A DNA stretch of 64,000 nt from NCBI GenBank assembly GCA_021325025.1, contig JAJPHZ010000013.1:164895-228894 (forward strand). The letters are read 5' to 3'. Shown one piece after another: positions 1 to 64,000 of this stretch. Each line of letters begins with the position of its first letter. Position 1 is the stretch's first letter. Both the position numbers and the translations under genes were made by a program. The stretch comes from Pseudomonadota bacterium (GTDB taxonomy: Bacteria > Desulfobacterota > Binatia > Binatales > Binataceae). Below the pieces are notes generated by a model that did not search any database, was not told the origin of the DNA, and was given only the letters and a program-made list of their open reading frames with translations.

Positions 1-801
1 GCGGAGCTTGACCGCAGCTCCTCGATTTTCGCACTGGGCGGCGGCGTCGTAGGCGATTTGGCAGGCTTTGCCGCCGCGACGTTTTTGCGCGGCGTGGCGC
101 TGATTCAGGTGCCCACCACCTTGCTGGCGCAGGTCGATTCCGCGCTGGGCGGCAAGACCGCCGTCAACCATCGCCTGGGCAAGAACCTGATTGGCGCCAT
201 CTATCAGCCGCGCCTGATTGTGGCCGACGTCAGCCTGCTCAAGGCGCTGCCCGAGCGCGAATTCCGCGAAGGCATCGCCGAGGTGATCAAGTACGGCGCG
301 ATCATGGACGCGCCATTCATCGCCGAACTGGAGCGCGAGGTCGAGGGCTTGTTGGCGCGCCGGCCCGACCTGCTTGAGGCAATCGTCGAGCGCTGCCTGC
401 GCCATAAGGCCTATGTGGTCGAGCGCGATGAGCGCGAGGCGGAACTGCGTTCGATCCTCAACTTCGGCCACACCGTCGGTCACGCCCTGGAGAACTCCGT
501 GGGCTACGGACGTTACCTGCACGGTGAGGCGATCGCGATCGGGATGACCGCCGCGGCGCGCCTGTCGTGCGCGCTGGCAGGGCTGACCGCGCAGGAGGCG
601 CAGCGTCTGCGCGCCCTGCTCGGGGCCTGCGGCCTGCCCACTGCGATGCCGCCGGGATGGCGCAGCGAGGAGTTCAGACACGCGCTGGCCCGCGACAAGA
701 AGCGCTCCGGCGCAGGTGTCCGGTTCGTTCTGCTGTCCGCGCTGGGCAGCACTACAACCCGGCTGCTTGGCCTGGAAGAGGTCGAGCGGCTGCTTGCCTG
801 A
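1..801 (+). CDS. aroB: 3-dehydroquinate synthase, 5'-truncated by window edge
   Basis: Frame is open from base 1 (AELDRSSSIFALGGGVVGDLAGFAAATFLRG...); VPTTLLAQVDSALGGKTAVN and NFGHTVGHALE motifs are typical of AroB. Confidence 0.95.
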   Translation, partial: AELDRSSSIFALGGGVVGDLAGFAAATFLRGVALIQVPTTLLAQVDSALGGKTAVNHRLGKNLIGAIYQPRLIVADVSLLKALPEREFREGIAEVIKYGAIMDAPFIAELEREVEGLLARRPDLLEAIVERCLRHKAYVVERDEREAELRSILNFGHTVGHALENSVGYGRYLHGEAIAIGMTAAARLSCALAGLTAQEAQRLRALLGACGLPTAMPPGWRSEEFRHALARDKKRSGAGVRFVLLSALGSTTTRLLGLEEVERLLA

Positions 802-937
802 TTGTGGGACTATACCGCGGGTGAGGGGTCACACCGCAGCTTTGACTGGACCGATTCGCGAAGATGCTCCGCCGAACAGACGCCGTCAGCCGTTGATTTT
901 CTAGCGCCAATCCTTAGCGCTTGCGGTCCTTATCATC

Positions 938-1147
938 TCAGCGCCGTCCGTGGGGGCGGCTTTCTTCCAACTCGATGCCCTGGCGCTGGCGCCAGCGGTC
1001 GATGGCCTCCAGGCTGAAGCGCCAATCGCTGCCCAGCTTGATGGCGGGCAGTTCGCCGCGCTTGAGCAAGCGGTAGATGGTGGAGGGATGTACGCGCAGG
1101 TAATCGGAGAGTTCCTTTACGGTTACCAGTCTGGTCGGAGCAGCCAT
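938..1147 (-). CDS. Small helix-turn-helix protein, excisionase/MerR-like
   Basis: VTVKELSDYLRVHPSTIYRLLKRGELPAIKLGSDWRFSLEAIDRWRQ; ATG at 1147 preferred over the longer ORF start. Confidence 0.8.
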   Translation of the reverse strand: MAAPTRLVTVKELSDYLRVHPSTIYRLLKRGELPAIKLGSDWRFSLEAIDRWRQRQGIELEESRPHGRR

Positions 1148-1386
1148 TGTTGAATCAATCTCCCTGCCTTGGCCGACGGAAAAATTCAAGCATTCTGCCC
1201 AATTGGACAGTACTCGGGACGAAAGCAAGCAATTTTTACGCTAACTAGAACGGGAATGCAAACATTCCGCAGCAAGGGATGGTTACAATCAGGCTCAGAG
1301 CGGACTGGCGAAGCCGCCGGCGCGAAAATCGGTACACGGCGCAGCCTGCTGGCGCTCCCCAGGTCTCCGACGATGGCGGCGCAGGC

Positions 1387-1689
1387 TTAGCGTTGGGGAG
1401 GCGCGAGGATGGTCAGGGCGAACAGCGATTGTTTGCCGGTGCGCAGCGTGTGCGGCGTGCCGGCCGGGATCATCACCAGGTCGCCGGCTTTGACCTCGCG
1501 CTCCTCGCCCCCGACTCGCGCCACCGCGCCGCCCTCGATCACATAAATGATCTGGTCACCCCCGTGCGTCGCTTCGTGGCCGGGGTCATGGCCGGGCGGC
1601 AGGGTGAAAACGTCGGCGGTGCTCCGTGCGGTCTTGCACAAGGACTTGAAGGATTGGCCGCGATACTCGAACAGGTTGACGGCGTCCAT
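1387..1689 (-). CDS. Cupin domain protein
   Basis: PGHDPGHEATHGGDQIIYVIEGGAVARVGGEEREVKAGDLVMIPAGTPHTLR cupin motifs; ATG at 1689. Confidence 0.8.
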   Translation of the reverse strand: MDAVNLFEYRGQSFKSLCKTARSTADVFTLPPGHDPGHEATHGGDQIIYVIEGGAVARVGGEEREVKAGDLVMIPAGTPHTLRTGKQSLFALTILAPPQR

Positions 1690-1776
1690 AGTGAGCCTCC
1701 CGCTGTGGCGCATCGATGGTGCGCAGCCAAAGCGTAGCGCGCAAGCGCCACGCGCTTCAACCTGCAGCGGGGCGGC

Positions 1777-3612
1777 CTATTGGGCGGCCGATGACGCTTC
1801 CTGGGCGGCGGCGCGATGCTTGTTGCGCAACGCCGTCTTCAGCACCCGGTTGCGCATCCGCACCGAGGCCGGCGTCACCTCGACCAGTTCCTCTTCGTCG
1901 ATCCATTCCAGCGCCAGGTCCAGCGTCATCACGCGCGGCGGCGTCAGCCGAATGGCCTCATCATGGCCGGCGGCGCGGATGTTGGTGAGCTTCTTTTCGC
2001 GGCAGACGTTGACCGGCAGGTTGATCTCGCGCGAATATTCGCCGACGATCATCCCCTCGTAGACCGGATCGCCGGGGCCGATGAACAGCCGCCCGCGTTC
2101 CTGCAGATGGAACAGCGCGTAGCCCGACGCAACCCCTTCGCGGTCGGAGATCATCGCGCCGTTGATGCGCGACTGGATCGGTCCGCACCACGGCGCGTAG
2201 CCATTGAACAGGGTGTGCATGATGCCGGTGCCGCGCGTGTCGGTCAGAAACTGGCTGCGAAAGCCGATCAGCCCGCGCGAGGGAATCTCGTATTCCAGCC
2301 GCACGCGGCCCGTGGAATGCGTCGCCATCGAGCGCATCCGGCCTTTGCGCGGGGAGAGCAGTTGGGTGACGATGCCGATGAACTCGTCAGGGATTTCGAT
2401 CATCACCAGCTCCATCGGCTCAACCATCACGCCGTCCACGTTGCGCGTGACGACGGTGGGCTTGGAGACCTGCAGTTCGTATCCCTCGCGCCGCATCGTT
2501 TCCACCATCACCGCAAGCTGCAATTCGCCGCGCGCGATCACCCGCCATGAGTCGACGCCGGTCTCCTCGATGCGGATGCTGACGTTGCGCCGCGCCTCCA
2601 ACTCGATGCGCTCGCGCAGCTTGCGCGAGGTCACGTACTCGCCCTCACGCCCCGCCCATGGCGAGTTGTTGACCGAAAAGGTCATCGCCACGGTCGGCTC
2701 ATCGACGCGGATCGAGGGCAGCGGACGAGGGTTTTCCAAGTCGGCGATGGTCTCGCCGATGGCGATATCCTCGATGCCGGCCACGGCGATGATGTCGCCG
2801 GCGCGCGCCTGCTCCAGCTCGATGCGCTTGAGCCCGTGCCATCCGTAAATGTGGGCGATTTTGCAAACGGTGCGGCTGCCGTCCAGCCGGCACAATGAGT
2901 AGCTGGCGCCCGCGGCAATCGACCCTGCGACCACGCGCCCGATCGCCATGCGCCCGACATACTCGTTGTACTCCAGGTTGTTGGCCTGGAACTGGAGCGA
3001 GGCGCCGGGATCGATCTCGGGCCCGGGCAGATGGCGGATGATGGCCTCGAACAGCGGCTTGAGGTCGCGGCCCGTGCCTTTGGGATCTTCCAGCGCGATA
3101 CCTTCGCGGGCATTGGTGTAGAGCACCGGAAAGTCGAGCTGACTTTCGCTGGCGTCGAGATCGATGAACAGGTCGTAGACCTCGTCGAGCACTTCGGCGG
3201 GACGCGCGTCCTGGCGATCGATCTTGTTGATGCAGACGATCGGCGCCAGGCCCGCCTCCAGCGCCTTTTTCAGCACGAAGCGGGTCTGCGGCAGCGGACC
3301 TTCGCAGGCGTCGACCAGCAGCAGCACGCCGTCCACCATCGACAGCGTCCGCTCGACCTCGCCGCCGAAGTCCGAATGGCCGGGCGTGTCGACGATGTTG
3401 ATGCGGGTGGCGCCCCAGGTAATCGAGGTGTTCTTGGCCAGGATGGTGATGCCGCGCTCGCGCTCCAGGGCAAAGGAGTCGAGCACGCGTTCCATCACCT
3501 GCTCGTTGGCGCGAAAAACGCCCGATTGGCGCAGCAGCGCATCGACCAGGGTGGTCTTGCCGTGGTCAACGTGGGCGATTATGGCCAGGTTGCGTATGTC
3601 GTCGCGGCGCAT
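1777..3612 (-). CDS. typA: Translational GTPase TypA/BipA
   Basis: 611 aa; [46 protein letters not shown], and C-terminal [19 protein letters not shown]. Confidence 0.97.
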
Positions 3613-3808
3613 ATCGGCGGATGGTCGAATATCAAAAGCGCGGCGAATCCATTGAGGATTTCACCGCGCACGATCATTCTAACCGCCAGGAAGCGCCGAG
3701 TAAACGCGGGCGCCGGCGGCCTTGAAATTTAACCCGGCGCAAACGATGCTCTGAGGACGGCGCGGCAGATGGCGCCGCTTGGGAAAAATCCGGAGCGGAT
3801 GGAAGTCT

Positions 3809-4261
3809 ATGGCAGGCAAGTATTTTGAGGAACTCAGCGTGGGCCTGGTGGTGCAGCATCAACCCGGCCGCACCGTGACCGAGACCGACAATCTGCTCTT
3901 TACCGCGCTGACCATGAATCTGCAGCCCCTACATCTGGACGCGGAATTCTCCAAGGGGGCTGAGTTCGGGCAGCGCCTGGTCAACAGCATCTTTACCCTG
4001 GGCCTGGTGGTCGGGTTGTCGGTGGGCGATCTGACGCTGGGCACCACGGTCGGCAACCTGGGCTTTGAGAAGGTCGAGTTCCCACGTCCGGTCTTTATCG
4101 GCGACACCATCTACGCCGAGACCGAGGTAGTCGAGGTGCGCGAGTCCAGGTCGCGACCGCAGTGGGGAATCGCCACGTTCGAGCATCGCGGCCGCAACCA
4201 GCGCGGCGAAATCGTGGTGCGCGCCCGCCGCGCCGCCATGATGCGCCGCAAGCCGGCCTAG
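3809..4261 (+). CDS. MaoC-like dehydratase family protein
   Basis: [48 protein letters not shown] hot-dog/MaoC pattern. Confidence 0.85.
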
Positions 4262-4384
4262 CGGCTGACAGCCCGCCCTTTGGCTGCACGCGCCGCGGAT
4301 CGGGCGATGCGATGTGGGGGCGGCTTTTGGGCGCGCGTGGGCTGTGTTATATGCCAGCAGCAGAGAAACCCAGCGAGGTGTGCC

Positions 4385-5167
4385 ATGGCAGAGGGTAAAG
4401 CAAGACGAATGTGGGCACTGCCGGGAGCGGTATTCGTCGTGCCGCAATCGGCCCTGATGGCGGGCGGGAGCAACGACATTATCGAGGTCCCGGTGCCCTC
4501 CTTTTTGATCGAGCATCCCAAGGGACTGGTGCTGTTCGACACCGGCAGCCATCCCCGAGTTGCCGAGGACGTGGCCGCTTACTGGGGCGAGATGTTCCGT
4601 AACATGGTGCGCTTCAGCAAGGATCTCACCGTCGACAATCAGATCAAGGCGCTGGGCTACAAGGTCACCGACGTCAAGTACGTCGTGATGTCGCATCTGC
4701 ACATGGACCACACCGGCGGCCTGTTCATGTTCCCCCACGCCCGGCTGCTGACGATGAGGGGCGAGCTAAGCTACGCCTACTGGCCCGCACCCGACCGGCG
4801 CAACATCTTCCTGATCGACGACCTGCTGCCCACGCGCAACTACCAGTGGATGGAGTTGGAGGGAGAGTTCGACATGTTCGGCGACGGCAGCCTCACCTTG
4901 CTCCATACGCCCGGCCATACGCCGGGCAGCACGTCGCTGGTGGTGCGCCTGCCGCATCAGAATATCGTGCTGGCCGGTGACGTCGTACACATGCGCGACG
5001 CGCTGGACACCGAGCACACGATGTCGGTGGACACCGACCCGCAGCAGGCGGTGGCGTCGATCCGCCGGCTCAAGGCGATGCGCGACATGCAGGGCATGCG
5101 CATCTGGGTCAGCCACGATCCCAACGATTGGGCCGAGATGGGTCCGGCGCCGCGCGTGATCGAATAG
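4385..5167 (+). CDS. MBL-fold hydrolase, N-acyl-homoserine lactonase-like
   Basis: SHLHMDHTGG (HxHxDH), HTPGHTPGS, LAGDVVH; in-frame ATG at 4385. Confidence 0.75.
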   Translation: MAEGKARRMWALPGAVFVVPQSALMAGGSNDIIEVPVPSFLIEHPKGLVLFDTGSHPRVAEDVAAYWGEMFRNMVRFSKDLTVDNQIKALGYKVTDVKYVVMSHLHMDHTGGLFMFPHARLLTMRGELSYAYWPAPDRRNIFLIDDLLPTRNYQWMELEGEFDMFGDGSLTLLHTPGHTPGSTSLVVRLPHQNIVLAGDVVHMRDALDTEHTMSVDTDPQQAVASIRRLKAMRDMQGMRIWVSHDPNDWAEMGPAPRVIE

Positions 5168-5170
5168 CGG

Positions 5171-6364
5171 TCAATTGATCCTGGGCAGTCCCAGCACGCG
5201 CTGTGCAATGATGTTGCGCTGGATCTCGGAAGTGCCGGCGTAGATGGTGTCCGAGCGCGACCACAAAAACGTGTACTGCCACAGGCCGTCGCGAATCGCG
5301 TAGGGCGACTCGCGGACCAATTGGCTGGCCGGGCCCTGCAGTTCCATCGCGAACTCCTGCATGCGCTGATTGAACTCCGACCAGTGCAGCTTGAGGATTG
5401 AGCCCTCCGCGCCCGGCGTGCCGCCCTTGAGAATTTTGGAGAAGGCGCGATAGGAGGAGTACTTCATCTCCTGCAAATCGATGTAGAGCTGCGCCAGGCG
5501 GTCGCGCACGATCGGGTCCTCGACGGCCGGCCCGCCCGCGCGCCGCGTGGCGCGCGCCAATTCCACCAGCTCATCTAAGGTACGCTGGAAGCGCAGCATC
5601 ACGGCCAGCGTGGTGGTGCCGCGCTCATTGGTCAGGGTGGTCGTCGCCACGCGCCATCCCTCGTTGATCGGACCGAGCAGGTTTTGGCGCGGGATGCGCA
5701 CGTTGTCGAGAAACACTTCGCAAAATTCCATGCTGCCCGGCATCTGACGCAGGGGCCTGGGGTTGACGCCGGGGGTTTTCATGTCCACCAGCAGGTAGCT
5801 GATGCCGCGATGCTTGGGGGCGTCGGGGTCGGTGCGCGCCAGCAGGATGCCCCAGTCAGCGTAATGGGCAAACGAACTCCACACTTTCTGGCCGTTGACG
5901 ATGAACTCATCGCCGCGCAGTTCGGCGCGGGTGCGCAGCGAGGCCAAATCGGAGCCGGCGTTGGGTTCGGAGAACAGTTGACACCAGATTTCCTCGGCCG
6001 TCAGGATCTTGGACAGAAAGCGTTTTTTTTGTGCTTCGGTGCCATGCATGATCAGGGTCGGACCCACCAGATTCATGCCCACGGGATTGAGCGGGGAGGG
6101 CGCGCGAAAGCGCGCCATCTCCTCGTTGAAAATCGCCTGCTCGACCTGACTGGCGCCCTGGCCGCCATACTCGCGCGGCCACGCCATCCCGATAAAGCCC
6201 GCCTCATACAGCCGCCGGTGCCAATCGCGCAGGAACTCCGTGCGCGGCGTATCTCCAAGCTGGCGCATCCCTTCCTGGCGCAGACGCTGGGGCATGTTGG
6301 CCTGGAGAAAGGCACGTACCCGTTGCCTGAACCGTTCTTCCTCCGGCGTAAAACTGAAGTCCAT
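5171..6364 (-). CDS. Acyl-CoA dehydrogenase family protein
   Basis: MDFSFTPEEERFRQRVRAFL; CQLFSEPNAGSDLASLRTRA; C-terminal YAGTSEIQRNIIAQRVLGLPR. Confidence 0.95.
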   Translation of the reverse strand: MDFSFTPEEERFRQRVRAFLQANMPQRLRQEGMRQLGDTPRTEFLRDWHRRLYEAGFIGMAWPREYGGQGASQVEQAIFNEEMARFRAPSPLNPVGMNLVGPTLIMHGTEAQKKRFLSKILTAEEIWCQLFSEPNAGSDLASLRTRAELRGDEFIVNGQKVWSSFAHYADWGILLARTDPDAPKHRGISYLLVDMKTPGVNPRPLRQMPGSMEFCEVFLDNVRIPRQNLLGPINEGWRVATTTLTNERGTTTLAVMLRFQRTLDELVELARATRRAGGPAVEDPIVRDRLAQLYIDLQEMKYSSYRAFSKILKGGTPGAEGSILKLHWSEFNQRMQEFAMELQGPASQLVRESPYAIRDGLWQYTFLWSRSDTIYAGTSEIQRNIIAQRVLGLPRIN

Positions 6365-6421
6365 CAAAGATTCCTCTGTTGCGTCACGCGTCCAGCCTGG
6401 GAGCGAGCAGCCATCTTATAG

Positions 6422-6442
6422 ATGCGCGCGAGTGGCGCGCAT
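6422..6442. promoter_or_regulatory. Perfect inverted repeat ATGCGCGC-gagtg-GCGCGCAT between divergent acyl-CoA dehydrogenase genes; candidate operator
   Basis: 8-bp perfect arms around a 5-nt spacer in the divergent intergenic region; no experimental support. Confidence 0.4.
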
Positions 6443-6527
6443 TTGTCAAGGCAGGACGGATTTGACATGGGCGGCGGCTTGTTTAAACCTCGATTGTCGA
6501 ACGTGCGTTCGGCACACGGAGATCGGC

Positions 6528-7718
6528 ATGGACTTCGACTTCACCCCGGAACAGGAAGCATTTCGCATGGAGTTGCGCACCTGGCTGGAGGCCAACGTGC
6601 CCGAGGACCTCAAGGCCAATGCCGCCGACATGGTGCCCTCCAGTTGGGAGGAATTTGAAAAGCGCCGGGCGTTTCAGAAAAAGCTGGCGGCGGCGCGCTG
6701 GATCGGCATCTGGTGGCCGCGCGAATACGGCGGGCGCGGCGCCGGGATAATCGAGCAGGCCATCTACGACGAGGAATACGAGCGCGCGCACGCGCCACGC
6801 ATGACCAATCATCCGCCGATCAACCAATGGGGTCCGACGGTCATCCATTGGGGCACCGAGGCGCAGAAAAAACGGCTGCTGGCGCCGATGCTCAGCGGCG
6901 AGGAAACCTGGTGCCAGGGTTATTCGGAACCCAACGCGGGCTCCGACCTCGCCTCCTTGCAGACCCGCGCGGTCGACAAGGGCGACTACTTCGAGGTGAC
7001 CGGGCAGAAGATCTGGACTTCAGCGGGCCATTTCGCCGACTGGATCTACATGCTGGTGCGCACCGATCCCGCCGCGCCCAAGCACAAGGGCATTAGCTGC
7101 ATGTACGTTGACATGCACAGTCCGGGCGTGGAAGTGCGGCCGCTGATCGAAATCACCGGCGCGCATCATTTCAACGAGGTCTTCTTCGACGCCGTGCGCG
7201 TGCCCAAGGAAAACCTGGTCGGACCGCTGCACGAAGGATGGCGGGTGGCGATGACCACGCTCAACTACGAACGCGCCATCTCCGGCGGCCACAACCATGC
7301 CTCCCAGCTCAACCACCTGATCGAGCTGGCAAAAAAGGTGACCGTCAACGGGCATCCGGCCAGCGAGGATGACTACTTTCGCCAGCAGATTGCCCAACTC
7401 AAGATCGAGTTGGAATCGCTCAAGTACACCGGCTATCGCGCGCTGACGCGCCAGATCAAGGGGCAGCCGGCCGGTCCGGAGCTGTCGATGCTCAAGACGG
7501 TGGGATGCAACCTGGTGCTCAACATGATGCGGGTGGCGACCGAGATGCTGGGCGGCTTCGGCACCTTGGCGGGCCTGACGCCCAATCCTTCCATACCCGA
7601 TGCGCGCGAGTGGCTGCATCGGGTGCTGGGCGTGCGCGGCGTGACGATCGCCGGCGGCACAACCGAGATTTCGCGCAACATCATCGGCGAGCGCACTCTG
7701 GGCCTGCCCAAGAGCTGA
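6528..7718 (+). CDS. Acyl-CoA dehydrogenase family protein
   Basis: MDFDFTPEQEAFRMELRTWLEANVP; CQGYSEPNAGSDLASLQTRA; IAGGTTEISRNIIGERTLGLPK; ATG at 6528. Confidence 0.95.
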   Translation: MDFDFTPEQEAFRMELRTWLEANVPEDLKANAADMVPSSWEEFEKRRAFQKKLAAARWIGIWWPREYGGRGAGIIEQAIYDEEYERAHAPRMTNHPPINQWGPTVIHWGTEAQKKRLLAPMLSGEETWCQGYSEPNAGSDLASLQTRAVDKGDYFEVTGQKIWTSAGHFADWIYMLVRTDPAAPKHKGISCMYVDMHSPGVEVRPLIEITGAHHFNEVFFDAVRVPKENLVGPLHEGWRVAMTTLNYERAISGGHNHASQLNHLIELAKKVTVNGHPASEDDYFRQQIAQLKIELESLKYTGYRALTRQIKGQPAGPELSMLKTVGCNLVLNMMRVATEMLGGFGTLAGLTPNPSIPDAREWLHRVLGVRGVTIAGGTTEISRNIIGERTLGLPKS

Positions 7719-7742
7719 CGCGGCGCGTGCGACGACAGCGCA

Positions 7743-8495
7743 TCAATGCCGCAGTGCGCGGTCCTGGATGATCAGCGAGCGCAGGTCGCTGCGCTTGAAC
7801 AGCCCCTCGACACTGCGCGTAAACGCCACCGACAGCACCTCGCCCGGCTCGTCGTAGATGCTGGCCGTGTCCTCGGGTATCAGGCCCGGATTGTCGGGCG
7901 GATCGCTGTAGGTCTCGCTGCTGATCCCTTGCCAGAACGGGACATGGAAGGGCGGCTTGTAGATGGTCGCATCGAGCGCGAACTCGGCCACCGTCTGCCA
8001 GCTCCCGTTTCTGTCGTTGTCGATCACGCGCTGCTTGCGCACCCAGCATTTGACGATTTTGCTTTGCAGCACGTAGTCAGCATCCACCGGCTGGGGGATG
8101 TAGGTGCTCTCGGCTGAGGTTGAGGCGATCATCCCCGCTTCCTGCACCGCCTGCTCCAGCGCCTTTTGGACCGTCGTCGCCATGTCGGTTACATACAGGC
8201 GCTGAATCTTCGCGCCGCTGGCATCCAGCGTCACGCCGATCTGCTGGCCCGGCGTGGAGTCCTGCGGCGAGGACGCGCCGTTGTTGGCGCACGCGTCGGT
8301 TACCGCCAGCACCAGCATCCGCCGCGGCGGGTAGGAATGCTCAAAGCCTTTGACCAGCCCCGGATAAAAAGCCAAGGTCTGATTTGAAGCAGCCTCCATC
8401 GGCGAGGTCGAACTGACCGTCGAGCAGCCTGCCAACGCTGCGATGGTGAGCGCCATCAGCAAACAGCGGCCGACACGGCCCGCGGGCTGCACCAA
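7743..8495 (-). CDS. Putative lipoprotein at distal end of kinase/FHA locus
   Basis: Signal peptide with lipobox (LMALTIAALAGCS); 7-bp gap to the upstream FHA gene. Confidence 0.7.
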   Translation of the reverse strand: MVQPAGRVGRCLLMALTIAALAGCSTVSSTSPMEAASNQTLAFYPGLVKGFEHSYPPRRMLVLAVTDACANNGASSPQDSTPGQQIGVTLDASGAKIQRLYVTDMATTVQKALEQAVQEAGMIASTSAESTYIPQPVDADYVLQSKIVKCWVRKQRVIDNDRNGSWQTVAEFALDATIYKPPFHVPFWQGISSETYSDPPDNPGLIPEDTASIYDEPGEVLSVAFTRSVEGLFKRSDLRSLIIQDRALRH

Positions 8496-8501
8496 ATCCT
8501 C

Positions 8502-9380
8502 CTAGCTGCCGGATGTCTGGGTCCGTTCGCGAAACAGAAACAAGGTTGCACCCACCTCGATTCGGTCGCCGCTCTTGAGCGCCTGGCGGCCGTTGACCGG
8601 TACCCGATTGACGCTGACCGCGCCGCCTCCGGTGGGGCTCAGGAAGAAGTTCTTGCCCTCGCGCCGGATGATCGCATGCTGGGGGAGGATCGACTGATCG
8701 CCAAACAACCCGACGTCGCTTTCCTCCGCTCTGCCGATCACCGTGACCGGCTTGACCAGGGCGTATTCGCGCCCTTCGCGGGCGTTGCGGCTGCCGCTGC
8801 GCACCACCATCAGCGAGCCCTGCTTGAGCAGTTCGGTCACCAGTCCGATGAAGAAACCGATCAGGGCGCCCAGGATGATGATCGCGATGGCGCGGCCCAG
8901 GGTCTGGGGAAAAGTCAGAGTCAGCAGTTGATAGACCAGGCCGCCCAGCGCCCCGCCCAGAATTCCGCCCAACGCGCCGTTGCGCTGGCGGGCGGTGGAG
9001 CGCGACGCGGTGCCCACGCCCAGACCGACCGCGATGCCCAGGATCGCCCATCCCACGACACGGCCGTACAGACCGCTGAGGATGTCGAAGCTCAGCTCTC
9101 CTACTACCAGGCCAACCGCACCGCCGATGGCGCCGATAACGCCGCCGCTGCGCACGCCGCGCAAAGCCTGGCGCCATTGACCGACGCTCATGGCTTCAAT
9201 GGCGGCCAGAAAGGCGCCGATAAACAGCCCGATCAGGGCGCCCAGCACCGCATCGCGCAGATAAACGAAACGGATGCCCAGGAAGGCTTCCGCCGCGCCC
9301 CAGGCTGCGAGTCCCCCCAGCCCGCCGGCCACGGCATAAAACACCAGTTTTTCGCGTGATACGTTAATCGCCATCGTCAA
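8502..9380 (-). CDS. Membrane protein with glycine-rich transmembrane region and C-terminal FHA domain
   Basis: Multiple GGxxGxxxG hydrophobic segments, then VTVIGRAEESDVGLFGDQSILPQHAIIRREGKNFFLSPTGGGAVSVN. Confidence 0.8.
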   Translation of the reverse strand: MTMAINVSREKLVFYAVAGGLGGLAAWGAAEAFLGIRFVYLRDAVLGALIGLFIGAFLAAIEAMSVGQWRQALRGVRSGGVIGAIGGAVGLVVGELSFDILSGLYGRVVGWAILGIAVGLGVGTASRSTARQRNGALGGILGGALGGLVYQLLTLTFPQTLGRAIAIIILGALIGFFIGLVTELLKQGSLMVVRSGSRNAREGREYALVKPVTVIGRAEESDVGLFGDQSILPQHAIIRREGKNFFLSPTGGGAVSVNRVPVNGRQALKSGDRIEVGATLFLFRERTQTSGS

Positions 9381-9470
9381 GACATCGCCGGCGCCTGCCC
9401 GGGCGGCCGACCGCCGGCATCAGTTCCAGAATGACAGGATGACCAACCGGTGCCTAAACGGCAAGGGTTC

Positions 9471-11828
9471 TCAGTCCACCCGCGCGTTCCAATTGCCCCG
9501 ATCCGAAGGCGGGTCGGACTGAAAGCTGCCGCTCATCCCTTCGCCGCGCCGCTGCCCCTCGAAGTAAAGCACCCGCCCGCCGTATGGGACCTGGAACTCG
9601 ATATGGTTGCCGCGGATGAAACCGTCGATCGGGGTTAGTCCGTAGCCAGCCGCGTGAATCACCAGTTCGCCGTGCAGGAATCCATTGGGCTGTGGACGCA
9701 GGCGCAACTCGATCGGAATATTGTCGCGCCCGGCCAGACCGTCAATCCGGCCGCTGGCCACGGTCGGCGAATCCAGCGGTATGGTTGCGCCTCCTGAGGA
9801 CGCCGAGCCGGGCGAGGGCGGCAGCCCGATACCGGGACTGAGGCTGGCAGTGGTCGACACGATCCGGAACTGGCGCTGCGCGAGGTACTGGCCGTTGAGG
9901 TAGAAGTTGACGGTGTAGACCCCGGGCAAAAACGCATTGCCCGAGGAGTTGCCGATGCGGCCGCTGAAGGTTGCGGTCTTGGCATTTTCCGACACCGTGC
10001 GAAAATCATCGACGCTGCCCAGCGTGTGTCCGTCCGGCGCCACATAGGCCGCGTCCACGCGGTACTGATTCATCTCCAGGCCGTAGAGCCGGTTTTTGAA
10101 AGTTGCTTCCCACCCCACGAACAGCACTTTGGACGCGTCGAAGGTCTGCGCGGAGCGCGACAGCGGCGCGCCGCTCTTGGTCGTGTTGCGAAACACGATC
10201 GACTGCAACTCCAGCGGCCGGCGCCGTGCCTCTTCGATTCGCGCCAGACGCTCGTCGGCGGCCTTGCGCTCCGCCGCCGCCGCCCTGGCGCGGGCCGCCG
10301 CCGCTGCCTCCTCGGCCTTGGCCTTGAGCTTGGCGGCGACATCTTCCTTGACTGAGAACTGCTGTTCGGCCAGCAACTGATTGTCAGCGTAGATGCCCAC
10401 CTTGTAGTTGCCCAGCGGATGGTCACTGAGGTTGGGAATCAGCGCTACACCGCTGAAGTCAACTTTCTTCTCACCAGGCCCCACAAAACGCTGCGCGCTG
10501 CTGGCGGCGATCTGCAGGCCGTTGGGATCGAAAAACTTCGCCTCGACCTTCTGGCTGCGCCCCTCCAGTCCCGCCAGTTCGTTCTTAAAGCTCGCCACCC
10601 ACGACAGGTATTGGTTGGCGGCAAGCTCGGTATTGAGGAACGTGGCCTTGGGCGGGCCCACCGGCGCTCCCGCGCGCGTGGAAAGCTGCAGGGTCATGCG
10701 CTGGAACTCCAACGGATGCTCGCGCGCCTTCTCGATCAGCTCCTGATGTTTCCAGGGCAGCGAGTCGACAAAGGCTTTGAGGCCGAGTTGCTGCTGAACC
10801 TCCGGATGCGTGTAGAGATAGGTTGCACCAAACGCCCCCGAACCCACCAGCGCGACGAACACCACAAATCCAACCGCACGCCGCAAACCGCTGCGCCGTC
10901 GCCGGGCCGGACGCGCCGCGGGCGCTGTCGTCATCACCCGGGTCAAATCCGCGGTGCCGGTCCTGGGGCCGACCGTGGCGGGCGCCGCCTCCAGCCCCAC
11001 ACCGTAGAGCATCATGTCGAGGAATTCGCCCACGCTTTGCGGCCGCCCCTCGACCTTATAGCTGAGCGCCCGATCGATCGCGCCGGCCAGGTTGGCCGAG
11101 ATTCCCGGGCGCAGCGATGCGATGGGCGGAAAGCTGAAGGGCGGGAACTTCTCCGGGTCGCGTCCGCTCAGGATATAATGCAGCGTGGCGCCCAGCGAAT
11201 AGATGTCGGAGCGCGGGTCGACCTGACCCTGATATTGCTCGGGCGGAGCGAACCCCAACGTGCCGATCATGGTGCCCTTGCTCGCCACCTTGAACAGCCG
11301 CGCGATGCCGAAATCGATCAGCATCACCTTGCCCCGCGGCGTGAGCATCACGTTGGAGGGCTTCATGTCGCGGTAGACGATGGGCGGGGTGAAGGAATGC
11401 AGGTAGCCCAGCACCTCACACAACTGGCGCGCGATATCGATCACCACGCCTTCGTCCAGCGGACGCCCCAGCGCGGCCATCTCCTCTTCGAGGTTGCGCC
11501 CTTCGACGTATTCCATCACCAGGTAATGGCGATTGGCGTGGTCGAAGCGGTCGCTGATGGCGGGGATGGCGGGATGGCGTAGTTGAGCCAGCGTGTCGGC
11601 TTCGCGGAAGAAGTATTCGTTGGCCTCGCGCCGCTGCTGCGGGTCGATAAAGTGATCGACCATCTCCTTGATCGCGCACGGCCGATTGGCCAGACGCTGG
11701 TCGCGCGCCAGGTAGACCACGCCCATGCCGCCGCCGCCGATCAGCTTTTGAATCAGGTATCGATTTTGAAGCAGTGTGCCGGGAGCAAGCGGTTGGGTTC
11801 CCGCGGCGGCCTGTGCGGTATCAGCCAT
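9471..11828 (-). CDS. Transmembrane Ser/Thr protein kinase with duplicated extracytoplasmic domain
   Basis: LIGGGGMGVVYLARD, CAIKEM, IVYRDMKPSNVMLTPRGKVMLIDFGIARLF; hydrophobic TM segment; two related repeats and a further C-terminal domain. Confidence 0.93.
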   Translation of the reverse strand: MADTAQAAAGTQPLAPGTLLQNRYLIQKLIGGGGMGVVYLARDQRLANRPCAIKEMVDHFIDPQQRREANEYFFREADTLAQLRHPAIPAISDRFDHANRHYLVMEYVEGRNLEEEMAALGRPLDEGVVIDIARQLCEVLGYLHSFTPPIVYRDMKPSNVMLTPRGKVMLIDFGIARLFKVASKGTMIGTLGFAPPEQYQGQVDPRSDIYSLGATLHYILSGRDPEKFPPFSFPPIASLRPGISANLAGAIDRALSYKVEGRPQSVGEFLDMMLYGVGLEAAPATVGPRTGTADLTRVMTTAPAARPARRRRSGLRRAVGFVVFVALVGSGAFGATYLYTHPEVQQQLGLKAFVDSLPWKHQELIEKAREHPLEFQRMTLQLSTRAGAPVGPPKATFLNTELAANQYLSWVASFKNELAGLEGRSQKVEAKFFDPNGLQIAASSAQRFVGPGEKKVDFSGVALIPNLSDHPLGNYKVGIYADNQLLAEQQFSVKEDVAAKLKAKAEEAAAAARARAAAAERKAADERLARIEEARRRPLELQSIVFRNTTKSGAPLSRSAQTFDASKVLFVGWEATFKNRLYGLEMNQYRVDAAYVAPDGHTLGSVDDFRTVSENAKTATFSGRIGNSSGNAFLPGVYTVNFYLNGQYLAQRQFRIVSTTASLSPGIGLPPSPGSASSGGATIPLDSPTVASGRIDGLAGRDNIPIELRLRPQPNGFLHGELVIHAAGYGLTPIDGFIRGNHIEFQVPYGGRVLYFEGQRRGEGMSGSFQSDPPSDRGNWNARVD

Positions 11829-11831
11829 GGG

Positions 11832-13919
11832 TTATTGGGCGTCGATGACGATAACTGAAATATTGTCCGTGCCACCTCCGGCATTCGCCGCCACCACCAA
11901 CTCCCGGGTCGCCTCGAAGGGATCCTCGCGGCGCGCCAGGATCTCCGCGATTGCGGAATCCTCCACGTGAGCCATCAGTCCGTCGCTGCATAGCAGCAGG
12001 CGGTCTCCCCGTTTGAGCCGAATCGTCAGCGCTTCGGCGCCCGCCGGGCCGTTGGCGCGCGCTCCCAGCGACCGGGTGATCACGTTTTTGTGCTCGTGAT
12101 GGCGCGCTTCCGCGGCGGTGATTTGACCGATATCGACCAGGCGCTGGACCAGTGAATGGTCCTTGGTGAGTTGGCGCAGCCGGCCGTCTTCCCATAAATA
12201 GGCGCGGCTGTCGCCCACCCAGGCGATCGCAGCCTCGGGGGGGCAAACCAACGCCGTCACCGCCGTTGCGCCCATGCCGCGGGCCTCCGGATGATTGGCC
12301 TGGTAAGCGACAATGTCACGATTGGCCTGTTCGAGTGCCGCGCGCAGCAGTTCTTCAAGCGCTGCGGTGGGCGCTGGGCCAGACGTGTCGCCAGAAGTTT
12401 CAGGCTGCGATTGGATCCCCGCACTGACACTGACCCCACGACGGTTCATCCCATTTCCAACATAATCCCGTATAGTCTCAACGGCAATCGCGCTGGCCGT
12501 CTCACCCGCCTCGGCTCCGCCCATCCCGTCCGACACCACGTACAGGTAGCGGCGCGCGGGCGCGACCTGGCAGTCCTGCTCCACCTCCAGCGCCATCACT
12601 GAGTCCTCGTTGTGCTCCCGCACCATCCCGACGTCGGTCATGCACGCGGCCCGGATCCGCAACTGCGCGTTGAGCCGCAGCAATTCGGCCTTGAACGCAT
12701 CGCTGCCCGGCCATCGGTCCGCCGGCCTGAAAGCCAGCGCGCGACGCACCGCCTTTTCCAGATCGGGTGAGACGACATGCGGCGGATAGAAGCGGATCGG
12801 CCCCGCCTCTTCGCGCCAGGTCTCGCATTCGATCCGCTCGCCGGTCAGGCAGGTGTAGAGGACGCAGCCTACGGAGAACACATCGGCACGCTTGTCGACC
12901 TGGCGGGCGCGATAGATTTCGGGCGCGGTGTAACCGTCATTGAGGATGGGGTCGGCCTGCAATTCGTTGTCGTTGCTGATGTAATCCAGGCTGGTCAGCT
13001 TGACGCGTCCGTCCGCTCCATACGCCAGCGAGGCCGGGCATATATCATTGACCCGCATGCCGCGATTGTGCAGGTAGGATACTGCCTGACAGAGCTGGAT
13101 GGCGGCACTCAACGCCTGATGCTCAGCCATCGCGCCAGCGCCGCCCTGCCGCGGCGCGAACGGCCGCAGCTGTTCGTCGGGATAGACCAGGTAGACGCGC
13201 CCGTCCCCAGCAAATCCCTCCACAGCGCGATAGTAGGCCGGATGCGTAATCGTCTGCGACAGCGCCAGGACGCGCTCGAACACCTCCCCAAGATCGGCGC
13301 GTTGGGGCGCTGACGGGGCCGGCGCCTGCTCGGTCTGGCCGTCGAGCGATTCGCCGGCGGCTTGCGCGCGCTGAGTTTCTTCCAGCGATGACTCTGACGT
13401 TTGCTCCGTGCCGGCCGCCTGAGCGCCATTGGCCGGTGCCTGCTGAGTTGACGCAACGGGCTCCGCTGCCGGTTCGGGCTCGGCCTTCAACTCCACCAAT
13501 GCGCCGCTGTCTGCCCCAGAGCCGCCGCCCGACGCTTGCGGACCGGGCGGCTCGTCGGCCAACGCGGCTTTGGCCAACGGCGCAAGGTCTCGGGTCTTGG
13601 CGTTGGGCCCCGCCGGATCCTCGGCAACGGCAGCTTCGGGCGCCGGTTCCTGCATCGGCACGCTTGGTGTGGGGGCGATGCGCTCGCGCAGCACGAAGCG
13701 CCGATTGGGGTCGTCGAGTGCAGCCGCACGATAACGGTTTTCCTGCGAGCTCTGGCTGATTACCTCGACGATCCTAAAGCGCTCTTGCAATTGCGTGCCC
13801 ACCGCCAGCGGCGGCAACGCCACTACCGGCGGTGGCAGGTCGTGCAGACCGCGACCGCATTGTTCGCAAAACCGCGCCTCATCGGGGGCCGTTTGGCCGC
13901 AATCCGGACATGTGATCAT
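11832..13919 (-). CDS. Zinc-ribbon / degenerate kinase / PP2C phosphatase fusion
   Basis: N-terminal CPDCGQTAPDEARFCEQCG; kinase-like RVNDICPASLAYGADGRVKLTSLDYISND; C-terminal PP2C motifs TDVGMVREHNEDS, VVSDGMGGAEAGE, WVGDSRAYLW, GGTDNISVIVI. Confidence 0.88.
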   Translation of the reverse strand: MITCPDCGQTAPDEARFCEQCGRGLHDLPPPVVALPPLAVGTQLQERFRIVEVISQSSQENRYRAAALDDPNRRFVLRERIAPTPSVPMQEPAPEAAVAEDPAGPNAKTRDLAPLAKAALADEPPGPQASGGGSGADSGALVELKAEPEPAAEPVASTQQAPANGAQAAGTEQTSESSLEETQRAQAAGESLDGQTEQAPAPSAPQRADLGEVFERVLALSQTITHPAYYRAVEGFAGDGRVYLVYPDEQLRPFAPRQGGAGAMAEHQALSAAIQLCQAVSYLHNRGMRVNDICPASLAYGADGRVKLTSLDYISNDNELQADPILNDGYTAPEIYRARQVDKRADVFSVGCVLYTCLTGERIECETWREEAGPIRFYPPHVVSPDLEKAVRRALAFRPADRWPGSDAFKAELLRLNAQLRIRAACMTDVGMVREHNEDSVMALEVEQDCQVAPARRYLYVVSDGMGGAEAGETASAIAVETIRDYVGNGMNRRGVSVSAGIQSQPETSGDTSGPAPTAALEELLRAALEQANRDIVAYQANHPEARGMGATAVTALVCPPEAAIAWVGDSRAYLWEDGRLRQLTKDHSLVQRLVDIGQITAAEARHHEHKNVITRSLGARANGPAGAEALTIRLKRGDRLLLCSDGLMAHVEDSAIAEILARREDPFEATRELVVAANAGGGTDNISVIVIDAQ

Positions 13920-13925
13920 AGTGGC

Positions 13926-15356
13926 TTAGCCTTTTCGGAACTCCAGCGTTGCCCCCCCGATCACGACCTGCGAGCGATCTTCCAATTTGTAGAGTTGATC
14001 GCGGCCCAGACGGCCCTGACCCAGGATGAAGGTGCCGTTAAGGCTGCCAAGGTCGCGGATATAGTAATCGTCGCCCCGTTTGATTATTTCCGCATGCCGG
14101 CGCGAGACCCGGTCGGCGCCGATTCGCAGTACGCCCAGGTCGATATCCACGCCGTCGGTGGGTCCGGTATGGCGGCCGATAATCGCCCTGACGCCGGCCA
14201 CGTTGAAGCGCAATGGTTCGGTCTTGCATACCAGACTGGCGGTTGGGACCGGTGCCGGCGCACGCTCGTCACGCTCGGTGGGCTGACTGGTGCGAGCTGG
14301 GGTATCCGCAGCACGTGGCTGAGCGGACGGCGTTGCGGGGCGCGGTGCGGCGGGGACCGGCTTCAGCTTGCCTTTGAGGTCGGCGGTCTTGGCCGTCGGG
14401 GAAACTCCGTAATCGATGATCGGCGCGGGCGCCACCGGCTTTGGCGCCGCGGCCGGTGCCGGTTTAGTCAGCACCTGGGTCCGCATCGTGGATAACGACG
14501 GATCGCCGCCCGCTATCGAGGGTGCGCTCACAGATCCTTCGTCGCCGGCGGGAACCGGCATTGCCTCAAGCATCGCCGCCGCCGACGCGGGCCGCTTGTC
14601 GGCTTCCTTTTCCAGCGCCCACATCACAACGCGCTCGGTTTCCGCCGATACCTCCGGGGCAAGCTGCCTGACGGGCGGAAAGCTGAAGGGCGGTTCAAGC
14701 TGCGGATCGCGTCCGGTCAGCAGATGATGCATCGTGGCGCCCAGCGAATAGAGGTCCGAGCGCGGCTCCAGCTTGCCCAGATACTGCTCGGGTGGGGCAT
14801 AGCCGACCGAGCCGATTTGAGTGCCGCGTCCGCCCGGCGGCAGGAAGCGCGCGATGCCGAAATCGATGATCATCGCGCGCCCGTGCTGATCGATCATGAT
14901 GTTGCCGGGCTTCAGGTCACGGTACACAATCGGCGGCTGCTGCGAATGCAGAAAGGACAGCACGTCGAGGATCTGGCGCGCCCAGCGCAGCACCTGCGCT
15001 TCGGGGAAACGCGCACCGGGGCCGCGCTGATCGAGTAATCCCTGCAGGTCACCGCCGGCGATGAATTCCATCACCAGGTAATGGCGGCCGCGCTCGGCAA
15101 AATAGTCGATCAGGTTGGGGATGCCGGGATGGGACAGCGGGGCCAGTACCCGCGCCTCGCGCGCGAAGTCCTCCACCGCCTTCTGCTCCTGCAAGCCCTG
15201 CCCGACCATCATCTCCTTGACTGCCACCGGACGGTTGGCCAGCCGCGTGTCGTTGGCCAGATACACCCGTCCCATGCCGCCGACCCCAATTACCTTGGCG
15301 ATTCGGTAGCGGCCATCGAGCAGGTGACCGGTTGCAAGGGGCTCGCCGGCGTTCAT
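13926..15356 (-). CDS. Ser/Thr protein kinase with C-terminal FHA domain
   Basis: IGVGGMGRVYLAND, VAVKEM, IVYRDLKPGNIMIDQHGRAMIIDFGIARFL; FHA motifs GRHTG..., VSRRHAEII, DLGSLNGTFI. Confidence 0.94.
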   Translation of the reverse strand: MNAGEPLATGHLLDGRYRIAKVIGVGGMGRVYLANDTRLANRPVAVKEMMVGQGLQEQKAVEDFAREARVLAPLSHPGIPNLIDYFAERGRHYLVMEFIAGGDLQGLLDQRGPGARFPEAQVLRWARQILDVLSFLHSQQPPIVYRDLKPGNIMIDQHGRAMIIDFGIARFLPPGGRGTQIGSVGYAPPEQYLGKLEPRSDLYSLGATMHHLLTGRDPQLEPPFSFPPVRQLAPEVSAETERVVMWALEKEADKRPASAAAMLEAMPVPAGDEGSVSAPSIAGGDPSLSTMRTQVLTKPAPAAAPKPVAPAPIIDYGVSPTAKTADLKGKLKPVPAAPRPATPSAQPRAADTPARTSQPTERDERAPAPVPTASLVCKTEPLRFNVAGVRAIIGRHTGPTDGVDIDLGVLRIGADRVSRRHAEIIKRGDDYYIRDLGSLNGTFILGQGRLGRDQLYKLEDRSQVVIGGATLEFRKG

Positions 15357-15421
15357 TGTCTACTTCCTGTCAAAATGGGCCGGGAGGCTGCTGGCGCAAG
15401 CCGAGCCCGCAGTCGCACATT

Positions 15422-16051
15422 TCAGGAGACGGGCTCGATAATCACCTTGAAGAACGTCTTGCCGATAATAATTTCGTCGCCGTCCTTGAGTTCGTACGGC
15501 GTACCCACCGCCAGCCGCGGCTGGCGGTTGACATAGGTGCCGTTGAGGCTGCCGATATCCTCGATGGTGATCTTGTCGCCGTCCAAGCGGATCAAGGCGT
15601 GCTTGCGTGAGATCTTGGCTTCGGGATCGTCTGCTTCCAGGTCAACTTCCGGAAATGCTCCGGTCTCCGGATCCCAGCGGCCTACCAGGTTGTTGCCGGG
15701 CTCCAGCGGAAATTCGTGTCCCACGCGTCCACCACGCACCAGTTTGAGCTTGGCCTTAAACGTCGGCGGTGCGGCTGCTGGTGCGGCCGCCGGCGCAGGC
15801 TGCTCGGCGGGGGCAGGCTCGGCTGCAGCGGGCTCGGCCGCCGGCGCTGACGCCGCCGCTGCGGTTTCTGCCGCTGCCGGCGCCTGCTCGGGCGCTGCGC
15901 CCGGCGAAATCGCTGCGGTAGGCGCTTCCGGCGAAACCGCCGGTTGCGCCGCCTCCGCGGGCGCCGCCGCCTGATCAAGCTTGGCCCCGCAGCTATCGCA
16001 GTAGTCCAGCCCGTCCATGTTTTCGTAGCCGCATTCGTTGCACTTAATCAT
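15422..16051 (-). CDS. Zinc-ribbon and FHA domain protein with Ala/Pro-rich linker
   Basis: IKCNECGYENMDGLDYCDSCGAKL; then Ala/Pro/Glu-rich linker; then NLVGRWDPETG...ISRKHALIRLDGDKITIEDIGSLNGTYVN. Confidence 0.9.
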   Translation of the reverse strand: MIKCNECGYENMDGLDYCDSCGAKLDQAAAPAEAAQPAVSPEAPTAAISPGAAPEQAPAAAETAAAASAPAAEPAAAEPAPAEQPAPAAAPAAAPPTFKAKLKLVRGGRVGHEFPLEPGNNLVGRWDPETGAFPEVDLEADDPEAKISRKHALIRLDGDKITIEDIGSLNGTYVNRQPRLAVGTPYELKDGDEIIIGKTFFKVIIEPVS

Positions 16052-16125
16052 TTTGTCTCCAAGCCTCTTCCCCGGTTAGACGGCCCACTGCGCTCGTCCG
16101 CAACTCGGTAAAATTACAATTCCTG

Positions 16126-17412
16126 TCATTGTTGCTGCTTGAGTTCTTCCAGCATCTTGGGATCGAGCATCTGGGTCTTGCGCACCACCGCCTGCGCGTT
16201 GAGCAAAGTGGTTTTGGCCGCCTTGCCCTGTAGGCTCTGGGTCTGCTGGATCTGATCCATCAGCCCGGTCAGCGCCTGCGTGGCCTTGACGTTGCCCAGG
16301 CGCTGGGTGCCCTGGATGGCGTTGCTCAGCAGGCGCGTCGCGCGGTCGACGTTGCCGGCCTTGAGTTCTTCCTCGGCCTTGGCTTGCAGCTTGGCAATTG
16401 AAACCTGGTCGACCAGGTTCATCACCCGGCCGTTGACTTTGCTGGTCAGCGCCCGATCCAGCGAATAGTCGATGGTGACGTCAGCCGCGACCGATTGTTC
16501 GTCGGAGCCGGGCACCTGGTAGTGAAAACTGGTTTGCGCGATGCGCACTGCGCCGGGCTTGCGCGGTGGCAGCACCAAGGTGACCAGCACCGAGGCGGGA
16601 ACCCCGGCCTCCAGGTCGCCGACCTGGTAGCTGATACGCCGATCCGCCCCCACCAGCGGCTCTCCCAAGGGATAGATTTCAGGGCTGGCGCGGAAGGCTT
16701 CGCGGATCTGCACGCCTTGCGACAGGACCAGGTCGATGCGTCCGTTGCGCACCGAAACCGCTCTGAGCCCGGTCAATTCGTCTTCGAAGATCGACGGGAT
16801 TTCAGTGGAATCGCCGATAAAGTGATACTTGCCGCCGGAGTCCTGCGCGATACGCATCAGCAGCTTTTCATTGAACTCGACTCCCACCCCCATCGCCGAG
16901 AACTGGATGTCGGGGTTCTGGCGCACCAGGTCCACGCACGCCATCTCCTCGTAGGTCTGGCCGTCGGTCAGCACCAGCACGCGGTTGAGCCGCTGGGGCG
17001 CGAAATTCTTGCGCACCTCGTCGATCGCCGCGCGCATTCCCAATGCCATCTGGGTGCCGCCGCCGATTTCCAGCAGGTCGATGTCGTCGATCGCACGCTT
17101 GGTGCCGGCCTTGTCGATGGCGGCGCCCGAGGTCAACACCTGCGCTTTGTCGGCGAAGGCCACGATCGCCACTTTGTCGTCGGGATTGAGATTGTCGACC
17201 AGGAATTTGACGGCTTCGACCACGAATTCCAGGCGCCGTTCATCGTACATCGAACCCGAGCGGTCGAGCACGACGCCCAGGTTAAGCGGCAGACGTGCGC
17301 CGGCGCCGCCCTGCGCGATCGCTTCGAGCAGCACGTAGAGCACGAAATTCTCCGCGCTGGACAAGACATGCTCGCGGCTGGGCAATGCCTGGAAAGTCAG
17401 CGGTTGGGCCAT
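16126..17412 (-). CDS. von Willebrand factor A domain protein
   Basis: VVLDRSGSM (MIDAS), GGGTQMALGM, VLVLTDGQTYEE. Confidence 0.92.
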   Translation of the reverse strand: MAQPLTFQALPSREHVLSSAENFVLYVLLEAIAQGGAGARLPLNLGVVLDRSGSMYDERRLEFVVEAVKFLVDNLNPDDKVAIVAFADKAQVLTSGAAIDKAGTKRAIDDIDLLEIGGGTQMALGMRAAIDEVRKNFAPQRLNRVLVLTDGQTYEEMACVDLVRQNPDIQFSAMGVGVEFNEKLLMRIAQDSGGKYHFIGDSTEIPSIFEDELTGLRAVSVRNGRIDLVLSQGVQIREAFRASPEIYPLGEPLVGADRRISYQVGDLEAGVPASVLVTLVLPPRKPGAVRIAQTSFHYQVPGSDEQSVAADVTIDYSLDRALTSKVNGRVMNLVDQVSIAKLQAKAEEELKAGNVDRATRLLSNAIQGTQRLGNVKATQALTGLMDQIQQTQSLQGKAAKTTLLNAQAVVRKTQMLDPKMLEELKQQQ

Positions 17413-17738
17413 TTAACAAACCCCTTTCAGCGAAATTAAGCGGTCTCGATCACCTGACCATCCGCGCGCCTGAGCTTGATTGTACCGGTTGGGCGCCGGC
17501 AGGAACATTTTCTGGTTCCAGGCCATCCATCCGCAAATGGAGCTACATTTTACGAACTATTTTGTCGGAATGGAATTGCATTCGAAAGAGGGCTTTCGCC
17601 GCCAGTGGCATTTTACAACTTCCTCACCTCCTGCCCACACATCGTCCGGGGAGCTGTGGTTTTTCGCGCGCAGGGCGTTGGACTATGCCCGGCGCCTCGA
17701 TTATGACTTTGCCTGACAGGATTTGCGGGAGGAATGCC

Positions 17739-18905
17739 ATGAGTCTGCGCGGCAAGACCGCGATCGCGGGACTGGGTATCACTAAAATGGGCAAAAACTA
17801 CGCCCATTCCAATGCGCTCGGCTTCGCCACCGAAGCCCTTGAGCTGGCGCTGGCCGACGCCGGCCTGCTGCGCTCGGACCTCGACGGCGTGCTGGTCAAT
17901 CCCGGTCTGACCTGGGGCAGCGACGTGATGGCGTCGTACACCCTGCAACAGGCAATGGGGATCAGGAACGTACGGCTGACGGCCACCACCAACCTCGGTG
18001 GCGCCAGCGCCGCTGCGCTGGTGATGCACGCCGCGATGGCGATCGACGCCGGGATGGCGTCGACGGTGGCCTGCCTGTTTGCCGACGCGCCGCTCAAGCC
18101 GCCGCGGCCCAACGCCAAGGGAACCGGCGGCGGCGCGGCCTACGGTTTCGCCCGCGGTCTGGACGCGGCCTACGGCCTGTATGGCGCCAACTCCGGCTAC
18201 GCAATGGTCGCTCAGCGCCATATGCACGTGTACGGCACCACCAGCGACCAACTGGGCGCGATCGCGGTCGCCGAACGCAAATGGGCCAACCTCAACCCGA
18301 TGGCGGAGTTCCACCGGGAACCGCTCACCATCGAGGACTATCGCAACTCGCGATGGGTCGCCGAGCCGCTGCATCTGTACGACTGCTGTTTGGTCAGCAA
18401 CGGCGCGGTGTGTGTGATCGTCACCTCCGCTGAGCGTGCCCGCGACCTCAAAAAGCCCCCGGTCTACATCCTGGGCATGGGCCAGGGCCATCCCGGCGAC
18501 GATCCGGTGGAGACCCTCAGTTCGGGCGCGCCGATGGCCAAGCAGACCGCCTTTAAGATGGCGGGCGTGGAGCTTAAGGACATCGACGTAGTTGAGTTTT
18601 ACGACTGCTATACGATCACGGTCCTGATCACGCTGGAAGATTACGGCTTTTGTGCCAAAGGCGAAGGCGGTCCGTTCGTCGCCGACGGCCGCATCGGACC
18701 CGGCGGCAGCCTGCCGGTCAACACCGGCGGCGGTCAGCTCAGCGCCTACTACATGTGGGGAATGACGCCGCTGTCGGAGGGCGTCATCCAAATCCGCGGT
18801 GAGGGCGGCGCCCGCCAGGTGCCCAAGCATGACCTGTGCGTGGTGTCCGGCAACGGCGGCGTGTTGTGGACCCATTCCACGCTTGTATTAGGAGCGTCGG
18901 CCTGA
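17739..18905 (+). CDS. Thiolase-like / lipid-transfer acetyl-CoA acetyltransferase family protein
   Basis: MSLRGKTAIAGLGITKMG; DVVEFYDCYTITVLITLEDYGFC; followed by a DUF35 OB-fold partner. Confidence 0.85.
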   Translation: MSLRGKTAIAGLGITKMGKNYAHSNALGFATEALELALADAGLLRSDLDGVLVNPGLTWGSDVMASYTLQQAMGIRNVRLTATTNLGGASAAALVMHAAMAIDAGMASTVACLFADAPLKPPRPNAKGTGGGAAYGFARGLDAAYGLYGANSGYAMVAQRHMHVYGTTSDQLGAIAVAERKWANLNPMAEFHREPLTIEDYRNSRWVAEPLHLYDCCLVSNGAVCVIVTSAERARDLKKPPVYILGMGQGHPGDDPVETLSSGAPMAKQTAFKMAGVELKDIDVVEFYDCYTITVLITLEDYGFCAKGEGGPFVADGRIGPGGSLPVNTGGGQLSAYYMWGMTPLSEGVIQIRGEGGARQVPKHDLCVVSGNGGVLWTHSTLVLGASA

Positions 18906-18932
18906 AGAATCAGCTCGCGGAGAGATTGGACA

Positions 18933-19352
18933 ATGGCAGAGATAGTCAGACCCATACCGGAAATCACGCCCGAACTGCGCCCCTTTTTTGAAGCCAGCAA
19001 GAACGGGCAACTGGTCGTGCAAAAGTGCAACGGCTGCGGCGCCCTCCGCTTTCCGCCGCGCCGCCTGTGCGCCAACTGCCTGTCGCGCGAGTCCTCATGG
19101 ACCCCGGTCAGCGGCGAGGGCGAGGTCTACAGCTTCATCATCATGCATCGCGTCTACCATCCTGCCTTCGCCACCCAGGTTCCCTACGCGGTGGCGACCA
19201 TCAAGCTCAAGGAAGGGGTGCGGATGCTGTCCAACGTAATCGGAATCGACCCGCACGCGATCAGATGCGGAATGCCGGTCAGGGTTTGCTTCGAAAAGCT
19301 AAACGACGAGGTCAACCTGCCGATGTTCCGTCCAGCCGCCGACGCTGCTTGA
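18933..19352 (+). CDS. Zn-ribbon OB-fold (DUF35) acyl-CoA-associated protein
   Basis: QKCNGCGALRFPPRRLCANCLSRESSWTPVSGEGEVYSFIIMHR. Confidence 0.92.
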   Translation: MAEIVRPIPEITPELRPFFEASKNGQLVVQKCNGCGALRFPPRRLCANCLSRESSWTPVSGEGEVYSFIIMHRVYHPAFATQVPYAVATIKLKEGVRMLSNVIGIDPHAIRCGMPVRVCFEKLNDEVNLPMFRPAADAA

Positions 19353-19459
19353 GCATTTGGTTAAAAGGGGTACTTGCATTGTCCCTGGCCCTGAGCGATG
19401 CTGACAGATACCTGCGCGCTCGGGGACGTTTATCAAGGCGCCCGGAGGCGCGTAGCAAG

Positions 19460-20671
19460 ATGCATTTCCTGGACCCCAAATACCTCAACCGCCTGGTCGA
19501 GACCTCCCCCGATATAATCGTCGCCGTCGATATCAAGGGCACGATCGTCTATTACAATGACGGTGCGCGGCGCGGTCTGCAGTTCACGGCTGAGGAAATC
19601 ATCGGCCAGAACGTAACCCGGCTCTATCCCAGTATCGAAGAGGCACGCCGCGTGATGGCGGCGATGCGCAGTTCGAGGGACAGCGGGCGCATTTCCAACT
19701 TCGAGTCCACTTTCCGCAACAAGGACAACGAGTTGATTCCGGTGGCGATCTCGGCGTCGCTGATTTATGACGACAACAACCAGGAGATCGGCTCGATTGG
19801 CTTTGCGCGCGACATCCGCGGGATGCGCCGGCGCGAGCAACTGGCCACCGCTGGCGAAATCGCGATCAGCCTGGCCCATGAGATCAACAACCCGCTCGAA
19901 GTAATCGTCAACAACCTCGAACTGCTGGCGCGCGACGTCGAGGCCAAGCTGAGCGACGCCGAACTGGTGGTCGAAAGCGAACGGCTGGACTCGATCCGCA
20001 GCGGGGTGGAACGGGTGCAGGCGATCGTGCGGCGGCTGGACGAGATGGCCCGCAAGGGTACCTACGAGACGCGCGATTACCTGCAGGGCAAGCGGATGGC
20101 CGACTTGGCGCCGCGGGCCGCCGAAGCGCTGCGCGAGCATGAGCCCGCTCCGGCGCGCGATTGGCCGCTGACCGGGATGTCGGTGCTGGTGCTCGACGAC
20201 GATCCGGGGGTGGTCAACTCGCTGGCCGACCTGCTGCGCGCCGAGCGCTGCGTGGTACACACCGCGATGCGTCCGAGCAAGGCGCTGGCGCTGCTGCGCA
20301 ACATGAAGGTCGACGCGGTTATCTCGGACGTCGTGATGCCGGAGATGGACGGCTACGAGTTCTATCTGCAGGTCAAGGAGGAGTGGCCCAACCTGCCGGT
20401 GATCCTGATGACCGCCTACTACTACGACAAGGATCACATCATCAAGCGCAGCCGGTTGCGTGGATTGGAAGGCGCGTTGTTCAAAAAGCCGATCAATCCG
20501 GCCAAGCTGCGTCAGGTGTTGTTGCAATGCCGCAACAAGACCGTCCAGCCGCATAAAGGCCCGGTTGCGGTACCGCACGACGGCGCCGAAGCTTCCTCCG
20601 CCCAAGTTCCGGTCGCGCCTGCCCCCTTGGCCGCCGCCCCCTCCGAACCCGCCCGCCCCTCGCGCCCTTAA
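19460..20671 (+). CDS. PAS - HisKA - receiver protein without visible HATPase_c domain
   Basis: PAS (LVETSPDIIVAVDIKGTIVYYNDGARRGLQFTAEEIIGQN); H-box IAISLAHEINNPLEVIVNNLELL; REC MSVLVLDDDPGVVNSL...VDAVISDVVMPEMDGYEF...FKKPI; no N/G1/F/G2 boxes between them. Confidence 0.85.
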   Translation: MHFLDPKYLNRLVETSPDIIVAVDIKGTIVYYNDGARRGLQFTAEEIIGQNVTRLYPSIEEARRVMAAMRSSRDSGRISNFESTFRNKDNELIPVAISASLIYDDNNQEIGSIGFARDIRGMRRREQLATAGEIAISLAHEINNPLEVIVNNLELLARDVEAKLSDAELVVESERLDSIRSGVERVQAIVRRLDEMARKGTYETRDYLQGKRMADLAPRAAEALREHEPAPARDWPLTGMSVLVLDDDPGVVNSLADLLRAERCVVHTAMRPSKALALLRNMKVDAVISDVVMPEMDGYEFYLQVKEEWPNLPVILMTAYYYDKDHIIKRSRLRGLEGALFKKPINPAKLRQVLLQCRNKTVQPHKGPVAVPHDGAEASSAQVPVAPAPLAAAPSEPARPSRP

Positions 20672-20968
20672 AGGCTTGCGCTTTCTCGGCCGGGCTTTTA
20701 GCTGCTCTCTCCCTTTCAGAGACTTGCCGATTTTCGAACAGTCTGTCTGGATTAGCTTCCCCGCAGGGGAAAGGCCCAATGGTGTGATGTGAAGCATCAC
20801 GGAAACGGCATGGGCCGGACCCGGCCGACCTGACTGAGCATATAAGGAACGCGAGCCTGTCGAGGCGAACACCTCCAGGTGTCTTATGCGGTTGCGCCGG
20901 CAGATCTCAATCAGTTCGGCCAGCCTCTGCCGGACGGCCTTGTTCACGCAGCCATCGCACGGCTGTCT

Positions 20969-22030
20969 TCAGCGCGGATCCGATTGCGCGCCGGATCGCG
21001 GCTGACCCGATGAGTCTTGCGCAATCCTGTGACCGGGTTGGGAGGGAAAAGAGGCGCGGCGCAGCGCCGGCGCGGACACCTGGAAGACGCCGCCGATTTG
21101 CCTGATCGCGATCGCGCCGGCGCGCGGACCGGCGGCGCGTATCAGGCGGCGGATCGGTTCGTCCATCGGCTCGCGCGACAGCCGAAAGGTGCCCCAGTGG
21201 ATCGGAATCAGGTAGCGCGCGCCGCTTTCGCGGAACATCTCCCACACCTGTTCGGGATTGGCGTGGTTGCGGATCCACGGATCGTAAGCGCCGATCGAGA
21301 ATGCGGCGAGCAGCGGCGGATTGTCGTGCAATTGCGAAAAGATGGGCGTGAACGCCGAGTCGCACGCGATCAGCATCCGTACCCCGTCCTTCTCGATCAC
21401 GTAGCTGTTGTAGCCGCGGTCCGCCTCCCACGGCCATCGGCGGCCCCAATGGCGCGCGCCCATCGCGGTCACCTTAAGCCCCCGCACCCAGGTGCTCTCG
21501 CCCCACTCAAGCGGCCGCACGTCGGCGAAGCCCAGCGGCTCGATCAGATCGCGGCATCCGGCACAGCTCACCACGGTCGCGCTGCGCGGCAGCGCGCGCA
21601 GTGAAGGGAGATCGAGATGGTCCATGTGCGCGTGCGTGATCAGAATCAGGTCCAAAGGCGGCAGCGCGGCCGGAGCCAGCGGAACGGGCGTATGGCGCAC
21701 CGGACCGACCGTGAACAGATGGCCCACGTCGAGGCCCACGCGATGAAAGAAGGTCGGATCGCTGATCACGTGGACGCCGAGGTAATCGATCAACAATGTT
21801 GCATGGCCCAGGTAGGCGACCGTGATGGCGTTGGCAGGCCATGAAGCGGGATGCAATTGAGCGGCGGCGGGCGCCGATTTGGCCGGCCGATCGGTGTCCG
21901 GAGCAGGACGCAATCCGACCAGCGCCAGCATCGCGCCTGCGGCCAACGCGCCCAGAAACCATCCGGCGCGCCGCCGCGACCGGGCGCGCGGGTGGGTTGG
22001 CAGCCCGGTTACTGTGCGGGTTGGAAGCAC
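20969..22030 (-). CDS. MBL-fold hydrolase (UlaG/NAPE-PLD-like) with N-terminal hydrophobic segment
   Basis: AYLGHATLLIDYLGVHVISDP, THAHMDHLDLPSL, IPIHWGTF; likely GTG start at 22030, so the longer 521-aa ORF is overextended. Confidence 0.82.
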   Translation of the reverse strand: MLPTRTVTGLPTHPRARSRRRAGWFLGALAAGAMLALVGLRPAPDTDRPAKSAPAAAQLHPASWPANAITVAYLGHATLLIDYLGVHVISDPTFFHRVGLDVGHLFTVGPVRHTPVPLAPAALPPLDLILITHAHMDHLDLPSLRALPRSATVVSCAGCRDLIEPLGFADVRPLEWGESTWVRGLKVTAMGARHWGRRWPWEADRGYNSYVIEKDGVRMLIACDSAFTPIFSQLHDNPPLLAAFSIGAYDPWIRNHANPEQVWEMFRESGARYLIPIHWGTFRLSREPMDEPIRRLIRAAGPRAGAIAIRQIGGVFQVSAPALRRASFPSQPGHRIAQDSSGQPRSGAQSDPR

Positions 22031-22584
22031 GGCAGTTTCTCCACCCACGCGTAGCGATAGTTGCGCCCGCCGATACTCATCACTCCGGGAGCGGACTCGA
22101 AGGTGCCGAGAAAGGCGACCAGTTGATTGTTCTCGCGATCGTTTTGCGGCTGGGCGGCCGTGTAGGCAAGGAAGTTGCGCTTTTTGGGATCGCCCTCGGT
22201 GGCGTTCAGCGGCGGCGTAAACTGGAGGGCCGACAGGCTGGTGACCGTGGTGGACAAAAACCATTTCGGCTTTCCGCCCTGCTCGCCCAGCACCAGCCCG
22301 CGCAGCGCCTCCCCCTGTTCGGTGCGGACCATTTCCGCCATGTAAGGGGGTGTTGCCGCCAGCGCGTCGCATCGCTCGCCGATGTCTTCTTCGTCTTCGG
22401 TTACATCCTTGCCGCTGACCGCGCTGCCGACGCTGACACCGGTGAAAGTGGCGGCCTGAAACGCCAGCGGCACGAGCTGCGTGGCCGCCGCCGCGGCGCA
22501 TCCGCCGCAGTACAGCGCAATCGCCAGCAGGCATCCCAACCTGGCGGCCTGCAACCGCCCGATATTTGTTGAACCGCGGCTCAA
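22009..22584 (-). CDS. Hypothetical lipoprotein-like protein
   Basis: Hydrophobic N-terminus with CGGC; no family recognised. Confidence 0.6.
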   Translation of the reverse strand: MSRGSTNIGRLQAARLGCLLAIALYCGGCAAAAATQLVPLAFQAATFTGVSVGSAVSGKDVTEDEEDIGERCDALAATPPYMAEMVRTEQGEALRGLVLGEQGGKPKWFLSTTVTSLSALQFTPPLNATEGDPKKRNFLAYTAAQPQNDRENNQLVAFLGTFESAPGVMSIGGRNYRYAWVEKLPCFQPAQ

Positions 22585-22585
22585 G

Positions 22586-23584
22586 TCAGTTCTTACGCGC
22601 CGTCACCACCGAGGAACTAAACGGAGGCGACGGCAGCGCCTGGCAATCGATCGCGCCGAAGCCGGCCTCGCGCAGCCATCGTGCCACCTCCTCGAAGCTG
22701 TAATCGCGTCCCGCGGTGGTCAGCAACAAATACAGCGAAAAGACCGCGCCCGCGGCGGGCTCGGTCAACTCGGCGTTCATTATGTGATCCTTGATCAACA
22801 CCATACCGCCGCGCACCAGTCCCCGATAGCACCTCTGCAACAATGCCCGATTGGTGGGCTCGTCTTCGCTGTGGATGACGTTGGAGAGAAAGATGGCGTC
22901 GAAGCCGGCCGGTAGCTCGCGGTTGCGGTAGTCGTACTCGACCAGCTCGATGCGGGCTGCGATTGCCGGGTCACGTTCGTTAAGGATTTCGCGCGCCACT
23001 TCCAGCGTCGCAGGCAGGTCCAGGAGCGCGCCTTTCAGTGCGGGATAGCGGCGCAGGAACTCCAGCAGATAGGTGCCGGGACCGCCGCCGAGGTCGGCGA
23101 TGGTGCGGATGCCCGACAGGTCGAGGTTCTGGGCCGCCCACAGCGCGTCGCCGCGCGCCTGCACCAGTGAGTCCATCGCGCGGATGAACCGTGCGGTCTC
23201 CTCGCGCCGGCTTTGGAACATGTCGGGTGCGCGCACCGGACGGCCCGTGCGTATCGCGTCTTCCAGGCGCGTCCACAGGGGAAAGATCGCCTCGTCGAAC
23301 AGGATCATGCCGCCCAGGTACTCGGGCGATGCCGCCAACAGGAAGCGGCGCGACGCCGGGGTCAGGCTCAGCGCGCCAGCGTTCTTGGCCAGCAGCCCCA
23401 GCGCCGCCATCGCGTTGGCCAGCAGTGCGATAGCGCGTGCATCGCAGCCGATGGCACGGGCCAGCGCATCCGCCTCGAGCGGACGATGCGCCAGCGCCTC
23501 GAACAGGCCCAATCGTAGCGCCACCTGAATCGCCCGTGCGCCGGCATGGCCGCCGGCAAGATCGGCCAGCTTAGTGAAATCCAT
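22586..23584 (-). CDS. SAM-dependent O-methyltransferase, winged-helix dimerisation type
   Basis: TIADLGGGPGTYLLEFLRRYP (motif I), DAIFLSNVIHSEDEPTNRALLQRCYRGLVRGGMVLIKDHIMN. Confidence 0.85.
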   Translation of the reverse strand: MDFTKLADLAGGHAGARAIQVALRLGLFEALAHRPLEADALARAIGCDARAIALLANAMAALGLLAKNAGALSLTPASRRFLLAASPEYLGGMILFDEAIFPLWTRLEDAIRTGRPVRAPDMFQSRREETARFIRAMDSLVQARGDALWAAQNLDLSGIRTIADLGGGPGTYLLEFLRRYPALKGALLDLPATLEVAREILNERDPAIAARIELVEYDYRNRELPAGFDAIFLSNVIHSEDEPTNRALLQRCYRGLVRGGMVLIKDHIMNAELTEPAAGAVFSLYLLLTTAGRDYSFEEVARWLREAGFGAIDCQALPSPPFSSSVVTARKN

Positions 23585-23590
23585 CGCCCT

Positions 23591-24316
23591 TTACTTGCGA
23601 ATAAAATCCTGGGTGATGTAGGTCGAGCCGTCGGCCGCGCGCGCCATCCCAACGCCGGTTTCGTTGAAGCTCGGCGCCAGGATGTTCTTGCGATGGCCGG
23701 GGCTGCGCATCCATCCGGCCAGCGCACGCTCCGCCAGGCGCTGGCGGTCGGGGAAATCGTCGACGTAGATATTTTCGCCGAACTCGGTGTAATCGATTCC
23801 CGAGCCGCGGATGCGCTGGGCAGGGCTGACCCCGTCCGCGCTGTGGTGCGAGAAATAATGACGCAGGGCCATATCGTAGCTGTGGCCGCGCGCGGCCACC
23901 GTCAGACGCGCCGACAGCTTCAGCGGCAGGAGCCCGGCCTTGACCCGCTCAGCGTTGACCAATTGGACGATCCGCGCTTCATCGGCGCTGACGCCCGCGA
24001 TTTGCTCGGCGCTGGGGCGGCGCGTGATGGTCAGGTAGATGCGGCCCGCCGCCGCGGCCATCAACACCGCGCCCAGCGACGCCATCACCCAGCGCACGTA
24101 TCGGCGCCGGCGCACGATGGCCGGCGTCGGCATCGCAATCACCTTGCCGCGCGGTTGCTTGAACGCCGGTTGACCGCGGCCGGAGGCTGGCACTTCACGC
24201 ATCGGCAGCTCACCTGAGCGGGCAGACGGCGCAGCGCCCGGTGGCGCCGGGGCCAGCGCCGTCTGCCGCGCTAAAGCATATTGCACAGCCGCTCCAGCAT
24301 CAAAGCCGCTGCGCAC
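23591..24316 (-). CDS. CAP (SCP-like) domain extracytoplasmic protein
   Basis: LVNAERVKAGLLPLKLSARLTVAARGHSYDMALRHYFSHHSADG...GENIYVDD; N-terminal TM segment. Confidence 0.85.
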   Translation of the reverse strand: MRSGFDAGAAVQYALARQTALAPAPPGAAPSARSGELPMREVPASGRGQPAFKQPRGKVIAMPTPAIVRRRRYVRWVMASLGAVLMAAAAGRIYLTITRRPSAEQIAGVSADEARIVQLVNAERVKAGLLPLKLSARLTVAARGHSYDMALRHYFSHHSADGVSPAQRIRGSGIDYTEFGENIYVDDFPDRQRLAERALAGWMRSPGHRKNILAPSFNETGVGMARAADGSTYITQDFIRK

Positions 24317-24387
24317 CGCACGCTTAAGATTTCACGGCCAATTTGCGGGCATCGTGGCGGCCGCCTCTGCTAAGATGGCGTCCGTCG

Positions 24388-26604
24388 ATGCTCAAAACTT
24401 TTCTCATCGTGATTGTGGCAGTCCTGATCAGCGTCGGCGCACAGTTGTTTGACGCCAGCCCGGCCCGGGCCAACCCCACCCCGGCTTCCCAGCAACTTCC
24501 CGCCGGCGCCTTGCAGGATGCCGCCAGCGTCTACCTGCGCCAGGCCGCCACGCAGCGGGTCCGATGGCAGCCGTACAGCGCGGCCAGCTTTGCGATGGCG
24601 AAGCGGATGAACCGGCCGGTGCTGATCGATATCGGCGCGATGTGGTGTCATTGGTGCCACGTGATGGATGAGCGGACTTACGCCGATCCGGAAGTCGCGG
24701 CGCTTATCAACCGGCTCTTCGTGCCGATCAAGGTCGACCGCGATCAGCGTCCCGACGTCGATCAGTATTACCAGGCCGCCGCCGCCGCGCTGTCGGGTAA
24801 CGGCGGATGGCCGCTGACCTGCTTCACCATGCCCGACGGCGCGCTGTTTGCCGCCTTCGGGTTCCTGCCTGCCACCCGCTCCGTCGGCCATGGCCCGGCG
24901 ATGAAGACCGTGCTCAAGGAAATCGCCAAGGCTTACCGGACCCAGCCCCAGCAAGTGGCGGCGCAGGCCGCGGAGGTCGAGGAACGATTGAAGAAGTCGC
25001 CGCCGATGAAGGTGCAGACCGCCGACCGGCCGGCGATGGTGGAGCTGATGGCGGGACTGAGCAACGCCTACGATCGGGCCAACGGCGGTTTCAGTTTTGG
25101 CGAGGGTCCCAAGTTCTTCGAATTTCCGGGACTGGAGTTTGCGCTGGAGGCCGGCTTTTACGGCCATCCGGAGTTCACCGCAATGGCGCTTGATACGCTG
25201 CGCCGGATGGCGCGCGGCGGCGTGTACGACCAGTTGGGCGGCGGCTTTCATCGCTACTCCACCGACCAGGCGTGGAAGGTGCCGCATTTCGAAAAAATCG
25301 GCTACGACCAGGCGCTGGCGCTGTCGGCCTACGCGCACGCCTTTGAAATCAGCGCCGACCCGGAATTCAAGCAGGTCGCGCTCAGCGTGGCCGACTATGT
25401 CGAGGGTACGCTGCTCAATCCGATCAATGAGTCTTTCTATGCCAGCCAGGACGCGGACGCGTTTGCCGGCGACGACGGCGGCTACTACACCTGGAGCCGC
25501 CAGGAGATCGCCGCCGCGCTCAAAGGCCCTGCATTGAAGGCTGCGCTTCTGTACTTCGGCCTTGATGATCGTCCCGCCGCCGCACCCGACGGGCGGCTGG
25601 TGCTACGCCGCGCGATGGACTACGGCCAGGTCGCCGCCCAACTGAAGATTTCCCCGCCCCGCGCGCAGCGCCTGATCGAGCAGGCGTGTGGCAAATTGCG
25701 CGCCGCGCGCGCCCGCCGGCGCATCCCGCAGGTCGATCCCGCCGTGCTGGTCGATCGCAACGCCCTGATGGACAGCGGCTTGATCGCCGCCGGAGAGGCC
25801 TTTGGCAATCCGCACCTGGAGCGGATCGCACTTGACAACCTGGACTTTCTCTACGCGCACGCCCGCCTGCCCGACGGCAGCTATTGCCACACTGTCGGCA
25901 AAGGCTCCACATGCGTGCACGGCCTGGCCGCCGACCAGGTCTACATGCTCAGCGCGCTGCTTGCCGCTTACCAGGTCTCCGGACAAAGCCGCGAACTGGC
26001 GCGCGCCGAGCAGGTGGCCCAGGTAATCGTCAGTCAGTTCCTGGACAAGGAAAGCGGCGTGATCAGAAACGCGCGGGCGCCGGAGGACCAGACGGCGGCC
26101 GGGCGATGGCTGGACGGGATGGAGGCATATTTCGACGGCGAGATGCCGTCGGTGCAGGGCGTGGCCGCGCGCGACTTCGCGGCCCTGGACGCGCTGGCGC
26201 CCGACCACGGCTACGATCAGCAATCCGCAATACTGCTGGCGCACGCTCCGGTGAGCGTCGGCGCAGCGCTGATGCTGGCAACGGTGGGGCAAGCGATCGC
26301 GGAACGATTGCATGGCGACGCGCTGGTGGTGGTCGACGGCGCGCCCAACGACGCCGCGACCCTGCCGCTGCTCACTGCGGCGCAAAGCGCCTACCGCCCC
26401 GGCAAGGTGCTGGCGTGGCTTGACCCTGGGCAAGCCGCTCCCGGAATCGGCCCGCTGGCCGCCGCCCAACTGCTCGCGCCCGACCCGCAGCAGCGCGACG
26501 CGTTTGCCTTTGTCTGCGCCGGCAACGTATGCACCGATCGGGTCGGTACGCCCAATGAACTAAGCGCTTTGATCGCCGGCTTCGGTCTGCCCCAAGCGAA
26601 ATAG
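24388..26604 (+). CDS. DUF255 thioredoxin-domain protein (YyaL/SPATA20-like)
   Basis: IDIGAMWCHWCHVMDERTYADPEVAALINRLFVPIKVDRDQRPDVDQYY. Confidence 0.9.
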   Translation: MLKTFLIVIVAVLISVGAQLFDASPARANPTPASQQLPAGALQDAASVYLRQAATQRVRWQPYSAASFAMAKRMNRPVLIDIGAMWCHWCHVMDERTYADPEVAALINRLFVPIKVDRDQRPDVDQYYQAAAAALSGNGGWPLTCFTMPDGALFAAFGFLPATRSVGHGPAMKTVLKEIAKAYRTQPQQVAAQAAEVEERLKKSPPMKVQTADRPAMVELMAGLSNAYDRANGGFSFGEGPKFFEFPGLEFALEAGFYGHPEFTAMALDTLRRMARGGVYDQLGGGFHRYSTDQAWKVPHFEKIGYDQALALSAYAHAFEISADPEFKQVALSVADYVEGTLLNPINESFYASQDADAFAGDDGGYYTWSRQEIAAALKGPALKAALLYFGLDDRPAAAPDGRLVLRRAMDYGQVAAQLKISPPRAQRLIEQACGKLRAARARRRIPQVDPAVLVDRNALMDSGLIAAGEAFGNPHLERIALDNLDFLYAHARLPDGSYCHTVGKGSTCVHGLAADQVYMLSALLAAYQVSGQSRELARAEQVAQVIVSQFLDKESGVIRNARAPEDQTAAGRWLDGMEAYFDGEMPSVQGVAARDFAALDALAPDHGYDQQSAILLAHAPVSVGAALMLATVGQAIAERLHGDALVVVDGAPNDAATLPLLTAAQSAYRPGKVLAWLDPGQAAPGIGPLAAAQLLAPDPQQRDAFAFVCAGNVCTDRVGTPNELSALIAGFGLPQAK

Positions 26605-26723
26605 AGTCGGGCTTGACATCCACAAAACACTGCTCGTGGCCGGCGCAAGTGAGGTATCGGTTTGCGGCGCGCTGACGGTTCTGGCAGAGATAGCAGGGTC
26701 CGGATGCGCCGGGAGCAGCTACG

Positions 26724-27638
26724 ATGGCACACGTTGAATTCGGCCTGAGCCTCAGTTCGATGAGCAGTGTTGCGCCGTTTGCGCGCAACGCCGAAGCAAT
26801 GGGCTTTGACTACCTGACCTGCGGCGAGCATCTGATGTTTCACGGGCCCATCGGCAACTCCCTGATCGCGTTGGCGGCCTCCGCCACTGTCACCGAGAAG
26901 ATCAAGCTGATGAGCACGATCGTGCTGGTGCCGCTGTACGGCCCCGCGATGCTGGCTAAGATGACCGCCGTGCTCGACGTAATCTCGGGTGGCCGTTATC
27001 ACTTCGGTATCGGCGTCGGCGGCGAATTCCCGCGCGAGTTCGAAGCCGCCGGGGTGCCGGTCACGGAGCGCGGGCCGCGCACCAATGAGGCGCTGGAAGT
27101 GATCACGCGGCTGTGGACCGAGAAGAAGGTCACCTTCAGCGGCAGGTTCAGCAATTTCAAGGAAGTGACAATCGAGCCGCCGCCAGTGCAAAAACCGCAT
27201 CCGCCAATCTGGGTCGCGGGGCGGCAGGAGTCGGCGATGAAGCGGGCCGCCAGGTACGCGCAGGGATGGCTGCCCTACATGTACACGCCCGAGCAACTGG
27301 CGAACAGCATCGAAAAGATAAATCAATTTGGCCGCCAGTTCGGTCGCGACCTAAGTGGATTCCGCAACGGCCTGTTCATCTTCACTTCGGTGTATCGCGA
27401 TCGCGACCGGGCGCGCGAGGTGGCGGCGCGCCAGGTGGGACGTAACTACGCGCAGGATTTTTCGCAAAAGGCTGGACGCTACCTGCTGTTCGGCACGCCC
27501 GAGGACTGCGTCAAGCGGCTCAACGAGTACGTGGCCGCCGGCGCCCGCACCGTGGTAATCGCCAACGCCTGCCCGCGCGAGGATCTGGACGCCAACCTGA
27601 AGTTGATTGCCGAAGAGATCCTGCCCGCGTTCCGCTAA
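26724..27638 (+). CDS. LLM-class flavin/F420-dependent oxidoreductase
   Basis: MSTIVLVPLYGPAMLAKMTAVLDVISGGRYHFGIGVGGEFPREFEAAG; PHPPIWVAGRQESAMKRAARYAQGWLPYM. Confidence 0.9.
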   Translation: MAHVEFGLSLSSMSSVAPFARNAEAMGFDYLTCGEHLMFHGPIGNSLIALAASATVTEKIKLMSTIVLVPLYGPAMLAKMTAVLDVISGGRYHFGIGVGGEFPREFEAAGVPVTERGPRTNEALEVITRLWTEKKVTFSGRFSNFKEVTIEPPPVQKPHPPIWVAGRQESAMKRAARYAQGWLPYMYTPEQLANSIEKINQFGRQFGRDLSGFRNGLFIFTSVYRDRDRAREVAARQVGRNYAQDFSQKAGRYLLFGTPEDCVKRLNEYVAAGARTVVIANACPREDLDANLKLIAEEILPAFR

Positions 27639-28009
27639 AGCGCAACTCATACCGCGGCGCACCGCGCGGGCGGAAGCTTACGCCGGCCCTATTAACAAAC
27701 CCACCAGGGGGCTCCTGAGAAAGGCGTCACACAATGGGATCGTGGACTCCGCATCTGCTCTCAAGCGCCATGTCCAGAAGTCACGTCGGATAGGTGGCCA
27801 GAATCGATACTTACGCAATACCGTAAAGCGGCTCGCAGCGCCGTCTGGCAGCGCTCGGGATTCAGCCGGGCTGGCGCTGCCTGGCAGTCGGAGCCGGCCA
27901 TGGATCCATAGCCCGGTGGCGCAAGGGCAAACGCGCCGCCTGACCACCGCGCGCAGTCGCGCAGGCCGCGATAGCGCCGGAGCCTTTCACGTCCGGGCGG
28001 CGTGCAGAC

Positions 28010-28051
28010 AAAAAAGCGCCCCCATCCGCCTTTGTTCGCAAATGGGGGCGC
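28010..28051 (-). terminator. Intrinsic terminator downstream of the ADC-family gene
   Basis: On the minus strand, 10-bp stem ATGGGGGCGC (28025-28016 strand) with its complement at 28042-28051, followed by TTTTTT (28015-28010); starts about 20 bp past the stop at 28072. Confidence 0.85.
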
Positions 28052-28071
28052 CTTGCCGATCGAATCCGGAC

Positions 28072-28818
28072 CTAAACCCGGACCGTGCTTAGCAGCGCGT
28101 TCTGGTTGGGGTCGCAGATGAAGCGGATCTTGGGCAGGATCACCTCGCACTGCGCGAAAGTGGAGATGATAGGATTGGTCAGCTTGATCAGTCCCTTGGT
28201 GCCCCACGCCTCCTGGTCAATGTAAATGAAGTGCGAAAAGCCGCGCTCGACCTTGGTGAATACGTAGTCGGGGTCGACCTGCACCAGGACCAGCTTACCG
28301 TCGGCGCGATTGCGCACCAGGTGCATGCTGGCGATGTACTGGATATCGCTGCCCGAGATGCCCTCGCGATCGATCATCTCCGCGTCCAGCACGCGCCGGC
28401 CGCGCTCGTCGTTGATCTCGACCACGATCCGCTCGTGGCGCAGATGCAGTTGTGCCTTGCCCGGCGCCACCGGAAAACCCCATCGCCGCGCCAACTCCGC
28501 CGCCGCCTTGGGGTTGTCGACATAGGTCTTGAAGGTCCGGGCCCGCGGGCGGTAGCCGGCGCGTCCCACCAGGCGCAGCTCGCCGGTGGAAAACGGACCC
28601 CACGGACTTTCGGGGAACACCATCACGGTGCATTCCACGTAGGGCGGGATGCTCGGATTCATCGACGGCGGCAGCAGCGCGTCGGATCCGCTTGCGGAAA
28701 TCTCGCTGGTCACGTTGAGGACCTGGGCGTTCTTGAGGCTTAGCGGTTCGGTGCCGTAGCCGTCGATTTCGGGTGCCGCCGCAGCGATTTCATTGATGTC
28801 AAGCGTTCCAAACCTCAT
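28072..28818 (-). CDS. Acetoacetate decarboxylase family protein
   Basis: YVECTVMVFPESPWGPFSTGELRLVGRAGYRPRARTFKTYVDNPKAAAELARRWGFPVAPGKAQL; tentative family call. Confidence 0.65.
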   Translation of the reverse strand: MRFGTLDINEIAAAAPEIDGYGTEPLSLKNAQVLNVTSEISASGSDALLPPSMNPSIPPYVECTVMVFPESPWGPFSTGELRLVGRAGYRPRARTFKTYVDNPKAAAELARRWGFPVAPGKAQLHLRHERIVVEINDERGRRVLDAEMIDREGISGSDIQYIASMHLVRNRADGKLVLVQVDPDYVFTKVERGFSHFIYIDQEAWGTKGLIKLTNPIISTFAQCEVILPKIRFICDPNQNALLSTVRV

Positions 28819-29948
28819 CAGCGCACTCCTCCAACCGCCACACCCTGACCGGCCGCCGCCTGGGCGGGCTGCTCGCGCTTGAAGTGCGGAATGACGTGTT
28901 TGCCAAACAGGCGCAGGCTGTTGAGCACCTGTTCCTGGGGAATCATCTCCACCGCCTGGGTCAGGAAGTTGATCGAATCAAAGCCCGCCGACTCCCACTT
29001 TTTGAGCGTCTTGACGATGCGCTCGGGGTCGCCGATCGCCACCCCCTCGGGCACGCCGGCCGTGTCGCTGGGGCCCTGGGCCTGCGCACGCACCGCGGGC
29101 AGCAGACCGGCGGAGGGATAGGACTTGGTCGGATAGGCCTCACGGCACATCACGATCTGGTTGGCCAGCAGGCCGAACTGCATGAACATCGCGGTGCCAT
29201 GCTTGATGGCGAACTTGTCGTCCTCGTTGCAGAACAGGAAGGTCAGCGCCGCGCAATGATCGTTGATGATCTCGCCCACCGGCTCGCAATTCTTGATGTG
29301 GCGGCGGTATTCCAGCAGCTTCTTTTCCTGCACCGGCAGCGGGTCGTAGCTGATGCCCAGCGCGCCCATGCCGCGGTCGGCGGCGTCGATCTCGGTGCCC
29401 GGGCTGGTCACCGCCACCCACATCGGCGGATGCGGCTTCTGGTAGGGTTTGGGCAAAATCGCCCGCTCCGGCATCGACCACACCCGCCCCTGATAGGAGT
29501 AGCGCTCCTGCGTCCACATCTTGGGCAGGCAGTGCACGTACTCGTCCCAGGTCTTTTTGGTCTCGTCCGGATTGGCGCGAAAGCCGCCCAACTCGCACCA
29601 GGTTGCAGAGCGGCCGGTGCCGACTTCCAGGCGGCCGCCGGAGAGGATGTCGAGCACGGCGGTGCGCTCGGCGACGCGAATCGGATGGGCATACTCGGGC
29701 ACGCAGACCACGATGCCGTGGCCGACGCGGATGCGCTTGGTCTTCATCGCTACCGCGGTCAGGAACAGTTCGGGCGATGAGCAATGCGAATACTCTTCGA
29801 GGAAGTGATGCTCGACGGCCCAGGCGTAGTCGAAGCCGACCTCGTCGGCCACGGCGGCCTGCTCCAGGGCGTTCTCATAAACGATGCGTTCTGAGTCACG
29901 CGTCCATGGCCGCGGCACCGACAATTCAAAGAATATTCCAAACTTCAT
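28818..29948 (-). CDS. LLM-class flavin-dependent oxidoreductase
   Basis: MKFGIFFELSVPRPW; VGFDYAWAVEHHFLEEYSHCSSPELFLTAVAMKTKRIRVGHGIV; ATG at 29948. Confidence 0.93.
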   Translation of the reverse strand: MKFGIFFELSVPRPWTRDSERIVYENALEQAAVADEVGFDYAWAVEHHFLEEYSHCSSPELFLTAVAMKTKRIRVGHGIVVCVPEYAHPIRVAERTAVLDILSGGRLEVGTGRSATWCELGGFRANPDETKKTWDEYVHCLPKMWTQERYSYQGRVWSMPERAILPKPYQKPHPPMWVAVTSPGTEIDAADRGMGALGISYDPLPVQEKKLLEYRRHIKNCEPVGEIINDHCAALTFLFCNEDDKFAIKHGTAMFMQFGLLANQIVMCREAYPTKSYPSAGLLPAVRAQAQGPSDTAGVPEGVAIGDPERIVKTLKKWESAGFDSINFLTQAVEMIPQEQVLNSLRLFGKHVIPHFKREQPAQAAAGQGVAVGGVR

Positions 29949-30008
29949 TGCGGTGTTATCCTCCTTGATATGAGACCGCGCGTGCGTGTCTCCATCCCCC
30001 AACCACTA

Positions 30009-31352
30009 TCATGTTTCCACAGCTCCGGCCAAAGGGGTGCCCGCCGCGCCGGCCAGCGCAGCCTCCAGAAACGGGCGCACCTGTGCGGTTATGTCCAGTG
30101 CGGGGTCGAGCTTCTTGCCCAATCCCTCCACCACCACGAAGGAGATGTTGAGCACCGTGTAGCGCCCGTCCATCCGCATCCCGTAGCGGCGCAGGATGTC
30201 GAAGAACGAGCCGATGGCGGCGGTCATTTCGATTTCGCCCAGCGCACGGTTGATGAAGCGCCGCAGGTAGGCGGTAATCTCGGCCTCGTAGGCCGCATAG
30301 TCGATCGGCCCCCGCCGCCGGCAGAGCTGGTACATGTGGCGCGCCAGTTCCGGCCCCATCCCGTTGGCCATGTAGTACATGGTCTGTGCGAACAGCAGGC
30401 GATCCTGGGCGTTCAATTCAGTGGTCAGCCCCAGGTCGAACAGCGCGATGCGGTTGCCGGGCAGAAAGCGGATGTTGCCCGGATGCAGGTCGGCGTGCAC
30501 GAAGCCGTCGATGAAGGCCATCTTGCAGAACACCTTGATGCCCAGCGCCGCCACCTGGCGCGGGTCGAGGCCCGCGGCGGCCAGTTCCCCCTCCCGCACT
30601 CCCTCCAGCAGCTCCATCGTAAGCACGCGTTCACTGCATAGCCGCTCCACCAGTTCGGGAAAAACCACTGCCGGCTCGCGGCTGAAATTTTCGCGAAAGC
30701 GCAGGTTGTTGGCCGCCTCGATACGAAAGTCGAGCTGGCGATTGACGGCGGCGCAGAACTGGCGCACCGCTGCCACTGGTGAGAGCAGATGCAGGGTGGG
30801 AATCGCCTGGAGCACACGGGCCAGGCCCAGCGCGATCGACTGGTCGAGCGCCGCCGCGGCCGCAATCGCGGGACGGCGCACCTTGACTGCCACCGCCCGC
30901 CCATCGTGCGCGATGCGCGCGCGATGGACCTGGGCGACGGAAGCAGCCGCCAGCGGGCGGCGTTCGAATGCACTGAACAGGTGCTCCAGCGGCGCGCCGA
31001 AGTCCGCCTCGATCATTTCTCTGACCTGCGCGAAAGGGAACGGCCGGACGTCTTCCTGCAATTTGACCAGCTCCGCGGCGATTTCCGAGGGCACCAGGTC
31101 GGGCCGCGTACTGGCCACCTGGCCGAGCTTTATAAAGGTGGCGCCCAGATGCTCCAGCGCTGTGCGCAGCGCCGCGCCGGCCGCCGTCAGCATCGCGCTG
31201 CGATCCAAGCCGTGCTCGCGAACGGCGCGCACCGCAAGCGCACCGGCAAAGCTCAGCAGGGCGTACGTGCCCCAAGTCACAATTTGCATGGACCGGATTA
31301 CGATGCGTCCGGCGGCGCGCAGCCGTTTCATCGACTCTTGCGTTGCCGCCAA
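30009..31352 (-). CDS. ABC1/AarF/UbiB-family atypical kinase
   Basis: LGATFIKLGQVASTRPDLVPSEIAAELVKLQEDVRPFP; ASVAQVHRA; DGFVHADLHPGNIRFLPGNRIALFDLG. Confidence 0.93.
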   Translation of the reverse strand: MAATQESMKRLRAAGRIVIRSMQIVTWGTYALLSFAGALAVRAVREHGLDRSAMLTAAGAALRTALEHLGATFIKLGQVASTRPDLVPSEIAAELVKLQEDVRPFPFAQVREMIEADFGAPLEHLFSAFERRPLAAASVAQVHRARIAHDGRAVAVKVRRPAIAAAAALDQSIALGLARVLQAIPTLHLLSPVAAVRQFCAAVNRQLDFRIEAANNLRFRENFSREPAVVFPELVERLCSERVLTMELLEGVREGELAAAGLDPRQVAALGIKVFCKMAFIDGFVHADLHPGNIRFLPGNRIALFDLGLTTELNAQDRLLFAQTMYYMANGMGPELARHMYQLCRRRGPIDYAAYEAEITAYLRRFINRALGEIEMTAAIGSFFDILRRYGMRMDGRYTVLNISFVVVEGLGKKLDPALDITAQVRPFLEAALAGAAGTPLAGAVET

Positions 31353-31435
31353 TGGCTTGGCATCCGCAGCGGCGTTTCCCTATTTTGACCGAAGCACCGC
31401 GCCGCGCGCGACAGCCATCAGTTCGGAGGTGAGCC

Positions 31436-32230
31436 ATGGATTACAGCGAGTATCAACATCTTGCGTTCAAGCACTTCGACGACGGAGTGCTGCAGGTGAC
31501 GCTCAATCGTCCGGAGGTGCTCAATGCAACCGACGCCCGGATGCATTGGGAGATTGCCCAGGTCTGGAAGGATATCGACGCGGACCCGCGCGCCCGCGTC
31601 GTGCTGGTGACCGGCGCGGGGCGGGCGTTTTCGGTCGGCGGCGATAACCACATGCTAGCGCAGACCCTGGGTGACGCCGGGAAAATCGCCGGCCTGTGGC
31701 GGGAGGCCGGCGACATCGTCTACAATATGATCAACCTGGACAAACCGATTGTCTCGGCCATCAATGGACCCGCCTTCGGCGCCGGACTGGCAGTGGCGCT
31801 GCTCGCCGACATCAGCATCGTGGCGGAAAACGTCCGCTTCACCGACGGTCACGTCATTCTGGGCGTGGCGGCGGGCGACCATGCGGTGATCATCTGGCCG
31901 CTGCTGTGCGGGATGGCCAAGGCGAAATATTATCTGCTGACCGGGGAATTGCTCGACGGCCGGGAGGCGGAACGCATCGGGCTGGTCAGCATGTGCGTTC
32001 CCGCCGAGCAACTGATGGACAAGGCGCTGGAGGTTGCCCACAAGCTGGCGGCGGGGCCGCAGCAGGCGCTGCGCTGGACCAAGCGCTCGCTCAACAACTG
32101 GCTGCGCATGGCCGGGCCCAGCTTCGACACCTCACTGGCGCTGGAGATGCTGGGGTTCTTCTCGGCCGACGTCAAGGAGGGCAACGCCGCGCTGCGCGAG
32201 AAGCGGCCGCCCCGCTTCGCCGCGCGTTGA
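31436..32230 (+). CDS. Enoyl-CoA hydratase/isomerase family protein
   Basis: LQVTLNRPEVLNATDARMHWEIAQVW; AFSVGGDNHMLA; KPIVSAINGPAFGAGLAVALLADISIVAENVRFTDGHV. Confidence 0.93.
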   Translation: MDYSEYQHLAFKHFDDGVLQVTLNRPEVLNATDARMHWEIAQVWKDIDADPRARVVLVTGAGRAFSVGGDNHMLAQTLGDAGKIAGLWREAGDIVYNMINLDKPIVSAINGPAFGAGLAVALLADISIVAENVRFTDGHVILGVAAGDHAVIIWPLLCGMAKAKYYLLTGELLDGREAERIGLVSMCVPAEQLMDKALEVAHKLAAGPQQALRWTKRSLNNWLRMAGPSFDTSLALEMLGFFSADVKEGNAALREKRPPRFAAR

Positions 32231-32359
32231 GCACGGCCTGGATAAACATCATAAACTGTTTTGCTCGGCTCAAGGCTGGGATTGTTGCCGCAAACCAGCT
32301 TTTTTGCGATACTCGGCGCGATTTTCTAAATCTGGGCCTTTTGAGGGAGGAACCGGTAC

Positions 32360-32659
32360 ATGAGCAAAGTCAAGGTGGCGGCCGGCGGGTTTGCGGTTGC
32401 ACTGATGCTGGGTGCGATGCTTCCGCCGACCAGCGCGTTCGCGGCCAGGCACAAGGTCGATTGCGCCAAGGTCATGGACGAGCTCAACAGCGGCAAGAAA
32501 GTGAAGGAAGTGGCAGCCGACCTGCATATTTCCGCCTCCAGTGTCCGGCGCTGCGCCAAGAAGGCCAAGGCTGCGGGCGGAACGATGGCCTCGCCGGCCG
32601 CGGCGGCCAGCCCTGCTGCGGAAAAAGCCGCTCCGGCGGCCAGCCCGGCTGCTCATTGA
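32360..32659 (+). CDS. Small exported protein with an HTH-like segment
   Basis: MSKVKVAAGGFAVALMLGAMLPPTSAFA signal peptide; CAKVMDELNSGKKVKEVAADLHISASSVRRCAKKAKA; Ala/Pro-rich tail. Confidence 0.65.
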   Translation: MSKVKVAAGGFAVALMLGAMLPPTSAFAARHKVDCAKVMDELNSGKKVKEVAADLHISASSVRRCAKKAKAAGGTMASPAAAASPAAEKAAPAASPAAH

Positions 32660-32793
32660 TTGGTCTGAAGGTAGGGGCGGATTAACCCGCCGGTGTGACA
32701 TCCGCAGCAGCGGCGTCACCCTAAGCCGGACCTCATCGGACCGCGCCGGGGCGCTTGACCCGGTGCGGTCCGGCGAGCTGTTGTTGCTTTGCC

Positions 32794-33084
32794 GTGAACA
32801 AGTGCGAACTCTGCGAACTGCGTGACTACACCCAGCGCTACTGCCAGTTTGTTTATCCTTTTAAGTTCACAATCCTGGATTGCGATTCATGCGACACCCC
32901 GATGGCGGTGCTGGGGGAGCATCGCGCGACCGCGACCGAGGCTGAGAAGCGGCTGATGGTCGAGGTCCTGGCGGCGTTGGCGCGCGATAAGTGGGGGCCG
33001 GAGGGCTTTTTCATCGACGATGTGATGCGTCAGATTCCCGATCATTGCCATGTTCATGCACGCCGCCGTTGGCGCCGGAGCTGA
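32794..33084 (+). CDS. Small Cys-rich protein, possibly HIT-like or zinc-binding
   Basis: GTG start; VNKCELCELRDYTQRYCQFVYPFKFTILDCDSCDTPMAVLGEHRA...IPDHCHVHARRRW. Confidence 0.5.
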   Translation: MNKCELCELRDYTQRYCQFVYPFKFTILDCDSCDTPMAVLGEHRATATEAEKRLMVEVLAALARDKWGPEGFFIDDVMRQIPDHCHVHARRRWRRS

Positions 33085-33218
33085 CCGGCGGTGATTTTCG
33101 CTACCTTTTGCAGATACGAAAAAAATGCTGTTTCGCTTTGAGCCAGACGCATGATCTGTGGTATATGCGTTCGCTGTTATCGATTTGGCGCTAATTGTGA
33201 CAATCGCGCCATGGGTGT

Positions 33219-33233
33219 GGGCGCCCGGCGCCC
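33219..33233 (+). promoter_or_regulatory. Hairpin GGGCGC-CCG-GCGCCC adjacent to the cold-shock gene Shine-Dalgarno
   Basis: 6-bp GC stem ending 1 nt before AGGAGG (33235-33240); csp ATG at 33251. Confidence 0.4.
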
Positions 33234-33250
33234 CAGGAGGTTGGTCTGCG

Positions 33251-33454
33251 ATGGCAAGCGGTACGGTTAAGTGGTTCAGCCCCAAGAAGGGCTACGGCTT
33301 CATCACGATGGAAGACGGACAGGACGTCTTCGTGCATTACAGCGCGATCGCCGGCAACGGCTTTCGCTCGCTGGAAGAGGGTGAGCGGGTCGCCTTCGAC
33401 GTCACCCAGGGACCCAAAGGCCTGCAGGCGGCCAACGTTTCGCGCAACGCCTGA
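33251..33454 (+). CDS. Cold-shock domain protein
   Basis: [54 protein letters not shown]1/RNP2 motifs. Confidence 0.96.
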
Positions 33455-33864
33455 GACATCGACTCACCCCGGCACACGTTCGAGCACTCGAGCGGAGTTC
33501 AATTGAAGATGCTGCCTTAGACCATGCCCGCCGCTGCGGTTATGCCGCGGCACCTGAAGCCGGCGTCAATCCGTCGCCGGCGCTCAACACCGCCGCGCCA
33601 GCTCCGCACACAAACAGCCCGGCATTGCTCGCCCGTAAAGGAAAATCCCGTTCAGGTGTGTGCCTGCGGCAGGGGTCTTGCTGTCTTCAGGCGCGGGCGC
33701 GGATCGGCTTCGCGCAATGGAACCCGGGCTGCAGTGCGAGGGATAGCGACAAACAGTACGCTTATAAACGCAAGGGCAGGCGGCCGACGGGCCGTTCAGC
33801 CGTTATTTCGCCCGCGCCGCCGCGCTAATCTGATCCTGCCCGCGGCCCATCGGGAGGAGATCAG

Positions 33865-35262
33865 ATGGTAGCCAAGCCACGCATCGCCGCGCCGACGCTG
33901 AGGTTTCTGGGTGCGGCCGCAACCGTTACCGGCAGCCGATTTCTGCTGACCACCGCGCAATCCGCGGTGCTGGTCGACTGTGGACTGTTTCAGGGACTCA
34001 AGGAACTGCGCCTGCGCAACTGGGATGCGTTCCCGGTGCCGCCCGCCGCGGTGGATGCGGTGGTGCTCACCCATGCGCACCTGGATCACAGCGGATACCT
34101 CCCGGCGCTGTGCCGCGATGGATTCGGTGGCCAGGTGCTCGCCACCGCTTCAACCCGCGCGCTCGCTGAAATCCTGCTTCCCGACAGCGGGCATCTGCAG
34201 GAGGAAGAAGCCGAGTACGCCAATCTCAAAGGCTACTCCAAGCACAAACCCGCGCGCCCGCTGTACACGGAACAGGACGCGATCAAATCGCTGCAGCAGT
34301 TGGCGGCTGCGCCGTTCGGACGCGAAATCGAGCTTGCGCCGCACCTCAGTGCGACTTTCAGCTTCGCCGGCCACATCCTGGGCGCATCCTCGGTGCTGCT
34401 GCGCGCCGCAGGCAAGCGGGTGCTGTTCAGCGGCGACCTCGGCCGCGCCAACCATCCGATCCTGCGCCCGCCAGCAGCAGCGCCCGAGGCCGACGCGATC
34501 GTGGTGGAGTCGACCTACGGCGACCGCCGCCACGACGACGTCGAATCGCTCCAGCGCTTCCAAGACGCGATCGCGCGGACCGCGCAGCGCGGCGGCGTCA
34601 TCCTGATCCCGTCGTTCGCGGTCGATCGCACCGAGGTGGTGCTCCATCACCTCCGGCAGTTGACCACCAGCGGCCGCATCCCGGCGCTGCCGATTTACGT
34701 TGACAGCCCCATGGCGCTGGCGGCGCTGCGGATTTACAACTCTGCCATCGCGCGCGGATCGGATGAAATCCGCGCCGGCGTCGAACCCGGCGCGTTGGAC
34801 CCCGGCGAGCTTAACGAGGTGCGCACCGTCGAGGAATCGATCGAGCTCAACCTGCTGGAGGGACCGATGATCATCATCTCCGCTTCGGGGATGGCGACCG
34901 GGGGCCGCATCCTGCACCATCTGGCGCGCCGTCTGCCCGAGGAGCGCAACACGGTGATACTGGTCGGCTATCAGGCCGACGGCACGCGCGGCCGCCGCCT
35001 ACTCAACGGCGAACCGACGGTCAAGATGCTCGGCCGCTACATCCCGGTGCGTGCGGAGATCGTCAATGTGCCGGCCTTCTCGGTGCATGCCGATCAGGCA
35101 GAGCTGCTGGGCTGGCTGCGGAGCGCGCCGCATCCGCCGGCAACCTGCTACGTCGTCCACGGCGAAGCTGCGGCCGCGCACGCTCTGCGTGAGGAGATCC
35201 GCAAACAACTGGGATGGAACGCCGTCGTCCCGCATCATCTCGAAGTCGTGCGGCTGGACTGA
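33865..35262 (+). CDS. Beta-CASP MBL-fold nuclease, CPSF73-like
   Basis: VLTHAHLDHSGYLPAL, FSGDLGR, VVESTYGDR, IIISASGMATGGRILHHLARRLPEERNTVILVGYQADGTRGRRLL. Confidence 0.93.
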   Translation: MVAKPRIAAPTLRFLGAAATVTGSRFLLTTAQSAVLVDCGLFQGLKELRLRNWDAFPVPPAAVDAVVLTHAHLDHSGYLPALCRDGFGGQVLATASTRALAEILLPDSGHLQEEEAEYANLKGYSKHKPARPLYTEQDAIKSLQQLAAAPFGREIELAPHLSATFSFAGHILGASSVLLRAAGKRVLFSGDLGRANHPILRPPAAAPEADAIVVESTYGDRRHDDVESLQRFQDAIARTAQRGGVILIPSFAVDRTEVVLHHLRQLTTSGRIPALPIYVDSPMALAALRIYNSAIARGSDEIRAGVEPGALDPGELNEVRTVEESIELNLLEGPMIIISASGMATGGRILHHLARRLPEERNTVILVGYQADGTRGRRLLNGEPTVKMLGRYIPVRAEIVNVPAFSVHADQAELLGWLRSAPHPPATCYVVHGEAAAAHALREEIRKQLGWNAVVPHHLEVVRLD

Positions 35263-35370
35263 AATCAAGGCCCTTCAATCCGCGAACGGCGAATTGGTGC
35301 GGCCTCTGAGCTCTCCCCGGGAGCGGCGGATGGGACCAGAATTGCTCTCGCTTTGCCGCGAATTAATCAA

Positions 35371-37989
35371 CTAAGCCCCCTGAGATGGCGAATGCAGGGC
35401 GGCTTCCAGGCGCGGCAGCGCCTGCTCCAGGGTCATCTTGTCTTCCAGCGCGCCTAGGAACGGATCGCGGCCCAGACGCGCCATCCGTTTGGGCATCGTC
35501 TTGATGTTGAAGGCAAGCGGATCGAGGTCGGGCTTGAGCTCTTTCCAGTCCAGCGGCGCGGAGACCGGAGCGCCACTGACGGGGCGCACCGAAAACGGCG
35601 CCGCGATGGTCTTGCCGTGGCCCAATTGCAGGTAGTCGATATACACTTTGCCCGCGCGCGAGCGCGGATTGCGATTGATGGTGGCGAGATCGGGCCGGCG
35701 ACCTACCACCACGCGTGCTACCAACTCCGAGAACATGCGCGCCTGGTCATAAGTATATTTCGGCTCCAGGCCGACCGCGACGTGAAGGCCCGCCTGGCCC
35801 GACGTTTTCAGGTACGGCCGCAGGCCGATTTCGCGCAGCACCGCGGCGGTCTGCTGCGCCACCAGCACGGCATTGCGCGTGGTGGTGCCCTTGGGATCGA
35901 TGTCGAACAACAGCCAGTCGGGCACCTCCAGATGCGGCATCCGCGATGACCAGATATGGATAGTGATGGCGGCCAGATTGGCCATGTAGGCCAGCGCGTC
36001 GGCGCTCTCCAAAATGAAATACGCAATATCGCGCTGCGCGTCGTGCGAATATATTTTCTCGGTGCGCAGCCATTGCGGCGCAAAAGCCGGGGCATCCTTC
36101 TGGTAAAAACTTTTTCCCTCGATTCCGTCCGGATAACGCGTGACCATCACCGGCCGGTCTTTCAGATACGGCAGCATCCAGTGCGCAATCGATTGGTAAT
36201 ACGCGACCAGGTCGCCCTTGGTGAGACCCTGCTCGGGCCAGAAGATTTTCTCCGCATTGGTCACCACCACCCGCGCCCCAGCGCTGTTGGCGCCCGACGC
36301 CGCCTGCGCAATCGCGCCGCCGGGCTCGGCCAGCGCCGATGCCCCGGCGGGTGCGGCACCGTTGCCGGTTTGCGGCCCGCGATAGAGGCATTGGCGGGGG
36401 TCGGCATCGTCGACCAGCCCGAGGAAGCTCGGATGGCGGATACCGCCCTGATTGGTGTATTCGGCGAAGCGCACCTCGCAGACCAAATCCGGTGCGCAGA
36501 AACGGGCGCCCGCGGGAAGCTGCGGCTCGTCCGCTTTGGGCCGGCGGAACGGCGGCGTGGCGCGGGCCCGCACGCGCATCAGTTCGTGGATACGGCGCAG
36601 CTTTTCGTAATTGAAGCCGGTGCCGACCTTGTCGATAAAGCGCAGGCTGCCGTCGCTTTCGTACTGGCCCAGCAGCAACGCCCCGAAATGGGTCCGGCTG
36701 CCGGCCGGGTCGGTGTAGCCGCCGATCACGAAGCGCAGCGTGCGCGGGCATTTGACTTTGAGCCACTCGCCGCTGCGCCGCCCACGATAGGGAGAGGAGC
36801 GCAGCTTCGCCATCATCCCCTCCAATCCGGCCGCCTCGACCGCGGCGAAGAAATCACGGCCGCGCCCGACGATATGTTCGCAATAGCGCAGCGGCCCCTC
36901 GCCCTTGATCAGGCGTTGCAACAATTCCTTGCGCCGCTCCAGCGCCAGGTCGCGCAGGTCGAAGCGATCGAAGGCGAGCAAATCGAAGACAAAATAACAG
37001 ACCGGCACCGCCAGGCTCATCCGCGCGATATCGCGCCGGTCCTGTAGATGCATCCGGCGCTGCAGGAGCTGAAAGTCGGGCCGGCCCTGGTCATTGAGCG
37101 CCACGATCTCCCCGTCCAGCACGAAGCGCCGATAGGGCATCGCGCGCAGCGCCAGCGCGACCTCGGGATACTGGCCGGTGATTTCGGCACCGCTGCGCGC
37201 GAACAGCCGCACCATCTCGCCCTCGCGCAGCGCCAGCGCGCGCACGCCGTCGTACTTGATCTCGAACAGCCACTGATTGCCGTCCACCGGTTGGTAGCTG
37301 AGTTTGGCGAACATCAGGGGAAAGTTGCGCGGCTCCAACGCGGCCTTGAGTATCGATGCCTTGGCGTGCGCCAGTTCTGCCGCGACCGCTTCACCCGCCG
37401 CCGAGGCTTCGTACATCTCCTCGATGGCCAGACCTGAGAGCACCGAGCGCGGATGCATCGCGGCGACATCTTCTTCACTGGCGTACTCGTCGGGTTTTTT
37501 GATCAGCAGCCATTGCTGCTTGCCGTCCTGCGATGACTTCGCCGTCCGGCCCGTCCGCACCAAAGTGAAGGCGCCGCGCAGCTTGTAGCCGCGCAAGGCC
37601 AGGTCAAGCTTGCCGGCCCGGATTGCGCCGGCGACGTCGTTTCTGGGCTCGATCGCGGTATAGACGCCGCGATCCCACACGATGACCGCGCCGGCGCCGT
37701 AGTTGCCCTCGGGAATCACACCCTCGAAGTCGCCGTACTCGAGCGGATGGTCCTCGACCATCACCGCCAGGCGCTTGTCAGCCGGGTTGAGCGAGGGGCC
37801 TTTCGGGACCGCCCACGAGCGCAGCACGCCCTCCATTTCCAGGCGGAAATCGTAATGCATCCGGGTGGCGTCGTGCTTTTGAACAATGAAGACGCCGCCG
37901 TTTTGTCGGCCGCCAGAGACCGGTTGGGCACCAAAAGGCTCGGGGGTGGTTTCGGGATGGCGCTTTTGGCGGTAGCGTTCCAAGGGCAT
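35371..37989 (-). CDS. ligD: Multifunctional NHEJ DNA ligase D (phosphoesterase-ligase-polymerase)
   Basis: GGVFIVQKHDATRMHYDFRLEMEGVLRSWAVPKGPS (PE); FEIKYDGVRALAL (ligase KxDG); PVMVTRYPDGIEGKSFYQKDAP and DWLLFDIDPKG (polymerase). Confidence 0.96.
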   Translation of the reverse strand: MPLERYRQKRHPETTPEPFGAQPVSGGRQNGGVFIVQKHDATRMHYDFRLEMEGVLRSWAVPKGPSLNPADKRLAVMVEDHPLEYGDFEGVIPEGNYGAGAVIVWDRGVYTAIEPRNDVAGAIRAGKLDLALRGYKLRGAFTLVRTGRTAKSSQDGKQQWLLIKKPDEYASEEDVAAMHPRSVLSGLAIEEMYEASAAGEAVAAELAHAKASILKAALEPRNFPLMFAKLSYQPVDGNQWLFEIKYDGVRALALREGEMVRLFARSGAEITGQYPEVALALRAMPYRRFVLDGEIVALNDQGRPDFQLLQRRMHLQDRRDIARMSLAVPVCYFVFDLLAFDRFDLRDLALERRKELLQRLIKGEGPLRYCEHIVGRGRDFFAAVEAAGLEGMMAKLRSSPYRGRRSGEWLKVKCPRTLRFVIGGYTDPAGSRTHFGALLLGQYESDGSLRFIDKVGTGFNYEKLRRIHELMRVRARATPPFRRPKADEPQLPAGARFCAPDLVCEVRFAEYTNQGGIRHPSFLGLVDDADPRQCLYRGPQTGNGAAPAGASALAEPGGAIAQAASGANSAGARVVVTNAEKIFWPEQGLTKGDLVAYYQSIAHWMLPYLKDRPVMVTRYPDGIEGKSFYQKDAPAFAPQWLRTEKIYSHDAQRDIAYFILESADALAYMANLAAITIHIWSSRMPHLEVPDWLLFDIDPKGTTTRNAVLVAQQTAAVLREIGLRPYLKTSGQAGLHVAVGLEPKYTYDQARMFSELVARVVVGRRPDLATINRNPRSRAGKVYIDYLQLGHGKTIAAPFSVRPVSGAPVSAPLDWKELKPDLDPLAFNIKTMPKRMARLGRDPFLGALEDKMTLEQALPRLEAALHSPSQGA

Positions 37990-38018
37990 CGGCTTACCTT
38001 GTGTTGCAGTCAAACAAC

Positions 38019-38026
38019 ATTATACA
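38019..38026. promoter_or_regulatory. Overlapping divergent -10-like elements between ligD and ku
   Basis: attata at 38019-38024 reads TATAAT on the minus strand (ligD side); TATACA at 38021-38026 on the plus strand (ku side); -35 elements are weak. Confidence 0.4.
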
Positions 38027-38060
38027 TTTTTTCCGGGTGATTACCCCGGAGGGCGCTTCC

Positions 38061-38951
38061 ATGCCAGCACGACCGATTTCAGCCGGAATGATCTCCTTTG
38101 GACTGGTTTCGATCCCTGTGCGCCTGTTCAATGCCGCTACTCCCAAGTCGGTCAGCTTCCACCTGCTCCACGACAAGGACAAAAGCCGTATCCAGCAACG
38201 CATCTACTGTCCGGTGGACGACAAGATCATCGAGCGCAGCGAACTGGTGCGCGGCTTCGAGATCGAGAAGGGCCGCTATGTTACCTTCACCGACGAGGAA
38301 CTCAAAGCCCTCGAAGCGCAGGGCGATCACGCCATCGAAATCACCGAATTCATCCCCCTGGCGGAGGTTGATCCGGTCTATTTCGAAAACGGATATTATC
38401 TGGGCTGCGAACCGGGGTCGGCCAAGGCCTACCGGCTGTTGGCCGATGCGATGGCGCAGGCGGGACGGGTTGCGTTGGCCACCTACACGCTGCGGGGCAA
38501 GGAGCATCTGGTGCTGATTCGGCCCTACGCCAAGGGCCTGATGATGCATTCAATGTATTACGCCGATGAGATTCGGCCGGTGGAGGAAATCGACCGCGGG
38601 CTCAACGTCGAGGCCAAACCCGCGGAACTGGATCTGGCCAAGCGGCTAATCGCCGATTTGACGCAAAAGAAGTTCGATCCGACCAAGTATCACGACCACT
38701 ACCGCGAGCGGGTCATGGAGGCCGCGCAGCGCAAGCTGGAGGGCCAGGAGGTCACCGAAGCGCCGGTCGAGGAGCGCAAGGGCAAGGTGATCGACCTGAT
38801 GGCGGCGCTCAAGGCGTCGCTGGAAAAGCGCGGTATCGCGCCGCAGGAGGCCGCACCGCAGGCGCGCAAGGCGGCGGCAGACAAAGCGGCCAAGGCTCAC
38901 GCCCGCGCGGCCCGGCCGGTCGAGCGCAAACGCGCCGGCGCAAAGAAGTAA
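38061..38951 (+). CDS. ku: Ku DNA end-binding protein
   Basis: MPARPISAGMISFGLVSIPVRLFNAATPKSVSFHLLHDKDKSRIQQRIYCPVDDKIIERSELVRGFEIEKGRYV; Lys/Ala-rich C-terminal tail. Confidence 0.97.
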   Translation: MPARPISAGMISFGLVSIPVRLFNAATPKSVSFHLLHDKDKSRIQQRIYCPVDDKIIERSELVRGFEIEKGRYVTFTDEELKALEAQGDHAIEITEFIPLAEVDPVYFENGYYLGCEPGSAKAYRLLADAMAQAGRVALATYTLRGKEHLVLIRPYAKGLMMHSMYYADEIRPVEEIDRGLNVEAKPAELDLAKRLIADLTQKKFDPTKYHDHYRERVMEAAQRKLEGQEVTEAPVEERKGKVIDLMAALKASLEKRGIAPQEAAPQARKAAADKAAKAHARAARPVERKRAGAKK

Positions 38952-39041
38952 TCGAAGGTTTCAGTCCGTCCGGGCGGCACCGGCGTGGCGAGGAGCCGGG
39001 TCCGTTCTCGGACGCGAACTTTAAACGGCGCAATTCAACCG

Positions 39042-39923
39042 ATGGACAAACACATAAGCAAGCATCCCGCAACCAGGCATCTGCCCGAAGACGTGGTCCA
39101 TTACCGCGAATACAAAATCCTGCTGCAGCCTGATCGCTTTACCAGCAAACACGGTTTCCTGGAGTTCTGGCAGCGCGCGGAAAAAACGCTCAAGAAACTG
39201 CATATCAAGGTCGATATCGACCCTCACGCCTTCGACAGCCAGGTGCGCGAGGTGCTGTTCTATGACACTCCGCAGTTCGACCTTTACAATCACCATTTCA
39301 TTCTGAGAAAACGCACTTTCTACGACCAGGGATGGCCGCGGCCCGACCATGAGCTGACTTTCAAATACCGGGCGCCCGACCTCGAAGCGGCCGCGGCGGT
39401 TGACGTCCGTCCGCAACTGGGTGGACACGATCAGATCAAGTTCAAGGAAGAGCTGTTGCTCGAACGCGACCGCCTGGGCGGGATGCGCAGCGTGTATTCG
39501 CACGGATGCGTGCTCATATCGCCCAACATCGAGCTCGACCGCGGCATCGAAAACATCACCCGCGCCTTCCCGACGCTCAAGCGGATCGACATCAGTCCCA
39601 GGACCAGGATGGAACTGGTTAACAACGTCGCGGTCGAGGAGGTGCAAAACACCATCGGTATGATCCACTTCGGCCACCACTTCAAGGGCAAGGCCACGAT
39701 CGCCATCTGGCGCAGCCGGGCACTGGAGAAATCGCTGTCGGGCGAGTTCGCCTTTCAGTGCAAGTTCGACCGGCTGGAGGACGTCAACAAGGAGGCCGTC
39801 GAGCTGTCCGAGGAATTCTACAAACGGGTGCAGCTCGATTGCGCGGAATGGATCAAGCTGGGCACGACCAAGACCGCGATGGTATACGGGCTGGGCGACG
39901 CGCCGGTCAGGAACAACGAATGA
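39042..39923 (+). CDS. CYTH/triphosphate tunnel metalloenzyme-like protein
   Basis: Alternating charged beta-strand pattern: YREYKILL...VLFYDTPQFDLYNHHFILRKRTFYDQ...HELTFKYR...IKFKEELLLE; remote assignment. Confidence 0.5.
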   Translation: MDKHISKHPATRHLPEDVVHYREYKILLQPDRFTSKHGFLEFWQRAEKTLKKLHIKVDIDPHAFDSQVREVLFYDTPQFDLYNHHFILRKRTFYDQGWPRPDHELTFKYRAPDLEAAAAVDVRPQLGGHDQIKFKEELLLERDRLGGMRSVYSHGCVLISPNIELDRGIENITRAFPTLKRIDISPRTRMELVNNVAVEEVQNTIGMIHFGHHFKGKATIAIWRSRALEKSLSGEFAFQCKFDRLEDVNKEAVELSEEFYKRVQLDCAEWIKLGTTKTAMVYGLGDAPVRNNE

Positions 39924-39988
39924 TTTGCGCTGGTTGGCGGCACTAAGCGAAGTTCACATCGCGGAACCGAAACCGCGCCCACGCCTTG

Positions 39989-41062
39989 TTACACCAGCTC
40001 GATCAGGAAATCGGACTGCGGCGCGGCGCGGCCGACGATTGCGGCATCAAGGTTGCCCGACTGCTGGAGGTCGGCGAGCAGCTTAAGGGCGTCATCTTCG
40101 GGCAGCGCGATCAGCAGTCCGCCGGAGGTCTGCGGGTCGAAGGCCAACTCCGCCATCGCGTCGTCGATCTCCTCGTTGATGCGCACCGAGCCTGCGTAAT
40201 ACTGGCGGTTGCGCGCGCCACCGCCGGGAATCATGCCCGCGCGGCACAGCTCCAGCGCGCCGGGCAGCAGCGGCAGGTCCGACTCCTCGAATACCAGCGT
40301 CACGCCGCTGCCCTGCGCCATCCCGGCCGCGTGCCCTACCAGGCCAAATCCGGTGATGTCGGTGGCAGCATGAACCCGGTACTTCAGCATCGCGCCAGAA
40401 GCGGCGGCGTTAAGCTCGGCCATCGACTTGACCGCCGAATCGTAAAACTCCTGCGCCAGGCGGTCGCGCTTGAAGGCGGTCATCAGCACGCCCGTGCCCA
40501 GCGCCTTGGTCAGCACCAGCACATCGCCAATCTGCGCCCCGACGTTGCGGATGATGCGATCGGGACTGATGACGCCGGTGACCGCCATCCCGTATTTGAC
40601 CTCCTCGTCGGCCACGGTATGACCGCCGACGATCACCGCGCCGGCCTCCTGCGCCTTCTCCGCGCCGCCGCGCAGCACTTCGCCCAACATCCATTGGGGC
40701 AGCCCGGCTTGCGGCCAGCATACGATATTGAGCGCGGTGCGCGGCGTCCCGCCCATCGCGTAAATGTCGGACATCGCGTTGGCAGCCGCGATCTGGCCAA
40801 ACGTGTAAGGGTCGTCGACCACGGGAGTAAAAAAATCCACCGTGTTGACCACTGCAAGGTCGGGCGTCAGACGATAGACCCCAGCGTCGTCGCCGGTGGA
40901 GATTCCGACCAGCAAATCAGGATGGCCAGCCAGCTTGAGCTGGCCCAGGACTCCCTTGAGGTCCGCCGGACCCAGTTTACCCGCTCAACCCGCCGCCTTG
41001 CAGCGCGCGGTGAGCCGGATCAACTCTTCACCGGTCGGTTTGTTGTGGCTGTCTTCGGCCAT
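39989..41062 (-). CDS. selD: Selenide, water dikinase with in-frame TGA (selenocysteine) at codon 26
   Basis: The frame of the 308-aa ORF continues upstream to ATG at 41062: MAEDSHNKPTGEELIRLTARCKAAG-(TGA)-AGKLGPADLKGVLGQLKLAGHPDLLVGISTGDDAGVYRL. Confidence 0.95.
40959..40973 (-). promoter_or_regulatory. Putative bacterial SECIS hairpin
   Basis: (G)GGTCC-GGC-GGACC(T) starts 11 nt after the TGA (40987-40985); apical loop GGC begins with G, 17 nt between TGA and loop. Confidence 0.65.
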
Positions 41063-41676
41063 AAGTCACGAAAAATTCTACGCCTGCCCCGATTTGGGCG
41101 CACCAGCCGCACAGCGGCCGACCGTCTCCATCCGAGGCATGGCTAACACATGTGCGCAGACACGGGTACCACTTGCCAGGCGCGCAGTGAAGCCTTCTGC
41201 GGTTGGCCTGGGACGCAATGGGCCGGAGGTCCGCCGGGTGTTAAGCCGAAAATCCACGCCGGCCAGCAACTCGTCGCGGCGACGGTTGGCTTGGAGCAAC
41301 TATGCACGACGGCGGGGCGCGGCATCAGGATAACGCAGACGCCGGCCTCTCGGGGCGCCACGATGGCGCCGAAGTGTTTCTCCTATGAGGCGAACTGCTC
41401 CATCTCCCCTTGCCACGGTGTACGTCGCGCCGATTACAACGCTGGAGTTGCTTGCTGACCGCGCAATGGCCGTGCGCGTCGAGACGGAATTCATTCTGCA
41501 TCCTCTCCGGGTTGCACCTCGCGCGGGTCCAGGCGCAGGCCAGGTTGAAAAATTGGGCGTCCTCTCCTGCATTCAGGAAATTGTCGATTTTGCGCCTGGT
41601 TGGTCGTCTTCTCCCGGGGCCATTCTCCTCGGACAAGTAGAGCGCAGAACAAGTTTCGCTTCAGAGCTAAGCGGCA

Positions 41677-43599
41677 TCACGCCTTGCGCAGGCGGCGGGC
41701 GTCGCCCACCCGGGTGGTGAGGCCGGCGTGGTCGAAATAATCGAGCAGGCTGATTGAAAATTTGCGCGAGGCGGCCAGCAGGTCGCGATAAGTGGCGGCG
41801 TTGATTTCTGCGTGCTGGGCCAGGTAATCCAGCAGCCGCTTGCGTGCGGCTTCCAGGTGGGAATGGTCGAAATAGAGGTCGCTCGAGATTTTGACCACGC
41901 GCCCCTGCATTTCCAACGCGCTCAGCACAGTCTTGAGCTTGGCCTCCTGTCCGGCCGGCAGGTTGAGCGCGCGCGCCAACTGACTAAGGTCGGGCGGATG
42001 GAAACCGGCCTGCGCCAGTTGCGCGCAGATGCGCTCGGCCATCATGCCGTCGTCGCCGGCCAGCCGCACCTGGTGCGAGCGCAGGCGCACGCTATTGTCC
42101 TCGCGCACGATATCGGTTTCGCGCGCGATGCGGTCGACGATCGCCTTGAACGCGCGCGCGCCGATTTCAGAGGGAATCCGCGCGCGCAGCGCTTCCATCT
42201 CCAGACCCGGGGCCAGGGGCTGGGCCTGATGGTGCGCGGCGAGCGCAGCGGCCAGAAAGCGCTTGAGCTGCTCCCACTTCTGGCGCGTGGTGTAGCCCTC
42301 GACGTCGCCCAGCGAGAGCTTGACGAAGCGGGGATCGGTCAGCGCACGCGCAACATCGGCCGGCGGCTGATTGAGGCCGATCGCGATGCGGGCGGCGGGC
42401 AGCGCAAAGCTGTCCTGCAAATTGAGCAGCGCTTCGATCGCGTCGGCGCCGGCCGCGCCGGCCAGGGCCGCCAGATGGGCACGATACTGTTCGGCCGGCT
42501 TGCGATTGCGCCGGCCCAGGGGATTGAGGACCACGCCGCCGCCCAGCGTGCGCCGATTGGTCTCGTCGCGGATCACAAAACGGTCGCCGGCCAGCGCCAC
42601 GACCGGCTGCTGGAGGACAAGCTGCGCCAGGCCGCTGCTGCCGTGGCGAATCTCGCCCGATGCCTCCAGCACGATTGCGCGGCCCATCACCTCGGCGGCG
42701 CCGATAAAAACGCGCACCCGGGTGTTGTTGGCAAGCGCGGCGCGGGCGGTGGGACGAATCTCCAGTTGCGCGTCGAAACGCGCGGTATCAAAATCAAGCC
42801 GCTCGTCGGCCAGCCATAAGCCGCGCTGCAAGTCGATGCGCTCGGCGCCCGAGAGGTTGAGCGCGACGCGCTGGCACAGCCCCGCCTGCCCGACCGGCTG
42901 GCCATGAACCTGGATCGCCCGCACACGAACCTCGCCGCCGCCGGGCAGCACGCGCAGCCGCTGTCCGTCGCGCACCTCGGCGCCCAGCGCCGTGCCGGTC
43001 ACTACGGTGCCGTGCCCCTTCATGACGAAGGCCCGGTCGATCGGCAGGCGGAACAGCCCGGTGGCGCGGCGCGCCTGAAAGCCGCTGAGTTGAGCGGTGA
43101 TCTCGGCGCGCAACTCTTCGATACCGAAGCCTTTTGGAGAGGAAACCGCGATGATGGGCGCCGCCGCCAGTGGAGTGCCTTCGGTCAGCAGGCGGATTTC
43201 GTCGCTGACCTCGGCGATACGCTCGCGGCCGGCGAGGTCGGCCTTGGTGACGACGAAGATGCCGCGCCGCACCCCCAGTAGATGGAGCACGTCGAAATGC
43301 TCCTCGGTCTGCGGCATCACGCCGTCATCCGCCGCGACCACCAGCAGCATCAGGTCGATACCGTGGGCGCCAGCCAGCATGTTGCGGATGAAGCGCTCGT
43401 GGCCGGGCACGTCGACGATTCCGGCGCGGGTGCCGTCGGGCAGCGTAAAGTACGCAAAGCCCAGGTCGATCGAGATGCCGCGTTCCTTTTCCTCCTTGAG
43501 GCGGTCGGTGTCCTGGCCGGTCAGCGCCTTGATCAGCGCGGTCTTGCCGTGATCGATATGGCCCGCCGTACCGATTATCGCATGTGCGACCGCAGCCAT
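41677..43599 (-). CDS. selB: Selenocysteine-specific elongation factor
   Basis: [84 protein letters not shown]-terminal winged-helix region. Confidence 0.96.
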
Positions 43600-43641
43600 C
43601 GTGCGCGCTCCCGATGCGAGTTGCGATCCGGGCCGAAGCGC

Positions 43642-44010
43642 TCAGCCCATGCCGGTCATCTTGGTGTCGAAGTAGTCGCGCCAGGCGCAGATCTTGCCGC
43701 CCCGCAGCTCGAACACTCCGGCGACCGGCAAATCGGTGCGTTTGCCGTCGGGCATCACGATCGTGTCGATGCGCTCGTTGATGACCAGGTTACCGGCGGC
43801 GGCGCTGTTGAGGATCTTGATTTCGATGGCCTTCATCATGCCGGCGAACTGATGGAGCCCCTTGCGGATTTCGGATTTGCCCTTGAGCGGCGCCATCGGG
43901 ATGTTGTGATAGACCGCGTCGTCGGTGAAGTAGCCGACCATCTCATCGACGTTCATGCGCTTCCAGGTGGCGCAGAACTCGGCGACGATTTTCTCATTCT
44001 CGGTTGCCAT
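43642..44010 (-). CDS. SnoaL/limonene-epoxide hydrolase-like (NTF2-fold) protein, copy 2
   Basis: MATENEKIVAEFCATWKRMNVDEMVGYFTDDAVYHNIPMAPLKGKSEIRKGL. Confidence 0.85.
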   Translation of the reverse strand: MATENEKIVAEFCATWKRMNVDEMVGYFTDDAVYHNIPMAPLKGKSEIRKGLHQFAGMMKAIEIKILNSAAAGNLVINERIDTIVMPDGKRTDLPVAGVFELRGGKICAWRDYFDTKMTGMG

Positions 44011-44048
44011 CTGAACTGCCTCCTTCGGGAGTGGCGCGCCGGCGCCGT

Positions 44049-44417
44049 TCAGCCCACACCCGCCATCTTCATGTCAAAGTAGTCGCGCCAGGCGGTGATC
44101 TTGCCGCCGTTTACCTCGAACACGCCGACCACCGGGACCGAACCCTTCTTGCCGCCCTTGTAGACGAAGGAATCGACCCGCTCATTCATTACCACATTGC
44201 CCGCGCTGGCGGTGTTGAGGACTCTGAAGTCGATTGCGTCGGCCATCTTGAGGAAGCCCTCGCACACGGCGCGAATCGCCGCCCTGCCCCTGGCCGGCGC
44301 CATCGGGATGTTGTGATAGACGGCGTCCTCGGCCATGAAGCCCAGGATTTCCTCCAGGTTCATCCGCGACCACGCCCGGCAGAAATCCGCCACGACCTTT
44401 TCATTTTCCGCTGACAT
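44049..44417 (-). CDS. SnoaL/limonene-epoxide hydrolase-like (NTF2-fold) protein, copy 1
   Basis: MSAENEKVVADFCRAWSRMNLEEILGFMAEDAVYHNIPMAPARGRAAIRAV; same length as and paralogous to the next gene. Confidence 0.85.
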   Translation of the reverse strand: MSAENEKVVADFCRAWSRMNLEEILGFMAEDAVYHNIPMAPARGRAAIRAVCEGFLKMADAIDFRVLNTASAGNVVMNERVDSFVYKGGKKGSVPVVGVFEVNGGKITAWRDYFDMKMAGVG

Positions 44418-44447
44418 CGGAGAATCCTCCCTGGTTTGCGCGAATCC

Positions 44448-44936
44448 TCATTCCTGGTCGAGGTAGAAACGATCCTCGTCCTGGTTATAGCCGAACAGTT
44501 CGGCGAAGCGGCCCCAATTGACGATCGTGTTGAACAGCTTTTCCGGATCCTCGTTGGGCAGCAGCATCGCCAGATGCTCCAGCACCAGTTCCTTGCTGAT
44601 CGAGCGCTCCTCCTGGCCCTTGAGCAGGCGGATCAGATAGTTGAACAGACCGTGGTCGCGCAAGCGTTCGCGCAGCATCAGCTTGCGCTCGTTGATATCG
44701 GAGTCCAGAAACTTGCGGCCCGCGGCCAGCAGCACGATATCGCCGCCCGGGGTGTCGACGAAGCCTAAAATCTCCGCCGCCTTCATCACCTTGAGCAGTT
44801 CGCCCAGATCGTAGTTGAGGTCGCGCGCCAGGCGATAGCCGTCCTCACGGCCGTTGCGGTCATCGAGGATTTCCAGCAGACCGAAAACCCGCGGCAGATT
44901 GGTGCTGGGGATCGGATGGATGCCTGTGGGAGGCAT
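44448..44936 (-). CDS. AAA-associated C-terminal domain protein of NitT/TauT-type ABC system, stand-alone
   Basis: GLLEILDDRNGREDGYRLARDLNYDLGELLKVMKAAEILGFVDTPGGDIVLLAAGRKFLDSDINERK; ATG overlaps upstream stop (TGATG). Confidence 0.8.
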   Translation of the reverse strand: MPPTGIHPIPSTNLPRVFGLLEILDDRNGREDGYRLARDLNYDLGELLKVMKAAEILGFVDTPGGDIVLLAAGRKFLDSDINERKLMLRERLRDHGLFNYLIRLLKGQEERSISKELVLEHLAMLLPNEDPEKLFNTIVNWGRFAELFGYNQDEDRFYLDQE

Positions 44937-45694
44937 CAGATGCGTTCCTCGATCAGCGAGAATATGCGGTCGGTCATGGCATTGAAACCCTCGTGGCGCT
45001 TGTCGCGCGGACGCGGCAGATCGACCCGCAGGTCGGCCACGATTCGTCCGGGCGTGGCCGCCATCACAATCACCCGGTCGGCCAGCTCCACCGCCTCTTC
45101 GATGATGTGGGTCACCATCACCATGGTATGCACCGGCATGTCGGGCGCCTGCCACATGTCGAGCAATTCTTCGCGCAGGGTAATCGCGGTCAGCGCGTCC
45201 AGGGCGGAGAACGGCTCGTCCATCAGCAGCAGCTTGGGCTCCACCGCCAACGCCCGCGCAAATCCGACCCGCTGCTTCATCCCGCCCGATAATTCGCGCG
45301 GATAGGCCTCCTCGAAGCCGTCCAGGCCGACCTTGTCGATATAGATGCTGGCGCGCGCCTCGCGCTCCCTGGGCGGCACGCCACGCGCCTCCAGGCCCAT
45401 CTCGACGTTGGCTTTGACCGACAGCCACGGCAGCAGGGCGAAGGATTGAAAGACCAGCGCGCATTCCAGATTGATACCGTCCAGTTGGCGGCCCTGGTAA
45501 AGTACCTGGCCGCTGGTGGGCTGGATGAGCCCGTTCATGATGCGCAGCATCGTAGATTTGCCGCAGCCCGAGGGGCCGACGATGGCGACGAATTGACCCT
45601 GCTCGATCGCGACCGAGATGTTCTCCAGCACGCGCAGGCGCCCCTTGCCGCGCACAAATTCCATAGAGACCGATTTGAGCTCCAGCAGGGCCAT
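44936..45694 (-). CDS. ABC transporter ATP-binding protein, nitrate/sulfonate/taurine-type
   Basis: IVGPSGCGKSTMLRIMNGL (Walker A), LSGGMKQRVGFARALAVEPKLLLMDEPFSALDALT. Confidence 0.95.
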   Translation of the reverse strand: MALLELKSVSMEFVRGKGRLRVLENISVAIEQGQFVAIVGPSGCGKSTMLRIMNGLIQPTSGQVLYQGRQLDGINLECALVFQSFALLPWLSVKANVEMGLEARGVPPREREARASIYIDKVGLDGFEEAYPRELSGGMKQRVGFARALAVEPKLLLMDEPFSALDALTAITLREELLDMWQAPDMPVHTMVMVTHIIEEAVELADRVIVMAATPGRIVADLRVDLPRPRDKRHEGFNAMTDRIFSLIEERI

Positions 45695-45731
45695 GGGTCT
45701 CCGGACTCTGAATCGCAGCAATGAGTCATGG

Positions 45732-47447
45732 TCAGTAATCCACCCGGAAACGTTCGGTGACGAAATTGTAAACCGGCCGCCACACCAGGCGGTTCAGTCC
45801 CATTACTATCAGAACCATCGACAACAGGCTAAGCAGGATCATCATGTGGTTGTCGGTCTCGAAAGTGGCACGGTCAAGCAGGGTGCCCAGTCCCAGCACT
45901 TCGTAATGATGGCCCCGGTAGTTGAAGTATTCGGACAGGATAAGCGCGTTCCAGCCCCCGCCCCAGGCGGTGATGCTGCCGGTGACCAGGGAGGGGCTGA
46001 GGGCGGGGATCGTGAGCTTGCGCCAGGCAGCAAAACGGCTCAGCCCGAAGGAGCGGGTGGCTTCCTTCAAATCAGCCGGGACCTGGCGGGCCCCGGCCAG
46101 CAGGTTGAACAGCAGGTACCATTGCATCCCGGTCAGAATCAGCAGGATTGACGCCAGATTCATGTTGCCGGTCAGTTGAATGACGAACAGCACGATAACC
46201 GGGAACAGGGCGGTGGCCGGCATCGAGCCGGCGATTTCCGCAATCGGCGCGATCAGCCGATCGAAGCGCGGATCGTCGGCAGCCGCCAGGGTACAGGGCA
46301 GCGTCCACCCCAGCGAAATCAGGTAGGCGATCAGCAAGCGCACGAAGGAGGCGCCGGCCGCGGCCGGAATCATCCGGGCTTCGCTGGGCCAGGGTTGACG
46401 CAGTGTCCTGACCAATGCCAGCAGCCCATCGCCCAATCCGTACAGGAGCAACGCGGCCAGTGTGACCAACCATGCGATACGCAGCGGTTTTGCCATCCGC
46501 TGCAGCATCCGGCCCAGGTGCTGCAGCGGACCGGTCTGCATCAGGCGTCCGAAGCCTGCGGCAATTGGATGGACCAGGGCGCGCATGAGGCGGCGGATGT
46601 TGACGCCCAGGCTGGCGATCAGGTCGTAGATTTGCGTGGTGCCGGCGCTTTCGCTGGCGGCAAACTCGTAGCGGAACTTCTGCGCCCAGATCGACAGCGG
46701 CTGCCACACGATGACGTCCATCAGCACAATGATCACCAACAGTGTGATCAAACCTGCAATCAGTTCGCCCACGCGCCCCTTGTCGGCCGCCTCCATCAGG
46801 TAGCTGCCCAGGCCGGGCAGCTTGTAGCTGGCCGAGCCGACCGCGATGATCTCGCACGCGATCAGGAAGTACCATCCCGCCACCCATGACAGGATCGAGT
46901 TGTAAACCAGCTTGGGCACGCTGGCCGGCAGGTACAGCCGCTTAAACCGCATCCAGCCGCTGACGCCGAAGCAATCCAGCGCCTCCAGCGTATCGGCTGG
47001 AATCGTCTTCATCGCTTCGTACACGCCCAGCGCCAGGTTCCAAGCCTGGCTGGTGAAGATCAGGAAGATCGCGGCCAGTTCGACCCCGAGGCGCCCGCCG
47101 CCGGAAATCGCAACGAAGAAGTAGATGGCGGCGGGAAAGAAGCCCACTACCGGCACCGACTGGGCGATGTCGATCGCCGGGATCATGATGCGCTCGTTGC
47201 GGGGATTGCGGGCAGCGGTCATGCCATAGGAAATCGCGAAAATGAGCGAAACGACATAAGCCGCCAGCATCCGGTAAAAGGAGCAAAAGGCATAATAGGG
47301 CAGGTTGGAAATCTGCACCGACAGGCGCGGGCGGATGGCATGCACGCGATGGTGGTACTGAAAGAAAAGCGCCAGCACGCCCGCCAGGAGCAGGAAGGAA
47401 ATCAGCCAGTTGATGGTCTGGCGGGCGGTGAACTTTTGCCGTGGCAT
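45732..47447 (-). CDS. ABC transporter permease, two permease domains in one chain
   Basis: EAA-loop-like segments in both halves (ALDCFGVSGWMRFKRLYLPASVP; ATRSFGLSRFAAWRKLTIPALSPSLVTGSITAWGGGWNALI); ATG at 47447. Confidence 0.9.
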   Translation of the reverse strand: MPRQKFTARQTINWLISFLLLAGVLALFFQYHHRVHAIRPRLSVQISNLPYYAFCSFYRMLAAYVVSLIFAISYGMTAARNPRNERIMIPAIDIAQSVPVVGFFPAAIYFFVAISGGGRLGVELAAIFLIFTSQAWNLALGVYEAMKTIPADTLEALDCFGVSGWMRFKRLYLPASVPKLVYNSILSWVAGWYFLIACEIIAVGSASYKLPGLGSYLMEAADKGRVGELIAGLITLLVIIVLMDVIVWQPLSIWAQKFRYEFAASESAGTTQIYDLIASLGVNIRRLMRALVHPIAAGFGRLMQTGPLQHLGRMLQRMAKPLRIAWLVTLAALLLYGLGDGLLALVRTLRQPWPSEARMIPAAAGASFVRLLIAYLISLGWTLPCTLAAADDPRFDRLIAPIAEIAGSMPATALFPVIVLFVIQLTGNMNLASILLILTGMQWYLLFNLLAGARQVPADLKEATRSFGLSRFAAWRKLTIPALSPSLVTGSITAWGGGWNALILSEYFNYRGHHYEVLGLGTLLDRATFETDNHMMILLSLLSMVLIVMGLNRLVWRPVYNFVTERFRVDY

Positions 47448-47887
47448 AGGACTCAGAATCGAATAAGTATAGCCGACAAACGTGCACCAGGATGCAGGGG
47501 TTGTTTCGGGATGGTGAAAAGGCCCACCCGCGGGGGCGCAGCTTGTGACACTGGCATGGCGCACGGGGCGCGGCGAAAAATACACGCGGCGCGGACGGTG
47601 TCAAGCTCCAAGTCGAACTAAAATTTCCCGCTATATAATTGCCCTGAGCGGCGCGGCGCGCTACAAAATCCACAGGGGTCGCGATCGGCGTAGTGGCCGG
47701 ATTTGGCGGCTCCAGGGTTTGTAGGGTTGGAACGCATGCGATGGGTTTCGTTGAGCCTCGATGCCGGGGGCTGATGCGCAGGCGATGAAGGCGTCGTACA
47801 ACGCAGCGGCCGCTCCACGGCTCAGCGCGCGGCGCGCGCTCCGACTCCGGTGGAAATCCGGCACGCCGGCTTAACACCTTAGGGAGG

Positions 47888-48613
47888 TTGAGAGCTTTGA
47901 GAGAAGGGCCATCGGTCCGAGGAAGTTCCAAGACCTCCCGCACGGTTTCTCCCGCCACGCTGCGCCTGTTGGTGTCCTCGCGGGGACTGGCCATAGACCA
48001 TCGGCCGGAAAGCCGCTCCCCGTCGGCGCATCACATTCCGACGTTGGCGCCGGTTACGTTTCAAAATCTGAGTTTCGAAAACTGCCTGCCGATCAACCTC
48101 AGGACTTTTCTGCGCACGGAACTCGGCCAGCGCCTTTATATCGACGACAACACGATTGCACCCGCCCCCGGAGAGAGCCCCGAGCGGTTCATGCGCGACC
48201 TGGCGCGGGCGATTCGGCGCTTTTCTTTCGTCCGCGCCCATGAGTCGTGGGTCGAAGTGGTCTGCGAGCGGGACACTCTGGAGAAGGCCTTGGCCCGCAG
48301 CCGTGTCGGCGCCAGCCAAGTAGTCCTGTGCCTGCGATGCGCCCGCCTGAGCATCGGCCCCGACGCGCCCGGCGAGCATTGCCAGCCCTCATGTCTGACC
48401 GTCATACTGCGGGGATTGACGCCGAGCGACTTCAAGTACGAGCCGCTGCCGGCCGGCTCGCAACTGCGGCGCAATCTCTATTTCGAGATCACCAGCTTCC
48501 GCTGCGCGCGTCAGTCGCGTGGCCTGCCGCACTGCGACCTGGATTACTACCTACGCGACGACCACTACGTGTTCACCTGGCGCCCGCTGCCGCCGGAGTA
48601 TAGCGCGCGCTGA
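47888..48613 (+). CDS. Hypothetical protein
   Basis: 241-aa ORF; no recognised motif. Confidence 0.5.
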   Translation: MRALREGPSVRGSSKTSRTVSPATLRLLVSSRGLAIDHRPESRSPSAHHIPTLAPVTFQNLSFENCLPINLRTFLRTELGQRLYIDDNTIAPAPGESPERFMRDLARAIRRFSFVRAHESWVEVVCERDTLEKALARSRVGASQVVLCLRCARLSIGPDAPGEHCQPSCLTVILRGLTPSDFKYEPLPAGSQLRRNLYFEITSFRCARQSRGLPHCDLDYYLRDDHYVFTWRPLPPEYSAR

Positions 48614-48625
48614 CCGGTGCCTTTG

Positions 48626-50359
48626 TCACAGGGCGCATTCGCGGCAGTCGGGCCGGGCGTCCTCGTGCAAAAGCGATAGCGGCTGGTCGCGGCGCGAGCC
48701 GTAGCGGTAGATGGTAACGCCTTTGAGCTTGAACTGGCGCGCCATCAGGAAAATCTCCCGGACCATTTCCGGTGTCGCAGTGGCCGGCAGGTTGACCGTC
48801 TTGGAAACTGCGGCGTCGATATGGCGCTGAAAGACCGCCTGCATCAGCAAATGGTCCTCGGGCAGAATCTCCAGAGCAACCCGGAAACGCCGGCGGAGCT
48901 CGACGGGGATGCCGCGCGCGTCGGCCAGCGAACCGGTTTGCTCCAACACCGCCAGCGCCTCGCGGCCGGCTGACCCCAGTGGCTGCAACATCGCCTGCGC
49001 CAGTTGATTGACTTCCACCGCGATGCGCCCGTCCAGCATCCGGCGCCGGCTGGCCAGGGCGAAGAAAGGTTCGATGCCGCTGGAGCATCCGGCCAGCAGG
49101 CTGATGGTACCGGTGGGTGCGATGCAGGTCACGGTGGCGTTGCGCAATGCCTTGAGGCCGCGGCTGGGCCAGATGCTGGCGGCGAATGCGGGAAAGCAAC
49201 CGCGCCGCTCGCCCAATTCAATGGAAGTGCGGCGGGCCTGTGCGGTGAGAAAGCCGGCCAGCCGCTCGCCGATCGCCACCGCGCCTTCGCAATCGTAGGG
49301 AACTCCGGCTGCCGCCAGGTAATCCGCCCATCCCATCACGCCCAGGCCAATCTTGCGCGTATAGCGGGTGGCGCGCTCGATTTCGGGGCTGGGATAATGG
49401 TTGACTTCGATGACGTTGTCCAGGAACACGACCGCATCGGCGATCGCCTCGCCCAACCGGGCGTAGTCAATCGTGCCATTGGGCATCATGAACTTGGAGA
49501 CGTTGAGCGAGCCCAGGATGCACGACTCGTAGGGCAGCAGCGGCTGCTCGCCGCAAGGGTTGGTGGCCTCGATCGCGCCCAGCGACGGGGTCACATGATG
49601 GCGTGCGATTTCGTCGAGGAACAGCAGCCCCGGATCGCCCGACTCCCAGGCCGCGTGGACGATTTGCTCCAGCATCGCGCCCGGATCGAGCTGGCGCACA
49701 ACGCGCCCGCTGCGCGGGTTGCGCAGGTCAAAGGGATGCCTGGCTTCAAGCGCGGCGAAAAATTCGTCGGTCATCCCGACCGACAAGTTAAAGTTGGTAA
49801 GGCGCCCGGGCAGGCGTTTGGCGCCGATGAACTCCTCGATGTCGGGATGGTCGACACGCAGCACTGCCATGTTCGCGCCGCGCCGGCGTCCGCCGGCGCG
49901 AATCACGGTGGTGGCGTGATCGAACAGTTCGATAAACGACAGCGGACCCGAACTGACCCCTCCGGTGGACACCACCAGGTCGCCGCGCGGGCGCAGACTG
50001 CTGAAGGAAAAACCCGTTCCGCCGCCACTCTGCTGGATGCGCGCAGCCAGTCCCAGAGTCTGAAAGATCGAGTCGAGGTCATCGCGGATCGGCAGCACGA
50101 AGCAGGCCGCAAGCTGACCGCCCGGGATGCCGGCGTTCATCAGCGTGGGGGAGTTGGGCAGAAATTCCAGCGCGCGCATCCGCTTCAGGAAGCGTTCCTC
50201 CCAGTAGTCCGGCTCCTCGCCGAACTCGCGCGCCGCGGACGCGACGGCATGCGCCACCCGGGTCAGCATACCGTCGGGAGTCTCCTGCAATCCTTGCGCC
50301 CCGCGCCTGAGGTAGCGTTCCTCGAGCACCGCGCACGCGCTTTCCGAAAATGCCGTCAT
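48626..50359 (-). CDS. nrdJ: Adenosylcobalamin-dependent (class II) ribonucleotide reductase
   Basis: EFLPNSPTLMNAG, ATNPCGEQPLLPYESCILGSLNVSKF, APTGTISLLAGCSSGIEP; C-terminal CRECAL cysteine pair. Confidence 0.93.
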   Translation of the reverse strand: MTAFSESACAVLEERYLRRGAQGLQETPDGMLTRVAHAVASAAREFGEEPDYWEERFLKRMRALEFLPNSPTLMNAGIPGGQLAACFVLPIRDDLDSIFQTLGLAARIQQSGGGTGFSFSSLRPRGDLVVSTGGVSSGPLSFIELFDHATTVIRAGGRRRGANMAVLRVDHPDIEEFIGAKRLPGRLTNFNLSVGMTDEFFAALEARHPFDLRNPRSGRVVRQLDPGAMLEQIVHAAWESGDPGLLFLDEIARHHVTPSLGAIEATNPCGEQPLLPYESCILGSLNVSKFMMPNGTIDYARLGEAIADAVVFLDNVIEVNHYPSPEIERATRYTRKIGLGVMGWADYLAAAGVPYDCEGAVAIGERLAGFLTAQARRTSIELGERRGCFPAFAASIWPSRGLKALRNATVTCIAPTGTISLLAGCSSGIEPFFALASRRRMLDGRIAVEVNQLAQAMLQPLGSAGREALAVLEQTGSLADARGIPVELRRRFRVALEILPEDHLLMQAVFQRHIDAAVSKTVNLPATATPEMVREIFLMARQFKLKGVTIYRYGSRRDQPLSLLHEDARPDCRECAL

Positions 50360-50364
50360 CGCGC

Positions 50365-51801
50365 TCAACCCTTGACCACCGCGAATGGTTTGAAACGGGC
50401 CACCTTGCGGCTGACGCCCGCCGCTTCCATCACTTCAACCACCTCGGCCACGTCCTTGTAAGCGGCGGGCATCTCTTCGGCCACCGTGGCGCGCCCGCGC
50501 GAGCGCACCACGACGCCCGCCGATGCCATCTCCGCATATAGGTTGCGGCCGCGCGCGGCGCGCTGGGCCTGATGGCGGCTCATTACGCGTCCCGCACCGT
50601 GGCAGGTGGACCCGAAGGTTTCCCTCATCGCGCGCTCCTGTCCGATCAGTAGAAACGAGTAGCGGCCCATGTCGCCCGGGATCAACACCGGCTGGCCTAG
50701 ATGGCGCAACGCGGCGGGCAGGCTGGGATGGGCGGGGCCGAAGGCCCGGGTGGCGCCTTTGCGATGCACGCACAGGGTGCGGAGGCGGCCTTCGACCTCA
50801 TGCTGCTCGAATTTGGCAATATTATGGCAGACATCATAGATCAGGCTGAAGCCCAGCTCGCGCGGCCCAATCTCAAGCGCGGCCTCCAAGGCGCGCTCGG
50901 CCAGATGCATAATCAACTGGCGGTTGCACCAGGCGAAATTTGCCGCTGCCGCCATCGCGCCCAGATACGCGCGCCCTTCGGCTGAATTGATCGGTACCGC
51001 GGCCAACTGCCGGTCGGGCAATTGGATTCCATAGCGGCCCATCGCGGCGCCCATCACGCGCAGGTAATCGTCGCAGGTCTGATGGCCCAGGCCGCGCGAG
51101 CCCCAATGGATGAGCAACGCCACCTGGCCCGTTTCCAGCCCCAGCGCCGAGGCGGTGGCGGGGTCGTAAATCCGATCGACGCGGCTGCATTCCAGAAAAT
51201 GATTGCCTGAACCCAGTGTGCCCAGTTGCACGCGCCCGCGCTGGTAGGCCAGTTCGCTGACCGCGTCGGGATCGGCCATCGCCAGGCGGCCATTTTCCTC
51301 GGTGTGGGCCAAATCCGCATCCGAGGCGTAACCGTTGTCGCGCGCCCATCCGGCGCCCTTGGCCAGCAGGCGGCGCAACTCGGCCACGTCAAGGTTGGCA
51401 ATCGCACCATGCGAGCCGACGCCGGCCGGAATGGCCTCATACAAAGCGTCGGCGATGCGCTCGGCTTTGTCGCGGACGTCGTCATAATGCACATTGGTGC
51501 GCACCAGCCGCACCCCGCAGTTGATGTCGTAACCGACGCCGCCGGGCGAAACCACCCCGCTGTCGGCGTCGATCGCGGCCACACCGCCGATCGGAAAGCC
51601 GTACCCCCAATGGATGTCGGGCATGGCGAGCGAATAGCCGACGATTCCCGGCAGGCAGGCGACATTGGCCACCTGTTGCAAAGCCGGGTCGTCGCGCAGG
51701 TCAGCCATCATCCGCGCGCTGGCGTAGATGCGTCCGGGCACGCGCATCGCGCCGGTGCGCGGGATTTCCCACAGATAATCGTGGACTTTGAGTATCTCCA
51801 T
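50365..51801 (-). CDS. rtcB: RNA-splicing ligase RtcB
   Basis: MPDIHWGYGFPIGGVAAID, VSPGGVGYDINCGVRL, GTLGSGNHFLE, HGAGRVMSR. Confidence 0.97.
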   Translation of the reverse strand: MEILKVHDYLWEIPRTGAMRVPGRIYASARMMADLRDDPALQQVANVACLPGIVGYSLAMPDIHWGYGFPIGGVAAIDADSGVVSPGGVGYDINCGVRLVRTNVHYDDVRDKAERIADALYEAIPAGVGSHGAIANLDVAELRRLLAKGAGWARDNGYASDADLAHTEENGRLAMADPDAVSELAYQRGRVQLGTLGSGNHFLECSRVDRIYDPATASALGLETGQVALLIHWGSRGLGHQTCDDYLRVMGAAMGRYGIQLPDRQLAAVPINSAEGRAYLGAMAAAANFAWCNRQLIMHLAERALEAALEIGPRELGFSLIYDVCHNIAKFEQHEVEGRLRTLCVHRKGATRAFGPAHPSLPAALRHLGQPVLIPGDMGRYSFLLIGQERAMRETFGSTCHGAGRVMSRHQAQRAARGRNLYAEMASAGVVVRSRGRATVAEEMPAAYKDVAEVVEVMEAAGVSRKVARFKPFAVVKG

Positions 51802-51807
51802 CGCCGC

Positions 51808-54030
<2,223 letters not shown>

Positions 54031-54190
54031 GGTTCCATCAACCCCTGCTGTTAGAAGTGTCCCACCTGCGAGCACACAGTTAAAGACAGGCCGCCGAAAG
54101 CCAACCTCTGTTCACAATGTGACCCAAGCAGGGCGCGTGCCGCAAATTGAGGCCAATCTGGCGCTCACCTGTCGCAAAAAGGGCCAGTTT

Positions 54191-54211
54191 GTTGGTTCCA
54201 ATTGAAGCAAC
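54191..54211 (+). promoter_or_regulatory. Imperfect dyad GTTGgTTCcAaTtGAAgCAAC, candidate enhancer-binding-protein site
   Basis: 8 of 10 arm positions pair; centre about 87 bp upstream of the TSS predicted from the sigma54-like element. Confidence 0.3.
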
Positions 54212-54246
54212 TCCGCAGGCCCCACCTTTGGTTCGCGCCCACTGCC

Positions 54247-54261
54247 GAGGGTTCAACCCTC
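54247..54261. promoter_or_regulatory. Perfect palindrome GAGGGTT-c-AACCCTC abutting the sigma54-like element
   Basis: 7-bp perfect arms with a one-base centre. Confidence 0.4.
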
Positions 54262-54277
54262 TGGCACGACCAGTGCA
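54262..54277 (+). promoter_or_regulatory. Sigma54 (-24/-12) promoter candidate
   Basis: TGGCACGACCAGTGCA; GG and GC separated by exactly 10 nt; one mismatch to TGGCAC-N5-TTGCA; 45 bp upstream of ATG 54323. Confidence 0.55.
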
Positions 54278-54322
54278 CCTTGGGCTTATGGTCAGCCAAA
54301 TTAGCTGCTGGGAGGCAGGACC

Positions 54323-54994
54323 ATGGCGCGGATTGATGCCCGTACGGTGAGAATCATTCCGACCGGCTTGGAGGGCAATCTCGCGGTCCCACCTGATGCG
54401 CTGGGCATCGTGCTGTTCGCCCATGGCAGCGGCAGCAGCCGTCTGAGCCCGCGCAATGTCTACGTCGCCCAGGCGCTACAAACGGTCAAGATCGCCACGC
54501 TGCTGTTCGACCTGCTGACCGAGGATGAGGCGATGGACCGGACGAACGTCTTCGACATCACCCTGCTCGCCGACCGCCTGCGCGAGGCGACCCAATGGAT
54601 CAAGCGCGACGAGACCTTGTGTCACCTGCCGGTGGGGTACTTTGGCGCCAGCACCGGAGCGGCGGCGGCGTTGATCGCCGCGGTCGACAATGCCGATGTA
54701 AGCGCGATCGTCTCGCGCGGGGGCAGGCCGGATCTGGCCGGGGCGGCGCTGCGGCGTGTCACCGCGCCCACGCTGCTCATCGTGGGCGGCGACGACGACG
54801 TGGTCCTTGAGCTTAATCGCGAGGCGTATGCGCAGATGAGCTGCGAGAAGCGCCTGAGCATCGTGCCCGGCGCCACCCATCTGTTCGAGGAACCCGGAAC
54901 CCTCGATGAGGTGGTAACATTGGCTTGCGAATGGTTCACCAAATATTTGGGCGCCGCCCTCCAAGGCGGCGCAAGGAGCAGCCATGTTCGCTGA
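54323..54994 (+). CDS. Dienelactone hydrolase-like alpha/beta hydrolase
   Basis: GIVLFAHGSGSSRLSPRN; VGYFGASTGAAAALIAA; LLIVGGDDDVV; GATHLFEEPGTL. Confidence 0.88.
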   Translation: MARIDARTVRIIPTGLEGNLAVPPDALGIVLFAHGSGSSRLSPRNVYVAQALQTVKIATLLFDLLTEDEAMDRTNVFDITLLADRLREATQWIKRDETLCHLPVGYFGASTGAAAALIAAVDNADVSAIVSRGGRPDLAGAALRRVTAPTLLIVGGDDDVVLELNREAYAQMSCEKRLSIVPGATHLFEEPGTLDEVVTLACEWFTKYLGAALQGGARSSHVR

Positions 54995-55679
54995 TCGCAA
55001 GGATGCCGGCTTGCAACTGGCCGCCGCGTTGAAGCAATTGCATCTGGAACTGCCGGTGGTGCTCGCCATCCCACGGGGCGGCGTACCGGTGGGTTTCGAA
55101 ATCGCCCGCGCACTTGAGGCGCCATTGGATATTATCGTCGCGCGCAAGCTGGGCGCGCCCGGCCAGCATGAACTGGGGCTGGGCGCGATCGTTGACGGCG
55201 ATCACCCGCAAAGCGTCCTCAATGAGGAAATCATCCGCGAACTCGACGTTCCTCCCGAATACCTGCAGCGCGAGATGGAAAACGAACTCAAGGAAATCCG
55301 CCGCCGTCAACAGACCTACCGCAAAGGGCGGGCGCCGGTGGACGTCAAGGGCCGGACGGTGATCCTGGTCGACGACGGGATCGCCACCGGTGGATCGATC
55401 CGGGCGGCGCTGCGCGGGGTGCGGCGAATGGGGCCGCAGAAGGTGGTCCTGGCGGTGCCGGTGGCACCCTCGGATACGATCGAATCCTTGCGCGGGGAAG
55501 CCGATCAAATCGTGTGTCTGGAATCGCCCGAATTCTTCCTGGCGATCGGCGAGTTTTACGAAGACTTCAGCCAGACCAGCGACGAAGAGGTGATCGCTCT
55601 GCTGGAGGCTGCCCACCGCCGCCAGGCGCAACCGCCCAGCCCGCCTACGGGCAAGGAGCGCCGGCCGCCCTCGCCATAG
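54984..55679 (+). CDS. Phosphoribosyltransferase family protein
   Basis: VVLAIPRGGVPVGFEIARAL; PRPP loop VILVDDGIATGGSIRAAL; overlaps the upstream hydrolase by 11 bp. Confidence 0.93.
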   Translation: MFADRKDAGLQLAAALKQLHLELPVVLAIPRGGVPVGFEIARALEAPLDIIVARKLGAPGQHELGLGAIVDGDHPQSVLNEEIIRELDVPPEYLQREMENELKEIRRRQQTYRKGRAPVDVKGRTVILVDDGIATGGSIRAALRGVRRMGPQKVVLAVPVAPSDTIESLRGEADQIVCLESPEFFLAIGEFYEDFSQTSDEEVIALLEAAHRRQAQPPSPPTGKERRPPSP

Positions 55680-55685
55680 CCCGCT

Positions 55686-56450
55686 TCAGGCAACCGCGCC
55701 GCCGTTGACCCGGATCACTTCGCCGTTGACGGTGGTGTTGGCCGCCGACGCCACGAACACGATCACCGCCGCCACCTCTTCTGGGGTCGGCACGTGGCGG
55801 ATGGGCGAGACTTTGGCCGCCTGTTCCACTGCCTGCGGCATCGCGCGGCGCACCGCCTCGGTCAGGGTCAGGCCGGGCATCACGACGTTGGTGAGAATCC
55901 CCTCAGGACCCAGCTCCTTGGCCAGCGTGCGGGTCAGCCCGTGCAGGCCTGCCTTGGCAGCGCCGTAGGTCGCCCCGCCGGGGAATCCGTCCGCCGCCAC
56001 CACCGAGGAAACATTAACGATCCGGCCCCATCGCTGCGGCCGCATGTGCGGCAGGACCGATGCGATCGCGACGTGAGCGCCCTCCAAATTGCCGCGCAGC
56101 AAGTCGCGCCATTGTTCTGCGGGCACCTCCTCGAAGCGGCTTTGGACCACGGCCCGCTCGCCGGCGTGAAGGGCATTGTTGACCAGAATGTCGATGCGGC
56201 CCCATCGCGCCGCCGTGGCCTCCACCGCGGCCCGAATTGACTGCTCCGAGCTGAGGTCAAGCGCAATCGCAAAAGCGTCGCCGCCCTGCTCGCGGATCCC
56301 CGCCGCCACCGCCTCCGCACGCTCGCGCAGGCTGTGGTAGGTAACCGCAACCCGCGCCCCCTCGCGCCCCAAAAGCTCCGCGGTTGCCCGCCCAATCCCA
56401 CGCGAACTGCCGCTCACCAATGCCACCCGATCCTTCAGTCCCAGGTCCAT
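55686..56450 (-). CDS. SDR-family oxidoreductase
   Basis: ALVSGSSRGIGRATAELL; ILVNNAL; VNVSSVVA; YGAAKAGLHGLTRTLAKEL. Confidence 0.94.
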   Translation of the reverse strand: MDLGLKDRVALVSGSSRGIGRATAELLGREGARVAVTYHSLRERAEAVAAGIREQGGDAFAIALDLSSEQSIRAAVEATAARWGRIDILVNNALHAGERAVVQSRFEEVPAEQWRDLLRGNLEGAHVAIASVLPHMRPQRWGRIVNVSSVVAADGFPGGATYGAAKAGLHGLTRTLAKELGPEGILTNVVMPGLTLTEAVRRAMPQAVEQAAKVSPIRHVPTPEEVAAVIVFVASAANTTVNGEVIRVNGGAVA

Positions 56451-56518
56451 CCTAAGGCCGCCTCGCTTCTCTCCGGTTGAGGTCCAATCTTAGCCGCCCA
56501 GGCGGCGCCCGTTCCAGC

Positions 56519-57013
56519 CTATTTTTGCTCGGCGGCCACCAAGGCTTGGGCAAGCAAGTCCAGTGCGGCAGCGGCGAAGGCGCGCATATTGGCGACGCGG
56601 TCGCTGTCGCCGGTCTCCAGCGTGATGACGCGTTGGACCGGGCCGCACACCGCGATACAGGTGTGGCCCGGCGGGTCGCCATAACGGTTGCCGGTGGGAC
56701 CGGTCGCGCCGCTTTCGGCGATACCCCAGCTTGCCGCGAAGCGCTCGCGCGCCACCCGCGCCAGCAGTGACGCGTATGGTTCACTCGCCCCGCGCATCCC
56801 GGCTACGGCGGCGTCCTGGATGTCGAGCAGGGAACAACGCGCCCTCAGCGTGTAGACCACAGCGCCACCCAGAAAATAAGCGGAGGCGCCGGGCACGGCG
56901 AGCAATGCGGCCGAAATCAGACCGCCGGTTGACGACTCCGCTACTACGACTGTTTCGCGGCGGGCTTTAAGGGCGGCTGCCAGTCCTTGGGCGCGCGGCA
57001 AGAGATCCTGCAT
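56519..57013 (-). CDS. CinA C-terminal domain protein (NMN amidohydrolase-like)
   Basis: VVVAESSTGGLISAALLAVPGASAYFLGGAVVYT; ASWGIAESGATGPTGNRYGDPPGHTCIAV. Confidence 0.9.
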   Translation of the reverse strand: MQDLLPRAQGLAAALKARRETVVVAESSTGGLISAALLAVPGASAYFLGGAVVYTLRARCSLLDIQDAAVAGMRGASEPYASLLARVARERFAASWGIAESGATGPTGNRYGDPPGHTCIAVCGPVQRVITLETGDSDRVANMRAFAAAALDLLAQALVAAEQK

Positions 57014-57393
57014 CGGTGTCCTCCTCCATCTGAGAGGGGTCCGAATTTACACCAAAGCACGGTATTTTGCTCGATTCGGATGGATAACGGTTTCGCCCCC
57101 GCAAACGAAAGCTGCCGCCGAGGCGGCCAGAAGGCCAAGCCGGCCACCCTCCAGCCTGCCTTGGCCTGGCCCAAAAACCCCAGTTGATGATCAAAAGACC
57201 GGTCAGTTGGTTGAAGTGGGCATGCGCGCTCATCCGCCGGGCGCTTTGCGGGCGAATCGTGCAAGCGGGCAGATTCTATTTGCCGTGTTGAGCGGGCCGA
57301 AAACTCCCTGCCCTGTCCTCAACATCGCGATGGTACTGTCATCGGGCGGCTCAAGCAGCCCGAGGTCGGGAGAGTCACAGGCCGCATCCCCCG

Positions 57394-57654
57394 CTATCCG
57401 AGCGTTCCCCTGCTCTGACTCGGCTGCATCTGTCCCTGTTGTTGCGCCATCTGTTGGTGATTGTTGACCGCCGCGTCGTGGTTCATCAGCAGCCCGGCCA
57501 CCACCATCCCGGTACCGATCATGGAGATGGCGATAAAGGCGAACGCCCCGCCGCCCTGTCCCTTGACCGCCGCCACGAAAGCCAGGCTGACTACCAAGCC
57601 GAGGATCAGTGCCCCGACAAAGGTCATCATATTTGGCGACCAGTGAAATTTCAT
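57394..57654 (-). CDS. Small two-TM membrane protein with Gln-rich tail
   Basis: MKFHWSPNMMTFVGALILGLVVSLAFVAAVKGQGGGAFAFIAISMIGTGMVVAGLLMNHDAAVNNHQQMAQQQGQMQ. Confidence 0.6.
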   Translation of the reverse strand: MKFHWSPNMMTFVGALILGLVVSLAFVAAVKGQGGGAFAFIAISMIGTGMVVAGLLMNHDAAVNNHQQMAQQQGQMQPSQSRGTLG

Positions 57655-57888
57655 GTGTTCCCACCCCTTACGAGCAAAATTCTCCGCCGATGCGAAAACG
57701 CGCCGGCTCTTCATCCTCTACTTATTGTCGAAGCCGTGCTGGCGCGCCGCAAGTTTACGCTTGCCAAAAAAGAACGACTGCACAACCCCAATGCGTCAGA
57801 GCCTTGCGCGGACGCGCGAGGCAAATTCAGGAATCACCGCCAACGCACCCCAGCCCCGGTGTGGTTACCGCGCCCCCACCCGAACACG

Positions 57889-58086
57889 CTACTCTTCGAT
57901 GGCGATCGCCTGTTCGGGACAGCCGAGCATTGCCTTGCGGGCCTTCTCCTCCAGGCCTTTGGGCACCTCGCTGAGGATGACTTCGCTATGGCCGTCTTCC
58001 TCACGCAGCCCAAACAGTTCAGGCGCCACACGGTGGCACAGCGTATGGCCCTGACATTTGTTGGCGTCGACCCGTACTCGCATCAA
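57889..58086 (-). CDS. Ferredoxin with CxxHxxC...CP ligand pattern
   Basis: MMRVRVDANKCQGHTLCHRVAPELFGLREEDGHSEVIL...AMLGCPEQAIAIEE. Confidence 0.9.
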   Translation of the reverse strand: MMRVRVDANKCQGHTLCHRVAPELFGLREEDGHSEVILSEVPKGLEEKARKAMLGCPEQAIAIEE

Positions 58087-58120
58087 GCAAAACTCCTGAC
58101 CGTAAATTAAAAAGGCAATT

Positions 58121-59131
58121 TCAATACCCGCGTGTCCTGTCGACCAGGTTCAGCATCGGGCGTCCGGCCTTCCAGCGCCGCAGGTTTTCAACGAACACCT
58201 GGCAGGCTTCCTCGTTATAGCCCTGCTTGGCGCCGGAGATGTGCGGTGTCAACAGAACGTTTTCGATGTCCCACAGCGGGCTTTGGGTGTCCAGCGGTTC
58301 AGGCGTCGTTACGTCCAGCCCCGCACCGCCCAGCTTGCCGCTCTTGAGCGCTTCGATCAGTGCGTCCTGATCGATTACCTCGCCCCGTCCGACGTTGACC
58401 ACATAGGCTTTGGGCCGCGCGACCGCGAACTCGCGCGCGCCCAGGAAATGGCGGGTCTCGGCTGTAAGCGGCAGCGTCACCACGACGAAGTCGCTAAGCT
58501 GCATCAGCTCGATGCGTTCTGCGGGACCGAACCATCGCTGCGGAATCATCCCCTGCGGATCGCCGACCCCCGCCGGACACCATCCGGGGTCGGCACGATC
58601 ATGCGGATTGCGCTTGAGCGCGAGCACCTCCATGCCGAAGGCCTGAGCCAAACGTGCGGTCTCCCGTCCGATTGACCCATAGCCGACGATGCCCACCGTC
58701 TTGCCGCGCAGGTCGAAAACGGTCTTCATGAAATAGCGGTTGGGCAGCCATTCATGACGCTGCTGCGCGCGCAGCGGCAGATGCAGTTGATGGGCGTAGG
58801 CGAGCATCGAGCCCAGGATGTACTCGCCGATCGTGGTGCCGTGGATGCCGCTGCTGTTGGTGAGCAGGAGGCCGGGCAGTTCGAAGACACCCGCGGCCAG
58901 CGCGTGCTCCACGCCGGCGCTCATCAGGTGAATCCACTTAAGCTTCGGCGCCTTGCTGGCCAATGCGGCAGGGACGCGAAAGGTCACCATCACATCGCAA
59001 TCGGCCAGCGCCGGCTCCATACGCTGCGGCTCGAAGGGACTGAAACCTTCGAGAATTTCCGCCCCGCCCGAGGCCTCCTGGATGAGCGCACGTTGACGGT
59101 CGGTAAGCCGCATCGTGACCAGGATCTTCAT
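58121..59131 (-). CDS. D-isomer-specific 2-hydroxyacid dehydrogenase family protein
   Basis: RGKTVGIVGYGSIGRETARLAQAFGMEVLAL; YVVNVGRGEVIDQDALIEALKSGKLGGAGLDVTTPEPL; ATG at 59131. Confidence 0.93.
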   Translation of the reverse strand: MKILVTMRLTDRQRALIQEASGGAEILEGFSPFEPQRMEPALADCDVMVTFRVPAALASKAPKLKWIHLMSAGVEHALAAGVFELPGLLLTNSSGIHGTTIGEYILGSMLAYAHQLHLPLRAQQRHEWLPNRYFMKTVFDLRGKTVGIVGYGSIGRETARLAQAFGMEVLALKRNPHDRADPGWCPAGVGDPQGMIPQRWFGPAERIELMQLSDFVVVTLPLTAETRHFLGAREFAVARPKAYVVNVGRGEVIDQDALIEALKSGKLGGAGLDVTTPEPLDTQSPLWDIENVLLTPHISGAKQGYNEEACQVFVENLRRWKAGRPMLNLVDRTRGY

Positions 59132-59248
59132 GTCTGAAGCCAGTATCAGAAAGCGTGCGGCGCCCTCAAGCATGCCGCTGCCGCGCGCCCGTAAACCGAT
59201 GGACATTCAGCCGCGTGCAAGGCAGAGGTCGGATGAGGCCGGCCGCCT

Positions 59249-59869
59249 TCAGGACGGCGCGCCGGTTTCGCGCCGGCGCCGCACTTCGTCCATCATCCGG
59301 GACAGCCCGGCCACGATTGCTTGATGTGAGACGGGGGTGGCAGGCGAGAATCCCACGGCGAGCCGGAAGGAGCGGTAACCGGTCACGCTTCCGGCCAGCA
59401 GGGCCGCCATGTCGATGGATTCGTCCTCGGTCCATCGCTGGGTCTGATCGGAGGGCGCCAATCGGCTGGCGACCCGGCGCAACAAGTCGCCCATCGCCTC
59501 GCGCAGCCGCGGATTGCCGCCCCGGCCGTGGGTTAGCAGACCGCGCGCCTGATTGATCAGGCCCAGGTACTCGGGATGATGGTCGAGGAACGCGCAATAG
59601 CATTGCACCAGCCCGTCGAGCGGACTGGCACTATCCAGCGCGGAGAAGTGGTCCTGTTCCAGGATGGTGATGCCCTGGATGATCAACTCCGCCAGCAGCG
59701 TCTCCTTGGAGTCGAAGTAGTTGTAAAAGGCGCCCTTGGCAAGGTCGACGCGCTCGGTGATGTCCTCGATGCGGGTGCCGTCAAATCCGCGATTACTGAA
59801 CAAGACGATGGCGGCTTGCAACAAGGCTTGGCGCGTCAAGTGCTTTTTGCGCTCACGCCGACCGGTCAT
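59249..59869 (-). CDS. TetR-family transcriptional regulator
   Basis: LTRQALLQAAIVLFSNRGFDGTRIEDITERVDLAKGAFYNYFDSKETLLAELI. Confidence 0.94.
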   Translation of the reverse strand: MTGRRERKKHLTRQALLQAAIVLFSNRGFDGTRIEDITERVDLAKGAFYNYFDSKETLLAELIIQGITILEQDHFSALDSASPLDGLVQCYCAFLDHHPEYLGLINQARGLLTHGRGGNPRLREAMGDLLRRVASRLAPSDQTQRWTEDESIDMAALLAGSVTGYRSFRLAVGFSPATPVSHQAIVAGLSRMMDEVRRRRETGAPS

Positions 59870-60120
59870 GGCCGTTCACCGCAACCTGGTTATGGCCCGG
59901 CGCTTACTCCGCCTACAGCGTCGCGTGCCCGAGCCCTGTCCTGTGCGATCCATCAAGGGGCGGCGTAATGTGCCAACAGCAGGGCTTTAAGCGCCCTGGC
60001 GTCATGCCCCCCGAACGCCATCCCGCGCAAAGGCCTGAGCGTGGCACCTCCCACTGCCGCTTCGGCACGGCGGGAATTTACTCGCCTGTCAACGCGTGTT
60101 CAAGCCTGACCGTGTGCGCC

Positions 60121-61791
60121 CTAATCGGTGACGGCGCCCAAACTGGCGGAAGACACCTGCGCTGCATATTTGGCCAAAACGCCGCGCGTATAGCGCGGCG
60201 GCGGCTCGCGCCAGGCCTCGCGCCGCCGGCGCATCTCATCATCGGAGATGTTGAGCTGCAGAATGCGCTGATGGGCATCGATCGTGATCGAGTCGCCCTC
60301 CTTGATAAGCGCGATCGGACCGCCCACTTGAGCCTCGGGCGCGACGTGCCCCACCACCATCCCATAGGTGCCGCCGGAAAAGCGCCCGTCGGTAATAAGC
60401 CCGACCGACCCGCCCAGTCCCTTGCCAGTGATGGCCGAAGTCGGCGACAGCATCTCGCGCATCCCCGGCCCGCCTTTGGGTCCCTCGTAGCGGATTACCA
60501 CTACATCGCCGGCCTTGATGCGGTCGGCCAGGATCGCTTCGAGCGCCGACTCCTCGGTTTCAAACACTCGCGCCGGACCGGTCATCACCGGTGTTTTGAG
60601 CCCGCTGATCTTCGCCACGCATCCTTCAGGTGCGAGGTTGCCGCGCAAAATCGCCAGATGCCCTTCCGGATAGACGGGGTTTTCCCACGGGTGGATCACG
60701 TCCTGATCGGGACGCGGAGTTGCCGGCACGTCCTTGAGCACCTCGGCCACAGTCTGCCCGGTGATGGTCAACGCCTCGCCGTGCAGCACGCCGTGTTCGA
60801 GCAGGATCTTCATCACCTGCGGGATGCCGCCGGCGCGATGCAGGTCGGTGGTGACATAGCGGCCCGAGGGCTTTAAGTCGCACAGCACAGGCACGCGCTT
60901 GCGGATGGCTTCGAAATCATCCAGCGAAAGCGGCACCTGGGCGGCGTGCGCAATCGCCAGCAGATGGAGGATGACGTTGGTTGAACCGCCGATCGCCATC
61001 GCCACCGCGATCGCGTTCTCGAAGGCCTTGCGGGTCAGGATCTGGCGCGGCAGCAGTTGCTTTTCGATGGCGCGCACCAGCACGCGTCCCGATTCGGCGG
61101 CGCTGTCGGCCTTTTCCTTGTCCTCGGCCGCCATGGTCGAGGAAAACATCAGGCTCATCCCCATCGCCTCGAACACCGAGGACATGGTGTTGGCGGTGTA
61201 CATCCCGCCGCACGAGCCCGCGCCCGGGCAGGCGCGCCGCTCCACCGCCATCAGCTCCTCCTCGGTGATGCGCCCGGCACTGTACTCGCCCACCGCTTCG
61301 AAGGCGCTGACGATGGTCAGGTCGCGGCCGGCCCAATGGCCGGGCTTGATGGTGCCGCCGTAGACGAAGATGCCGGGGATGTTCATGCGGGCAATCGCCA
61401 TCATCGCGCCGGGCATGTTCTTGTCGCAGCCGCCCACCGCAACCAATCCGTCCATCGACTGTGCGTTGCAGGCGGTTTCGATCGAATCGGCGATCACTTC
61501 GCGCGAGACCAGCGAGAACTTCATCCCCTCGGTGCCCATCGCGATCCCGTCGCTGACCGTGATGGTGCCGAACACCTGCGGCATCGCGCCCGCCTCATGC
61601 ACCGCGGCCTGAACTCGTTCGGCGAGCATTCCCAGGCTGATGTTGCACGGGGTAATCGTGCTGTAGCCGTTGGCCACTCCGACAATGGGCTTGGTGAAGT
61701 CGTTATCGCCGAAGCCCACCGCACGCAGCATCGAGCGATTGGGAGAACGTTGAATACCTTGGGTGATGGTCCTGCTTCTTAGTTGCGGCAT
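60121..61791 (-). CDS. ilvD: Dihydroxy-acid dehydratase
   Basis: [79 protein letters not shown]. Confidence 0.97.
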
Positions 61792-61848
61792 TTTATTTCC
61801 ATAGCGCAGCGCATGGGCATCGTCCATACCGCGGACCGCTGCCAGCCC

Positions 61849-62322
61849 TTAGCGCACCGTCACACCCAGATAAAAGGTCCGCTGGGGCGGTGCGCTCTTC
61901 TCCCACGGCCGCACGTAGTCAAGTTCAAGATCGGTCGAGCCGCCGCTGGCCGCAACAAAGCGGAAGACCTGCGTGGCGGGCGCACCCGGGATCGGATTGG
62001 CCGCCTTCAACAACTGCGGCTCGCCCTGCTGGTGCAGCACCTTGTCGTCGATCTGGCTTATTTTCCAGGAAAAGCCCGTCCCCGGCGTTGTCTTGAGTGA
62101 CACCACCAAAGTGTCGCCGACGGCGATCGTCACGGCGTGACGGTTGTCGGCCTCAGTGACTGCGGTCGTGCTGGCGCGCACCGTTTCTCCTCCCTGTGAA
62201 CAAGCGGCCAGCGCCGTCAACGCGGCCAGGGCGAGCAGGCCAAAGCCTGCTCCAGCCGCCACCCGGCGCCAAGACGGTCGGTGAGCGGGACAGCTTGCAC
62301 GAAACGGCCTGCGGTTTTGCAT
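61849..62322 (-). CDS. Chagasin-like protease inhibitor (I42 family) lipoprotein
   Basis: Lipobox LTALAACSQGG; VGDTLVVSLKTTPGTGFSWKI; VFRFVAASGGSTDLELDYVRPWE. Confidence 0.85.
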   Translation of the reverse strand: MQNRRPFRASCPAHRPSWRRVAAGAGFGLLALAALTALAACSQGGETVRASTTAVTEADNRHAVTIAVGDTLVVSLKTTPGTGFSWKISQIDDKVLHQQGEPQLLKAANPIPGAPATQVFRFVAASGGSTDLELDYVRPWEKSAPPQRTFYLGVTVR

Positions 62323-62410
62323 ATCCTCTGGCTTTGCCGCTTTAATGCTGCACCATCGGATAACGCGCAGACAAGCCATGGCTGGCCTGCGGCCCACCCG
62401 AAGGATTATG

Positions 62411-63109
62411 ATGGCGCATCCGGCAACACTCGGCGAGGGTTTCATGAAACTGATCCACACCGCGTTTGAACCCGCCGGCGCGGGTCCCTTCCCGGCCATC
62501 CTCGCGTTTCACGGCTGGGGCGCCAACGCCTTGGACCTGCTCGGCCTGGCTCCTTATGTCGGTGGCGGCAGCTTCCTGATGCTGTGCCCGCAGGGCCCGC
62601 TGGAAGTGCCGTTGGGCGGAGCGGTCGGTTACGGATGGTATCCGATATCGATGGGCGGCGACCGTCCCGTCCGCGCCGACGTCGAGTCAACCGTCGCGGC
62701 CGCGGCGGAGTTTGTCGACCACGCCATGGCGCGCTATCCGATCGATGCGCGCAAGCTGGTGGTGCTCGGCTTCAGCCAGGGAGGCGTAATGGCTTACAAT
62801 CTGGCGATGCGTCAGCCCCAACGCTTTGCCGCCCTGGTTGGCATCTCGACCTGGTTCCCACCCGAACTGGTGGAAAAGGCCGCCAATCGCGAGGCGCTCC
62901 AACAGTTGCCCACGCTCATCCAGCATGGCAGTTCCGACCCTGCGATCGACGTGGCGCGCGCCCGTCAGGCGGTGGAAACGCTGCGCACCCTGAAGATGCC
63001 GCTGGTCTATCGCGAATACGACTGCGGCCACGAAATCAACGCCCAGGGCCTGCGCGACCTGTCCAACTTCCTGACCGAAAAGGTGATCAGCCCGATCCTG
63101 CGCGTGTAG
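62411..63109 (+). CDS. Carboxylesterase/phospholipase-like alpha/beta hydrolase
   Basis: AILAFHGWGANALDLLGLAPYV; VVLGFSQGGVMAYNLAM (GxSxG); HGSSDPAIDVARARQAVETLR; YDCGHEI. Confidence 0.9.
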   Translation: MAHPATLGEGFMKLIHTAFEPAGAGPFPAILAFHGWGANALDLLGLAPYVGGGSFLMLCPQGPLEVPLGGAVGYGWYPISMGGDRPVRADVESTVAAAAEFVDHAMARYPIDARKLVVLGFSQGGVMAYNLAMRQPQRFAALVGISTWFPPELVEKAANREALQQLPTLIQHGSSDPAIDVARARQAVETLRTLKMPLVYREYDCGHEINAQGLRDLSNFLTEKVISPILRV

Positions 63110-63283
63110 CCAAAAAGCCGCTTGATGATCAACGGATAGTGATCCGGGCTACTGCCTGCACTCGCCGCGCGATTCGGGGGCGAATCACACGGCGGGCTCA
63201 GTTGGCTCCGCCCTATTCCCGCCACGAACCGTTCTGCCCGTCGCCCCGGTTGTCTTGTCTGAAATCCGTCCACATGGGCTTGG

Positions 63284-64000
63284 CTAGCCGTCCTCGAATT
63301 CCTCGGGTTTTCTGATTTCGCCGGAGAAGAAGTAGGCCTGCGCCGATTTGCCCAGGGCGTAGGTGCCGGCGCCCGCAATTGTGCCCGATACTACCGGGCC
63401 CGCACCAGGGATCAGTTTGATCAGTTGCTGGGCCACGGTGCGCATCCCGACCGCGCCGCCCACGTTGATGCCGGCGGCGGCCAGGTATTGTGTGGCGGAG
63501 CCGAGGGAAAGCTGTTGGCAGGAAAGCCCTGCGATGACCGCGATCATCATCAGTTGCAGCGGGGTGAGTACTGCGATGTCAGCCACCGGGATGGGCGAGC
63601 TGCCGATCGCGGTCGCGATGCCGGCAAAGCGCTTGATTATCGAATCGGACAGACGGCGCAAAAACTCTTTGCGCTGCTGGGCCTGGTAGAAATCAAGCCG
63701 CGCGCTCTTGGGCAGCCGGTCTCCGATCGCCTGCACCAGCATCTCCACGTTCCACGGCTCGTCCTCTTCGTAGCTAAAGACCGGCACCACGCAGAATACG
63801 TTGCGCTGGTTAGGATCGAACTCGTAGCCGCGGTAGGGCGTGTTGAGGTCCAGCGCCCGCACCCCGGTTTTGATTTGCAGCGCGTCGCTGACAAAGTAAT
63901 CCAGCGCCTCCTTGATTTGCGCCGCCTTGCGCGAATAGCGCTCGGGCGGCCATTCGCGCGGATTGCCGATGATGTCGGGCTTGCTCAGCACCACCACCAG
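63284..64000 (-). CDS. GTPase-associated/DUF697-like membrane protein, truncated by window edge
   Basis: VVVLSKPDIIGNP resembles the G4 region; C-terminal GSSPIPVADIAVLTPLQLMMIAVIAGLSC and GAGPVVSGTIAGAGTYALGKSAQAYF. Confidence 0.65.
   Translation of the reverse strand: MVVVLSKPDIIGNPREWPPERYSRKAAQIKEALDYFVSDALQIKTGVRALDLNTPYRGYEFDPNQRNVFCVVPVFSYEEDEPWNVEMLVQAIGDRLPKSARLDFYQAQQRKEFLRRLSDSIIKRFAGIATAIGSSPIPVADIAVLTPLQLMMIAVIAGLSCQQLSLGSATQYLAAAGINVGGAVGMRTVAQQLIKLIPGAGPVVSGTIAGAGTYALGKSAQAYFFSGEIRKPEEFEDG

Follow-up and report, generated by a model that had tools for sequence, protein, structure and literature searches.

A conserved seven-gene operon of the Binataceae as a candidate ArnA-ArnB-like phospho-threonine switch whose input kinase spans the envelope

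Bacterial Ser/Thr kinases are usually without assigned substrates and readers. A locus in a member of the Binataceae raises the question of whether both can be predicted from the genes around a kinase, as kinase, candidate substrate site, reader and eraser lie side by side here and the exact Thr residues can be named. The locus was analyzed within a 64,000-nucleotide stretch of contig JAJPHZ010000013.1 (the window), and all coordinates are those of the window. Seven open reading frames, g1 to g7, are present and intact on the minus strand (7743 to 17412, in the order g1 to g7), as the first-pass annotation had described. It had put the gaps at 4 to 91 bp, which was roughly right, but the actual values are 74, 65, 6, 3, 96 and 6 bp. 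The promoter scan of the window gave four weak sites against 1.5 expected and nothing usable, terminators were fewer than expected, and no Rfam or tRNA features were found in the window. In the GTDB family of this genome, 21 loci are fully visible, and 20 of them carry all seven genes in the same order, a conservation beyond chance. The domains and the conserved order support the earlier proposal that a single conserved operon encodes a Ser/Thr circuit able to write, read and erase the mark.

The vWA protein g1 (16126 to 17412; 428 aa; Pfam VWA_3/VWA_2) is conserved in 31/31 sequences and consists of the vWA domain, a flanking sandwich region, a C-terminal helical region and a Thr tail. Its MIDAS is intact (D50-S52-S54/T120/D150), in agreement with the earlier call. 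The protein g2 (15422 to 16051; 209 aa) combines a zinc ribbon with an FHA domain (Pfam, 58.7 bits) and is the predicted reader; the GR, SRxH and NG residues of this domain are invariant in 31/31 sequences. Against the NCBIfam OdhI model (GarA/OdhI), g2 scored 55 bits, below the cutoff of 200.

The active kinases are g3 (13926 to 15356; 476 aa; Pfam Pkinase, 141 bits), which has a C-terminal FHA domain (49 bits), and g5 (9471 to 11828; Pfam Pkinase, 132 bits), a membrane kinase according to the TM scan. In both, Y-R-D replaces H-R-D, while Lys and DFG are intact, and these residues are invariant in 27 relatives. The annotation of intact VAIK, HRD and DFG motifs thus holds for Lys and DFG but not for HRD. 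The kinase region of g4 (11832 to 13919; 695 aa) is degenerate (K to R, HRD to xND, K to C and DFG to (G/S)LD), and its PP2C metal-site motifs are invariant in 28 sequences, which bears out the annotated pseudokinase-PP2C fusion. The score of g4 with NF033484 (Stp1_PP2C), 232.4 bits versus a cutoff of 230, indicates an Stp1-type PP2C. The N-terminal degenerate kinase-like region was also found in most distant homologues, and g4 bears a zinc ribbon as well. The g4 zinc ribbon, the degenerate FHA domain of g6 and the Thr tail of g1 as a likely substrate had been omitted from the first-pass annotation.

Three gene products are associated with the envelope. The kinase domain of g5 is cytosolic (residues ~1 to 275), followed by a TM segment (~315 to 339) and an ectodomain (350 to 785). 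The model of the ectodomain shows a pair of Ig/FnIII-like sandwiches, which a long helix connects, and a C-terminal beta domain. Foldseek gave a match by E value to RbmA-like tandem FnIII domains, but the global TM-scores were low (~0.2), so the domain type alone is claimed. The multi-TM protein g6 (8502 to 9374; start most likely the ATG at 9374) has a C-terminal FHA domain (Pfam, 38 bits) that keeps Arg, His and Asn but lacks Ser in the window protein, at a column not conserved among relatives. The signature GR/SxxH/N(G) is therefore kept by the FHA domains of g2 and g3 but not by the third. Three FHA domains are present, as annotated, but the absent Ser and the variable column make g6 a doubtful phospho-Thr reader. 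Homologues of g6 are fused to vWA domains in genome G122 and in cyanobacteria. The terminal gene g7 (7743 to 8495) encodes a lipoprotein, as its LAGC lipobox confirms, and is the conserved last gene in 20/21 complete family loci. Its fold is tentatively CsgG/FlgT/LptE/DUF330-like, at low confidence because the predicted structure is poor (pLDDT 62; range over five models, 31 to 62). The g5 ectodomain across the membrane supports the envelope-spanning signalling suggested earlier.

A second family, f5, keeps a five-gene core of vWA, zinc-ribbon-FHA, pseudokinase-PP2C, kinase-TM and TM-FHA genes and lacks g3. The kinase-FHA gene and the lipoprotein gene are family-level additions to this core, a division that the first-pass annotation did not make. 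The genes g1 and g2 are adjacent in every family and f5 locus examined. A scan of genome contigs returned only five close relatives. Relatives of the core were found in a further class of the phylum and also in two other phyla, Cyanobacteriota and Deinococcota. The distant modules belong to G122, to cyanobacteria and to Deinococcus; those outside the phylum came from a plasmid collection as the only source and are certainly under-sampled. A PAS-HisKA-REC gene without a HATPase domain (19460 to 20671, plus strand; Pfam) is possibly associated. It is a divergent neighbor of g1 at 24/30 loci, 0.3 to 2.4 kb away, and is missing from the f5 loci. In the window, a thiolase gene and a DUF35-type gene lie between the two.

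On sequence comparison, the closest characterized relative of the operon is archaeal ArnA-ArnB, a likeness absent from the first-pass annotation. The best PDB match of g2 is ArnA (5a8i, also 8s05_C; residues 3 to 175, E = 4e-15), and that of g1 is ArnB (8s05_A; residues 46 to 392); both matches cover most of the protein. The ArnA match could be convergent, since zinc ribbons and FHA domains are both common. The similarity of g1 to ArnB is modest (E = 2e-12) and comes mostly from the vWA domain. A Catenulispora vWA protein, 4fx5, scores nearly as high against g1 and higher with a profile; 4fx5 is not known as phosphorylated. Pfam reported no ArnB_C in g1 at E ≤ 0.01. In the aligned C-terminal region ArnB has QTRRM, TTRRI, TTRRI and QTRKI, and g1 shares several Thr with a +3 aliphatic residue. 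In Sulfolobus, the zinc-ribbon-FHA and vWA genes are adjacent, as are g2 and g1, and the C-terminal helical region of ArnB is rich in T-x-x-I/M, like the g1 tail. ArnC phosphorylates this helical C terminus on several Thr, which are read by the FHA domain of ArnA, and the unphosphorylated complex is held by the zinc ribbon (PMC12852372, PMC6509490). Reading of phospho-Thr by FHA is thus experimental in the archaeon and predicted for the operon. In Sulfolobus the kinases ArnC and ArnD are described as separate network members and the phosphatase is PP2A, whereas the operon encodes two kinases and a PP2C-pseudokinase fusion and adds a membrane FHA protein and a lipoprotein. ArnA-ArnB represses the archaellum; for the operon, a motility output is not implied.

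The three-Thr tail of g1 (16174 to 16242, minus strand) is the predicted phospho-acceptor and FHA ligand. Its motifs are Q/K-T391-Q-S-L, K-T401-T-L-L and R-K-T413-Q-M-L-D-P, and the three Thr and their +3 Leu are invariant in 31/31 family sequences. By itself, this invariance is weak evidence, because the whole g1 C terminus is highly conserved (77% pairwise). The same conservation favors the strongest alternative, namely that the motifs in the tail and linkers serve structure or protein binding and are not phosphorylated, while the FHA domains read other substrates. Against it, the K-T-x-x-[LIM] triplet recurs in Deinococcus and cyanobacterial vWA homologues that are only 24 to 28% identical, and homologues without the FHA gene lack it. 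Two or more such motifs were found in 9/9 vWA proteins with an FHA neighbor and in 0/9 without, in samples that share ancestry. The outgroup vWA loci L069, L070 and L090 are not modules, and L069 and L090 served as controls. Motif-bearing proteins with an FHA partner and proteins with neither both occur within Deinococcus, and likewise within cyanobacteria.

The linkers also argue against unphosphorylated motifs, as the same Thr-centered motif is kept in four linkers that are otherwise variable (27 to 36% identical). T-x-[DE]-[LIM] occurs in the linker of g3 in 27/27 sequences (shuffle mean, 1.5), of g4 in 25/28 (2.4), of g5 in 17/27 (0.6) and of g2 in 20/31 (0.4), again in sequences of shared ancestry. 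The motifs are AKT324ADL in g3, AKT109RDL in g4, GT292ADL at the juxtamembrane position of g5 and APT(G/A)(E/A)I at T45 in g2. FHA selectivity is set by the pT+3 residue (PMC5549992). Each of two motif classes may have its own reader: g2 for the K-T-x-x-L tail, a pairing present in both families, and g3 for the T-x-[D/E]-L/I linkers; the kinase-FHA g3 and the linker motifs are both missing or altered in f5. On this evidence, the unphosphorylated-motif alternative is unlikely, though less so than the others considered below.

The reading preferred here, with a probability of about two in three, is a self-contained ArnAB-like phospho-Thr switch with an envelope-spanning input kinase. What was observed is the set of genes and its conserved order, the intact residues of the catalytic and FHA sites, the conserved motifs and their co-occurrence with an FHA partner; from these we infer all phosphorylation, binding and reset events and the direction of signalling. 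The membrane kinase g5 would respond through its periplasmic ectodomain, assisted by g6 and g7. Together with the soluble kinase g3, it would phosphorylate Thr in the K/R-T-x-x-L motifs of g1 and the T-x-[D/E]-[L/I] motifs of g2, g3, g4 and g5; the assignment of kinase to site is not readable from sequence. Binding of the g1 phospho-tail by the g2 FHA domain would tighten a g1-g2 complex that is otherwise held loosely through the zinc ribbon, and the g3 FHA domain would dock on phosphorylated linkers and concentrate the kinase. The PP2C of g4, placed by its zinc ribbon and pseudokinase, would reset the sites. The output would be the g1-g2 state, acting on targets by way of the MIDAS or of zinc-ribbon surfaces that have been set free.

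A PknB/FhaA/PstP-like regulator of cell-wall growth with an incidental vWA protein would fit the best scores of the kinase domains, which are with PknB-type models, the Stp1-type PP2C and the membrane FHA protein g6. This is improbable, as g5 has an Ig/FnIII-like ectodomain and no PASTA match, neither RodA nor a PBP is among the seven operon proteins, and the partner pattern fits ArnA-ArnB better. A similarly low probability is given to a Thr-phosphorylation pathway that controls a machine for secretion or in the envelope. The combination of an ectodomain-bearing kinase with PP2C, FHA, vWA and a lipoprotein resembles the PpkA-PppA-Fha control of the type VI secretion system (T6SS), whose TagQRST envelope proteins parallel the envelope genes of the operon. 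However, the vWA domain of g1 is in a protein of its own that has neither a TM segment nor a signal peptide, the operon has no secretion genes, and none were among the annotated neighbors of the distant modules. PpkA-Fha control of T6SS is treated in PMC3953482; the VipA/TssB sheath protein was not found in the genome, and membership in that pathway was rejected. Least likely is a TerY-P-type triad in an unusual setting, acting in stress response or phage defense: the three enzyme classes are shared, as in described kinase/PP2C/vWA triads with zinc ribbons (PMC7159879, PMC11090510), but the vWA-TerF-like match of g1 (26 bits) is below the cutoff of 29.4, g1 has no TerY family match in Pfam or NCBIfam, domain scans show no C-terminal zinc ribbon in g3 and g5, FHA readers belong to the module and TerD was not found anywhere in the genome, so TerY-P membership was rejected and the distinction already drawn in the first-pass annotation stands. 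Anti-phage defense was rejected likewise, as PADLOC matched generic kinase models only and no specific system, and the family keeps the locus as a stable trait with near-universal vertical conservation, unlike a mobile defense island.

The ArnAB-like module has counterparts elsewhere, and no identical architecture already characterized was found in the literature searched. The Deinococcus locus was identified, by gene content and order, as DRA0331-DRA0334 of D. radiodurans, where vWA, kinase, Zn-finger+FHA and PP2C genes cluster as in the operon. It has four genes and lacks the membrane FHA gene and the lipoprotein. The Thr motifs of DRA0331 are K-T-I-S-L, K-T-L-K-I and K-T-Q-T-L. In an oxyR mutant, DRA0331 (vWA), DRA0333 (Zn-finger+FHA) and DRA0334 (PP2C) were raised together about fourfold (PMC2225504), and DR_A0332 is among the irradiation-sensitive kinases (PMC10572868); no mechanism for these genes was published in the literature found. 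Clusters of Gloeothece, Trichormus, Nostoc and Tolypothrix, plasmid-borne in the records found, encode a vWA protein with three Thr motifs, a zinc-ribbon-FHA protein and a PP2C whose N-terminal region is long; in most of them a kinase gene comes next, and the kinase of Gloeothece carries TPRs. An upstream vWA/TM protein is related to g6. Unlike the operon, these clusters sit in a longer gene run with ARC6/PARC6 and serine-hydrolase genes.

These observations lead to a broader proposal, for which we consider the chances even: that the ArnA-ArnB phospho-switch is a cross-domain module, comprising a zinc-ribbon-FHA reader and a vWA protein whose tail has three T-x-x-L/I motifs, that no fewer than three bacterial phyla carry it together with a dedicated kinase and PP2C, and that in this family its Thr motif has spread into operon linkers as a shared local phospho-code. 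If true, a well-studied archaeal motility switch would be linked to clusters of Deinococcus, cyanobacteria and soil bacteria that are so far undescribed. The mechanics of ArnAB would then be open to study in tractable bacteria, and the enzymes of the operon could clarify how the switch is reset.

Seven ORFs, all on the - strand, extend from g1 (17412) to g7 (7743); taken in that order, the intergenic gaps measure 74, 65, 6, 3, 96, and 6 bp. According to Pfam and NCBIfam, g1 encodes a vWA protein, g2 a zinc-ribbon-FHA protein, g3 a kinase-FHA protein, g4 a protein with zinc-ribbon, kinase-like, and PP2C domains that exceeds the Stp1 cut-off, g5 a kinase with a transmembrane segment and an ectodomain, and g6 a multi-transmembrane FHA protein; g7 is a lipoprotein to which neither database assigned a family. 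A g1 relative with 72 to 96% identity was found in most of the 35 same-family genomes searched, and the relatives compared are probably mostly metagenome-assembled genomes. Complete g1-g7, with order and strand kept, was present at 20 of the 21 same-family loci uncut by a contig end, the exception being G010, which lacks g6 and g7. In a second family, f5, three genomes carry a g1 relative at about 60% identity, and their loci retain g1-g2-g4-g5-g6 without the g3 and g7 genes.

Residue conservation was read from alignments of 21 to 31 relatives, whose sequences share ancestry and are not independent. Both g3 and g5 keep the kinase Lys, YRD, DFG, and Asn without exception, and the MIDAS of g1 is likewise invariant. 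The kinase-like domain of g4 lacks the Lys, the Asn, and the DFG Asp, and every PP2C metal motif is retained. Of the FHA phospho-sites, that of g2 never varies, that of g3 almost never does, and that of g6 is without its Ser.

Sequence comparison with all solved structures gave ArnA as the top match of g2 (5a8i; E = 4e-15; residues 3 to 175, zinc ribbon through FHA); for g1 the top match was ArnB as solved in its complex with ArnA (8s05; E = 2e-12; residues 46 to 392). In the Sulfolobus motility switch, ArnC phosphorylates several Thr of the ArnB C-terminal helical region, T353, T363, and T375 first; phosphorylation leads to binding by the ArnA FHA, the unphosphorylated complex is held by the zinc ribbon, and the kinase is opposed by PP2A (PMC12852372; PMC6509490). 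That work noted bacterial ArnB-like architectures and regarded most as outside multi-phosphorylation. No description of bacterial ArnB-like vWA and FHA-partner pairs was found in literature outside subscription sources.

The g1 tail carries three K/Q-T-x-x-L motifs about 10 residues apart, and all 31 sequences keep the Thr and the +3 Leu of each; the matching region of ArnB, in the g1-ArnB alignment, has T-R-R-M/I and T-R-K-I. The +3 residue after pThr contributes to FHA selectivity (PMC5549992). At least two tail motifs were present in all nine vWA proteins with an FHA neighbor versus none of nine control homologues without an FHA gene at the locus; some of these controls are MerR-vWA pairs from Deinococcus and cyanobacteria. 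Linkers in g2 to g5 are variable, at 27 to 36% identity, yet T-x-[D/E]-[L/I/M] is kept in 20/31 (g2), 27/27 (g3), 25/28 (g4), and 17/27 (g5), against shuffled-linker means of 0.4 to 2.4. Because f5, which lacks g3, is missing the g4 linker and has altered g2 and g5 motifs, there is a hint, from this one lineage, that the linker motifs belong with the g3 FHA.

Distant sampling covered plasmid records and one phylum, in which 9 of 395 sampled genomes gave a strong match. In one of these, G122, from another class of the phylum, genes for a pseudokinase-PP2C, a vWA protein with a G-T-K-K-L and G-T-R-K-L tail, a zinc-ribbon-FHA protein, a transmembrane FHA-vWA-FHA fusion, and a kinase adjoin. The fusion (L089, 4779-7094, +; 771 aa) joins a g6-like multi-transmembrane FHA part to a vWA domain, a second FHA, and a zinc ribbon; in other lineages the g6 role thus appears fused to a vWA. 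Cyanobacterial and Deinococcus plasmid records hold vWA/zinc-ribbon-FHA/PP2C clusters, mostly with a kinase. Full-length identity of the vWA proteins in these clusters is 24 to 28%; each of them also carries three K-T-x-x-[LIM] motifs, no more and no fewer, with much the same spacing. The N-terminal part of the PP2C proteins there looks like a degenerate kinase, although the alignment is weak in parts. Two cyanobacterial modules (L076, 1-8947; L077, 1-8943) follow a conserved group of genes, among them ARC6/PARC6 family, serine hydrolase, and vWA genes, with which they may form a larger undescribed operon. At five other Deinococcus and cyanobacterial plasmid loci (L103, L104, L105, L107, and L108), a MerR-type regulator gene overlaps or abuts the ArnB-like vWA gene and no FHA gene is present, a separate recurring vWA pairing.

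The operon is placed amid acyl-CoA degradation genes, with acyl-CoA dehydrogenases past g7 (5171-7718) and thiolase and DUF35/OB-fold-type genes (17739-18905 and 18933-19352, +) before a divergent PAS-HisKA-REC gene (19460-20671, +). The latter, whose product has no HATPase domain, is a conserved neighbor (24 of 30 loci, at 0.3 to 2.4 kb from the vWA gene) and may be a system member or share a promoter region with the operon. Across the whole genome, matches number seven for kinase, three for PP2C, and seven for FHA, and two further neighborhoods combine a kinase with a PP2C (C22:142346-143968 and C37:46525-48137).

From homology and motifs, we give a probability of about two in three that the proteins would act as kinase, substrate, reader, and eraser. 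No gene in the operon or its neighborhood names the output. The g5 ectodomain model (pLDDT 79) has two Ig/FnIII-like sandwiches linked by a 40-residue helix and, less certainly, a C-terminal beta domain, with RbmA tandem FnIII proteins heading the Foldseek list; for g7, a likeness to CsgG/FlgT/LptE/DUF330 lipoproteins is predicted with low confidence. On these models, an envelope input is a plausible prediction. In Deinococcus radiodurans, loss of oxyR raises expression of the corresponding vWA, Zn-finger-FHA, and PP2C genes jointly, by about fourfold (PMC2225504), and a list of irradiation-sensitive kinases names DR_A0332 (PMC10572868), which suggests that the homologous module there serves stress signalling.
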